A stretch of 40,103 nucleotides of DNA from Clostridia bacterium (GTDB taxonomy: Bacteria; Bacillota; Clostridia; Christensenellales; Aristaeellaceae): contig JAFRNK010000015.1 in NCBI GenBank assembly GCA_017430225.1, positions 1 through 40,103 of the forward strand, written 5' to 3'. Within the stretch, counting starts at the first letter, position 1. The number at the start of each line of letters is the position of its first letter. Under the pieces are notes generated by a model. The model was not told where the DNA came from and ran no database searches. It was given only the letters and a program-made list of their open reading frames with translations. Shown one piece after another: positions 1 through 40,103 of the stretch. The position numbers were made by a program, and so were the translations under genes.

Positions 1-673
1 AACGGTTTACCTCATAATACTTGTTATTGATGTAGTTGTTCTGCGGGTTCTCCTGAGCATCCACGGTGCCCATCTGCAGAGCAGTGAAAACTTCAGAGTT
101 GGCCAGAGGTACAGCGTTCATGCCCAGAGCAGCCATCATGTCGGCAAACACCTGGCTCTCAGCGATACGGATGGTCAGGCCTTCCAGGTCTTCCACCTTT
201 TCGATGGGCCGCTTGGAGTTGGACACGTTGCGCCAGCCGTTGTACCAGTAGCCCAGCAGCTTGATGCCGTGCGCTTCGCAGTCTTCTGCGAATACCTTGC
301 ACTCTTCGCTGTCCATCATGGCGAAGGCTTCCTCCGCGCTGGAAAACAGATAAGGCATATTCAGGGCGTCAAAAGAGGGAACGATGTTGGAAACGCTCAT
401 CGGGTTCTCGATGAAGATATCGATGCTGCCCAGCTGAGTGCCTTCAACAGCCTTCGCGCCGGCGGCCAGCTGATTGGCGCCATAGATATCCAGTTCCATC
501 TTTCCGCCGGAATATTCTTTCAGCAGCTCGCCAAATTTTTCAGCGCCCTTCTGATAGGGGTGAACCTGGGAACCGATGTGGTGTACGGTAAACGTGTAGG
601 TTTCCGCAGCCAGGGCAGAGACACAGCCCATCAGCATTACAGCGCACAGGATCATGGCAACGATTTTTTTCAT
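1..673 (-). CDS. dctP: TRAP transporter substrate-binding protein, DctP family (3' end outside window)
   Basis: Extracytoplasmic solute receptor of a tripartite ATP-independent periplasmic (TRAP) transporter, the class that takes up C4-dicarboxylates, uronates and other organic or sugar acids. The visible 224 residues open with a signal peptide (MKKIVAMILCAVMLMGC...ALAAE). LMGC could be a lipobox; ALA-AE would be an ordinary cleavage site. The body is typical of DctP: a GSQVHPYQKGAEKF start, NQLAAGAKAVEGTQLG, then GLTIRIAES, whose Arg normally binds the substrate carboxylate, and ALQMGTVDAQENP. The ATG follows GGGAGG with good spacing. The reading frame runs off the left edge, so the C-terminus and the membrane subunits, if linked, lie outside. 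The neighbouring dehydratase and VOC protein suggest a sugar-acid substrate (inference). Confidence 0.93.
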   Translation of the reverse strand, partial: MKKIVAMILCAVMLMGCVSALAAETYTFTVHHIGSQVHPYQKGAEKFGELLKEYSGGKMELDIYGANQLAAGAKAVEGTQLGSIDIFIENPMSVSNIVPSFDALNMPYLFSSAEEAFAMMDSEECKVFAEDCEAHGIKLLGYWYNGWRNVSNSKRPIEKVEDLEGLTIRIAESQVFADMMAALGMNAVPLANSEVFTALQMGTVDAQENPQNNYINNKYYEVNR

Positions 674-785
674 TTTTGATTTCCTCCCTTTACGTTTATC
701 ACTTTTGTTCATACTGACATCGTTCTGAACTGTACTTGCCGCAATGTTTGCGCTACACTGCAGCGGAAGGCCTTCTGTTGGCATG

Positions 786-814
786 ATCATATCTGAAAAG
801 CACCTTCATGTAAA
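786..814 (-). promoter_or_regulatory. Promoter for the TRAP receptor gene
   Basis: Read on the minus strand, TTTACA (814-809) and TATGAT (791-786) are separated by exactly 17 bp, about 115 nt upstream of the dctP start. The same -35/-10 pair and spacing recur before the esterase gene at 3703-3731. The rest of the 674-1011 gap holds only the VOC terminator and a leader; no gene was seen in it. Confidence 0.7.
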
Positions 815-929
815 CTATATCCTTCTGATGGAGCATAAAATGGATTTATGGTCTCCTCCTTCTCCGCTTTTTCCCTTATTCCTGCAGGAGATTCTGACTG
901 TACAGAAGCTGTTTCCCGGCAACCAGACG

Positions 930-962
930 AAAAAATGATGCCCCGCCGCATCGCAGCAGGGC
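930..962 (-). terminator. Rho-independent terminator of the VOC gene
   Basis: On the minus strand a 10-bp stem (GCCCTGCTGC with GCGGCGGGGC, two G-U pairs) with a GAT loop is followed by ATCATTTTTT. It lies 50 nt past the VOC stop, separating that gene from dctP. Confidence 0.85.
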
Positions 963-1011
963 AATCTGAATTCATAGGGCGGCAGCAATAAAAGAGGGAA
1001 AAACTGAAGGG

Positions 1012-1827
1012 TTATCTTCTCTTCGATGTGGTCAGGTGGAAAGCGAAACCGTTGATTTCATCGGTGAGGTACACCAGACGCATATGCCCGTCATTGGCAA
1101 ACTTGGCTGTACTGTAATTTACCTTATAGCCAGCCCGCTCCAGGTAATCCAGGGCGGCATGCATGTCTTCTACATAAATGCCGAAATGGCCATGCGTCCC
1201 GGGGGCAGTGCCCTTGTACAGTTCCAGGTAGAAATTGGCGACATAATTGGATACGCCGATGTCAGTAGTGTCGTGCATCTGAAGCACATTCTCGAAGAAA
1301 TCAATCAGGTTGGCGTTGTCCGGGTCTTCCTCTGTACCGTTAATGCCAAGATGATCAAAGAAGAAAGTCTGCTGATCCTTTTCGATCAGAGTGGGAAGGG
1401 AAGTGGTCAGATGGAAAGCCCAGCCGTTGATTTCCTCTTTCATGTAGATCAGGCGCATGGTCACTCCGTCATCCTTGAACTTGGCAGTGCTTTCGTCAAA
1501 GGAGTAGCCTTTCGATTCCAGATACGCCCGTGCGGCTGGAAGATCGTCCGTGTAAAGACCGATGTGCCCATGAGTGCCCGCACCAGCGGTTTTATACAGT
1601 TCGATGTTATCATCCGCCACATAATAAGACGGGGCGATTTCGCGGGTGTCGCCGAATTTCAGCACATTCTCAAAGAAATCCCGAAGCTGAGCCTGAGCTT
1701 CGGCATCCGGGCCGTTTACGCCCACATGAGAAAAGGCAAACAGAGGAGCTTTGACTTCTTCCGACATGGCGGTGCACGCGCCGGCGAGTAGCAGCGCAGC
1801 AATGCAGAATGCAAGCAATTTCTTCAT
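1012..1827 (-). CDS. Secreted protein with two tandem VOC (glyoxalase-fold) domains
   Basis: A 271-aa protein with an N-terminal signal peptide (hydrophobic residues about 4-20). Two homologous units follow, roughly residues 33-145 and 155-269. Each runs F(S/D)H(V/L)G(V/I)NG, DFFENVL, ELYK, GTHGH(I/F)G(L/I)Y, STAKF and a closing E-I-N-G-(W/F)-AFHLTTS. The conserved His and Glu/His positions fit the metal-site layout of the vicinal-oxygen-chelate superfamily. The pattern resembles the VOC domain fused behind KHG/KDPG aldolases in many gut Firmicutes (recalled from family knowledge, not searched). The ATG follows AAGGAG. Two VOC units usually make one active barrel, so this may be a complete enzyme or binding protein acting outside the membrane. 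The reaction is unknown; a link to 2-keto-3-deoxy sugar acids is inferred from the neighbours. Confidence 0.8.
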   Translation of the reverse strand: MKKLLAFCIAALLLAGACTAMSEEVKAPLFAFSHVGVNGPDAEAQAQLRDFFENVLKFGDTREIAPSYYVADDNIELYKTAGAGTHGHIGLYTDDLPAARAYLESKGYSFDESTAKFKDDGVTMRLIYMKEEINGWAFHLTTSLPTLIEKDQQTFFFDHLGINGTEEDPDNANLIDFFENVLQMHDTTDIGVSNYVANFYLELYKGTAPGTHGHFGIYVEDMHAALDYLERAGYKVNYSTAKFANDGHMRLVYLTDEINGFAFHLTTSKRR

Positions 1828-1897
1828 TTTTTGAATCTCCTTTTATCCGTTATTCATTCACACACTCCCCCTTCTTTGTGCCGCTGCCGTTGGTTTT

Positions 1898-1925
1898 ATT
1901 ATATTGCACTTTCCCGTTCTGACAA
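1898..1925 (-). promoter_or_regulatory. Promoter for the VOC gene
   Basis: On the minus strand TTGTCA (1925-1920), a 16-bp spacer and TATAAT (1903-1898) lie about 70 nt before the VOC start. With the plus-strand promoter at 2081-2108 it makes the 1828-2320 gap a divergent control region. No gene was seen in this gap. Confidence 0.7.
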
Positions 1926-2080
1926 GATTAAAACATCATGATACAGTATGACGTGACCTTATGCAGCGCCCCAAAGCAGGATCCGGTTTATCCCCGAAAG
2001 CTCATGCGGACTGAATACAGCATCAGGAATCCTGAAGCAGTGTGATTCACTTTTCCTTATGGAGCATTATTTATCTTGAG

Positions 2081-2108
2081 TTTACAAAAAACCCGCATAT
2101 GCTATAAT
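2081..2108 (+). promoter_or_regulatory. Promoter for the Tat-signal dehydratase gene
   Basis: TTTACA (2081-2086), a 16-bp spacer and TATAAT (2103-2108). Transcription from here would give a leader of about 205 nt before the start codon at 2321. Confidence 0.7.
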
Positions 2109-2138
2109 CCCAATCAAAGAGGGCCTTCAGGTACGATC

Positions 2139-2200
2139 GCAAACGGATGCGCAACCGTTTGCAGGCGATGAAAACCCAGGCTGTTCACCGGTTTTCATCG
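2139..2200 (+). promoter_or_regulatory. Structured leader: two perfect inverted repeats
   Basis: The first repeat is GCAAACGG (2139-2146) with CCGTTTGC (2155-2162) around an 8-nt loop. The second is CGATGAAAACC (2166-2176) with GGTTTTCATCG (2190-2200) around a 13-nt loop. The first also contains GCAACCGTTTGC, which looks like the CG-centred palindrome used by LacI-family regulators. So it could be a DNA operator just downstream of the promoter, an RNA hairpin pair, or both. Neither hairpin has a U-tract, so neither is a simple terminator. Confidence 0.6.
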
Positions 2201-2320
2201 GGAAGCAAGTCTACTCATCCTCTCCAGATGTGCAGGCTCACGCCAAACAGCCTTCATCAAAGTCAAGTCCGGACAATACAACACAGCAGCGGCACCGACT
2301 GCTGCGGAAAGGAAAACAAT

Positions 2321-3571
2321 ATGGATATCTCCCGTAGAGATCTCCTCAAAGGAGCTGGCGCGATCACTGCCGGTATAGCGGCGGCAAACCTGTTCGGATC
2401 CGCTTTCGCGGAAGAAACAAACACTGCAGGAGGAAAATACGGCATGAGCGGCATGAAGATCACAAAGATCACCCCGATTCCCTGCTATACTCGCTGGTGC
2501 CTGGTCAAGGTCGAGACGGATGCCGGCATTACCGGCTGGGGCGAGTGCGGCTGCTGGGCCTGGCAGACGGCTACCGCCGAGTGCGTCAAGATCCTCGGTT
2601 CTCTGCTGGAAGGCAAGGATCCCTTCCAGATCGAAAAATGGTGGAACGCCATGATCCGTACGCCCCATCAGCAGGGCGCTCTGCTGAACAGCGCGATCTC
2701 CGCGATCGATATCGCCCTGTGGGATATCAAGGGCAAGGCTCTGGGTGTGCCCATTTATGAACTGCTGGGCGGCGCTCATCGTGATAAGATCGACGCCTAT
2801 GAAACCCTCAAAGGCAACACCACCGAAGAAAAGGTCGCCGACGCGGTCCGCCTGGTCGCTGAAGGCTGGCGTCACCTGCGCATCCGTCCGGACAGCAACA
2901 ACGGCACGGATAACATGGCTCAGATCTGTTCAAAAAACGAGAATCTGTACGCCAAGCTGCGTGAAGCCATCGGCTACGAAATCGACATTTCCATCGAAAT
3001 GCACCGTCAGTGCAAGCCCGTACAGGCCATCGAACTGGGCAAGCGGCTGGATAAATACATGGTCCACTTCATTGAGGACCCGGTCCTTGACCACCCCGAG
3101 GAAGTCCGCTACGTTACCGAACGCTGCCCCGCCCCGATCGCGAACGGCGAGCGCGCCTTCAACATCTATCAGCTGGCTGACCTGTGCCGCAACACCAACG
3201 TCGCCTATCTGCGTCCCGACTTCTGCGTCATCGGCGGTATCACTGCCGGCATGAAGATCGCACACATCGCGGAGGGCTATGGCGTGGGTATCGTCCCGCA
3301 CAACCCGCTCGGACCGATCTCCACAATTGCCGCGCTGCACATCGACCGCGTTGCCCCGAACTTCGAGTGCCAGGAGTGGCCCGGCACCTTCGGCAACTTC
3401 AACGACATGATCAAGGGCGACACCATCAAGGTCGAAAACGGCTACATCATCATGCCCGAAGGCCCCGGTCTGGGCATCGATATCATTGACGATCTCGAGG
3501 AGAAATTCCCCTTCCAGGGCAACAAGCCTAGGTGGACCTTCTGCGAAGACGGCTCCGTACGCGATACCTGA
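2321..3571 (+). CDS. Enolase-superfamily sugar-acid dehydratase with a Tat signal peptide (DgoD/MR-MLE-like)
   Basis: 416 aa from the start at 2321, which follows GGAAAGG by 8 nt. An upstream in-frame ATG at 2147 lies inside the leader hairpin and has no ribosome site. Residues 1-32 are a twin-arginine signal (SRRDLLKG, a hydrophobic stretch, then AFA-EE). The rest is a mandelate racemase/muconate lactonizing-type enzyme: an N-terminal capping domain, ALWDIKGKALGVPIYELLGG, and a barrel with metal ligands E226 (IEMHRQ), E252 (FIEDPV) and E277 (NGER). H228 and H327 (PHNPLGP) stand where galactonate dehydratase has its acid/base histidines. Expected chemistry is dehydration of an aldonate or similar acid to a 2-keto-3-deoxy acid. 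Glu at the first metal position, where Asp is usual, and export of such an enzyme are both unusual. The substrate is not known. Confidence 0.88.
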   Translation: MDISRRDLLKGAGAITAGIAAANLFGSAFAEETNTAGGKYGMSGMKITKITPIPCYTRWCLVKVETDAGITGWGECGCWAWQTATAECVKILGSLLEGKDPFQIEKWWNAMIRTPHQQGALLNSAISAIDIALWDIKGKALGVPIYELLGGAHRDKIDAYETLKGNTTEEKVADAVRLVAEGWRHLRIRPDSNNGTDNMAQICSKNENLYAKLREAIGYEIDISIEMHRQCKPVQAIELGKRLDKYMVHFIEDPVLDHPEEVRYVTERCPAPIANGERAFNIYQLADLCRNTNVAYLRPDFCVIGGITAGMKIAHIAEGYGVGIVPHNPLGPISTIAALHIDRVAPNFECQEWPGTFGNFNDMIKGDTIKVENGYIIMPEGPGLGIDIIDDLEEKFPFQGNKPRWTFCEDGSVRDT

Positions 3572-3598
3572 TATCCCTTATTCCCCTTTCTATACATT

Positions 3599-3637
3599 GG
3601 CAGCCAGGCGACCAAAACCGCCTGGCTGTCTCTTTTT
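3599..3637 (+). terminator. Rho-independent terminator after the dehydratase gene
   Basis: CAGCCAGGCG (3601-3610) pairs with CGCCTGGCTG (3619-3628) around an 8-nt loop, extendable by one or two pairs, followed by TCTCTTTTT. Confidence 0.92.
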
Positions 3638-3702
3638 CCGGTCTTTAGGGATAACAAAAACATATGCATCGCATTCCGTGATGCTCTATAAAGAAAAACA
3701 AA

Positions 3703-3731
3703 TTTACAAATCTTTTTATTCTGTCTATGAT
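3703..3731 (+). promoter_or_regulatory. Promoter for the esterase gene
   Basis: TTTACA (3703-3708), a 17-bp spacer and TATGAT (3726-3731), about 90 nt before the start codon. The hexamers and spacing are identical to the dctP promoter at 786-814. Confidence 0.72.
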
Positions 3732-3821
3732 GATATTGACTGAACTGTGCGCACGGTTCTTCTTGAAAACTCACCGGGGTGTGCCGGTACAAAATGGTTT
3801 TGGTTACTGGAGGATTGTATC

Positions 3822-5117
3822 ATGAAAAAACTGATCATATTTTTACTGGCAGCAGTATTGCTTTGCGGTGCCTTCGCAAGCGCCGAAGAATTCACCGTAC
3901 AGCCCAATCCCCCCAAGGGGATCAACTACTCATACAAATATGCCACGCTCATTTTCAAAGCAGGAGAATCCATGTCATGGATGGACAAATACATCCACAT
4001 GATGGCTGCTCCCGCAGAGGCAGCTGATGGGGATGTATATGTGCTGCTGGACGAATTGAAAGCCATGTATGCCCCTGATTTCACTGTAGAGGAAGCAGCG
4101 GATCAGCTGACCCTGAATCACTTCGGACTGACCGTAACTCTGAATCCTGACAGTGCCGACGCTGTGATCGATGGCCATGCTTATACCTTCAAAAATGCTC
4201 CCAAAACCGTGGACGGCAAAGTGATGGTGCCTGCCATGGAACTGTGCAGCGTAGGCTTCGGGACCCCAGCGAAAGAGTTGGGCAATGGATTCTATGCCGT
4301 ATCCTATTCCACCGCCGAGATCACCGGTCGGTTCGATACCAACCTGTACAACGGCATGATACGCGGCAAGAACGTGGGCTTTGTCTATCTTACCTACACA
4401 ATTCCTGATGATCCGGACCAAAAAATCCTGCCCCTGCGGTTGTACGTGCCCAGCAACTACGACCCCGAAAAACCCATGCGGGCGATTGTGCTGCTTCACG
4501 GCAATTCTGTCAGCATGAACTACTTCTATCCCGATACCCAGGAAGCCATCAAACAGTATCGCGGTATTGAGACCTTCGCCGAAGAATACGGTTACATTCT
4601 TATCTCCGGCACTGCCTATCTGGTAGGCGGCGGATACGGCGATGTGGACGGCATGCCCTTCCAGGATCAGACAGAGTGGCGCAATCTCTCTGAATATGAT
4701 AAAGAACTGCGTATGCGCTCTGAAAAGAGTGTTCTGAGTCTGATGGAACTGGCCTTTGAGCGGTATAACGTTGATATGGATCATCTGTACCTGATGGGCA
4801 ACTCAATGGGCGGTGTTGGTACGCTGTTCCTCGGCAATAAACATGCTGACATGTTTGACGCGATTGTGCCTTGCGCCATCATGCCGAATTTCTCCCTGAT
4901 TGACGGCAATCCTTTCCCCAACCTGGTGGATAAGCCCATCCTGTGCTGCGTCGGCACCGAAGACAGCTACGGCTATGACCTGTATCTGGCCAATTACAAG
5001 ATTCTGGAGAGCTATGTGAACGATATCCGGTTCTATGCCGCTGCGGGCGGCGTACATAACACTGGCTGGTGCATTTCCCTGCCTGTCATCTTTGATTTCC
5101 TGAACGCGCAGTACTGA
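3822..5117 (+). CDS. Secreted alpha/beta-hydrolase (esterase-like) with an N-terminal stalk domain
   Basis: 431 aa from the ATG at 3822, which follows GGAGG by 8 nt. An in-frame ATG at 3747 has no ribosome site and would bury the signal peptide. Residues 1-21 are a signal peptide (MKKLIIFLLAAVLLCGAFASA-EE). Residues ~25-180 resemble the copper-amine-oxidase-N-like beta domains common on Clostridia surface proteins (VDGKVMVPAMELCS). The C-terminal half is an alpha/beta-hydrolase of the polyhydroxybutyrate depolymerase/feruloyl-esterase type: oxyanion-hole motif VLLHGNS, nucleophile elbow GNSMGG with Ser328, an Asp around the GTEDSYGYD segment and catalytic His412 (GVHNTGW). It probably removes ester groups from polysaccharide or other extracellular substrates. 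Own promoter and terminator; substrate unknown. Confidence 0.85.
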   Translation: MKKLIIFLLAAVLLCGAFASAEEFTVQPNPPKGINYSYKYATLIFKAGESMSWMDKYIHMMAAPAEAADGDVYVLLDELKAMYAPDFTVEEAADQLTLNHFGLTVTLNPDSADAVIDGHAYTFKNAPKTVDGKVMVPAMELCSVGFGTPAKELGNGFYAVSYSTAEITGRFDTNLYNGMIRGKNVGFVYLTYTIPDDPDQKILPLRLYVPSNYDPEKPMRAIVLLHGNSVSMNYFYPDTQEAIKQYRGIETFAEEYGYILISGTAYLVGGGYGDVDGMPFQDQTEWRNLSEYDKELRMRSEKSVLSLMELAFERYNVDMDHLYLMGNSMGGVGTLFLGNKHADMFDAIVPCAIMPNFSLIDGNPFPNLVDKPILCCVGTEDSYGYDLYLANYKILESYVNDIRFYAAAGGVHNTGWCISLPVIFDFLNAQY

Positions 5118-5134
5118 TTTCATAACACAAGACT

Positions 5135-5168
5135 GGGATGTCCAGCTGCTGAAGCAGCTGGGCATCCC
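5135..5168 (+). terminator. Strong hairpin just after the esterase gene
   Basis: A 15-bp stem (GGGATGTCCAGCTGC with GCAGCTGGGCATCCC, one G-U pair) with a TGAA loop, 17 nt past the stop. The T-tract is poor, so it may be a pause or RNA-protecting hairpin ahead of the next terminator. Confidence 0.6.
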
Positions 5169-5188
5169 TGCCTCTATTTGGATAAAGA

Positions 5189-5234
5189 AAAAACGGCATT
5201 TTCTTCCGCCTCAGCGGTTGAAAATACCGTTTTT
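5189..5234. terminator. Bidirectional terminator between convergent genes
   Basis: AAAAACGG and ATTTTC (5189-5203, one unpaired base) pair with GAAAAT and CCGTTTTT (5220-5234). T-runs follow on both strands, serving the esterase (plus) and the sensor/AraC gene (minus). Confidence 0.85.
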
Positions 5235-5274
5235 GCTGTCGGAACTGTAGTTCCTCTGTATTTTCCGGAATCTG

Positions 5275-7569
5275 TTACGGCCCTTCCTTTTCTTTCTGAG
5301 CGCGGTACACGCCCGGCGTGACGCCGCGGTATTTTTTAAATGCCCTGGTCATTGTGATTTCGCTGGTATACCCCGCGTGCTCCGCGACGACCTTCATAGG
5401 AGACTGCGTGGTCCTGATCTCCACTTCCGCAGCTTCCAGCCGCAGTCCGTGCAGTACCTCCAGGAACCCTTTGCCCAGATATTTCTGAAAATCACGGGAC
5501 AGGCTGGCGATTGGACGATGGAAAAGATCCGAAAGGCTGGTAAGGGAAAGATTGGGGTCTCTGAAATGAAGACGTATGTACTCGAGAACGGCGTTGAATT
5601 CCTCGGAGGAGGATTCCGTACCTGCGGCAGTCTTCCCGCTCTCCAGTTCATCAAATATCTCTTTCCAGAATTCCAGCACGCTGTTCAGGGTATAATCCTG
5701 CATCCGTTCTGACATACCGGAAAAAAGAGCGTCCAGCCGGCTCCGGTGATCGGGATCGGATTCCATCAGCATCCGGAAGGTCCTGAGAGATATGGACTGC
5801 ACCTGGCTTTTGATCATGGCGTCGCTTTGCTCGCTCTGAAAGATCAGCCGGACGATTTCTTCAAGGCAGTCATACGCTTTGGCATAGTTCTCGACATAAA
5901 CCAGGCTGATCAGGCGATTTTCCAGCTGCAGCATATGCTGCGTACTGACATGTTCCTGCAATACGGGCTCCCTGTCCGCGGAAAGGGTAAAATCGGCGCG
6001 GTACAGGACCTCGTCATACGCGTTATGAAGCGCTCCGGGGCCGCTGTATATTTTGCTGAACCGGAATATATACGTCGCCTTTTCCTGTCGGTTCAGGCGA
6101 ACAAGCGTATCCATCAGCATGTTGCGCAGCAGCGCTAGTCCCTCTTCGTCCACCCGAAAGAGAACGAAGGTCTTGCGATCATGCCGCAGACAAATCGGAG
6201 AAAAATTGGCGTATTCGTTTTCAATTTCGCTTTCTGCGTCCAAGAGAGCCAGATTACGGTGATAGACCCTTTCCGAATGGCTCATTTTTTCTGGGTCCCA
6301 CAGCTCATTGGACGCCTTGACGCTCATCAGGACAAAACTGCGAAGCCGCTCATCCAGATGGAAATAGGCAATTTCATCCTCGGACCCGGCATAGGACGAA
6401 TCCAGCATCATTTTGAGCAGAACAGAACGAAACAGGGCGTCGTTTTGCTCCTCAATGGTCACCCTGCTCAGATCGGCCTGACGACGGTAGTATTCAATCG
6501 CGGAAGAGATCTGGTCCAAGGGATCGTTCGTCCGTTTTTCCGTCTCCATGACGGACGGCACCGAAACTGTTTTTGCAAGGGAACTGATAGGGCCGTAAAG
6601 CAGGCGCAGTACGACAGCGGCTATGATGAGTATGGCCAGTGTAACGAATACCATGCAGATCATCAGCATTTGTATCAGATTCCCGTTCATCGGCCCTTTT
6701 TGAATCTCTATCAGCGAGTAAACAAGGGTAAAACCTCCGTTCCGCTCCTGGATCTTCATGAGGGTCCTGTCTCCGTCGATAAAAATGTCCTCTTCCCGCA
6801 GAAGCAGCTTCCTGAGCTCCGATGACGACAGATCATCCTCTCCGTCCGCTGAGGAGAGCAGGAACTGGCCGTCCGGCAGCACCAGATGTGTGGAAAGATA
6901 TTGATAAGACGGGCCTATGTTCGCTGAAAAAACCGTGTTTTCCAGCTGCTGCGGCTGAAAGCCGTAGATCATAACCGTTCCGCTTCCCTCATGGACAGTG
7001 GTAAACAGCAGAATATCTTCATCCACGGATTCCAGCCGGCAGATATGAAAGGAGCCGGCACGCACAAAATCCTGTTCCGTCACCTGTCCGGACAAATGGA
7101 TCGTCTGGTACAGATTGGCAAAATCAAATGCCATAAAGCCGTCCGGATCATCCATCGACGCGCCAAGATAACAACCGGATGCGGGCGAATAGCGGATCGA
7201 TACGGCGTAGTCCGTTCCTTCCCCTATGATGTTTTTATGCCATTTCATCAGGGACGGGATCCAGTCCTCATGCATCTCCGCCTCCAGCGTTTCCCTGCTC
7301 GCCTCAGAGAAATGGGGAGTCAGATATAACGAAGCTGAAAGCATCTGGTTTTGAATTTCCGTATGATTCAAAACGAATTCAAATTCCTTCAGCATGGATT
7401 CGATCCGGGCATAATTTCCCGACATGTGACGTTCTTTCTCGTCCGCCGTTTCCCGGTTCAGCCTGACCAGGATCACGGTAACGACAGCGCACAGGATCAG
7501 AACGGCTAAAACAAAACATACGAACAGTCTTTTTTGGATCGATATTTTCCTGCTCTGTGGTTTTTTCAT
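5275..7569 (-). CDS. Membrane-bound sensor fused to an AraC-type DNA-binding domain
   Basis: 764 aa; ATG preceded by GGAGTG. Transmembrane helix 1 spans about residues 13-36. An extracytoplasmic sensing region of ~250 residues follows (Cache-like in layout), then transmembrane helix 2 at about 295-320 and a cytoplasmic linker. Residues ~655-760 are two AraC helix-turn-helix motifs (LTSLSDLFHRPIASLSRDFQKYLGKG, then VAEHAGYTSEITMTRAFKKYRGVTPGVYR). One-piece regulators of this build sit beside carbohydrate transport loci in Clostridia and sense an external ligand directly. No kinase or receiver domain was seen. Its place between the TRAP/dehydratase/esterase cluster and the LysR gene makes that cluster the likely target (inference). 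Confidence 0.9.
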   Translation of the reverse strand: MKKPQSRKISIQKRLFVCFVLAVLILCAVVTVILVRLNRETADEKERHMSGNYARIESMLKEFEFVLNHTEIQNQMLSASLYLTPHFSEASRETLEAEMHEDWIPSLMKWHKNIIGEGTDYAVSIRYSPASGCYLGASMDDPDGFMAFDFANLYQTIHLSGQVTEQDFVRAGSFHICRLESVDEDILLFTTVHEGSGTVMIYGFQPQQLENTVFSANIGPSYQYLSTHLVLPDGQFLLSSADGEDDLSSSELRKLLLREEDIFIDGDRTLMKIQERNGGFTLVYSLIEIQKGPMNGNLIQMLMICMVFVTLAILIIAAVVLRLLYGPISSLAKTVSVPSVMETEKRTNDPLDQISSAIEYYRRQADLSRVTIEEQNDALFRSVLLKMMLDSSYAGSEDEIAYFHLDERLRSFVLMSVKASNELWDPEKMSHSERVYHRNLALLDAESEIENEYANFSPICLRHDRKTFVLFRVDEEGLALLRNMLMDTLVRLNRQEKATYIFRFSKIYSGPGALHNAYDEVLYRADFTLSADREPVLQEHVSTQHMLQLENRLISLVYVENYAKAYDCLEEIVRLIFQSEQSDAMIKSQVQSISLRTFRMLMESDPDHRSRLDALFSGMSERMQDYTLNSVLEFWKEIFDELESGKTAAGTESSSEEFNAVLEYIRLHFRDPNLSLTSLSDLFHRPIASLSRDFQKYLGKGFLEVLHGLRLEAAEVEIRTTQSPMKVVAEHAGYTSEITMTRAFKKYRGVTPGVYRAQKEKEGP

Positions 7570-8134
7570 AGCACACTCCTTTCCCCCGCATATATCTTTC
7601 TTATTTGCGGACCATAATTATATTTTATACCAATTCACGGGAATTGAACACTAAATTTTTTTTATGTTTCTGCCCAGGTTCATACAGAAAAAAGCAGCTG
7701 TCGGTTGACATCAGAACCGAAAAACCAGCAGTAAATCATTCTTTTCAGCTGTCATCATTTGTTTTTTGATCATTTCCAGTGTCAAAAAATGCATGTCAAA
7801 AAATGACTTTCCCCTTGAAAAACCCGGAAAAACCCAAATTCTCGTCTGTAAAAAAGATAACATAAAATGATGAACGCCCGGGGAGTTTGCGCGGTATAAG
7901 AAAAAATGATGATGCAAAGACAGTTTCTGCCTTCTCCCGGTGAAAAAAATGAAGGTATAAAATGATCAAAAGCTGTTTCAGGCCGCCTTCTGCCGTTCAA
8001 AAAGAGGAGAAAAATTTGGCGGATTGCTAACCGGAAACGACATCCTCTATACTGTAGTCACAAACGAGCAGATCGAACCATCCGCACCCGCATGAATTGA
8101 AGATATCGGGCAGACAGAAGGAGGCTGGATTACG
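7570..8134. other. 565-bp gene-free region between the sensor/AraC and LysR genes
   Basis: A/T-rich control region shared by two divergent regulators. It carries a short tandem repeat in which GTCAAAAAAT occurs at 7781-7790 and again at 7795-7804, and a likely promoter for the LysR gene at 8024-8053. On the minus strand a TATAAT (7622-7617) lies near the sensor gene but without a convincing -35. Short open frames here (for example 7711-8000, minus) have no ribosome site and low-complexity content; no gene is called. Confidence 0.5.
8024..8053 (+). promoter_or_regulatory. Probable promoter of the LysR gene
   Basis: TTGCTA (8024-8029), an 18-bp spacer and TATACT (8048-8053), about 80 nt before the start codon. 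Confidence 0.5.
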
Positions 8135-9046
8135 ATGACGATCACCCAGATGCGTTATTTTAGAACCGTATGCCAGTATATGAGCCTGACCAAGGCATCC
8201 AGGGAACTGCATGTTTCTCAGCCGGCGCTGTCAATGGCCATCAAGGAGATCGAAAATACCTACGGCCTTGCCCTGTTTCATCACAATGCCAATTCACTGG
8301 CTATTACCGAAGTAGGCACGGTACTGTTGCAGGAAGTTTCTACCATTATTGATCTTTATGATCATCTGGAGACCATGCTTTCCGATCATATTCTGGAAAA
8401 AAATTACGTCCGGGTCGGCTTTGTCTCCATGAACGGAAAAAACGCCATCCTCACGATGATTTCCGAGTTCCGCAGGCTGCACCCGGAAATCCAGCTTTTT
8501 CTGACAGAAGACAGTACTCAGGAACTCTACAAAGCACTGGACTGCGGCAAGGTAGACCTCATCATCGCTGAAAAAAAGCCTGAGGTGTCTCAGAAAGAAT
8601 GGAACGACTCTTCCCTGTACCGTCATAAGAAGCTGGAAAAGATCCAGATGTCTTTCGCAGTTTCCGCCATGCATCCCATAGCGAAACGAACATTTGTATC
8701 CTGGCAGGATATTTCAAAGCTTCCGCTGGTTTTGCCGGATAAATTCAATCAGTTGTCCAAAACTGTTCAGAGGGAGTTGGAAGCCTCCCAATGTTCCATG
8801 CCCAAAGAGGTTTACTATACCACGCAGATCAGCACCGTGGAACAGTTTATCGAAAACAATGTCGCCTGCGGCTTCCTGCCGACAGAGATCATTGAAGACA
8901 ATCCGTGCATTTGCGCCCTGCCCTGCCCTCCAATTATGGACGACTGGCTCTACCTGGTATACCGAAAGGATCAACATATGACTCTTCCAATCAGACAGTT
9001 CATTCAAACGGCAGTCGACTCCTTTGTTCTCAACAAAAGTGCCTGA
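8135..9046 (+). CDS. LysR-family transcriptional regulator
   Basis: 303 aa; ATG preceded by AAGGAGG. Residues ~1-60 are the winged helix-turn-helix of LysR regulators (MTITQMRYFRTVCQYMS, LTKASRELHVSQPALSMAIKEIE). Residues ~90-295 are the two-lobed effector-binding domain (VRVGF, GKVDLIIAEK, LPLVLPDKF, VEQFIENNVACGFLP). Length and order are standard. No biosynthetic or transport gene sits divergently beside it, so its effector cannot be read from context. It may act on the sensor/AraC promoter it faces or on the accessory block downstream. Confidence 0.95.
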   Translation: MTITQMRYFRTVCQYMSLTKASRELHVSQPALSMAIKEIENTYGLALFHHNANSLAITEVGTVLLQEVSTIIDLYDHLETMLSDHILEKNYVRVGFVSMNGKNAILTMISEFRRLHPEIQLFLTEDSTQELYKALDCGKVDLIIAEKKPEVSQKEWNDSSLYRHKKLEKIQMSFAVSAMHPIAKRTFVSWQDISKLPLVLPDKFNQLSKTVQRELEASQCSMPKEVYYTTQISTVEQFIENNVACGFLPTEIIEDNPCICALPCPPIMDDWLYLVYRKDQHMTLPIRQFIQTAVDSFVLNKSA

Positions 9047-9102
9047 GTAGATGGCAGCAACGAGTGACGTGCAATTATTTGTTGAATAATCTGAATAGTA
9101 TC

Positions 9103-9131
9103 TTGTTCGGCAGGGAGAGATAGAGTATAAT
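9103..9131 (+). promoter_or_regulatory. Promoter at the head of repeat copy 1
   Basis: TTGTTC (9103-9108), a 17-bp spacer and TATAAT (9126-9131). The TATAAT is shared with repeat copy 2; the -35 is outside the conserved part. Confidence 0.5.
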
Positions 9132-9317
9132 GATTCCAGGGGAATAATCCCCGCAGTCCACAGCAAAACAGCCTCTTTATCACGCTGATAAAGAAATGAT
9201 AAACTGAGGCCGTAGAGCATGGAGAATACAGATAATCTGTAGAATCAGAATCACGAGAACGAACAGGAGAAACAAAAATTAAGCTATAAGCGTTAGTTTG
9301 CATAGAGTGGGAATAAT
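9126..9317 (+). repeat. ~190-bp dispersed non-coding repeat, copy 1
   Basis: This segment recurs in the same orientation at 13560-13749 with roughly 85% identity by hand alignment and one 2-nt gap. It begins at a TATAAT and ends at GAGTGGGAATAAT. A hairpin CTTTATC/GATAAAG (9175-9193) keeps its stem in both copies, while the loop shrinks from ACGCT to GCT. Neither strand has a reading frame conserved between copies. With the terminator at 9364-9397 a transcript of about 260 nt is possible. It could be a small RNA family, a MITE-like element or the end of a lost mobile element; I do not recognise it. Confidence 0.85.
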
Positions 9318-9363
9318 GCAGATTTTACCTTAAAAATACTGAATTATCCTGAATGGCATAAAG

Positions 9364-9397
9364 CAGCAGGCATTCTTCGGAACGCCTGCTGTTTTTT
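9364..9397 (+). terminator. Rho-independent terminator
   Basis: CAGCAGGC and TTC (9364-9375, one mismatch) pair with GAA and GCCTGCTG (9380-9391) around a TTCG tetraloop closed by C-G, followed by TTTTTT. It ends either the LysR transcript or an RNA from repeat copy 1. Confidence 0.9.
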
Positions 9398-9399
9398 AT

Positions 9400-9417
9400 G
9401 TTATCAGTATTGATAAC
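9400..9417. promoter_or_regulatory. Perfect palindrome, possible protein-binding site
   Basis: GTTATCA (9400-9406), GTAT, TGATAAC (9411-9417), directly after the terminator and before the TnpV relic. Confidence 0.3.
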
Positions 9418-9435
9418 GGCTTGATCACAGGAAAA

Positions 9436-9562
9436 CAGCTGTCGCCCCGTTGGGCATCACTGAACAGTTCAAAGCCAGGATCAAATGCTCTGGGTGCAGC
9501 GGATGAACAGCATCCGAGATCCGGTTATGGAGGTGGTGAATAACGTTCTGATCTACGTATAA
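9436..9562 (+). pseudogene. tnpV: Remnant of a TnpV-like transposon protein gene (frameshifted)
   Basis: In one frame the DNA reads LGITEQFKAR (from 9450). In another, starting at GATCAAATG (9478), it reads DQMLWVQRMNSIRDPVMEVV and then NNVLIYV before TAA (9560-9562). Joined, this is the C-terminal end of TnpV proteins of Clostridia transposons, which usually read G(I/V)TE-LKA-DQM-WV--MNSIR--A-EIV--ELIY. One base is missing at the KAR/DQM junction. Nothing of the N-terminal half is visible upstream, where a stop occurs at once. It is a dead trace of a mobile element in the accessory block. Identification rests on recalled family consensus. Confidence 0.72.
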
Positions 9563-9570
9563 GGTATCAT

Positions 9571-9594
9571 GCGGCAGGGAGCGATCCCCGCCGC
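9571..9594. terminator. GC-rich hairpin between the TnpV relic and the XRE gene
   Basis: GCGGCAGGGA (9571-9580) pairs with TCCCCGCCGC (9585-9594) around GCGA with one mismatch. T-tracts are weak on both strands. It may serve the convergent XRE gene or be part of the transposon relic. Confidence 0.5.
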
Positions 9595-9604
9595 CGATTT
9601 GTAT

Positions 9605-10768
9605 TCATTTCTGCGTTTTTTGTACCCATTCCATCCAGCGCGAATCATTTTGCATTTCCGCCTTGACTTTTTCCTGCTCGGAGACATCCCACCAAGGCCA
9701 GAGATCCGGCAACTCGGCACGGAAGGCACTGCTGGCAGGCATCTCTTCCGTATGAATCAGAACATGATGAAGCAACGGAGAGGAAAAGTATTTTTCTGTG
9801 CAATTATGCAGCGCATCCAACTGTCTTGCGTAATCAAGAGCGGCATCCAGTGCAAGGAATGCATCGTCCTTTTTTTCCGCTAACCACAGATAATAAGAAC
9901 GGAGCATTTGGGTGCAGGAAAGCATCCCGAGATTTCTCCCGTAACAGTGGTCGGGAGCAATGAGAGCAAACATATTCTCAGCATTTTGAAGCAGTTCTGC
10001 TGCTGTATAAGGCGGGATCGTAGCATCATCCAGAACGATATGGATGATCAGATCAACGCTCTGCTGTACGGTTTCTATGAGTGCTTCCCCCTGTGCGGCA
10101 ACGGCTGCTTTTCCGTCGAAAGCCTTGATTCGAAGGAAAGGCCTGGAGGCGGTCATGGCCGGCGCGGACTCTGCCAGGCGCAGGGCTTTTTCTTGTTCTC
10201 CCGTGTTTTTGTACAGCTGTGATAGCTCCAACACTGCTTGCTGGCGCATCTCCCCGCTTTGGAGGGACGAAAGCAACTTTTCATAGAGCTTGATCGCTTC
10301 CTGCCATTCGGGATATTTTTGATGCCTTTCCATGTCGTAAACACGGTATCCATCCGCTCCGACGATATGGCACTCACCGTGGCGCACATATCCGGCATTA
10401 TATAGAGCGGAAGCCAACACAAGTGTCAGCTTTTCATTGCCCGGAAATTCAATAAGAGCTTCCCGGGCAGTCGTAATGCATGCATCCATGCTGACGTCTT
10501 TTCCGTTGTTCTGGCGGATCATACCATTGATTACGGCAACCAAATTGTCTACCTTTTTTGACCGTTCATTGTCGTATCCAAATAACTCGTCAATCGAAAC
10601 GCCGAAATAATTGGCAATCGATGGAATCATTTCCATGTCCGGATAGCAGATTTCTTTTTCCCAACGAGACACTGCTTGAGCAGTTACGCCAAGTTCAGAC
10701 GCAAGAGCATCCTGGGTCCTTCCGTCCCGCAGACGAAGTTCTTTAATTCTCTCTCCCAATTTGATCAT
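9605..10768 (-). CDS. XRE-family regulator with a helical (TPR-like) C-terminal region
   Basis: 387 aa; ATG preceded by AAAGGAG. Residues ~5-62 are a classic Cro/CI-type helix-turn-helix (LGERIKELRLRDGRTQDALASELGVTAQAVSRWEKE, then PSIANYFGVSIDELFGY). Residues ~70-380 are predicted helical with repeat-like pairs (IKLYEKLLSSLQS, AVLELSQLYKNTGEQEKALRLAES), the layout of XRE regulators whose TPR-like part binds a peptide or other ligand. It is read away from the AbrB-glycosyltransferase operon, with divergent promoters between them, so it may control that operon. More A/T-rich than the glycosidase operon, in keeping with an accessory block. Confidence 0.9.
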   Translation of the reverse strand: MIKLGERIKELRLRDGRTQDALASELGVTAQAVSRWEKEICYPDMEMIPSIANYFGVSIDELFGYDNERSKKVDNLVAVINGMIRQNNGKDVSMDACITTAREALIEFPGNEKLTLVLASALYNAGYVRHGECHIVGADGYRVYDMERHQKYPEWQEAIKLYEKLLSSLQSGEMRQQAVLELSQLYKNTGEQEKALRLAESAPAMTASRPFLRIKAFDGKAAVAAQGEALIETVQQSVDLIIHIVLDDATIPPYTAAELLQNAENMFALIAPDHCYGRNLGMLSCTQMLRSYYLWLAEKKDDAFLALDAALDYARQLDALHNCTEKYFSSPLLHHVLIHTEEMPASSAFRAELPDLWPWWDVSEQEKVKAEMQNDSRWMEWVQKTQK

Positions 10769-10808
10769 AGACAGGCTCCTTTAGCTATTCATTCACCGGT
10801 GCAATCAA

Positions 10809-10837
10809 ATTATAATCGGAGTCGGGAGCAGAATCAA
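10809..10837 (-). promoter_or_regulatory. Promoter of the XRE gene
   Basis: On the minus strand TTGATT (10837-10832), a 17-bp spacer and TATAAT (10814-10809). Just upstream, AATTGTT and AACAAATT (about 10847-10870) form an imperfect palindrome that could be an operator. Confidence 0.65.
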
Positions 10838-10979
10838 TAATCAATCAATTGTTTTTAATACAACAAATTGTTTAGCAGAACCTGCCTGCTTTGATCATGC
10901 CTCTTGGAATTATGACTGTTCTCGGGTATACTTTAATTGTTAATATCCAAGGCAATCCCCGTCACTTTTTTTATAACCA

Positions 10980-11008
10980 TTGACAGTCTCATAAGAGTTG
11001 AGTACAAT
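10980..11008 (+). promoter_or_regulatory. Promoter of the AbrB-glycosyltransferase operon
   Basis: TTGACA (10980-10985), a 17-bp spacer and TACAAT (11003-11008), 35 nt before the first start codon. The -35 is a perfect consensus. Confidence 0.82.
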
Positions 11009-11042
11009 TAGTTAAACAAATCATACCATCGGAGGTGGAGGC

Positions 11043-11261
11043 ATGAAAGCACCGGAAGGAAAATACGCATGGACGGCTACCGTCGGCGAAAAAGGACAAA
11101 TAGTAATACCGAAGCAAGCCAGGGATATCTTTGGAATCAAGCCCGGAGATACACTGCTTCTTCTTGGTGATGTGGAGCGGGGAATTGCTATTCCCCAGAA
11201 AAGCGTCTTTGCAGAATTGTTTGGGGTGGCATTTCAGGATCAGGACGGTGGCAGAGGATGA
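11043..11261 (+). CDS. AbrB/SpoVT-type DNA-binding protein
   Basis: 72 aa; ATG preceded by GGAGGTGGAGG. Residues ~9-50 form a swapped-hairpin AbrB domain (WTATVGEKGQIVIPKQAR, then FGIKPGDTLLLLGD), the fold of AbrB, SpoVT and MazE-type proteins. Such proteins bind DNA as dimers and often repress their own operon. The stop codon overlaps the glycosyltransferase start by ATGA, so the two are translationally coupled. A MazE-like antitoxin role is unlikely because the partner is a glycosyltransferase, not a toxin. Confidence 0.9.
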   Translation: MKAPEGKYAWTATVGEKGQIVIPKQARDIFGIKPGDTLLLLGDVERGIAIPQKSVFAELFGVAFQDQDGGRG

Positions 11262-12649
11262 AGAGAGTTGCTTTTTTCTGCATTCCTGCACACGGTCATA
11301 CGAATCCCATGCTGCCTGTTGCCGCAGAACTGGTGAAACGAGGAAACACCGTCAGATTCTATTCGTTCGATGAATTTGAAGACAAGATCAACGCAACAGG
11401 CGCAGATTTTATATCCTGCGATGCGTATCTGCCGGAACTTTCGGAGCAGGAAAAAACCGGACTGAAGAATATATCCACTACGGAAATGACGGTGCAGGAT
11501 ATCCGGATCACACTCAAGATGGACAGTTTTCTCGACAAGGAGTTTAAAAGCTTCCAGCCTGACGTCGTATATACGGATTCCGTTTGCTTCTGGGGAAAAC
11601 TGAATGCATGGAAGCACCATGTTCCAATGGTGGTTTCTACCAGTACATTCGCTTTTAATCAGTTGTCTTCGCAGTACATGAAGAATACACCGAAAGAAAT
11701 GGCGGATCTGATTCTGGGCCTGCCGAGGGTGTCAAAGGAACTGAAAAAGCTTGAGCCTTTTGGCTATCATGTGAAAGGTGCCTTATCACTGGTACAAAGC
11801 GATAATCGGACAGACAGCATCGTCTATACTTCACGGCGTTTTCAGCCGTATGCGGAGAGTTTTTCGGATCACTATGCATTTGTAGGGCCCTCTGTATTTT
11901 CAAATGCCGTTCCGGATAAAACGAAAGAACGCCCACTTGTTTATATTTCTCTGGGGACCGTCATCAACGACAGACCCGATTTCTATACAAAATGCATAGA
12001 GGCACTGCAGGATCAGAATGCTGACGTCGTCATTTCATGTGGGAATGCGGTAAACCGTGAGTCATTGGGAGTGCTGCCTGACAACGTCCATGTGTATCCC
12101 TGCGTTGATCAGCTCGACATTCTTTCCAAAGCGGACGTTTTTATAACGCATTGCGGCATGAACAGCGTTTCCGAAAGCCTCTATATGGCTGCGCCGATGG
12201 TGCTCTATCCCCAGACAAATGAGCAGAAAGCAGTAGCGAGAAGGGTGACGGAAATCGGCGCCGGTACGGTTTTAAATGACGATTCAGTCGGCGGCATCCG
12301 GTCTTCTGTACATGAAATCCTGAGCAAATCCGCATATAGAAAAGCCGCTGATGAGTGCAGTGCAGATTTTCGTTCCTGCACAGGTCCTGCCGGTGCAGCG
12401 GAGTTTATCGAGAATGCACCGCATTCATCGAACGGATTAGATGTTGTCGGTGAGCTGAATAAAACGGCAGTGAGGTTCAACTTCATATACTGGGCGATAA
12501 TCATCGCCGCCATCAATCTGATCGGATTTCTTATCAGCTGGAAATATGTCTGGATCATTGGTATTGCAGCCGGTATCCTGTCTAATCCAATCAGCATGGC
12601 AATACAAAAACGGAAATACACCTCCATTCTGCGCAAAATCCAACAATGA
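11258..12649 (+). CDS. MGT-family UDP-glycosyltransferase (GT1) with a C-terminal membrane tail
   Basis: 463 aa. Residues ~1-385 are a GT1/MGT enzyme: MKRVAFFCIPAHGHTNPMLP at the N-terminus (acceptor side), LVYISLGTV at the start of the donor domain, and the nucleotide-sugar signature FITHCGMNSVSESLYMAAPMVLYP with PQTNEQKAVARR after it. MGT relatives glycosylate macrolides and other small hydrophobic compounds. The last ~50 residues add two transmembrane segments (about 407-427 and 430-448) that ordinary MGT enzymes lack, so it is likely held at the inner face of the membrane and may act on a lipid or membrane-soluble acceptor. Coupled to the AbrB-like gene and facing an XRE regulator, it may defend against or modify a small molecule (inference). 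Confidence 0.9.
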   Translation: MKRVAFFCIPAHGHTNPMLPVAAELVKRGNTVRFYSFDEFEDKINATGADFISCDAYLPELSEQEKTGLKNISTTEMTVQDIRITLKMDSFLDKEFKSFQPDVVYTDSVCFWGKLNAWKHHVPMVVSTSTFAFNQLSSQYMKNTPKEMADLILGLPRVSKELKKLEPFGYHVKGALSLVQSDNRTDSIVYTSRRFQPYAESFSDHYAFVGPSVFSNAVPDKTKERPLVYISLGTVINDRPDFYTKCIEALQDQNADVVISCGNAVNRESLGVLPDNVHVYPCVDQLDILSKADVFITHCGMNSVSESLYMAAPMVLYPQTNEQKAVARRVTEIGAGTVLNDDSVGGIRSSVHEILSKSAYRKAADECSADFRSCTGPAGAAEFIENAPHSSNGLDVVGELNKTAVRFNFIYWAIIIAAINLIGFLISWKYVWIIGIAAGILSNPISMAIQKRKYTSILRKIQQ

Positions 12650-12731
12650 ATGAATTGCTTTCTGGAATGACAGATAAACACGTATTTATCTTAAGCAACC
12701 ACCGCCCATTGTTATCAGCGCTGATACCAGA

Positions 12732-12830
12732 ATGATAGAACAATCCGCGGCAAAGGTGAGGACAATGATGCGGGAAGCCATCCGGGAAAAACAGCTTGAG
12801 ACCAATTCGCAGAGAGGAAACGAACGATGA
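12732..12830 (+). other. Possible small reading frame coupled to the acetyltransferase gene
   Basis: A 32-codon frame (MIEQSAAKVRTMMREAIREK...) whose TGA overlaps the next ATG as ATGA. No ribosome site precedes it. It may be a coupling leader or the decayed tail of an earlier gene; it may also be chance. Confidence 0.25.
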
Positions 12831-13426
12831 CGGAAAAAGAAAAAATGCTTGCGGGGAAGCTCTACGACCCCAGCGATGCTGAACTGACTGCGCTGCTGGT
12901 CAAAGCACGGAAACTGGCGAGAAGATACAATCAGACGGACGAGGATGAGCCGGAAAAGCGAACTGCGATCCTGCGGGAGCTCCTGCCCAATACGCCCAAT
13001 CTGCCGTCCCTGCAGGCGCCGGTCTATTTTGATTACGGCTGCAATACCACCTTCGGCAAGTTCAGTGGAGCTAACTTCAACTTCACCTGCCTGGACGTGT
13101 GCCCGGTCCACATCGGCGACAACGTCATGATCGGCCCCAACGTGACCCTGGCGACGCCCATGCACCCGCTGCTGCCGGAGGAACGCAATGTCCGCCGGCG
13201 GGAAAACGGCAGCTTCTATAATCTGGAATACGCAAAGCCCATCACCATCGAGGACAACTGCTGGCTGGCAGCCAACGTGGTGGTCTGTGGCGGCGTGACC
13301 ATCGGAGAAGGCAGCGTCATCGGCGCGGGCAGTGTGGTGACCCGGAGTATTCCCCCGCACAGCTTAGCCGTGGGCAATCCCTGCCGGGTGATCCGCACCA
13401 TTACAGAACAGGATAAAATGAGATAA
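12827..13426 (+). CDS. Maltose O-acetyltransferase-like enzyme (left-handed beta-helix)
   Basis: 199 aa; ATG preceded by AGAGGAAA. It begins TEKEKMLAGKLYDPSDAEL, the usual N-terminus of maltose/galactoside O-acetyltransferases. Hexapeptide repeats follow (FGKFSGANFNFTCLDVCPVHIGDNVMIGPNV, ITIEDNCWLAANVVVCGGVTIGEGSVIGAGSVVTRSIPPHSLAVGNPCRVIR). The catalytic His is probably in ATPMHPL. It moves an acetyl group from acetyl-CoA to a sugar hydroxyl, often as a way to discard sugars. Length is normal. It ends the block between the two copies of the ~190-bp repeat; no clear terminator follows. Confidence 0.92.
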   Translation: MTEKEKMLAGKLYDPSDAELTALLVKARKLARRYNQTDEDEPEKRTAILRELLPNTPNLPSLQAPVYFDYGCNTTFGKFSGANFNFTCLDVCPVHIGDNVMIGPNVTLATPMHPLLPEERNVRRRENGSFYNLEYAKPITIEDNCWLAANVVVCGGVTIGEGSVIGAGSVVTRSIPPHSLAVGNPCRVIRTITEQDKMR

Positions 13427-13559
13427 ATAAAAGGCAATGAACGTGATGACAGATATCCGGGCAGTCAGCGGCAGCGATTGAAGACACAAAAATGCCTGAC
13501 CCTAATAGGCTTACGCATCATGTCATCTGGAAGTGCTTTATAGAAAACCTAAGAAGTGT

Positions 13560-13749
13560 TATAATCATCCTAAGGAAATAATCCCCACAATCCACAGCAA
13601 AACAGCCTCTTTATCGCTGATAAAGAAACCATAAACTGAAGCATTAGAACATGGAGAATACAAATAATCTGTAGAATCAGAATCACGGGAACAAACAGGA
13701 GAAATAATAATTTAGCTAAAAGCGTTATGATGCATAGAGTGGGGATAAT
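13560..13749 (+). repeat. ~190-bp dispersed non-coding repeat, copy 2
   Basis: Direct copy of 9126-9317. It starts at TATAAT (13560-13565) and ends at GAGTGGGGATAAT. The stem CTTTATC/GATAAAG (13609-13625) is intact with a GCT loop. There is no good -35 at 17 bp and no strong terminator soon after, unlike copy 1. The rest of 13427-13559 upstream of it shows nothing recognisable. Confidence 0.85.
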
Positions 13750-13986
13750 AGCCAATATTCCAGAAACACATCACATAAAGGTTTCCGAAAGGATTAGATT
13801 AACGAAAATATGAGCCAACTGATCTTGTGAAAGTCAGTTAGCCCTATTTCTGTGCATTTTCAGAACAACAGAAGAATCATCGTGACTATTGTTTCTATTT
13901 ATCCTGAGAAGATAATCGAATGAATCCCTTATCCGATAGCAGCTTTTCAGTAAACGCGAAAGCGTGTATGTAATCCATACCCGTTC
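13750..13986. other. Gene-free stretch with a nested inverted repeat at the end of the GH30 gene
   Basis: TTCAGTAA (13946-13953) and TTACTGAA (13987-13994, overlapping the GH30 stop) enclose a small ACGC-GAAA-GCGT hairpin. It may end the glycosidase operon, but there is no T-tract. AACTGA and TCAGTT near 13815-13840 form another weak stem. Nothing else was seen. Confidence 0.35.
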
Positions 13987-15318
13987 TTACTGAACAGTAA
14001 AGTCCGCGATGGAATGCGGCTGAAGTAGCAAGCCGGCTTCCTGGTCCCTCAAGCGGACGCAAATCGGTTTCGGTTCGGCAGAACGGTTAATCAGCACGCC
14101 CGCCAGGGTACCGTCAGGCTGTTTCCAGGCAGTGACTTCGATCTCTTCGGCGTAACGGGTAGCAGCAATACGAACAGAGCCGGGCTGCACGGCATGCGCG
14201 AAGTGCTCAAAGAACTGGGAAATCAGGTGCGGCATCAGTTTCTTTTTCCGGGTATCATACAGGAATGGCGCAAGGCAGTAATTGTCCACATAGTTGGGGC
14301 CGCCCTGTTCATCCACCAGCAGATTCCAGTCGATGAAGGCGGAAATGCCATGGTTCAGATCACCCATCAGTTCATGGCTGATGTGAAGGGCAGCGCTACA
14401 GGCGTCGTTCGGATCGAACTTGCTGTATTCGATGCAGCTTTCCGATACGATCAGTTTTTTATCCGGAAACTGGGTACGGCACAGATCCAGCGAGTCGAAA
14501 TGATCGCCCGAATACCAGTGGAAGGCCGCACCGGCTATTAGGTCACTTGTTTCTTCGTCAATGATATCGCGCATCCATTCCCAGACGCGTTCCTTGTTGT
14601 GGTCCCACAGATAGATCTGAATATTGCTGAGGCCATGCTTTTCCAGAGCGGGACGCATCACATCCTTGAGGAAATGCTTTTCTTCCTGAGCGGTGAACAC
14701 GCATGAATCCCAGGTCTGCACAGCTTTGGGCTCGTTTTGCAGTGTCATGCCCACTACCTGATATCCGTGATTCCGATATTCCTGGATATAGCGGCACAGA
14801 TATTCCGCCCACAGCGCTTCATATTCCGGCTTCAGCTTGCCGCCGTGATCCCGTTTGCCGTTGGTTTTCATATAGGCAGGCGGTGACCATGGCGTAAGGA
14901 TCAGCTTCAGTTTCCGGCCTGCCGCTTTTTCAGCGTCGTCCAGCATGGGCCACAGGTTCTGTTTTACCCGCTCCAGGGAGAAGTCGCTGAAATCCGGCTT
15001 TGAAGAGGCTTCGTACTGAGAGAGGGAGAAATCGCAGCTGTCGATGGGGAGGCGGATGTACTGATAGTTCATCCGCTCTTTCCCAAAGTAGGCATACATC
15101 AGTGCTTGCTTCTGGGCTTCGTTCATCTGGTTGTAGGTGGATCCGGCAGCTTCTGTGATCGCGCCGCCAAAGCCGTCAAAGGTTTGGTAAGTGATCTCCG
15201 GATACAGGTTGATCACGCGATTCTCTGTGACACCCGTACGGAACAGTACCGTCTGGCGGAACTGCTGATCAAACCCACCGCTGCCATAGGTAATGGAAAG
15301 CTTCAATGCAGTATTCAT
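13987..15318 (-). CDS. GH30-family glycosidase, cytoplasmic
   Basis: 443 aa, no signal peptide. The N-terminus carries the FDGFGGAITEAAGSTYNQM motif typical of GH30, followed by YQYIRLPIDSCDFS and LTPWSPPAYMK. The acid/base is E196 (TLQNEPKA) and the nucleophile E293 (VSESCIEY). The last ~60 residues are the beta-sandwich that GH30 enzymes carry. GH30 members act on beta-1,6-glucan, glucosyl or xylosyl linkages; the substrate cannot be settled by eye. Its ATG shares one base with the GPH symporter stop, so it is the last, translationally coupled gene of the operon and would split what the symporter brings in. Confidence 0.93.
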   Translation of the reverse strand: MNTALKLSITYGSGGFDQQFRQTVLFRTGVTENRVINLYPEITYQTFDGFGGAITEAAGSTYNQMNEAQKQALMYAYFGKERMNYQYIRLPIDSCDFSLSQYEASSKPDFSDFSLERVKQNLWPMLDDAEKAAGRKLKLILTPWSPPAYMKTNGKRDHGGKLKPEYEALWAEYLCRYIQEYRNHGYQVVGMTLQNEPKAVQTWDSCVFTAQEEKHFLKDVMRPALEKHGLSNIQIYLWDHNKERVWEWMRDIIDEETSDLIAGAAFHWYSGDHFDSLDLCRTQFPDKKLIVSESCIEYSKFDPNDACSAALHISHELMGDLNHGISAFIDWNLLVDEQGGPNYVDNYCLAPFLYDTRKKKLMPHLISQFFEHFAHAVQPGSVRIAATRYAEEIEVTAWKQPDGTLAGVLINRSAEPKPICVRLRDQEAGLLLQPHSIADFTVQ

Positions 15319-16799
15319 CAGGCATTTCCCTTCTTTCTGTCAGCGATAAGCTGCTGTTCTTCCCTGATGTGCTTTTCCACGTTCAGGAACATCAGCACCA
15401 CAATCAGGATGCCGTGGGCAAAGATTTCGAAACCCAGGAAGAAGAAACTGGACACCTGCTGGTGACTGAACATCCCTCCATCATAAAAGAGATTGAAGAA
15501 GGCGACTGCCAGTCCGTTGACGACTGTCAGGATTGTTGAGTATACGCTCATGGAGATGCCGTCAATCCTGAAGCCGTTTCTGGCTTCCAGATGATCCAGC
15601 ACGTCCGCGAACAGCGCCATCATGATGTATGCGCCGGGAATGGAGGAGAACCCTTTCAGAACCTGGCCGATGGTGACAATAATGAAGTTGGAAGGCGCCA
15701 GCAGGCACACGATGCTGCCGAGAATGGAGACCACGCACCCCAGCATCACGAAGTTCCGTTTTCCGATCTTGTTAGCCACCGGCCAGGCAAACAGCATGCC
15801 CGCCGCCAGCGGGATACCGCCGATCAGCGCCATCAGGGACTGGACACCCTCTGCGTTCATGGTCCGCCCGAACAGGGTAACAGAGGGGAAGAAATCGTTG
15901 CAGAAGATGTTGAACACATAGCCGCCCTTGAACATGACCCCCGCCTGATACAGGAAATAGAAGATCATGATGATCCACCAGTATTTGTCGGACGCGGCGG
16001 CTTTCAGCTGTTTCCCTGTGGAAATGGTTTCACCTTTTTGTTCCGGCGCGGCTTCGTCGATATCCTCCTCGGTGATTCGCTCGCGGGTGAACAGGTATTC
16101 CAGCAGGCAGCCCACAAAGGCAGCGATAGCGAAAATCAGCATGACAGTTTGCCAGCGGTTCTGCACGATTTGCTGGCCCAAACCCATTTCCAGGCCCAAG
16201 GCTTCGCCGGACTTGATCCAGCCCAGAATGGCCGGCATCAGAATGCTGGACACCAGCCCGTTTCCTGCGACAGCAGGGATATTGGCGACCACAGACAGCT
16301 TCCCGCGCTGGTCCAGGTCACGGGTGGACAGGGACACCATCAGGTAGTGCGAGTTGGAATAGATGGGGTTGGCCAAAGCGGCAAACAGGTTATAGGTGAT
16401 CGCCATCCAGGCCATGCGGAAGCCCATGGAGAAATAGGGAATAATGAACATCACGATGCCGGAGATCAGCAGCAACGGCCCGGCCGTGAGAATAAAAGGC
16501 CGCGCTTTCCCCTGCCGGGTTTTCGTTTTTCCCAGCACGATGCCCACGATGATGTTGGACAGCGCCATGGGAATAATAGAGATCAGCGGCAGCAGCACCA
16601 GGAACTTGCCCGAAGCCACGATGTCGTCATAAGTGCGATAAAAGGTGAGATAATAGGTCGAGACCACGCTGGTCATGGCCAGCACCAGCAAGGGCCCCAG
16701 GAAGTAGCCGAAGATCATTTCCGGCAAGGTCACTTTTTGTTTATTGGTCCTGGAATTGAGGACAGGAAGATTCCAGAAACTCTTTGAGGCGGAGGTCAT
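15318..16799 (-). CDS. GPH-family sugar:cation symporter (MelB-like MFS)
   Basis: 493 aa from the ATG at 16799, which overlaps the GH5 stop as ATGA and follows AGGAGG; an in-frame start at 16847 inside the GH5 gene is less likely. Twelve transmembrane segments can be followed (MIFGYFLGPLLVLAMTSVVS, FLVLLPLISIIPMALSNIIVG, ... IFAHGILIVVLMFL). Glycoside-pentoside-hexuronide features are the cytoplasmic loop GKTKTRQGKARPFIL after helix 2 and the middle-loop PEQKGETISTGKQLK. It imports glycosides or short oligosaccharides with Na+ or H+. Its place between GH5 and GH30 suggests import of a beta-glucoside. Coupled on both sides. Confidence 0.93.
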   Translation of the reverse strand: MTSASKSFWNLPVLNSRTNKQKVTLPEMIFGYFLGPLLVLAMTSVVSTYYLTFYRTYDDIVASGKFLVLLPLISIIPMALSNIIVGIVLGKTKTRQGKARPFILTAGPLLLISGIVMFIIPYFSMGFRMAWMAITYNLFAALANPIYSNSHYLMVSLSTRDLDQRGKLSVVANIPAVAGNGLVSSILMPAILGWIKSGEALGLEMGLGQQIVQNRWQTVMLIFAIAAFVGCLLEYLFTRERITEEDIDEAAPEQKGETISTGKQLKAAASDKYWWIIMIFYFLYQAGVMFKGGYVFNIFCNDFFPSVTLFGRTMNAEGVQSLMALIGGIPLAAGMLFAWPVANKIGKRNFVMLGCVVSILGSIVCLLAPSNFIIVTIGQVLKGFSSIPGAYIMMALFADVLDHLEARNGFRIDGISMSVYSTILTVVNGLAVAFFNLFYDGGMFSHQQVSSFFFLGFEIFAHGILIVVLMFLNVEKHIREEQQLIADRKKGNA

Positions 16800-17935
16800 T
16801 GCGCGAAATCCTCCTTCGCAAGCCATCCGTTTTTCAGGCACCGACACAAATCCCAGCTTTCCTTCCAGCTCTCGTCGGTCGGCGTCACGCGGTCACGCAG
16901 CAGCTGGTAGTTCCAGTAGAACCAGCCGGCCGTTTCCTTCCAGGCATCCAGTTCCATTTTGGCGATCTGCCGGTACTTGCCTTTTTGTTTCTCAGCCCGG
17001 TCATTCTGAGACATGACCGACTGGTCCATCTTGTTGGCGTATTTATTGCAGATGCACCATTCGCCCACGATCACAGGGATATCCTTCTGCGCTTTGCGCA
17101 CCTGTGACATACAGGCATTCAGATAGATTTTGTACACCCAGGGCTTGGCAATGGGTACGAAGTTTTCCATGGCGAAGATATAGATATGCGTATCCAGCGC
17201 TACATTCCTGAATCCCGCCTCCCGGAAGAACTTGTTCCAGGCCGTGCAGCGGAAACCGTCGTGGAACACGATGGTCTTATCCTCCGGCAGGTATTTGCGG
17301 ATACGCCGGTATGCCCTGGTGTAGAAATCCCGCAGGAAAGGCAGCGGCACGTAGCCGGAGCCCTTGGCTTCTTCCTTGTCCACCGCTTTGCCGGTAGAGG
17401 GAGCGGTGATGTATACGATCCAGCTGATGGGCTCGTTGAGCACTTCGATGCCATACAGGCCGGGACGCTGCCCATAACGCTGCGCCAGCCGCTCCAGTAC
17501 AGTCAGGGCAAACTCCACTTCGTCCGGAAACTTGCGCCATTTGCATACACCGGTAATCCCACCGTTGTCATAACCGTTCTGGCTGTGCGGTACGGTATGA
17601 AGATCCAGGAGTACCTTCAGGCCATACTTTTCTGCCCAGTCCAGCGCCAGATCAACATATTCGATGCAGCCGACAAAGGGCGGACGGTCGCCGAACACAA
17701 AGTACGGTACCGGGAGGCGAACCGTATCCAGTCCGCTCTCCGCGATAAATCGGAAATCCTCTTCGGTAACATAGGTGTTGCGGTGCTCTGTCAGGCGGCG
17801 GACAAATTCATCTGCCGGCTGCTTACGGGAGAGCCAGGTTTCGTCTTCTGTGCCGGTATCAGCGAAGAGACCGGGGCTCATCCATTTTTCCAGCACTAAC
17901 CAATTTCCGAGGTTGGTTCCGTGGATCTGCTTCAT
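16796..17935 (-). CDS. GH5-family glycosidase (exo-beta-1,3-glucanase-like), cytoplasmic
   Basis: 379 aa, no signal peptide; ATG preceded by AGGAGG. It starts HGTNLGNWLVLEKWMSP, the signature of GH5 exo-1,3-beta-glucanase-type enzymes, and continues VRLPVPYFVFGD and LKVLLDLHTVPHSQNGYDN. The acid/base is E168 (VLNEP) and the nucleophile E292 (VIVGEWC). WFYWNYQL near the end forms the last barrel strand. The likely role is removal of glucose from beta-1,3- or mixed-linkage oligosaccharides inside the cell. It lies 12 nt after the repeat-protein gene and overlaps the symporter gene by 4 nt. Confidence 0.93.
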   Translation of the reverse strand: MKQIHGTNLGNWLVLEKWMSPGLFADTGTEDETWLSRKQPADEFVRRLTEHRNTYVTEEDFRFIAESGLDTVRLPVPYFVFGDRPPFVGCIEYVDLALDWAEKYGLKVLLDLHTVPHSQNGYDNGGITGVCKWRKFPDEVEFALTVLERLAQRYGQRPGLYGIEVLNEPISWIVYITAPSTGKAVDKEEAKGSGYVPLPFLRDFYTRAYRRIRKYLPEDKTIVFHDGFRCTAWNKFFREAGFRNVALDTHIYIFAMENFVPIAKPWVYKIYLNACMSQVRKAQKDIPVIVGEWCICNKYANKMDQSVMSQNDRAEKQKGKYRQIAKMELDAWKETAGWFYWNYQLLRDRVTPTDESWKESWDLCRCLKNGWLAKEDFAQ

Positions 17936-17947
17936 AGTGGCCTCCTG

Positions 17948-19162
17948 TTATTTCGCAAATGTATCACTGGGGATGGTGTAATCGCCAGTCAGCTGGTCGC
18001 TGTCGGAATAGGCGTAGTGCAGTTTGATGGGATTGCCTTCGCCAACGGACTGCTTGCCGTTCTTGTCTGTCAGGGTCAGCACGTCGTCTGCATAGGTCCA
18101 GGTCCCCAGGTCCTCAATGGAGTAGCCGGCGAACCAGAACCGATAGGTTCCGTCCGGGTTGAAGGTCATCTCCGTGCCGCCGTCATCGGAGGGGATGACG
18201 GCAGGCTCGGCCAGCAGCGTAGCGGAAGCTTCTTCGGCAGCAAGCGTCTCTTCCACGGCGTTCGCAGCCGGAGCGGCGAAGGTGCATGCCGGGATGGTGT
18301 AATCGCCGGTCAGCTGGTCGCTGTCGGAATAGGCGTAGTGCAGCTTGATCGGGTCGCCCTCGCCGATGGACTGCTTGCCGTTCTTGTCAGTCAGGGTCAG
18401 CACGCTGTCTGCATAGGTCCAGGTGCCCAGATCTTCAATGGAGTATCCGGCGAACCAGAACCGATAGGATCCGTCCGGGTTGAAGGTCATCTCCGTACCG
18501 CCGTCATCGGAGGGGATGACGGCAGGTTCGGACAGGAGAGCAGCGGGAACTTCTTCGGCAGCAGGCGTCTCTTCCACAACAGCTGCAGCCGGAGCGGTAA
18601 AGGTGGATGCCGGGATGGTATAATCGCCGGTCAGCTGATCACTGTCGGAATAGGTGTAGTGCAGCTTGATCGGATCACCTTCGCCGACGGATTGTTTGCC
18701 GTTCTTGTCCGTCAGGGTCAGGACGCCGTTTTCAAATGTATAGGTTCCAAGGTCTTCGATTGAGTAGGCAGAAAACCAGAACCGATAGGATCCGTCCGGG
18801 TTGAAGGTCATTTCCGTGCCACCGTCATCGGAGGGGATGACGGCAGGCGCAGACAGCAGCGCGGTAGGGGCTTCTTCCGCAGCAGACGTCTCTTCCACAG
18901 CGGCAGCACCCGGTGCGGCAAAGGTGGATGCCGGGATGGTATAATCGCCGGTCAGCTGGTCACTGTCTGAATAGGTGTAGTGCAGTTTGATGGGGTCGCC
19001 TTCGCCCACAGACTGCTTGCCGTTCTTGTCGGTCAGGGTCAGGACGCCGTTCTCATAGTTCCAAGTGCCCTGATCAGCGATGCCGTAGGCGGCGAATTCG
19101 AAGGTATAGGTACCGTCAGCAGACAGCGTCATGGACGTAGCGCCGTCATCGGAGGGAATCAC
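17948..19162 (-). repeat. B-type tandem coding repeats (four units, 321-bp period)
   Basis: Unit starts fall at an exact 321-bp spacing (around 19162, 18841, 18520 and 18199). Units 2-4 are close to identical; unit 1 (GATSMTLSADGTYTFEF) is the most different. The last is cut short by the stop. Confidence 0.92.
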
Positions 19163-21337
19163 AGCAAAGGGAGCGGCAGAGGCCGGTTCATTTGATGCCT
19201 CAGCGGGCTGTTCAGATACTTCTTCTGCCTCTTCTTTTACGACGACCTGGTATCCGGCGATGGCAGCGCCTTTCAGGGTCCACACGGTTTCAGGAATTCT
19301 GTCCAGCACAGCGGGATGCTCAGCAGAGTCATAGGTGCCGTCCGCAGCTTCCGCATCGCCGATCTGATACTTGGCAGGGCTGCGCATCTGGCTGGAATAG
19401 GTGTCCAACTCAAGGGTGAACATCGCGTGATCAGCGGCAGCAGTGGTGACGGTGCCGTCTTCATTGACAGTGTACGTGCCCTCCGCTTTCATGGTGGAGA
19501 CCATACCCAGGCCGGTATCATCGCCGATCACAGCACGTTTGCCGGCTTCAATGCAGTAGGCGTCGCTGGTCAGAGCATAAGTATTATCAGGGTTCAGGGT
19601 CAGTTTCAGTGCCAGAGTCAGGCGGGTATCCACATTCATCAGGCCGTCCAGCTTGCCGCACTGGAACTGATCGCCCTGCAGGATATCCAGGTTTCCTTCG
19701 GCACCGGAGAGGACGACACTGTAAGTGCCCACAACGTTGGTATCCTTCTTGTAACCAGTGATCTTGCCGTCAGCGATGGTCCAGACGGTGGCGGGCACGT
19801 CATCCAGCACGGCAGGATAGTTGGCGGAATCATAAGTACCGTCTGCCGCTTCCGTATCGCCGATCTGATACTTGGCGGGACTGCGCATCTGGCTGGAATA
19901 GGTATCCAGTTCCAGGGTGAAGACCGCGTGGGTCGGAACAGAGGTGGAGACGGTGCCGTCTTCGTTGACGGTATAGGTGCCTTCCGCTTTCATCACGGAA
20001 ACCATGCCCAGGCCGGTATCGTCGCCGATGACGGCACGCTTGCCGGCTTCGACGCAGTAGGCGTCGCTGGTCAAAGCATAGGTATTGTCGGGATTCAGAA
20101 TCAGTTCCAACGCCAGGGTCAGGCGGGTATCGTACTTCAGCAGCCCACTCAGGTCTGCGCACTGAAGCTGATAATCTGGCATGATATCCAGATTGCCTTC
20201 TGCGCCGGAGAGGACGACGCTGTAGGTACCCACAACGTTGGTATCCTTTTTGTAGCCGGTGATCTTGCCGTCAGCAATACTCCAGACGGTGGCGGGCACG
20301 TCGTCCAGCACGGCGGGGTAGTCAGCAGAATCATAGGTGCCGTCTGCCGCTTCCGTGTCACCGATCTGGTACTTGGCGGGACTGCGCATCTGGCTGGAAT
20401 AAGTGTCCAGTTCCAGAGTGAAGACCGCATGGTCAGGCTTGGAGGTCGTGACGGATCCGTCTTCGTTGACAGTATAGGTGCCCTCCGCCTTCATGGTGGA
20501 GACCATGCCCAGACCGGTGTCGTCGCCGATCACAGCGCGCTTGCCGGCTTCGACGCAGTAAGCATCGCTGGTCAACGCATAGGTGTTGTCAGGTTTCAGA
20601 GCCAATTCCAATGCCAGGGTCAGGCGGGTGTCATATTTCAGGAGGCCGCTGAGGTCAGCACACTGGAGCTGATAATCGGGCATGATGTCCAGATTGCCTT
20701 CCGCTCCGGAAATAATGACCTTGTAATTCCCGGCGATGCCCGCAGCAGCTGTGTTGGCTGCGCCAGTACCGGTATTCGCCGCTCCGGGAGCATTCTTGGC
20801 AGTAAAAACGCCGCCCAGGATCAGAGAAGGTACCAGGATAGCCACCAGCGCGATAGCACCGGCGCTCAGGATGCCGGCCTTTTTACCGCGGGTCAGCTTC
20901 GCTTCTTCCGGTTCTTTGCCGAAGGAACCGATGATGTTGAAGACCATGGCGGCCAGGGCCGCGAGCACGCTGCCCAGAGAGAAGTAAATGGCCTCCTCAC
21001 CGCCGTGGCCGGAGTCGTAGTCGGTCAGGATGCAGATGCCGATACCTTCCACGCGATCACCCAGCAGGGTCAGCGCGCCGAAAGCCAGCGCCGCGGTCAC
21101 CAGATAGGTCAGCAGTTTGGGCCACAAAGCCTTGGGAAACTTTTTGAGGCAGAGGATCGCGCAGCACTCGATCAATAATGCACCGCCGAAGCAGATGGTC
21201 ACGATCACGGAGTTCATCTGACCATAGGTATAGTAGCCTGTGGAAAAACCAAGTCCGAACAGGACCAGTGCCAGCACAGTCAGCGCGATGACCGCAAAGC
21301 CGGCAGTGATCTCTCTGGTAGTCTGCTTGTTCTTCAT
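17948..21337 (-). CDS. Large membrane-anchored repeat protein (three A repeats, four B repeats), function unknown
   Basis: 1129 aa, not recognised; ATG preceded by AGGAGGGC. About five transmembrane segments lie at residues ~10-31, 42-63, 76-95, 115-140 and 154-175, which would put the rest outside. Three A repeats of 167 residues start at 203, 370 and 537. Each reads VVLSGAEGNLDI, LTLALEL-LNPDNTYALTSDAYC, AGKRAVIGDDTGLGMVS, AEGTYTVNEDG, LDTYSSQMRSPAKYQIGD, and each has two cysteines. An acidic linker rich in Glu/Ala/Pro leads to four B repeats of 107 residues from 726, each VIPSDDGGTEMTFNPDGSYRFWF, LTLTDKNGKQS, YSDSDQLTGDYTIP. B units look like small beta-barrels. Between the anchored GH3 and GH5 genes, a glycan-binding or scaffold role is plausible (inference). 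Confidence 0.85.
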   Translation of the reverse strand: MKNKQTTREITAGFAVIALTVLALVLFGLGFSTGYYTYGQMNSVIVTICFGGALLIECCAILCLKKFPKALWPKLLTYLVTAALAFGALTLLGDRVEGIGICILTDYDSGHGGEEAIYFSLGSVLAALAAMVFNIIGSFGKEPEEAKLTRGKKAGILSAGAIALVAILVPSLILGGVFTAKNAPGAANTGTGAANTAAAGIAGNYKVIISGAEGNLDIMPDYQLQCADLSGLLKYDTRLTLALELALKPDNTYALTSDAYCVEAGKRAVIGDDTGLGMVSTMKAEGTYTVNEDGSVTTSKPDHAVFTLELDTYSSQMRSPAKYQIGDTEAADGTYDSADYPAVLDDVPATVWSIADGKITGYKKDTNVVGTYSVVLSGAEGNLDIMPDYQLQCADLSGLLKYDTRLTLALELILNPDNTYALTSDAYCVEAGKRAVIGDDTGLGMVSVMKAEGTYTVNEDGTVSTSVPTHAVFTLELDTYSSQMRSPAKYQIGDTEAADGTYDSANYPAVLDDVPATVWTIADGKITGYKKDTNVVGTYSVVLSGAEGNLDILQGDQFQCGKLDGLMNVDTRLTLALKLTLNPDNTYALTSDAYCIEAGKRAVIGDDTGLGMVSTMKAEGTYTVNEDGTVTTAAADHAMFTLELDTYSSQMRSPAKYQIGDAEAADGTYDSAEHPAVLDRIPETVWTLKGAAIAGYQVVVKEEAEEVSEQPAEASNEPASAAPFAVIPSDDGATSMTLSADGTYTFEFAAYGIADQGTWNYENGVLTLTDKNGKQSVGEGDPIKLHYTYSDSDQLTGDYTIPASTFAAPGAAAVEETSAAEEAPTALLSAPAVIPSDDGGTEMTFNPDGSYRFWFSAYSIEDLGTYTFENGVLTLTDKNGKQSVGEGDPIKLHYTYSDSDQLTGDYTIPASTFTAPAAAVVEETPAAEEVPAALLSEPAVIPSDDGGTEMTFNPDGSYRFWFAGYSIEDLGTWTYADSVLTLTDKNGKQSIGEGDPIKLHYAYSDSDQLTGDYTIPACTFAAPAANAVEETLAAEEASATLLAEPAVIPSDDGGTEMTFNPDGTYRFWFAGYSIEDLGTWTYADDVLTLTDKNGKQSVGEGNPIKLHYAYSDSDQLTGDYTIPSDTFAK
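19240..20731 (-). repeat. A-type tandem coding repeats (three units, 501-bp period)
   Basis: Units start at 20731, 20230 and 19729. Units 1 and 2 differ at few residues; unit 3 diverges at its start (LQGDQFQCGKLDGLMNVD) and end. Such similarity suggests recent duplication or ongoing gene conversion, and may collapse in short-read assemblies. Confidence 0.92.
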
Positions 21338-21340
21338 TGT

Positions 21341-24300
21341 TTACGCCCTCCTTTCCTTCCGCTCCTGGATCAGATACAGGACGAGGAAGACCAAGAATCC
21401 GGTGTAACCGGCGCACATGAGAATCTCGAGAATCAGCACCCACAGCGGGATGGAACCTGCGGCGGCCGTATCAGCCTTGATGCCGTTCATCAGGGCACTG
21501 TTGACATGAGTATACAGCTTACGGTGGAAGCTCTCGCGGATGTTGGACTGAAGGACGATATCCTTGGACACGCTGTCGACAGTCAGGTTCCAGATCTTGC
21601 CGTTATTGGAAGCGCCCAGCATCTGGTCGTTGCCGGCCACGGCGTTTTCACGCGGGAGGAAGTAGGCGGCCGACTTGACAGAGTCAGTCATCATGAAGCC
21701 CTTCCAGGCCCATTCATTGCGCAGGATATTGACCATCAGATTCTTGGACGCGCCGACGTGCGTGCAGCCGATGCGGTTGAAAGCGCTCATGAAGCCTTTA
21801 ATGCCGCCGTCGCGGATACCGATGTAAAAACCGCGCAATTCGTTTTCACGGGCGGCCTGTTCATTCAGGAACACGGCGAGGCCGTCTCGGTTGGTCTCCT
21901 GATCGTTGAAAGCAAAGTGCTTGACGTTGGTCATCAGGCCATATTTGTTGGTGGCCTTATGCACATAAGAGCCGGTCAGACCGGTCAGTACGGGATCTTC
22001 GGAATAGTAGCAGATATTGCGGCCGTTGTATGGAGTGCGGTGCATGTTCATTCCCGGCGCGAACCAGACCTGGTAGCCGGACCATAAGCCGTCGTTGGCC
22101 ACCAGGCGACCCATTTCGTACTGCAGCAGCGGGGAGAAAGTCGCCGCGATCACGGGCCCGGCGGCATATACGTCGGTGTAGTGCTTGTAGGCCGGATCAT
22201 CCTCCGCCACCTCATACAGGGTACCCTTGGTGCGCTGGCCGATGTAGCCGATGATGCCCAAAGGCGAGTCAGCGCGGCTCTCAACCGGGAATGTGATCTC
22301 CTCGATCTCCTCCAGGTAAGCAATGTATTGGTTGATCAGGTCCTGCAGGTTCATTTCTTCCAGCACCTTTTCAAACAGCGGATCATTATACTCGAGACCG
22401 ATCAGCTGCGCGGCGGACACGCCATTCTTCGCACCGTAGGTGAAAGACTGCGGGCCGGTATAGGCGGCCAGCTCCACATCGAGGTTGTAGATCTCGTTTC
22501 GCAGCATATAGATCATTTCCTTGGTGGCAGTAATGGAATCCACGGACTTGGGGAAAGTGTTCAGCCAGTCATTGCGGGTCAGGTAGGTGACGCTGATGCC
22601 ATAGTTATTCAGATCCGCCTGCTCCAGTTGGTTCTGGACAGTGGCGCCATTGGACTCATGTTTGTAGATATCCGCGTCCACATGGGCGGCGTAAGAAGTG
22701 CCGGTGGAGGCGATGTTGACGCCCATGGCCTGCAGGGCGGCGTTCAGCGCGTCGTGAGCGCCGTTGCCGGTAGCGAAGTAATAGTCGCCCGCTTCCAGCA
22801 CCCAGGAACCGGTCACGCCGTCATGTTCATAGGTACGGTCATAAGTATACAGATCTTCGGCGTTGAAGGTGATGGTGATTTCTTCGCTCTCACCGGGCTT
22901 CAGCAGCTCCGTCTGGGTAAAGTCCTTTTCCTTGGCTTCGCCGGTCTTGGCGTAGCCGATCAGCTGGATCGCGCTCTTTTCCACACGGTTGTCACGGTCG
23001 CGCTGAGTGTATGGCACGGACACATACAGCTGCACCGCGTGCTTGGCGGCGGCATCGCCCATGTTGGTGACCCTGACGGTCGCCGTGGAAGGCGCTGACC
23101 CGGTCCAGTCGAGCTTCATGTCGGTGATCTCTTCCTTGAAGGAGGAGCCTTCGATGCCATAGCCGAAGGCGTAACTGACCTCGGCGTCATAATTCCAGGT
23201 GCTGCCATTCACGCTCTGGCCCTTGGCGGCCTTGCCGGCGTTGCCCTGATTGTAGACGGTATCGAAGTAACGGGTCTCATAATACTTGTAGCCGGTATAG
23301 ATGCCCTCCAGCTCAGCCAGATACCAGGAGGAGCGCAGAGCGTTGTTGGTGGTCGTTTCTATTTCATCCGCGTTTTCGAAGACGTAGATACCGTAGTTCT
23401 GCGCGGCAGGGCTCAGTGCGGAATTGACTGCGAAGGTATCCGGCAGATGGCCGCTGGGCAGCACAGCGCCGGACAGCAGCTGCGCGATGCCGTAGGTGCC
23501 GTAGCAGCCGGGATTGCCGATCCAGAGGATGGCATCCACCGCACTGTCCTGCTTCAGTTCTTCGATTTCCATAGCGGTGCCGGAGTTCAGCAGCACCACG
23601 ATCCGGCCGAAGCCCTGGCCCTTAACCCAGTTCACCAGGTCCCGCTCATCATTGGAGAGGGACAGGATGTTGCCGGTCAACGAGTTGGTGAACTCTTCAG
23701 GGGTCTTGAGGCCGTTGAGGCCGGGGTAGAAACAACAGGACTCGCCGGCGTCGCGGCCCAGGACGATGATGGCGGCATCCTTGTAGCTGCCGAGCAGAGC
23801 GGCATTGTATTCGGATACCGGCACTTCGTGGATTTCAGATCCCTGATCTTCATAATCATTGACAACATTGCCGCCGGAAGCGCGGGTCGGTCCGTAGGTA
23901 TTGACCCTGTCCTGATAGAACTTCACCATATCCGGGTTGACGGAGAAACCCTCTTTGGTGAGCGCGTCCGCCAGTGTGACGGCCTGGGAGGTCTGGACCA
24001 GCTCGCCCATGGAGCCGCCGAACTGCATCTTTTCGCCGCTGCGCATGCCGAACAGGGTCACGTTCCGACCTTCGATCGCCGGCAGGCCCTTGAGTGCAAC
24101 GCTGCCTTCAGCGGAAGCGCGGGTGCCGAAAGCAATTTCCGCTGCCACCAGGTCCGAGGCTTTTTCATAATCGGACTTGTAGCGGTAATCGTCCGGGTCA
24201 GTGCTTCGTTTGATGCCGGTGGATGAGGTGCCCAGCAGCTCGTCTACCTTGCCGGACCAGGCATTGGCCACCGTGAATACCACATTGAAGATGATGGCAC

Positions 24301-24349
24301 AGGCAAGGAAGACACTTGCCAACCCTCTGAACAGGCGTTTCTTTTTCAT
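21341..24349 (-). CDS. GH3 beta-glucosidase-like enzyme, circularly permuted and membrane-anchored at both ends
   Basis: 1002 aa; ATG preceded by GGGGAGAG. Transmembrane helix 1 spans about 8-28 and a second lies near 957-985 (IPLWVLILEILMCAGYTGFLVFLVLYLIQ, then RKERR). Domain order is reversed from ordinary GH3: the alpha/beta sandwich domain comes first (LFGMRSGEKMQFGGSMGE, VVLLNSGTAMEIEEL, GIAQLLSGAVLPSGHLPDTF), then a fibronectin-like domain (VQLYVSVPY, LLKPGESEEITITF, ~400-540), then the TIM barrel (~690-950: WFAPGMNMHRTPYNGRN, TNVKHFAFNDQETNR, GFMSAFNRIG). D889 (GFMMTDSVKS) aligns with the nucleophile. Reversed GH3 enzymes are known from Ruminococcus albus and Butyrivibrio. Probably acts at the cell surface on beta-glucosides. 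First gene of a five-gene operon; 3 nt separate it from the next. Confidence 0.92.
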   Translation of the reverse strand: MKKKRLFRGLASVFLACAIIFNVVFTVANAWSGKVDELLGTSSTGIKRSTDPDDYRYKSDYEKASDLVAAEIAFGTRASAEGSVALKGLPAIEGRNVTLFGMRSGEKMQFGGSMGELVQTSQAVTLADALTKEGFSVNPDMVKFYQDRVNTYGPTRASGGNVVNDYEDQGSEIHEVPVSEYNAALLGSYKDAAIIVLGRDAGESCCFYPGLNGLKTPEEFTNSLTGNILSLSNDERDLVNWVKGQGFGRIVVLLNSGTAMEIEELKQDSAVDAILWIGNPGCYGTYGIAQLLSGAVLPSGHLPDTFAVNSALSPAAQNYGIYVFENADEIETTTNNALRSSWYLAELEGIYTGYKYYETRYFDTVYNQGNAGKAAKGQSVNGSTWNYDAEVSYAFGYGIEGSSFKEEITDMKLDWTGSAPSTATVRVTNMGDAAAKHAVQLYVSVPYTQRDRDNRVEKSAIQLIGYAKTGEAKEKDFTQTELLKPGESEEITITFNAEDLYTYDRTYEHDGVTGSWVLEAGDYYFATGNGAHDALNAALQAMGVNIASTGTSYAAHVDADIYKHESNGATVQNQLEQADLNNYGISVTYLTRNDWLNTFPKSVDSITATKEMIYMLRNEIYNLDVELAAYTGPQSFTYGAKNGVSAAQLIGLEYNDPLFEKVLEEMNLQDLINQYIAYLEEIEEITFPVESRADSPLGIIGYIGQRTKGTLYEVAEDDPAYKHYTDVYAAGPVIAATFSPLLQYEMGRLVANDGLWSGYQVWFAPGMNMHRTPYNGRNICYYSEDPVLTGLTGSYVHKATNKYGLMTNVKHFAFNDQETNRDGLAVFLNEQAARENELRGFYIGIRDGGIKGFMSAFNRIGCTHVGASKNLMVNILRNEWAWKGFMMTDSVKSAAYFLPRENAVAGNDQMLGASNNGKIWNLTVDSVSKDIVLQSNIRESFHRKLYTHVNSALMNGIKADTAAAGSIPLWVLILEILMCAGYTGFLVFLVLYLIQERKERRA

Positions 24350-24420
24350 AAAACTCTCCCCTCTTCATTGCTTTTATTCGGGCTGCGATTGGTTTATATC
24401 CAGCCCTTTTTGACATGGAT

Positions 24421-24449
24421 ATCATATACAAAAGAAAAGTGCCGCGCAA
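24421..24449 (-). promoter_or_regulatory. Probable promoter of the GH3-repeat protein-GH5-GPH-GH30 operon
   Basis: On the minus strand a weak -35, TTGCGC (24449-24444), a 17-bp spacer and TATGAT (24426-24421), about 70 nt before the GH3 start. The poor -35 fits an activator-dependent promoter. Confidence 0.55.
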
Positions 24450-24461
24450 GATGCGTGGCAC
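24431..24461 (-). terminator. Terminator of the AraC-LytTR-kinase operon
   Basis: On the minus strand GTGCC-A-CGCA pairs with TGCG-C-GGCAC (24461-24439, TCT loop), followed by TTTTCTTT. It overlaps the spacer of the GH3 promoter. Confidence 0.7.
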
Positions 24462-24490
24462 AAACGACAGTTTTTTGGCACAAACGACAG
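24457..24490 (-). promoter_or_regulatory. Direct repeats, likely LytTR response-regulator site
   Basis: GGCACAAACGACAG occurs twice (plus-strand 24457-24470 and 24477-24490) with a 20-bp period. On the minus strand each contains GTCGTTTGT, which fits 7 of 9 positions of the LytTR half-site pattern. The proximal copy ends 7 bp before the -35 of the GH3 promoter, where a class-II activator would bind. Confidence 0.55.
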
Positions 24491-24501
24491 ATTATTGAAC
24501 G

Positions 24502-25869
24502 TCAGGGGATCATGATTTCCAGATAAAAGATCTCGCCCTCCGTCCTCACTTCTATTTTACCGTCGTAGGAATGAACGATATTGACGATACTTTTGAGCCC
24601 GTAGCCGTGATTCTCGGCGTCCTTTTTCCGGGTACGGGGCAGGCCGTCCTGCATCTGAAGCTCGCCTTCAAAATAGTTTTCCAGCTGGATATACAGCATG
24701 TTTCCCTGATCCAGGATCGACAGGCTGATGACCTTCCGTTCCGGATCGCTGATGCGCTCCGTGCTTTCGATGGCGTTGTCCAAGGCGTTGCCCAGAAGGG
24801 TATACAGGTCGACCAGTTTGATTTTCTGCAGCTGTCGGGTATTGACCATGCAGGAGAGCCGGATCTGCCGGTTGGCGCAGTACACGCTTTTTTCTGTCAG
24901 CAGGATATCCAGGGCTTCGTTGCCGGTTTTCACCACCGCATCGTAGAAGTCGATTGCCCGGCTGGTTTCCTGGATTTGGCGCTTCCGCTCGTCGTCCGAA
25001 ACCATCGCCAGCGCCTGCAGCTGATGCTTCAGGTCATGGGTCTTGCGGTTGATCATTTCGATGTTCTCTTTAGAAAACTCGTACTGGCTTTTCCTGTCCT
25101 GTACCAGCCGGGCGATGATTTCTTTTTCAGTCTGCATGGCGGTACGCTTGTAAATGTACCAGAGAATCACCTGCATAACGATACAAAGCACCAGCATGAT
25201 CCCCACCAGGAAGAATTGCAGATAACGATAAGCGGCTTTCAGCTCCGCATATGCGGCAATGGGCAGGATCAGGTCTTCCATAGCATACTTGGCAGCAGAC
25301 AGGATTGCAGTAAACGAAAGGAAAATGAACAGAAAAATCAAAGCAGCCGTTCTGTCGTTATGCAGCCGCGCCATTTCATCCGCGCGGATCCTTTCGCCCA
25401 GTACTCTGCTGGCGCTCCAATAGAAACCAAGATAAACCACAATCATCCCCAGCATATACAGGAAGGGATGACTATGGGGAAAATCCGGGAAAAGCGTATA
25501 TACAAACAGATTGCGGATCAGAACGGTCAGAATCGTTTCCGTAAACGAAGCCATCATGGCGCGGAACAGCGCGCCCGCCCAGTTGGTTTCATAACAGAAG
25601 AACACAAACAAGACCGGCACGAAACTCATCAGCAGCCAGTAAGGAGCGATTGCCAGCGGAGTCACCCTGTAGAGCGGTTCCAGCATCCGGCGAAGCGGCA
25701 CATAGGCAAACGCCATCAGATAGAATACGGCCGCGCTGGCGCATATGCGTGACAAGTAAGGAGTTTTGTGCGTCAGTGCTTTGTGGCACAGCACGATGCA
25801 AATCGCCAGTATGCCGGTCATATACCGGAACTGGTCCAGGTAAGCCAAAATCAAATCCATATATTTCAC
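24502..25869 (-). CDS. Sensor histidine kinase, GHKL/AgrC type
   Basis: 455 aa. The start is GTG at 25869, whose bases overlap the response-regulator stop (GTGA); an ATG three codons on (25860) is the alternative. Residues ~1-235 hold six or seven transmembrane helices with almost no soluble sensor, as in peptide-sensing AgrC/ComD kinases. A coiled helix leads to the phospho-acceptor H278 (THDLKHQ). The ATP-binding domain shows the N box LGNALDNAIE and a G box HGYGLKSI. It would phosphorylate the LytTR regulator encoded just before it. No AgrD-like peptide or AgrB gene was seen, so the signal is unknown. Confidence 0.92.
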   Translation of the reverse strand: MKYMDLILAYLDQFRYMTGILAICIVLCHKALTHKTPYLSRICASAAVFYLMAFAYVPLRRMLEPLYRVTPLAIAPYWLLMSFVPVLFVFFCYETNWAGALFRAMMASFTETILTVLIRNLFVYTLFPDFPHSHPFLYMLGMIVVYLGFYWSASRVLGERIRADEMARLHNDRTAALIFLFIFLSFTAILSAAKYAMEDLILPIAAYAELKAAYRYLQFFLVGIMLVLCIVMQVILWYIYKRTAMQTEKEIIARLVQDRKSQYEFSKENIEMINRKTHDLKHQLQALAMVSDDERKRQIQETSRAIDFYDAVVKTGNEALDILLTEKSVYCANRQIRLSCMVNTRQLQKIKLVDLYTLLGNALDNAIESTERISDPERKVISLSILDQGNMLYIQLENYFEGELQMQDGLPRTRKKDAENHGYGLKSIVNIVHSYDGKIEVRTEGEIFYLEIMIP

Positions 25870-26564
25870 CTGTGCAGATAGTTCATGTACTCGTTCAGCA
25901 GGCTGTCCTTGTACGCGCGTCCCATGGGAATGCTGAGCTCTCCCACAATGACCTCTGAGGAAGAAAGGCTTTTCAGGTGCTTCAGATTGATCAGGTAGGA
26001 TTTATGGCACCGCGCAAAATGATAGGAACGCAGAGTGTCCTCGTGCTCCTTCATACTGGCGCGCACCCGGTATTCCCGGTCGGCGGTATGGTAAATCAGG
26101 TAATGGGCCATAACTTCCACATACAGGATCACCGATGTGTTCAGGGCGACAGGCCCGTTCACTGTATCGATCACCAGCTGGTTCTCCTGGTTTCTTTCCG
26201 CCCGGCGCACGGCTTTCTGGAACTTCATGGCAAAATCGTAGTATCCGATGGGTTTGATGATATAATCCACCGCGTCCACTTCATAGCCGTTGATGGCATA
26301 CTGGGCGATGTTGGTCACGAACAGGATCACTACGTTTTCGTCCGTTTCGCGGATCTTCCTGGCAGTATCCAGGCCGTTGGTGCCCGGCATGTCGATGTCA
26401 AAGATAATGATATCGAAGTTCCTGTCCTCTCCGTCCAGCATCGCGTCGCCGGATGGCAGAAGGCATGTTTCCATCAAGATCTGCTTCTCGTCAGCAAACT
26501 GCTTGATATATTTCGCCAGCTGTTCACGCATGGCCAATTCGTCATCCACGATGGCAATCCGCAT
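25866..26564 (-). CDS. LytTR-family response regulator
   Basis: 232 aa from the ATG at 26564 (MRIAIVDDE), which stands 9 nt after AGAGG; an in-frame ATG at 26573 sits directly on that site. Residues ~1-120 are a receiver domain with acidic pair DDE, phospho-acceptor D56 (FDIDMPG), Thr in LFVTN and Lys in YIIKPIGYYDF. Residues ~130-230 are the LytTR DNA-binding domain (VILYVEVMAHYLIYHT, FARCHKSYLINLKHLKSL). It is coupled to the kinase gene by a 4-nt overlap. LytTR proteins bind paired direct repeats; a candidate pair lies at 24457-24490 before the glycosidase operon. Confidence 0.94.
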   Translation of the reverse strand: MRIAIVDDELAMREQLAKYIKQFADEKQILMETCLLPSGDAMLDGEDRNFDIIIFDIDMPGTNGLDTARKIRETDENVVILFVTNIAQYAINGYEVDAVDYIIKPIGYYDFAMKFQKAVRRAERNQENQLVIDTVNGPVALNTSVILYVEVMAHYLIYHTADREYRVRASMKEHEDTLRSYHFARCHKSYLINLKHLKSLSSSEVIVGELSIPMGRAYKDSLLNEYMNYLHR

Positions 26565-26577
26565 ATCCTTCATCCTC

Positions 26578-27354
26578 TTATTGATGGCTGGTACTGTGTT
26601 CCCGCTGGTAAGCTGTGGGAGTCACGCCGGTCTGCGCGCGAAAGAGGCGGCAGAAATAGTCCGGATCGTAATAACCGCACAGCATGGCGATTTCACTGAC
26701 AGGCATCCGCACCGCGTCCCGCTGGCGGAGCAGCCGCTTGGCGTACCGGATGCGGATATCCGTCAGATACCCGTGAGGCGTCATGCCGGTGGCCTGCTGG
26801 AAGCAGCGCCGCAGATGATCCTTGCTGTACCCTGTCGCCGTCAGCGCTTCCGTCACCTGAAAATCGGGATCGCTGTAGGAGGCGGTGATCGTTTGGATGA
26901 CCCGGCTGACCACCGGGTTCACCGGCGGACTGGAAATACCCGCCTCGATCATCTGCATAACCGCGTTGTACAGCGTTTCTGTCACAGCGTCTGTCTCCTT
27001 CTGGATCAGGTAGCGCGACAGGAGGATGGCCAGCAGGTTCGTCATGGTGTGGCAGCTGTCATCCGCCAGGATCAGCGGCTCTGAAAGTACGACCTCTTTT
27101 TTGTGAAAAGCGTCTGTACGGCGAAGCGTATCCGTGCGCATATAGAAATCCCTGAATCCGGCAGGCGCGGTTTTCCTGTGCGGCATCGCCGGCGGGATCA
27201 CATGAACGGTGCCGGGCGAAAACGGGTATTCCCGTCCGCCGATTTCCGCAGTGCCTTCTCCCTCTGTATTCACAATGATTTCATAGAAGTCGTGGCTGTG
27301 CAGTTCATGATCCATCAGGCGGTTGGGCGAGGCGCCGACCAGCAACAGGGCCAT
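26578..27354 (-). CDS. AraC-family regulator with a cupin sensor domain
   Basis: 258 aa from the ATG at 27354, which follows AAAGGA by 9 nt; an in-frame ATG at 27363 touches that site and is less likely. Residues ~1-90 are the sugar-sensing cupin (HELHSHDFYEIIVNTEGEGTAEIGG, FSPGTVHVIPPAMPH). Residues ~160-255 are two helix-turn-helix motifs (VTEALTATGYSKDHLRRCFQQATGMTPHGYL, VSEIAMLCGYYDPDYFCRLFRAQTGVTPTAYQ). It is first in an operon with the LytTR regulator 13 nt downstream and the kinase. Possible targets are the divergent dehydrogenase operon at 27501 and the glycosidase operon. Confidence 0.93.
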   Translation of the reverse strand: MALLLVGASPNRLMDHELHSHDFYEIIVNTEGEGTAEIGGREYPFSPGTVHVIPPAMPHRKTAPAGFRDFYMRTDTLRRTDAFHKKEVVLSEPLILADDSCHTMTNLLAILLSRYLIQKETDAVTETLYNAVMQMIEAGISSPPVNPVVSRVIQTITASYSDPDFQVTEALTATGYSKDHLRRCFQQATGMTPHGYLTDIRIRYAKRLLRQRDAVRMPVSEIAMLCGYYDPDYFCRLFRAQTGVTPTAYQREHSTSHQ

Positions 27355-27387
27355 GCCGATCATTCCTTTCAGCTTTTTATTGGCAAC

Positions 27388-27416
27388 AGTATAACAGCGT
27401 ACAGCGTTTTTGTCCA
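27388..27416 (-). promoter_or_regulatory. Promoter of the AraC-LytTR-kinase operon
   Basis: On the minus strand TGGACA (27416-27411), a 17-bp spacer and TATACT (27393-27388). Confidence 0.75.
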
Positions 27417-27460
27417 GCTATTTTGTCGGTTCTGTTCTGATGGATTGACGAGGTCCGCGT

Positions 27461-27466
27461 TATAAT
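27461..27466 (+). promoter_or_regulatory. -10 element of the dehydrogenase operon
   Basis: A perfect TATAAT lies 34 nt before the start codon, but no -35 stands at 16-18 bp; TTGACG (27445-27450) is only 10 bp away. An activator such as the divergent AraC protein may be needed. Confidence 0.45.
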
Positions 27467-27500
27467 ACAGCCATCAACTGAAGCAAAGGAGTGCAGAGCA

Positions 27501-28493
27501 ATGGAAGGTATGATGCGGCAGATGGTCATGGCAGGTCCCCGGAAGAGTAAAATCATCGAGGTGCCGATTCCAAAGTACAGTGACGACGAAATGCTGGTGA
27601 AGGTGACCCTGACCGGCATGTGCCATTCCGAGTGGTATCCCTGGGCCACCGCCAAGGAAGGCGACATCCTGGGTCATGAAGCCATCGGCGTTGTGGCCGA
27701 GGTCGGCAAGAACGTGGAAGGTTTCAAAGTCGGCGACCGCGTGACCGGCCTGGGCGGCGGCGCGTACCGCGAATATATCGTGGTTTCTCCTAAGAAAACT
27801 GCCCATGTGCCGGATTGCCTGAAGGACGAAGACGCCATTTCCGAGCCTCTGGCCTGCCTGCTTTCCGCCGCTATGAAGCTTCCCGTGGAGACCCTGGGCG
27901 ACACTGTGGCGGTCGTTGGCTGCGGATATATGGGGCTGGGCACCATCGCGCTGTTCAAGGCGATGGGCTACGGCAACATCATCGCCATCGACAAGCGTCC
28001 CGAAGCCCTGGAGAACGCGAAAAAGCTCGGTGCGACGGAGACCTATCTTCCCGAAGAAATCCCCGAAATGTACCGCAGCAATTTTGAGACCATCGGCAAG
28101 GCGGATCTGACCCGCAGCGGCAACAACGCCAACGTGTTCGCTCCGGGGATCCCCACCGTCATGGAATTTGCCGGCACCGAAGACGGCCTGCAGCTGGCAG
28201 GCGAACTGGTGAAAGCGCACGGGCGCCTCGGCATCGGCGGCTATCACAACGACGGCCCCCGCTCCATCGACTACAAGCTCTGGAACTTCAAGGCCATCAC
28301 CACCATCAACTGCCATGAGCGCCGCATCGACTACGAAGCGGGCCTGTGCCGCCGCTGCATGGAACTGCTGGAGAAGGGCATCTGGAAGTTCACCGGCGTG
28401 ACCAAGGTATTCGACATGAAGGATTTCGACAAAGTCAGCGAAATGATGGAGCATCACACCGACAACTTCATCAAGGCCGGTATCCGTCCTTAA
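27501..28493 (+). CDS. Zinc-dependent medium-chain dehydrogenase
   Basis: 330 aa; ATG preceded by AAAGGAG. It is an NAD(P)-dependent alcohol/polyol dehydrogenase of the MDR family: catalytic-zinc Cys in GMCHSEW and His-Glu in GHEAIGVVAEVG, then GDRVTGLGGGAYREY. The Rossmann part has VAVVGCGYMGLGTIALFKAMG and the acidic D in IIAIDKRPEAL. The structural-zinc cysteine lobe of classic alcohol dehydrogenases is absent, as in several sugar-dehydrogenase-like members. It probably oxidises or reduces a sugar or polyol together with the oxidoreductase encoded next. A hairpin and ~95 nt separate the two genes. Confidence 0.92.
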   Translation: MEGMMRQMVMAGPRKSKIIEVPIPKYSDDEMLVKVTLTGMCHSEWYPWATAKEGDILGHEAIGVVAEVGKNVEGFKVGDRVTGLGGGAYREYIVVSPKKTAHVPDCLKDEDAISEPLACLLSAAMKLPVETLGDTVAVVGCGYMGLGTIALFKAMGYGNIIAIDKRPEALENAKKLGATETYLPEEIPEMYRSNFETIGKADLTRSGNNANVFAPGIPTVMEFAGTEDGLQLAGELVKAHGRLGIGGYHNDGPRSIDYKLWNFKAITTINCHERRIDYEAGLCRRCMELLEKGIWKFTGVTKVFDMKDFDKVSEMMEHHTDNFIKAGIRP

Positions 28494-28507
28494 GTCGATG
28501 TATTTCA

Positions 28508-28548
28508 GGGGAGAACCGATCTTTAGCATCTAAAGAACAGTTCTCCCC
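28508..28548 (+). promoter_or_regulatory. Intercistronic double-stem hairpin
   Basis: GGGGAGAAC (28508-28516) pairs with GTTCTCCCC (28540-28548); inside it CTTTAG (28521-28526) pairs with CTAAAG (28530-28535). No T-tract follows, so it is more likely an RNA-stability or attenuation element than a full terminator. Confidence 0.65.
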
Positions 28549-28590
28549 AGACCCCTTTCCAGGAAAGACACATCAGAGGGAGAATCATCC

Positions 28591-29766
28591 ATGGAAAAGA
28601 TCAGGACGGCCGTGGTTGGATGCGGCATGATCAGCTACATCTATATCAAGAATTTCAGGCATCTTTTTTCAGTGATCGATTTAGTTGGGATCTGTGACAA
28701 TAACGCTCAGAACGCCAGGGAAAAATCCGAGCTGTTCAATGTTCCTGTGATGACCATGGACGAGATCAAGGCAGACCCTGAAATCCGCCTGGTGGTCAAC
28801 CTGACCGGCCCGGCAGCCCATTATCCGGTCATCAGGGAATTGCTGGAAGCCGGGAAAAACGTGTTCACAGAAAAGATGCTTTGTGCAGATTTCGAGCAGG
28901 GCAAAGAACTGGTGGCGCTGGCGAAGGAAAAGGGCCTGTATCTGGGCGTTGCGCCGGACACCTTCCTGGGTGCAGGATTGCAGACAGCGCGTCTGCTGAT
29001 CGACAGAGGTATGATCGGCGAGGTCACCTCTGCCCGTGCTGCTGTCAACCGCTCCCAGGCGCTCAATTCCGAGATATTCCGTTTCATCCGCAATCCGGGC
29101 GGCGGCTTTGCCTATGACGTCGGCGTGTATTATGTGACAGCGCTGCTGAGCCTGCTGGGGCCTGTCAGGAAAGTGACAGGCTTCGTCTCGGAAAGCCGTG
29201 AGCATGAAGCCCGCATCCTCCGGGCCGGCGACTTTGGCAAAACATGGAAGACCGCGGACAGCAACCTATATGCCGGATCGCTGCTGTTCGAAAGCGGCGC
29301 GGCTGCCACACTGCACCTGGACGGAGAAAGCATCGACGAGGAACAGTCCTCCCTGGTGATCTACGGCACCGAAGGCATCCTGAAACTGGGCGATCCCAAC
29401 AGCTTCAACGGTTCCGTCCGCCTGATCCGCAACAACGCCCCTGAAACCGTCATGCCCTTTACCCACGGCTTCACCGGCACACCGCTCTATGGGCCTGAAA
29501 CCCCTGCCGATTACGGCCAGCACCGCGGTGTCGGTGCGGCGGTGATGGCGTGGGCCATGATCGAAAACCGTCCTCACCGCGCCTCTGCCGATCTGGGCCT
29601 GCATACGATGGAGATCCTCCATGGACTGGACATTTCCTCCAAAGAAGAAAAAGTCTATCACATGACCACCACTTTTACGCAGCCTATTCCGCTGCCCACT
29701 GGTTATACCGACCAGATCCTGGGCGGTATTCGATGCGATGCCGAAGGATCGTTGGTGAACGGATAA
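28591..29766 (+). CDS. Gfo/Idh/MocA-family oxidoreductase
   Basis: 391 aa; ATG preceded by AGAGGGAG. The N-terminal Rossmann fold opens RTAVVGCGMISYIYIKNF and has CDNNAQNAREKSE. The conserved Lys lies in NVFTEKMLCAD, a variant of the usual EKP. The C-terminal substrate domain has GGGFAYDVGVYYVTALLSLLG, where the Asp is normally catalytic, and LVIYGTEGILKLGDPN. Family members oxidise or reduce sugars, inositols or sugar-like glycosides using bound NAD(P). Same direction as the dehydrogenase gene and probably the same operon; a bidirectional terminator follows. Confidence 0.92.
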   Translation: MEKIRTAVVGCGMISYIYIKNFRHLFSVIDLVGICDNNAQNAREKSELFNVPVMTMDEIKADPEIRLVVNLTGPAAHYPVIRELLEAGKNVFTEKMLCADFEQGKELVALAKEKGLYLGVAPDTFLGAGLQTARLLIDRGMIGEVTSARAAVNRSQALNSEIFRFIRNPGGGFAYDVGVYYVTALLSLLGPVRKVTGFVSESREHEARILRAGDFGKTWKTADSNLYAGSLLFESGAAATLHLDGESIDEEQSSLVIYGTEGILKLGDPNSFNGSVRLIRNNAPETVMPFTHGFTGTPLYGPETPADYGQHRGVGAAVMAWAMIENRPHRASADLGLHTMEILHGLDISSKEEKVYHMTTTFTQPIPLPTGYTDQILGGIRCDAEGSLVNG

Positions 29767-29865
29767 TCAGTCTTATCTCTTGGAAAAGCTGCGATAATCG
29801 TTTGAATCAGAGTGTAATCAAAATGGTAATTCCAGGTCCAAAGCCACTTGACCAATAACCAAATG

Positions 29866-29899
29866 CAAAGAGCTGCCCCGTCCGGCAGCTCTTTGTTTT
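29866..29899. terminator. Bidirectional terminator
   Basis: CAAAGAGCTGCC (29866-29877) pairs perfectly with GGCAGCTCTTTG (29884-29895), followed by TTTT on the plus strand. It serves the convergent oxidoreductase and DUF5107 genes. Confidence 0.88.
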
Positions 29900-29913
29900 A
29901 TGACGGATTGATC

Positions 29914-32900
29914 TTACAGAAGCCGCTTGTGCAGGATGGCTCCCTGATGGCAATGATCGATTGCCAGTACGGCGTCATAACCTTCGGCAGCCCGTGTCTT
30001 TTCCCCCAGGCCGTAGCTTCCCAGGGCGATCAGGTATTCACAGTGCGCACGGTTGCGGAGGGATAAATCTTCGTCGAAGAGCTGCAGATCAGGCAGGGAT
30101 ACGGCGAAGTAGTCGATCTTCACCTGATCGTAGTAGTGCTTTTCGCCGTAGGAAATCAGTTTATAGAACCGGCTGCGGGCTTTGTCCTCCCGGCCAAGCG
30201 CTCGGTGAGCCAGACCCTGGTAGAGGATCATATCGGCTGGCTGGTCGTTGTAATACATGGCGGAGGCGGGCTCTTCATTGCCCGCGGCGGCCAGTTCCAG
30301 ATGGCGCAGGGCTTCCGTTTCATTGCCCAACGCCCTTTCAGCCAGGCCCAGATAGTAATGGATGTTGTTATCCTTGGCGCCTTCCAGCTTGCCTTCTCCC
30401 AGGTTGTGCGGGAAAACCAACGCCTTTTCCAGCAGTTCCTTTGCTTTGGCCGCGTCGCCGCTGTTCAGTGCCTGGATCCCCAGCTGGGTCATGGCAACGG
30501 CGTACTGTGCAGTCACCTTGCCTTCGCCGCCCTCCCAGGGGTGGAAGTTATGGGCCATGATCAGGTTCAGCGCTTCCTCGTGCCGGCCCAGATTGTTGAG
30601 CAAAGTGCAGTACTCCGTGTACAAATCGTCCCGCCGGAAAGCCATTTCCCTGTGTGCATCCAGGAAAGCAAAACGATCTTCAAGGGAATAGTTCAGTTTG
30701 CCGTACAACTGACAGAGTTCCAGCAATACGCGTGCGTCGGTTTCGTCCAGGGCATAGGCTTTCTCCATACAGATCCTGGCTTTTTCCAGATCATGCCGTT
30801 TGTTGAAATAAGCCAGGCTCAGGTTCCGCCACACTGTGGGGAACGTCTCATCGATCTTCGCCGAACGCTCCCAGCAGAAGATGGCATCGTCATACTGCCG
30901 CTTGTCGTACCATAGACAGCCCAAGTAATAATGCGCCTTGGCGTCCTCCTGGTTGTGATCCATGGCGTATTCCAGGACGTTGATATCTTCCAGCCTGTTG
31001 GGGAAACAATACAGGGAATCTGCACGTGCCGCGTTGAAGCACGCCTGTTTCGCGTAATCCCAGTCAGCATTCGCACAGGTATAATATGCCAGATGATACC
31101 ACACCATCGGCGTAGGCTCCGGGCAGCACTCCAGGATGAAAACGGCGTCCGTGTAATATCCCGCCTCGGCGTAGTCAATAGCGCATTCGATATAGCTGCT
31201 GGCCCGGCTGCCCATCAGCTTCAGCGCGCCTTCGATATCACCGCTTTCGATGCGGGAGACATAGTCGAAGGCGTCCAGCTTCAGGTTTTCTTCGTACCAG
31301 GCTTCCGCTTCTGCGTCCCTGCCCAGCGAATCCAGGATCAGTCCCTTGAGGGCACGGGCTTGCAGGTTGTGATAGTTCTTCACCAGGCTGCGCTCGATAT
31401 GCTCCAGCGCCATCGCGTATTCGCCTCGGATGCAATCGATGCAGGCGATATGGTAATAGCCCGTCTCCTGCTCCGCCGCAGTCCAGGTAGCTTTGAAGAA
31501 AGCGTCGTATGCCTCGTCATCCCTGCCCTGATAACGCAGTGCCAGGCCCAGATTCAGGTAAGCTTCGCTGTCGCAGGGGTTCGGGTTGCGGCTAGTCATA
31601 CGGGCGATGGCTGCCTTGAAATACTTTTCCGACTCCCGGAACTTGCCTCTCCGCAGCAGCAGGGTGCCATAGGCGTTATTGGCCCGGATATCGCCGGGAT
31701 CTCGCTTCAGCGCTTCCAGATAATAGGGATCCGGCTGATAGGTGGCGTGACGGTACTGCTCCAGATGGATGCCGGTCAGGTATAATTCCTCGTTGGTCAA
31801 AATCTCTTCCGGCAGTTTGGCCGGCGGCATGGGATCCGGTATTTCTTCGATCTTTTTCGGCTGCGGTGTATAATCCAGCAGTTTCCTGCCCCCGGACGTA
31901 TAAACAGCCAGGGTCAATGCCGTTTCCGGAACTGAAACGGCAGTTTCGTCTCTCAGGACATCGACGGGACTGATGTCGCATGTTCTGTCAAAAATCGTTT
32001 CGCCGTCCGCCGTCAGCGTCACCCGTGCCTGTTTGAACAGCTGGGTCGCATATACGGTGATCCTTGCTTTTCCATCTCCCGTTTCCAGGTTCAGCACGCA
32101 TTCCTTGCTGGCGTTCTTCACATAGCCTGCTGCCTTATAGGGCATGAAGTACTGGGTGAAAGTCTTTTCTTCAAAAGGTTTGAGCCAGGCGAAGTCCGGC
32201 TGGTTATCGCAGTACATGCCCGTCATCAGTTCGATATAAGGGCCGTTTCTGTCCGTCAGATTGCGGTCCCAGGCCCGGCCGAAATCACCGTTGCCCCAGG
32301 TCCACTGTTTCTTGCCCGGGGAAACGTGATGATCGGCAACATGCAGGATGCCCGCTTCCGCGCCGTAATCGTATCCACCGACGAAATTGTAATCGCTGTG
32401 GGCGCACATATAGCTTGTAGGCACCGGGATATTCCTGTAACGGCTGATATCCACGCCCGCGCCGTAATCGTGCTTGTAGTACACCCCCGTGGCAATGGGG
32501 AATTTGCTCACGTCCCGCTTGCCGTGGTCGTACACCGCGCAGACGTCCGGCGGAAACACGCTCTGCGTGTTGTCGTTCACCGATACGGCGGGATTCGCCC
32601 ACCACAGGAAGGTCTGGGGCAGGCTGGTGCGGTTGTACAGCTGTCCCCTGACCTCTATGTATGCCTTGGCAGGGTACAAGGTGAAGGTCATTTTGCCCTT
32701 GGTGCCGTACATCTGATCCACCTCGGACAGTTCCACCGACACACTGCCGTCTACATTTTCGACAGTGCGGAAATCGGTAGGCCCGAAGGTAGTGGGCCGG
32801 TGGTGCTGGGGCCAGTTGAATTCGATGCCGCCGCTGATCCATGGCCCGGTCAGGCCGACCAGCGCTGGCTTGATGACCTCGTTATAGTATACGAAATCGT

Positions 32901-33165
32901 AGCCGTTGGTCTTGTCGTAAGCCCGCTGGATGCGTCCGCCCAGTTCCGGCAGAACCATCACTTTTATATAGTCGTTTTCCAGCCAGACAGCGGTATAGGG
33001 TTTATCCTCTTTCACATCCAGGATCTTGTCCACCACCGGCAGCGGATACACCTTGCCGCTGCTGCCCTGATACACCCGTTTTTCCAGAAACATGGGGTTT
33101 TTATCAGCTTTCCCGATACCGTACGAGGGGATCATTACTGTTTCTACACGTATGCTGGCGTTCAT
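29914..33165 (-). CDS. DUF5107 domain protein with TPR repeats
   Basis: 1083 aa, no signal peptide; ATG preceded by AGGAGG. Residues ~1-430 match the DUF5107 layout, a beta-sandwich resembling sugar mutarotases (NDYIKVMVLPELGGRIQRAYDK, GPWISGGIEFNWPQHHRPTTF, TWGNGDFGRAWDRNLTDRNGPYIELMTGMY). Residues ~470-1075 are a long array of TPR-like helical pairs (LLRRGKFRESEKYFKAAI, AHYYLGCLWYDKRQYDDAIFCWERSAKI, YYLGLAERALGNETEALRHLELA). The biochemical role of this family is not settled to my knowledge. The start overlaps the GH35 stop by ATGA, so it is made together with that glycosidase and may process or bind the same sugar (inference). Confidence 0.88.
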   Translation of the reverse strand: MNASIRVETVMIPSYGIGKADKNPMFLEKRVYQGSSGKVYPLPVVDKILDVKEDKPYTAVWLENDYIKVMVLPELGGRIQRAYDKTNGYDFVYYNEVIKPALVGLTGPWISGGIEFNWPQHHRPTTFGPTDFRTVENVDGSVSVELSEVDQMYGTKGKMTFTLYPAKAYIEVRGQLYNRTSLPQTFLWWANPAVSVNDNTQSVFPPDVCAVYDHGKRDVSKFPIATGVYYKHDYGAGVDISRYRNIPVPTSYMCAHSDYNFVGGYDYGAEAGILHVADHHVSPGKKQWTWGNGDFGRAWDRNLTDRNGPYIELMTGMYCDNQPDFAWLKPFEEKTFTQYFMPYKAAGYVKNASKECVLNLETGDGKARITVYATQLFKQARVTLTADGETIFDRTCDISPVDVLRDETAVSVPETALTLAVYTSGGRKLLDYTPQPKKIEEIPDPMPPAKLPEEILTNEELYLTGIHLEQYRHATYQPDPYYLEALKRDPGDIRANNAYGTLLLRRGKFRESEKYFKAAIARMTSRNPNPCDSEAYLNLGLALRYQGRDDEAYDAFFKATWTAAEQETGYYHIACIDCIRGEYAMALEHIERSLVKNYHNLQARALKGLILDSLGRDAEAEAWYEENLKLDAFDYVSRIESGDIEGALKLMGSRASSYIECAIDYAEAGYYTDAVFILECCPEPTPMVWYHLAYYTCANADWDYAKQACFNAARADSLYCFPNRLEDINVLEYAMDHNQEDAKAHYYLGCLWYDKRQYDDAIFCWERSAKIDETFPTVWRNLSLAYFNKRHDLEKARICMEKAYALDETDARVLLELCQLYGKLNYSLEDRFAFLDAHREMAFRRDDLYTEYCTLLNNLGRHEEALNLIMAHNFHPWEGGEGKVTAQYAVAMTQLGIQALNSGDAAKAKELLEKALVFPHNLGEGKLEGAKDNNIHYYLGLAERALGNETEALRHLELAAAGNEEPASAMYYNDQPADMILYQGLAHRALGREDKARSRFYKLISYGEKHYYDQVKIDYFAVSLPDLQLFDEDLSLRNRAHCEYLIALGSYGLGEKTRAAEGYDAVLAIDHCHQGAILHKRLL

Positions 33166-35348
33166 AGTACAGCCTCCTGTTCAATGATCGGGTAATCATC
33201 CACCGTCACCAGCTCGGCACTGATCAGCTGCCCCTCCGTGACGTCCGCGCGTTCCTTCAACCCAGCCATGGCAGACACGTCCACAGTCACATTTTCCTTC
33301 ACGGGCGTCAGGTACAGCACCAGCGGTTCTTCTTTCAGGCTGTCCGCATAACAGTCCACCCGGATGTCCCAGGCATCACCGTTGCAGAAATTGTCGGAAA
33401 TCAGTTCCCCCTTCACGAAAGCATGCCCGATGTCGCCCCGGTACCTGACCCGCAGCAGCACCTGTTTGTGCCCCCGCTGGTCATCCGGAGATAACCGGAC
33501 TGTATAGCGGCCCGTTCCCACCTGTTCGAAAGCCAGGGCTGACGTCCCGGTTCCGGCGCAAACACGCCGTCGGAGGATAAATCGACGGTCCGGCTCCGAC
33601 CAAGTACGGACTTCGGCACAGCCGTCCTCCAACTCCACATACAGGCGTTTGCCATCCCACAGCAGCGGTTTGCCGCACAGCCAGGCCTTATCCTGATAGA
33701 CCCAGAAATTCTGAGCATCCCGCCGCGACAGCGTCATGATGGTCTGCTTCCCCGCCCTGAAGGCTTCGCCTGGCTGGGGATAGAATTCCTGACCGTCGAT
33801 GCAGTAGACCGGCGTCATGCCGTCCGGCACCAGGAAGAACCAGGTGTTTCCAACGTGTGCCAGCGGCTGGGCAGCAGCCCAGTCCAGTGTGACGTCACCC
33901 AAAGATATGCCAAAGGGCAGGATAGCGTTTTCCCCCGCGGCGATATCGAAACGGAAGGTGATTTCCTTTTCCGGCAGGATCAGGCGCACCTCTTCCCCGT
34001 GCCGGTCTTTCATTTCAACATGATCCTGGAAATTGTTGACGAACAGGAAGCCGCTTCCGTCCTTCACGCGCACGGAGAAGCGCAGAGGCCCCAGATCGTC
34101 AGGCCGGAGTTCTTTCAGATGCGCCGGCAAAACAGCTTTCGTTTTCTCGAAGAATCCGGAAAAGAGACTGCAGAACATATGAACGGTCCGGAGGCGCCCG
34201 TAGCTTTCCCGGATCTGTCCAAACTCTCCGACAGCCGCCTGGTAGTCATAGCTGCGCTTGGGGATCTGGCCCTCGTTCAGGTAAGGCGTCCGCCTGCCGG
34301 TCGGATTGGTACCGCCCTTATACATATAATAACCCAGCAGGTTGCATCCGCTGCCCAGCTTGGTATTCGCCAGAGCATCGACCGCCCGCATATCCAGCCG
34401 GAAACGGTATTTGTAGCTGCACATCATGCCGCCCATCATCTCACAGCAGGCATAAGGCCGCGTTTCCGGGTCATAGGACGGTTCGAAATTATATTCTCTG
34501 CTGACATCACTGTTGTGGTTGTCCCGGTAGATGTATTCCGGCGTGGCGGGATGAACGCCCGGCTTACTGTAGAAAAGCCAGGGCTGGTACGAATAGCCAC
34601 CCCATAGCGGCAGCGCTTCGTCCACGGGGGTCACGGCTCCGCCCCAGGCCGTGGCAGTGTAGAAGGGCGTGACGATGCCTTCTTCCCGCATGATCCGTTT
34701 CAATGCCAGCATATATTCCACCCCGGAGTGACCGCTGGTGATCCATTCGTTGGATACGCCGGCAGTCATCTCCCATGGAGCGCAGGAATGCTGGTATTCG
34801 TTTTCGATCTGCGTACCCACGATACACCCGCCCTGATGGAAATAATGACCGTCCATCTGCAGATGCAGCTGGCGGAACAGCCTGCGCACGGCATCCAGGA
34901 AACCTGGGTTGTTTTCCCGGACGTCATAGGGTTTGCCGTACAGCCAGTCCGGCAGGCCGCCGTTGCGCATTTCCCCATGATCGAAGGGGCCGATCCGCAT
35001 GATCACCATCATGCGATGCTTTTCGCATATTTCCAGAAAAGAGCGCAGGTCCCGGCAGCCGTCGAAGCGGAAGACGCCTTCTTCCTCCTCGTGGACGTTC
35101 CAGAATACATAGGTGGACAGAATGTTGACGCCGCCGCACTTCATTTTGACGACAGCGTCTTCCCATTGATCGGGAGACACCCGGGCGAAATGCATTTCCC
35201 CGCTGATCCCGAAGAAGGGCTTTCCGTTCACTGTCATATAGTCGTTGGTGAACCCGATTTCCCGGCCGTCCGGGCTGCTGCCCGAGAATCTTTCGTCCAG
35301 GGCATAGATCTTTTTACCGGGAATCCGGGATACATCCAGTGTGTACAT
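33162..35348 (-). CDS. GH35-type glycosidase (beta-galactosidase-like), cytoplasmic
   Basis: 728 aa, no signal peptide. The catalytic barrel begins NDYMTVNGKPFFGISGEMHFARV, the hallmark of GH35, then VNILSTYVFWNVHEEEEGVFRFDG and VIMRIGPFDHGEMRNGGLPDWL. The acid/base is E184 (GTQIENEYQH). E303 (CCEMMGGMM) is the best nucleophile candidate, though the surrounding motif differs from the classic E-x-W-x-G-W. The C-terminal ~300 residues are beta-sandwich domains. The substrate may be a beta-galactoside or a related glycan. First gene of a two-gene operon; the stop overlaps the DUF5107 start by 4 nt. Confidence 0.9.
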   Translation of the reverse strand: MYTLDVSRIPGKKIYALDERFSGSSPDGREIGFTNDYMTVNGKPFFGISGEMHFARVSPDQWEDAVVKMKCGGVNILSTYVFWNVHEEEEGVFRFDGCRDLRSFLEICEKHRMMVIMRIGPFDHGEMRNGGLPDWLYGKPYDVRENNPGFLDAVRRLFRQLHLQMDGHYFHQGGCIVGTQIENEYQHSCAPWEMTAGVSNEWITSGHSGVEYMLALKRIMREEGIVTPFYTATAWGGAVTPVDEALPLWGGYSYQPWLFYSKPGVHPATPEYIYRDNHNSDVSREYNFEPSYDPETRPYACCEMMGGMMCSYKYRFRLDMRAVDALANTKLGSGCNLLGYYMYKGGTNPTGRRTPYLNEGQIPKRSYDYQAAVGEFGQIRESYGRLRTVHMFCSLFSGFFEKTKAVLPAHLKELRPDDLGPLRFSVRVKDGSGFLFVNNFQDHVEMKDRHGEEVRLILPEKEITFRFDIAAGENAILPFGISLGDVTLDWAAAQPLAHVGNTWFFLVPDGMTPVYCIDGQEFYPQPGEAFRAGKQTIMTLSRRDAQNFWVYQDKAWLCGKPLLWDGKRLYVELEDGCAEVRTWSEPDRRFILRRRVCAGTGTSALAFEQVGTGRYTVRLSPDDQRGHKQVLLRVRYRGDIGHAFVKGELISDNFCNGDAWDIRVDCYADSLKEEPLVLYLTPVKENVTVDVSAMAGLKERADVTEGQLISAELVTVDDYPIIEQEAVL

Positions 35349-35373
35349 GTTTCATCACGCTCCATTGGATAAC

Positions 35374-35402
35374 AGTATACCAAGCCTGCCGGATTTTTTC
35401 AA
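35374..35402 (-). promoter_or_regulatory. Promoter of the GH35-DUF5107 operon
   Basis: On the minus strand TTGAAA (35402-35397), a 17-bp spacer and TATACT (35379-35374), 25 nt before the start codon. Confidence 0.75.
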
Positions 35403-35431
35403 GCTGTCCGGCATTTCCCGGGAATAATCAT

Positions 35432-35445
35432 TTGCAGGACTGCAA
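35432..35445. promoter_or_regulatory. Perfect 14-bp palindrome upstream of the GH35 promoter
   Basis: TTGCAG-GA-CTGCAA lies 29 bp upstream of the GH35 -35 and about 29 bp upstream of the feo -35. It may bind a regulator of the GH35 operon. Confidence 0.4.
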
Positions 35446-35473
35446 TTTGACCCGTTTTTTTCTGAAATTCGTC

Positions 35474-35502
35474 TTGACAAATTAAATATATCTAACTATA
35501 AT
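35474..35502 (+). promoter_or_regulatory. Promoter of the feo operon
   Basis: A perfect TTGACA (35474-35479), a 17-bp spacer and a perfect TATAAT (35497-35502). Such a strong promoter fits control by a repressor. Confidence 0.88.
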
Positions 35503-35557
35503 ATCCCCAGCTGTTAGATACAGCTAACTTTTTAAGGTTTCAGTTAGCCTCATCTAA
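35482..35557 (+). promoter_or_regulatory. Three TTAG-N6-CTAA operator-like sites at the feo promoter
   Basis: TTAAATATATCTAA (35482-35495, one mismatch, inside the promoter spacer), TTAGATACAGCTAA (35514-35527) and TTAGCCTCATCTAA (35544-35557) lie 30-32 bp apart, about three helical turns. The pattern resembles DtxR/IdeR-type metal-repressor boxes. Blocking by a metal-loaded repressor is inferred. Confidence 0.72.
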
Positions 35558-35576
35558 TGTCAGGAGGTGTCTCAGG

Positions 35577-35789
35577 ATGATGCCCTTAAGCTATGCGAAG
35601 CCGGGCGAAGACGCAATCATCAGGAAAGTCGGCGGAAGCCCGGAGGTCAAGCAGCATCTGGAAAACCTGGGGTTCGTGGTAGGCGGCAGCGTAACGGTAA
35701 TCACGGTCATGAACGGCAACGTGATCGTCAAGGTCAAGGAATCACGCGTAGCCATCAACGATGAGATGGCGCGCAGGATCATGATTTAA
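35577..35789 (+). CDS. feoA: FeoA-family protein (first copy)
   Basis: 70 aa; ATG preceded by AGGAGGTG, with a second ATG immediately after. It is an SH3-like FeoA domain: YAKPGEDAIIRKVGGSPEVKQHLENLGFVVGGSVTVI, then VIVKVKESRVAINDEMARRIMI. FeoA is a small cytoplasmic protein needed for FeoB ferrous-iron uptake. Two feoA genes in a row before feoB are common in Clostridia. The second starts 13 nt later. Confidence 0.94.
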   Translation: MMPLSYAKPGEDAIIRKVGGSPEVKQHLENLGFVVGGSVTVITVMNGNVIVKVKESRVAINDEMARRIMI

Positions 35790-35802
35790 TGGGAGGTAGA
35801 CT

Positions 35803-36024
35803 ATGAACAATCTGCGGGAAACTCCGGTAGGCGGAACGGCAAAAGTGGTGAAGATCCACGGTGAAGGCGCGGTCAAGCGCAGGATCATGGACATGGGCAT
35901 CACCAAGGGCGTAGAGATTTACGTGCGCAAGGTCGCGCCGCTTGGAGACCCCATCGAGGTCACAGTGCGCGGATACGAGCTGTCCCTGCGCAAGGCGGAC
36001 GCCGAAAATATCGAGGTAGAATGA
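35803..36024 (+). CDS. feoA: FeoA-family protein (second copy)
   Basis: 73 aa; ATG preceded by GGGAGG. FeoA domain with the hallmark VKRRIMDMGITKGVEIYVRKVAPLGDPIEVTVRGYELSLRKADAENIEVE. It is closer to the classic FeoA consensus than the first copy, and the two probably have different roles in the complex. A TTAG-N6-CTAA site lies between it and feoB. Confidence 0.95.
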   Translation: MNNLRETPVGGTAKVVKIHGEGAVKRRIMDMGITKGVEIYVRKVAPLGDPIEVTVRGYELSLRKADAENIEVE

Positions 36025-36040
36025 TTTTTTTGTCCTTGAG

Positions 36041-36054
36041 TTAGTTTTATCTAA
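36041..36054 (+). promoter_or_regulatory. TTAG-N6-CTAA site between feoA and feoB
   Basis: TTAGTTTTATCTAA, 17 nt after the second feoA stop and 30 nt before feoB. It may tune feoB separately. Confidence 0.6.
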
Positions 36055-36083
36055 TATTGGAATCAAAAAGGAGAGATTTCGCC

Positions 36084-38546
36084 ATGAATATTCGCATCGC
36101 CCTGGCGGGCAACCCCAACAGCGGCAAAACCACACTGTTCAACGCGCTGACCGGCTCCAACCAGTTCGTGGGCAACTGGCCCGGCGTCACGGTCGAAAAG
36201 AAAGAGGGCAAGCTCAGGAAGCATGACGGCGTGGTCATTACCGACCTGCCCGGCATTTACAGCCTCTCCCCTTATACCCTTGAGGAAGTGGTCGCCCGCA
36301 ACTACCTGATCAACGAGCGTCCCGACGCCATCCTGAATATCATCGACGGCACCAACCTGGAACGCAACCTGTACCTGACCACCCAACTCGTGGAACTGGG
36401 CATTCCGGTCGTCCTCGCGATCAACATGATGGACGTCGTCAAAAAGAACGGCGACAAGCTGAACACGAAGGAACTCTCCAGGCAGTTAGGATGCAAGGTC
36501 GTCGAGATCTCCGCCCTCAAGGGCACCGGCGTCATGGAAGCCGCCGAAGAGGCGATTCAGGCCGCGCAGGGCACAAAAACCATCCCCCAGCATACCTTCT
36601 CCGGCCCGGTGGAACACGCGCTGGCGCATATCGAAGAAGCCGCGGTCCACAATAAGCCCGAAGAACAGCAGCGCTGGTACGCCATCAAGGTGTTTGAACG
36701 GGACGACAAGGTGCTTGAACAGCTGAAGATCTCTCCGGAAACCATGAAGCACATCGAAGCCGACATCGCCGCCGCTGAAAAAGAGCTGGATGACGACGCG
36801 GAAAGCATCATCACCAACGAGCGCTACGTCTATATCGCCCAGGTGATCAAATCATGTTATAAAAAGCACAATGCCGGCAGCCTGACCACCTCAGACAAGA
36901 TCGACAAGGTCGTGACCAACCGCTGGCTGGGCCTGCCCATTTTTGCTCTTGTCATGTTCGCGGTTTACTGGATCGCGATGGTGGCTGTCGGCACGCCTGC
37001 GACCGACTGGGCCAACGACGGCCTGTTCGGCGACGGCTATCACCTGTTCGGCAACGGCACCGCACAGTATGAGGAAGCCACGGAGCGCTACGGCGATACC
37101 GACGCCATCATCGGGGCGTTCGCAGACAAATATGGTGTGAAGTTCGATGCGGAAAACCCTGAAGATTCCCTGGCTGCTTTGCTCGCCGCCACGCCTGACG
37201 ACGCGAGTGTGACATACATTACCCAGGACGAAGAAACACTGCAAACCGAAGAGCATCCCGATACCGGCAAAGCGGATCTGCAGGCTGCGATCGACGAGTA
37301 TCTGAGCACCGAGGAAGGCTACAAATCCGACGTCGGAGCGCCTGATCCCGCCGCTTACGGCACCTGGGTACCCGGCATTCCCGTGCTGGTGGAAGGGGCA
37401 CTGGACGCCGTCAACGCGGCTGACTGGCTGAAAGGCCTGATCCTGGACGGTATCGTCGCCGGTGTCGGCGCGGTCCTGGGCTTCGTGCCCCAGATGCTGG
37501 TATTGTTCTTCCTGCTCGCTTTCCTGGAAGCGTGCGGCTACATGGCCCGTATCGCCTTTGTTCTGGACCGTATCTTCCGCAAGTTCGGCCTGTCCGGCAA
37601 GTCCTTCATCCCGATGCTCATCGGCGTCGGCTGCGGCGTGCCCGGCATCATGGCTTCACGAACCATTGAAAACGAACGCGACCGCCGGATGACCATCATG
37701 ACGACGACCTTCATCCCCTGCGGCGCGAAAGTGCCTTTCATCGCCATGATCGCAGGCGCGATCTTCAACGGTTCGCCCTGGATTTCCACCAGCGCCTATT
37801 TCATCGGTATGGCGTCCATCATTATCAGCGGCATCATGCTGAAAAAGACGCGCCGCTTCTCCGGTGATCCGGCTCCCTTCGTCATGGAGCTGCCCGCTTA
37901 TCACTGGCCGACCCTGAGCAACGTGCTTCGTTCCATGTGGGAGCGCGGCTGGAGCTTCATCAAGAAAGCCGGTACCATCATCCTGCTCTCCACCATCCTC
38001 GTCTGGTTCCTGAGCCGCTTCGGCGTGGCGGACGGCACATTCCGCATGCTGGAAGAAGAAGAACTCGACCTGTCCATCCTCGCGAGGATCGGCAATGTGA
38101 TCGCCTGGATCTTTGCGCCTCTGGGCTTCGGCACATGGCAGGCGACGGTCGCCTCCATCACCGGCCTGATCGCCAAAGAAAACATCGTCGGCACCATGGG
38201 CATCCTGTACGGCGGCACCGAAGCCTACGCGAACCTGGCGGCTTCCTTCACCGGCATCGCGGCTTTCTCCTTCCTCGTTTTCAACCTGCTGTGCGCGCCT
38301 TGCTTCGCCGCCATCGGCGCGATCAAGCGCGAAATGAACAATGCGGGCTGGACCTGGTTCGCCATCGGCTATCAGTGCGGTTTCGCCTACGCTGTATCCC
38401 TGATGATCTACCAGTTCGGTTCCCTCTTTACCGGAAACATGAATGTGATCGGCCTGATCGCCGCCCTGGCCGTACTCGGCTGCATTATCTACATGCTCTT
38501 CTTCAAGAAATACCATGAGGCCACCAAACTGACCAAGAAAGTGTAA
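36084..38546 (+). CDS. feoB: Ferrous iron transporter FeoB
   Basis: 820 aa from the ATG at 36084, which follows AAGGAGAG; an in-frame ATG at 36057 overlaps the operator-like site. The N-terminal G domain has G1 GNPNSGKTT (9-17), G3 DLPG and G4 NMMD (114-117), followed by the helical GDI region. The membrane part has the Feo core ILDGIVAGVGAVLGFVPQMLVLFFLLAFLEACGYMAR, GLSGKSFIPMLIGVGCGVPGIMASR, TFIPCGAKVPF and LNLLCAPC-like FNLLCAPCFAAIGAIKRE. It moves Fe2+ into the cytoplasm. A hydrophilic insert of ~110 residues (about 315-430), rich in acidic residues, follows the first transmembrane helix and makes this FeoB longer than the E. coli protein. Confidence 0.97.
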   Translation: MNIRIALAGNPNSGKTTLFNALTGSNQFVGNWPGVTVEKKEGKLRKHDGVVITDLPGIYSLSPYTLEEVVARNYLINERPDAILNIIDGTNLERNLYLTTQLVELGIPVVLAINMMDVVKKNGDKLNTKELSRQLGCKVVEISALKGTGVMEAAEEAIQAAQGTKTIPQHTFSGPVEHALAHIEEAAVHNKPEEQQRWYAIKVFERDDKVLEQLKISPETMKHIEADIAAAEKELDDDAESIITNERYVYIAQVIKSCYKKHNAGSLTTSDKIDKVVTNRWLGLPIFALVMFAVYWIAMVAVGTPATDWANDGLFGDGYHLFGNGTAQYEEATERYGDTDAIIGAFADKYGVKFDAENPEDSLAALLAATPDDASVTYITQDEETLQTEEHPDTGKADLQAAIDEYLSTEEGYKSDVGAPDPAAYGTWVPGIPVLVEGALDAVNAADWLKGLILDGIVAGVGAVLGFVPQMLVLFFLLAFLEACGYMARIAFVLDRIFRKFGLSGKSFIPMLIGVGCGVPGIMASRTIENERDRRMTIMTTTFIPCGAKVPFIAMIAGAIFNGSPWISTSAYFIGMASIIISGIMLKKTRRFSGDPAPFVMELPAYHWPTLSNVLRSMWERGWSFIKKAGTIILLSTILVWFLSRFGVADGTFRMLEEEELDLSILARIGNVIAWIFAPLGFGTWQATVASITGLIAKENIVGTMGILYGGTEAYANLAASFTGIAAFSFLVFNLLCAPCFAAIGAIKREMNNAGWTWFAIGYQCGFAYAVSLMIYQFGSLFTGNMNVIGLIAALAVLGCIIYMLFFKKYHEATKLTKKV

Positions 38547-38552
38547 ACGCAA

Positions 38553-38726
38553 ATGCTCCAATGGTTTTCTGAAAACGCCGGCACCATCGCCGTCAGCCTG
38601 ATCCTGGCAGCCGTGGTGGCCGCAATCATCGTAAAACTGCGGAAGGACAAGCGGCAGGGCAGATCCTCCTGCGGCGGCAACTGCGGCTGCTGTCCCATGT
38701 CCGGATCCTGTCACAAACAATCATAA
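38553..38726 (+). CDS. FeoB-associated Cys-rich membrane protein
   Basis: 57 aa, starting 6 nt after feoB. One transmembrane helix (~11-27, GTIAVSLILAAVVAAIIV), a basic stretch KLRKDKRQGR, then a cysteine cluster SCGGNCGCCPMSGSCHK with five Cys. This is the small protein family that follows feoB in many Firmicutes. It probably sits with FeoB and binds or passes iron at the cytoplasmic face; its exact role is not known. No clear ribosome site, so translation may depend on coupling to feoB. Confidence 0.9.
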   Translation: MLQWFSENAGTIAVSLILAAVVAAIIVKLRKDKRQGRSSCGGNCGCCPMSGSCHKQS

Positions 38727-38730
38727 TCGC

Positions 38731-38768
38731 GAAGGGATGCTGCAAAATAACACATGCAGTATCCCTTC
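38731..38768 (+). terminator. Terminator-like hairpin ending the feo operon
   Basis: GAAGGGATGCTGCA (38731-38744) pairs with TGCAGTATCCCTTC (38755-38768) with one G-U pair and a 10-nt loop. The T-tract is delayed (TTGTTTTTC about 12 nt on). Confidence 0.65.
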
Positions 38769-38893
38769 ACTTATATGTATTGTTTTTCAAAGAGATTGTG
38801 CAATAAAGAATACTATACGGCTCCATTCAAAAACGCAGTCTGTTCTACTGATCCATTCAACTGATATCACAAAAGGCGAGGGATGATGATAAA

Positions 38894-39385
38894 ATGCTGA
38901 CAACGATTGCTCTGTCGGTCATCATGATGGCCGGGCTGTTTCTGATGCTGTGGGGCGCCGTGGGTTTTGTCCAGAACCAGAGGTTCTTTACTTCTGCGCC
39001 GAAAGAAATCCAGGATGCTCTTCAGCCAAAGCATGAAAGATTTCGGGGACAGCACCTCATGGGGTGGATCATGCTGATTATGTCGCTCACGCTGATGGGC
39101 GGCGCACTGATCTTCGGCGGTTATGACGGTATCAGGCACGGCTTCCATTATTGGCAGTTCTTTGTCCGCTTTACTGCGATGCTTCTTCTGCTGAAGGCTT
39201 TTGATATCCTGTTCTTCGACTGGTATCTGCTGTGCCGCTCTGGTTTTTTCACCCGTTATTATCCTGAAACAAAGGCTTTATGCGGCCCCCATCTGTTCGG
39301 CTATAACCGGAAGTCCCATACGGTTCAGATTGCAATAATGATCCTGGGCTCAATGCTGCTGGCCTGGATATGCACGGTGATTTGA
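38894..39385 (+). CDS. Small membrane protein of unknown function
   Basis: 163 aa, not recognised. Four hydrophobic segments lie at about residues 3-25 (IALSVIMMAGLFLMLWGAVG), 55-76 (MGWIMLIMSLTLMGGALIFG), 88-111 (FFVRFTAMLLLLKAFDILFF) and 143-162 (IAIMILGSMLLAWICTVI). A loop RSGFFTRYYPETKALCGPHLFGYNRKSH carries conserved-looking aromatic and basic residues. The ribosome site (GAGGG) is 11-12 nt from the ATG, rather far. It lies between the feo operon and the FMN-binding gene, but has no TTAG-N6-CTAA site of its own, so a role in iron use is not shown. Confidence 0.75.
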   Translation: MLTTIALSVIMMAGLFLMLWGAVGFVQNQRFFTSAPKEIQDALQPKHERFRGQHLMGWIMLIMSLTLMGGALIFGGYDGIRHGFHYWQFFVRFTAMLLLLKAFDILFFDWYLLCRSGFFTRYYPETKALCGPHLFGYNRKSHTVQIAIMILGSMLLAWICTVI

Positions 39386-39467
39386 GAAGCCGCATATAAA
39401 AGAATACCGCCGGGGAACGCATTCAGGATGATCATGCGAAAGGAACGGCGAAAAACAAAGAACTCGC

Positions 39468-39496
39468 TTGACATGAAGTCATTTACATGATATTAT
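39468..39496 (+). promoter_or_regulatory. Promoter of the FMN-binding protein gene
   Basis: TTGACA (39468-39473), a 17-bp spacer and TATTAT (39491-39496). A TTAG-N6-CTAA palindrome starts 7 bp after the -10, at the expected transcription start. Confidence 0.82.
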
Positions 39497-39503
39497 ATCG
39501 ATG

Positions 39504-39584
39504 TTAGATACATCTAACCGACTGCTCCCTGATGTACACTTTCATCGAGCAGTTTATTCTGAAAGGTGGGTTAGATGGCTCTAA
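39504..39584 (+). promoter_or_regulatory. Two TTAG-N6-CTAA operator-like sites before the FMN-binding gene
   Basis: GTTAGATACATCTAAC (core 39504-39517) is a perfect palindrome with 7-bp arms. GTTAGATGGCTCTAAC (core 39571-39584) has 6-bp arms. Same motif as at the feo promoter, pointing to one shared metal-responsive repressor (inference). Confidence 0.72.
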
Positions 39585-39634
39585 CTATAGCTCAATTCAC
39601 ACATTTTGAACACATACTGAAGGAGGTCTCCCCT

Positions 39635-40103
39635 ATGAAAAGAACCCGTTCTTTGCTCGCCCTGGCAGTGGTACTGTGCGTGCTGTTTGCAACAGTCAGC
39701 GCCTTGGCTGACCGGACCATGGAAGGTGACGCCAACGTGGATCAGCGGTATTATCCTTCCACCTCTCCGTTCATTCATCCCCCTTTCTATAACGTGAAGC
39801 TGATCGTTGAAACAGACGATAACGGTGTCATCACCGCAGTGAAGGACAACGGCACCGGCACCGCTGGTTCCGTACAGGCAGGCAATGAAGAATTCTGGGC
39901 CAACAAGAACAAGCCTTATTTTGACGCAGCCGTCAGCGGCGGCCTCCTGGACCGTTTCGTCGGCAAATCTTTGGAAGAAGTCAAAGCCATGGATATGAGC
40001 AGCGGCAGTGCAGACGCCGTTTCCGGCGCAACACTGGTAAGCGCTGCTGCCCAGGAAGCCGTGATCAATGCTTTTGAGGGCAAAGCGGGTAAGACCTTCC
40101 TTG
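39635..40103 (+). CDS. Secreted FMN-binding domain protein (3' end outside window)
   Basis: ATG at 39635 preceded by AAGGAGG; 156 residues are visible. Residues 1-25 are a signal peptide (MKRTRSLLALAVVLCVLFATVSALA-D). From ~50 an FMN_bind domain follows: NVKLIVETDDNGVITAVK, ANKNKPYFDAAVSGGLLDRFVGKSLEEV, and SADAVSGATLVSAAAQEAV. SGAT is the motif where ApbE links FMN to Thr. Such proteins carry electrons outside the membrane in RNF/NQR-like and extracellular electron-transfer systems. The shared operator motif with feo suggests it is made under iron limitation, perhaps as a surface ferric reductase component (inference). Confidence 0.88.
   Translation, partial: MKRTRSLLALAVVLCVLFATVSALADRTMEGDANVDQRYYPSTSPFIHPPFYNVKLIVETDDNGVITAVKDNGTGTAGSVQAGNEEFWANKNKPYFDAAVSGGLLDRFVGKSLEEVKAMDMSSGSADAVSGATLVSAAAQEAVINAFEGKAGKTFL

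Follow-up and report, generated by a model that had tools for sequence, protein, structure and literature searches.

Sugar-acid dehydratases normally work inside the cell, and Tat genes can be linked with the gene of a substrate, as in phoD-tatAd-tatCd of B. subtilis. The excerpt cited here on the H. influenzae gulPQM transporter and its UxuA/UxuB partners treats the enzymes, UxuA included, as intracellular and acting after uptake (PMC5788505). According to an excerpt on C. jejuni, the TatA1 and TatA2 proteins of that organism differ in substrate dependence (PMC4148689). Bacterial N-terminal proteoform pairs, in the cited excerpt of a study based on ribosome profiling, arise from two in-frame starts and possibly differ in location (PMC11005335). 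As far as the first of these excerpts goes, the system analysed here resembles the H. influenzae one in that DctPQM, complete at the loci of two other species, adjoins a predicted acid-sugar dehydratase and Entner-Doudoroff-type enzymes are encoded in the genome; unlike that system, it has a Tat leader on its dehydratase, which belongs to the enolase superfamily. To us, the system looks like a new form of sugar-acid catabolism linked to TRAP transport.

The window, by which we mean the whole stretch of DNA analysed (40103 bases), is the whole of contig C2 of an assembly (G000) that is 82% complete, and its left end cuts dctP. Profile search found genes for a Tat-signal dehydratase, a tandem VOC protein and an esterase that are both predicted to be secreted, a TRAP receptor and an AraC regulator of the membrane. 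Pfam domain scores and gene positions bear out this set as the first-pass annotation had described it, except that it had counted the regulator within positions 1-5117; the AraC gene is real and lies beyond that segment. The features are:

2..673, minus strand: DctP, TRAP solute receptor, 3´ part missing at the contig end (PF03480, 195 bits)
1012..1827, minus strand: secreted tandem VOC protein, related to the VOC portion of KDPG aldolases
2321..3571, plus strand: GalD-like enolase-superfamily dehydratase with Tat leader, 416 aa (profile and structure-sequence comparison)
3599..3630, plus strand: terminator-like hairpin 3´ of the dehydratase gene (12 bp stem, T tract)
3822..5117, plus strand: secreted esterase bearing a copper-amine-oxidase-N1 domain at its N terminus (PF00756 and PF07833; signal peptide by eye)
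5275..7569, minus strand: membrane-anchored AraC-type regulator (HTH_18, 53.3 bits)

We propose that the locus is a regulated sugar-acid uptake module in which dehydration takes place outside the cell before TRAP import, a reading to which we give an even chance of being right. In two other species (G031 and L016), a single block unites the genes for an AraC sensor and a Tat dehydratase with dctPQM and tatA. Such a block is rare, being present in 3 of the family's 308 genomes. Pattern scans for relatives returned one ortholog (L016) and two distant matches (L017, L018) from genome_contigs, none from viral_contigs, and 55 plasmid records, every one below 60% identity. The Tat dehydratase lies near dctP in all three species, and dctPQM is present in both uncut loci, so that TRAP is complete in G031 (by Pfam) and L016 (by homology), with DctM 93% identical between them; at the window locus, the contig end truncates DctP, and the 82% complete assembly yielded no cognate DctM. 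The recurrence of the dehydratase-DctP pairing in two further species is more than would be expected by chance. The DctP fragment comprises 224 aa from its likely start (the open reading frame list places the start at 790) and is 75% identical to the DctP proteins of G031 and L016 over these 224 aa and 79–81% over 185 aa. The closest solved chains point to no single ligand. In a comparison aimed at hexuronate-binding TRAP receptors, one Asn and two Arg line up with residues of 4x8r, which we take for general TRAP residues, and ENP stands where 4x8r has ENN. That the closest solved relatives of DctP do not fix the ligand, together with this difference, counts against the proposed order.

The four genes for exported proteins have a motif 5´ of their promoters in common, with a spacing of 13, 13, 13 and 15 nt:

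786..836, minus strand: dctP promoter-like site TTTACA-17-TATGAT, with a 13-nt gap between the -35 and the motif ATGCTCCAT at 836-828
1898..1949, minus strand: VOC promoter-like site TTGTCA-16-TATAAT, with a 15-nt gap between the -35 and a weaker form of the motif, ATACTGTAT, at 1949-1941
2059..2108, plus strand: dehydratase promoter-like site TTTACA-16-TATAAT, with a 13-nt gap between the -35 and the motif ATGGAGCAT at 2059-2067
3681..3731, plus strand: esterase promoter-like site TTTACA-17-TATGAT, with a 13-nt gap between the -35 and the motif ATGCTCTAT at 3681-3689

Taken by themselves, sites resembling promoters are no rarity in the window (9 found vs 4.4 expected). With patterns derived from the tested sites themselves, the motif followed by 13 nt and a -35 occurs three times in 40 kb (0.10 expected), and the motif with a full promoter four times, all at these four genes (mean 0.005–0.015 in 200 shuffles). 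The latter combination was found once in 333 kb sampled from the same assembly. By eye, the window motif was not seen before the dehydratase genes of G031 and L016; regulators 25–28% identical to the window AraC protein sit directly upstream of the dehydratase in both.

The VOC protein belongs to the VOC superfamily by two profiles (PF13669, 29.0 bits, cut-off 27; PF00903, 28.3 bits, cut-off 20.6), and comparison with solved structures gave no useful match (best E-value 0.075). The first-pass annotation had likened it to the partner domain of KDPG aldolases, and the likeness is real: an aldolase-type ORF was located by script at 23 of 29 loci of VOC relatives (28 from relatives, one from the own assembly), and PF01081 was confirmed in all three fused proteins scanned, including the own-assembly copy. 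The window protein, 28–43% identical to these fusions of related bacteria, has two sets of four putative ligands, H34/E76/H88/H139 and H159/E202/H214/H264; the VOC domain of the fusions has the four putative ligands as well (25 of 25 aligned rows). Unlike the fusions, it is secreted, has two VOC domains in tandem and lacks the PF01081 aldolase domain in a Pfam search. Elsewhere in the assembly, contig C59 carries a KDPG aldolase-VOC gene together with uxaB-like and uxaA/garD-like genes. The conserved neighbourhood whose absence the earlier annotation had named as refuting is present for the dehydratase-TRAP pair in G031 and L016. A VOC gene is missing from the blocks of these two species, and inspection by eye showed no esterase of this kind there. 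Moreover, the sole VOC homologue found in G031, and likewise in G423, is aldolase-fused, with no stand-alone homologue in either. These absences favour the view that the VOC protein and the esterase are chance neighbours with other tasks and that only the dehydratase and TRAP are linked. We consider this improbable in light of the motif-promoter layout that is common to all four window genes and rare in the sampled rest of the assembly.

The dehydratase is a member of the MR/MLE group of the enolase superfamily, with both Pfam domains above cut-off (MR_MLE_C, 161.5 bits; MR_MLE_N, 69.6 bits) and the metal and catalytic positions kept, apart from an Asp to Glu change at the first ligand. The nearest solved sequence is 3rr1 (GalD-type), and E226, H228, E252, E277, D300 and H327 align with those of its residues that we take to bind metal or act in catalysis. 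The enzymes of the three species are 64–73% identical. Fold domains and active-site positions are those of DgoD/GalD D-galactonate dehydratases, from which the window protein differs in its Tat leader, in the Glu that replaces the first metal Asp, in having E-[MI]-H-R-Q where the family has D-F-H-G-R, and in scoring below the family cut-off. Galactonate dehydratase is the best NCBIfam profile, at 276 of 311 bits; the cut-off of 311 of the equivalog model NF010624 is missed by all three species (276 in the window, 300 in G031, 284 in L016), and the window protein stays under the threshold of each of its listed NCBIfam models. Given these misses, the replaced metal ligand and the catalytic diversity of the superfamily, the exported enzyme might be an epimerase, racemase or cycloisomerase of an acid sugar rather than a dehydratase. 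We think this unlikely, with galactonate dehydratase as the best profile and the GalD His pair kept. We also reject the idea that Glu as the first metal ligand signals an inactive enzyme, because it is shared by 2gl5, which its depositors named a putative dehydratase, and by two leaderless relatives (L078, L079).

The leader of the dehydratase is:

2321..2410, plus strand: Tat leader MDISRRDLLKG...GSAFA/EE with predicted cleavage site (PF10518; leaders also in G031 and L016)

The window leader scores 23.0 bits with PF10518 (TAT_signal) against a cut-off of 22.7. The G031 leader reaches 19.0, under this cut-off, and that of L016 is recognized by TIGR01409 (19.2, cut-off 16.7), TAT_signal not being among its Pfam matches; these TAT_signal misses count against dehydration outside. 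In all three species, the leader has RR-x-[FL]-[LI]-K-G and an A-x-A site. Judged from this leader alone, Tat-type in each species, the enzyme would not stay in the cytoplasm, and from its sequence it appears to work outside the cell membrane beside a matching importer. The own assembly encodes TatC (208 bits, cut-off 25.1), TatA and a TatB-like protein, and TatA/B-type matches were obtained in all three genomes searched. A TatA gene lies inside the dehydratase-TRAP block at both uncut loci. None of this block type was found in the own assembly, which is incomplete and has dctP cut, so that an operon TatA at the window locus is presumed only by analogy with the two relatives. An extra TatA tied to particular substrates is reminiscent of B. 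subtilis and, in what the excerpt describes, of C. jejuni; here, unlike in those cases, TatA is the last gene of a TRAP block, with no TatC seen next to it. A diderm envelope holding the exported enzyme was rejected, as none of the three genomes gave an Omp85 (outer membrane) match.

A second start may lie within the same gene:

2428..2446, plus strand: internal AGGAGG, 10 nt 5´ of codon 42, an in-frame ATG that may serve as a second start without the leader

This strong Shine-Dalgarno sequence is built from rare codons and kept in the dehydratase gene of all three species, and the ATG matches the start point of leaderless relatives. Therefore, a single gene may yield both an exported and a cytosolic enzyme. 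This would parallel the proteoform pairs of the excerpt cited above, in that two starts of a single gene give products that either carry or lack a targeting signal. In our case, the second start is a sequence-based prediction, and the signal belongs to the Tat type. The earlier reading of dehydration outside followed by TRAP capture gains from the leader in three species, TRAP and TatA in the uncut loci, the motif at four genes and the GalD-type residues, and it loses, in its purely extracellular form, from the conserved internal ribosome site, which implies a second, cytosolic enzyme. The intact sugar acid could instead be imported by TRAP and dehydrated in the cytosol by the internal-start form, the exported form being minor or left over from a leader fusion. 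This order matches the layout of TRAP followed by intracellular enzymes in the excerpt on the H. influenzae L-gulonate pathway (PMC5788505), and the leaderless L078 and L079 lie, by eye, beside abhydrolase or ABC-importer genes. It is a possible order, though we would sooner doubt it than accept it, since a decaying leader should lose its RR motif, hydrophobic stretch and A-x-A site, all kept at 64–73% overall identity, and since TatA is within the block at both uncut loci. A further, rather doubtful possibility is that leader-bearing and leaderless subunits co-assemble in the cytosol and are exported together via Tat, helped by the operon-encoded TatA, with a mixed oligomer beside TRAP, the rest inside and dehydration split across the membrane.

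In the proposed module, the substrate would be an aldonate- or uronate-type acid, met by a bacterium without a detected Omp85 gene. The AraC protein is anchored in the membrane and recurs close to the dehydratase, which suggests that it would sense the acid or a related sugar; it would probably activate dctP(QM) and the VOC, dehydratase and esterase genes through the common ATRNNNYAT motif. The dehydratase would fold in the cytosol and then be exported by Tat; the blocks of two relatives hold an extra TatA gene. Outside, its active-site residues suggest that it would convert the acid to a 2-keto-3-deoxy acid, which TRAP would then import; the esterase might perhaps release the acid from an ester, and the VOC protein might act on some form of the keto acid. 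The imported product would enter a cytosolic uronate/Entner-Doudoroff branch, for which tagaturonate-reductase-type, altronate/galactarate-dehydratase-type and KDPG-aldolase-VOC genes are present. Cytosolic dehydratase from the internal start, probably made as well, could handle acid imported unchanged.

If this is true, bacteria without an outer membrane can begin Entner-Doudoroff-type sugar-acid breakdown before uptake, and TRAP receptors adjoining exported dehydratases merit testing on dehydrated keto-deoxy acids besides the parent compounds. The internal ribosome site kept in the three species would then offer a clean example, open to test, of how a single gene can supply both faces of the membrane, and the TatA gene would lie next to that of its cargo.

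The gene set at the left end of the window was confirmed as described in the first-pass annotation. It comprises, from the left:

dctP, leftmost, with its 3´ part lost at the contig end, minus strand
tandem VOC gene, second from the left end, minus strand
enolase-superfamily dehydratase gene, third, after the VOC gene, plus strand
esterase gene, fourth, after the dehydratase gene, plus strand
membrane AraC regulator gene, fifth, beyond the esterase gene, minus strand

By eye, DctP, the VOC protein and the esterase carry Sec-type leaders. The dehydratase begins with MDISRRDLLKGAGAITAGIAAANLFGSAFAEE, a Tat-type leader that narrowly passes the Pfam TAT_signal cut-off (23.0 vs. 22.7). The assembly (2.65 Mb in 131 contigs, 82% complete, with the window being all of contig C2) encodes TatC and two TatA/B-type genes, both at one locus, and a Tat pathway is therefore available. 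By eye, a Tat-type motif (MNRRDFLRTAGKAALGAVA) was also seen in a further protein next to the organism's tatC (L077:6326-7402, G000:C70). Elsewhere in the window, a transporter-like ORF (15318-16847) probably starts at the ATG at codon 17, which is preceded by AGGAGG, and a 1129-aa membrane protein made up of several similar repeats (17948-21337) adjoins a GH3-like protein (by eye).

The annotation had proposed that a sugar acid is released and dehydrated outside the cell and the resulting keto-deoxy acid taken up by TRAP. This scheme stands in part, in that export of the dehydratase and its link to TRAP transport are both strengthened; product uptake by TRAP and release of the acid from an ester are merely proposed steps. 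Dehydratase orthologs, each 65% identical to that of the window, are found in G031, a genome of the same family, and on contig L016 of 'Clostridia bacterium isolate S36M_St_15_sub'. The two share the gene order AraC-type membrane regulator, Tat dehydratase, DctP, DctQ, DctM and a small TatA, with dctM and tatA 26 nt apart in G031 and 102 nt apart in L016. Pfam confirmed DctP, DctQ, DctM and TatA in the G031 block and TatA in that of L016; the TatA proteins score 59.6 and 56.4 bits, respectively, against PF02416 (cut-off 21), and their genes are additional to two TatA/B-type genes elsewhere in each genome. Over 224 aa, the window DctP shares 75% identity with both counterparts, rising to 79-81% in the final 185 aa; between the two uncut loci, DctM is 93% identical. 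Neither a DctM above about 40% identity nor a second TatA locus was found in the 82% complete own assembly, which is compatible with an absent contig without proving one. The AraC regulators have diverged (25-28% identical); in G031 and L016 they adjoin the dehydratase, and in the window one gene, that of the esterase, lies in between.

Dehydratase matches, own genome included, were obtained in 2 of 396 genomes at the order level (E 1e-100), in 3 of 308 at the family level (E 1e-80), and in 7 of 60 relatives (E 1e-60), where those apart from G031 are 35-39% identical; none of the seven same-genus genomes has a match (E 1e-60). G660, the third family member, and G423, the genome of L016, are probably one assembly, since contig number and position agree. 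Samples of the class (2/391) and the phylum (2/398) each returned our genome and one 42% identical homologue, both homologues being leaderless as judged from their ORF starts. Such a patchy spread of the module suggests transfer.

Within the window there are signs of co-regulation. A sigma-70-like site lies upstream of each of the four exported-protein genes, which alone proves little because 9 such sites occur in the region vs. 4.4 expected. The dctP, dehydratase and esterase genes have ATGCTCYAT, in this or the reverse-complement orientation, exactly 13 nt ahead of the -35 box, and the VOC gene has a weaker form (ATACTGTAT) at 15 nt. When these three upstream regions were searched for motifs at widths of 9, 11, 13 and 16, 0, 0, 1 and 0 of 100 shuffles, respectively, scored as high as the real sequences; with the VOC region added, 6, 0, 0 and 1 of 100 did so. 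Across 40 kb, the 13-nt layout was counted 3 times vs. 0.10 expected. The motif together with the full promoter was counted 4 times, where 200 shuffles gave 0.005-0.015 on average; these figures are descriptive, as the pattern was built from the very sites on which it was tested. Another 333 kb of the assembly (2.8 kb N) contain two instances of the 13-nt layout and a single one of the full layout, in AT-rich sequence. This layout is the best evidence for the VOC protein and the esterase as part of the set in this genome, and we infer that the nearby AraC protein binds the motif sites. An inverted repeat, GCAAACGGATGC/GCAACCGTTTGC (92%; 2139-2162), within the long leader between dehydratase promoter and start could serve as an operator or form a hairpin.

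The proposed likeness of the VOC protein to the partner domain of KDPG aldolases was borne out. At E 1e-5, a VOC homologue is present in 29 of 60 relatives, own included, and a scripted reading of 29 loci (L044-L072) found a KDPG-aldolase-type ORF at 23 of them; PF01081 was confirmed in the three proteins scanned (L053, L044 and our own copy). The four putative ligand positions (H, E, H, H) are conserved in 25/25 aligned rows and present in both halves of the secreted protein. The secreted form is no fixed part of the module, because the sole VOC match in G031 and in G423 (frames of 328 and 331 aa) has an aldolase-type N-terminus. Its task might, at a guess, be ring opening or interconversion of a keto-deoxy acid.

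The dehydratase is GalD-like rather than a proven GalD, because its best curated match, galactonate dehydratase, reaches 276 bits, below the cut-off of 311. Positions E226, H228, E252, E277, D300, H327 and E352, which we take from the family to have metal-binding or catalytic roles, align with 3rr1, a putative D-galactonate dehydratase. At position 226, 3rr1 has Asp whereas the window enzyme has Glu; this was dropped as an argument against activity because 2gl5 and the leaderless relatives L078 and L079 (42% identical) have Glu too. By eye, a leaderless E-x-H dehydratase in G751 (L083:7133-9613) has an abhydrolase-like neighbour, reminiscent of the dehydratase-esterase pair of the window.

On contig C59 of the own assembly (L074:5640-9923, G000:C59), a tagaturonate-reductase-type (uxaB-like) gene (567 bits, cut-off 359), an altronate/galactarate-dehydratase-type (uxaA/garD-like) gene (PF20629, 332 bits; under the galactarate equivalog cut-off) and a KDPG aldolase-VOC gene adjoin one another; a cytosolic uronate branch for keto-deoxy acids thus appears to be encoded. 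The DctP ligand is not fixed by the closest solved relatives, 4p47 and 4x8r, nor settled by the hexuronate-binding residues of STM3169 in the passages of PMC7660916 that describe them. A true periplasm is unlikely, as Omp85 matched in none of three genomes. In full-text literature searches, which mostly leave out subscription papers and so give no proof of absence, no title or abstract opening among the matches listed mentions an exported sugar-acid dehydratase.

The leader of the dehydratase gene ends in GCAGGAGGAAAATACGGC-ATG in the window (2428-2446), CAAGGAGGAAGTGCC-ATG in G031 and CAAGGAGGCAGCGAT-ATG in L016; the site has the same place in L015 and L016. A strong Shine-Dalgarno sequence thus precedes an in-frame ATG by 10, 7 and 7 nt, respectively, and this ATG is the start point (MKI) of leaderless relatives. 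The start was read in six of these: AGGAGG precedes it by 7-10 nt in L006 and L007 and lies 13 nt away in L079, L078 carries a shorter GGGGAGG, and AGGAGG is absent in L004 and L008. Within sampled genes of three genomes, AGGAGG lies 4-12 nt upstream of 4 of 426 internal ATGs, namely the three dehydratase sites and one in a window gene with a probably misplaced start. Across 245 ORFs of our assembly it precedes 14 of 2341; 13 are outside the dehydratase, three deep inside their ORFs and 10 in the first 60 codons, many of the latter probably being the genuine starts of ORFs whose calls extend too far upstream.

The codons at the internal site are rare in these genes: GGA makes up 10-12% of Gly, CAA 18% (G031) and 6.5% (L016) of Gln, and, in the window, GCA 10% of Ala. 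At Gly and Gln positions common to G031 and L016, GGA of G031 is kept in L016 in 2 of 17 cases and CAA in 1 of 4, and the kept CAA and one of the two kept GGA codons belong to the internal site. A slowly fading leftover would fit as well and is less favoured than a leader added before a complete gene whose old site would still work, giving dual products. The predicted dual start, read from these genes, weakens a purely extracellular scheme, with the possibility that leaderless subunits leave the cell along with tagged ones, and is the most interesting addition to the initial interpretation.
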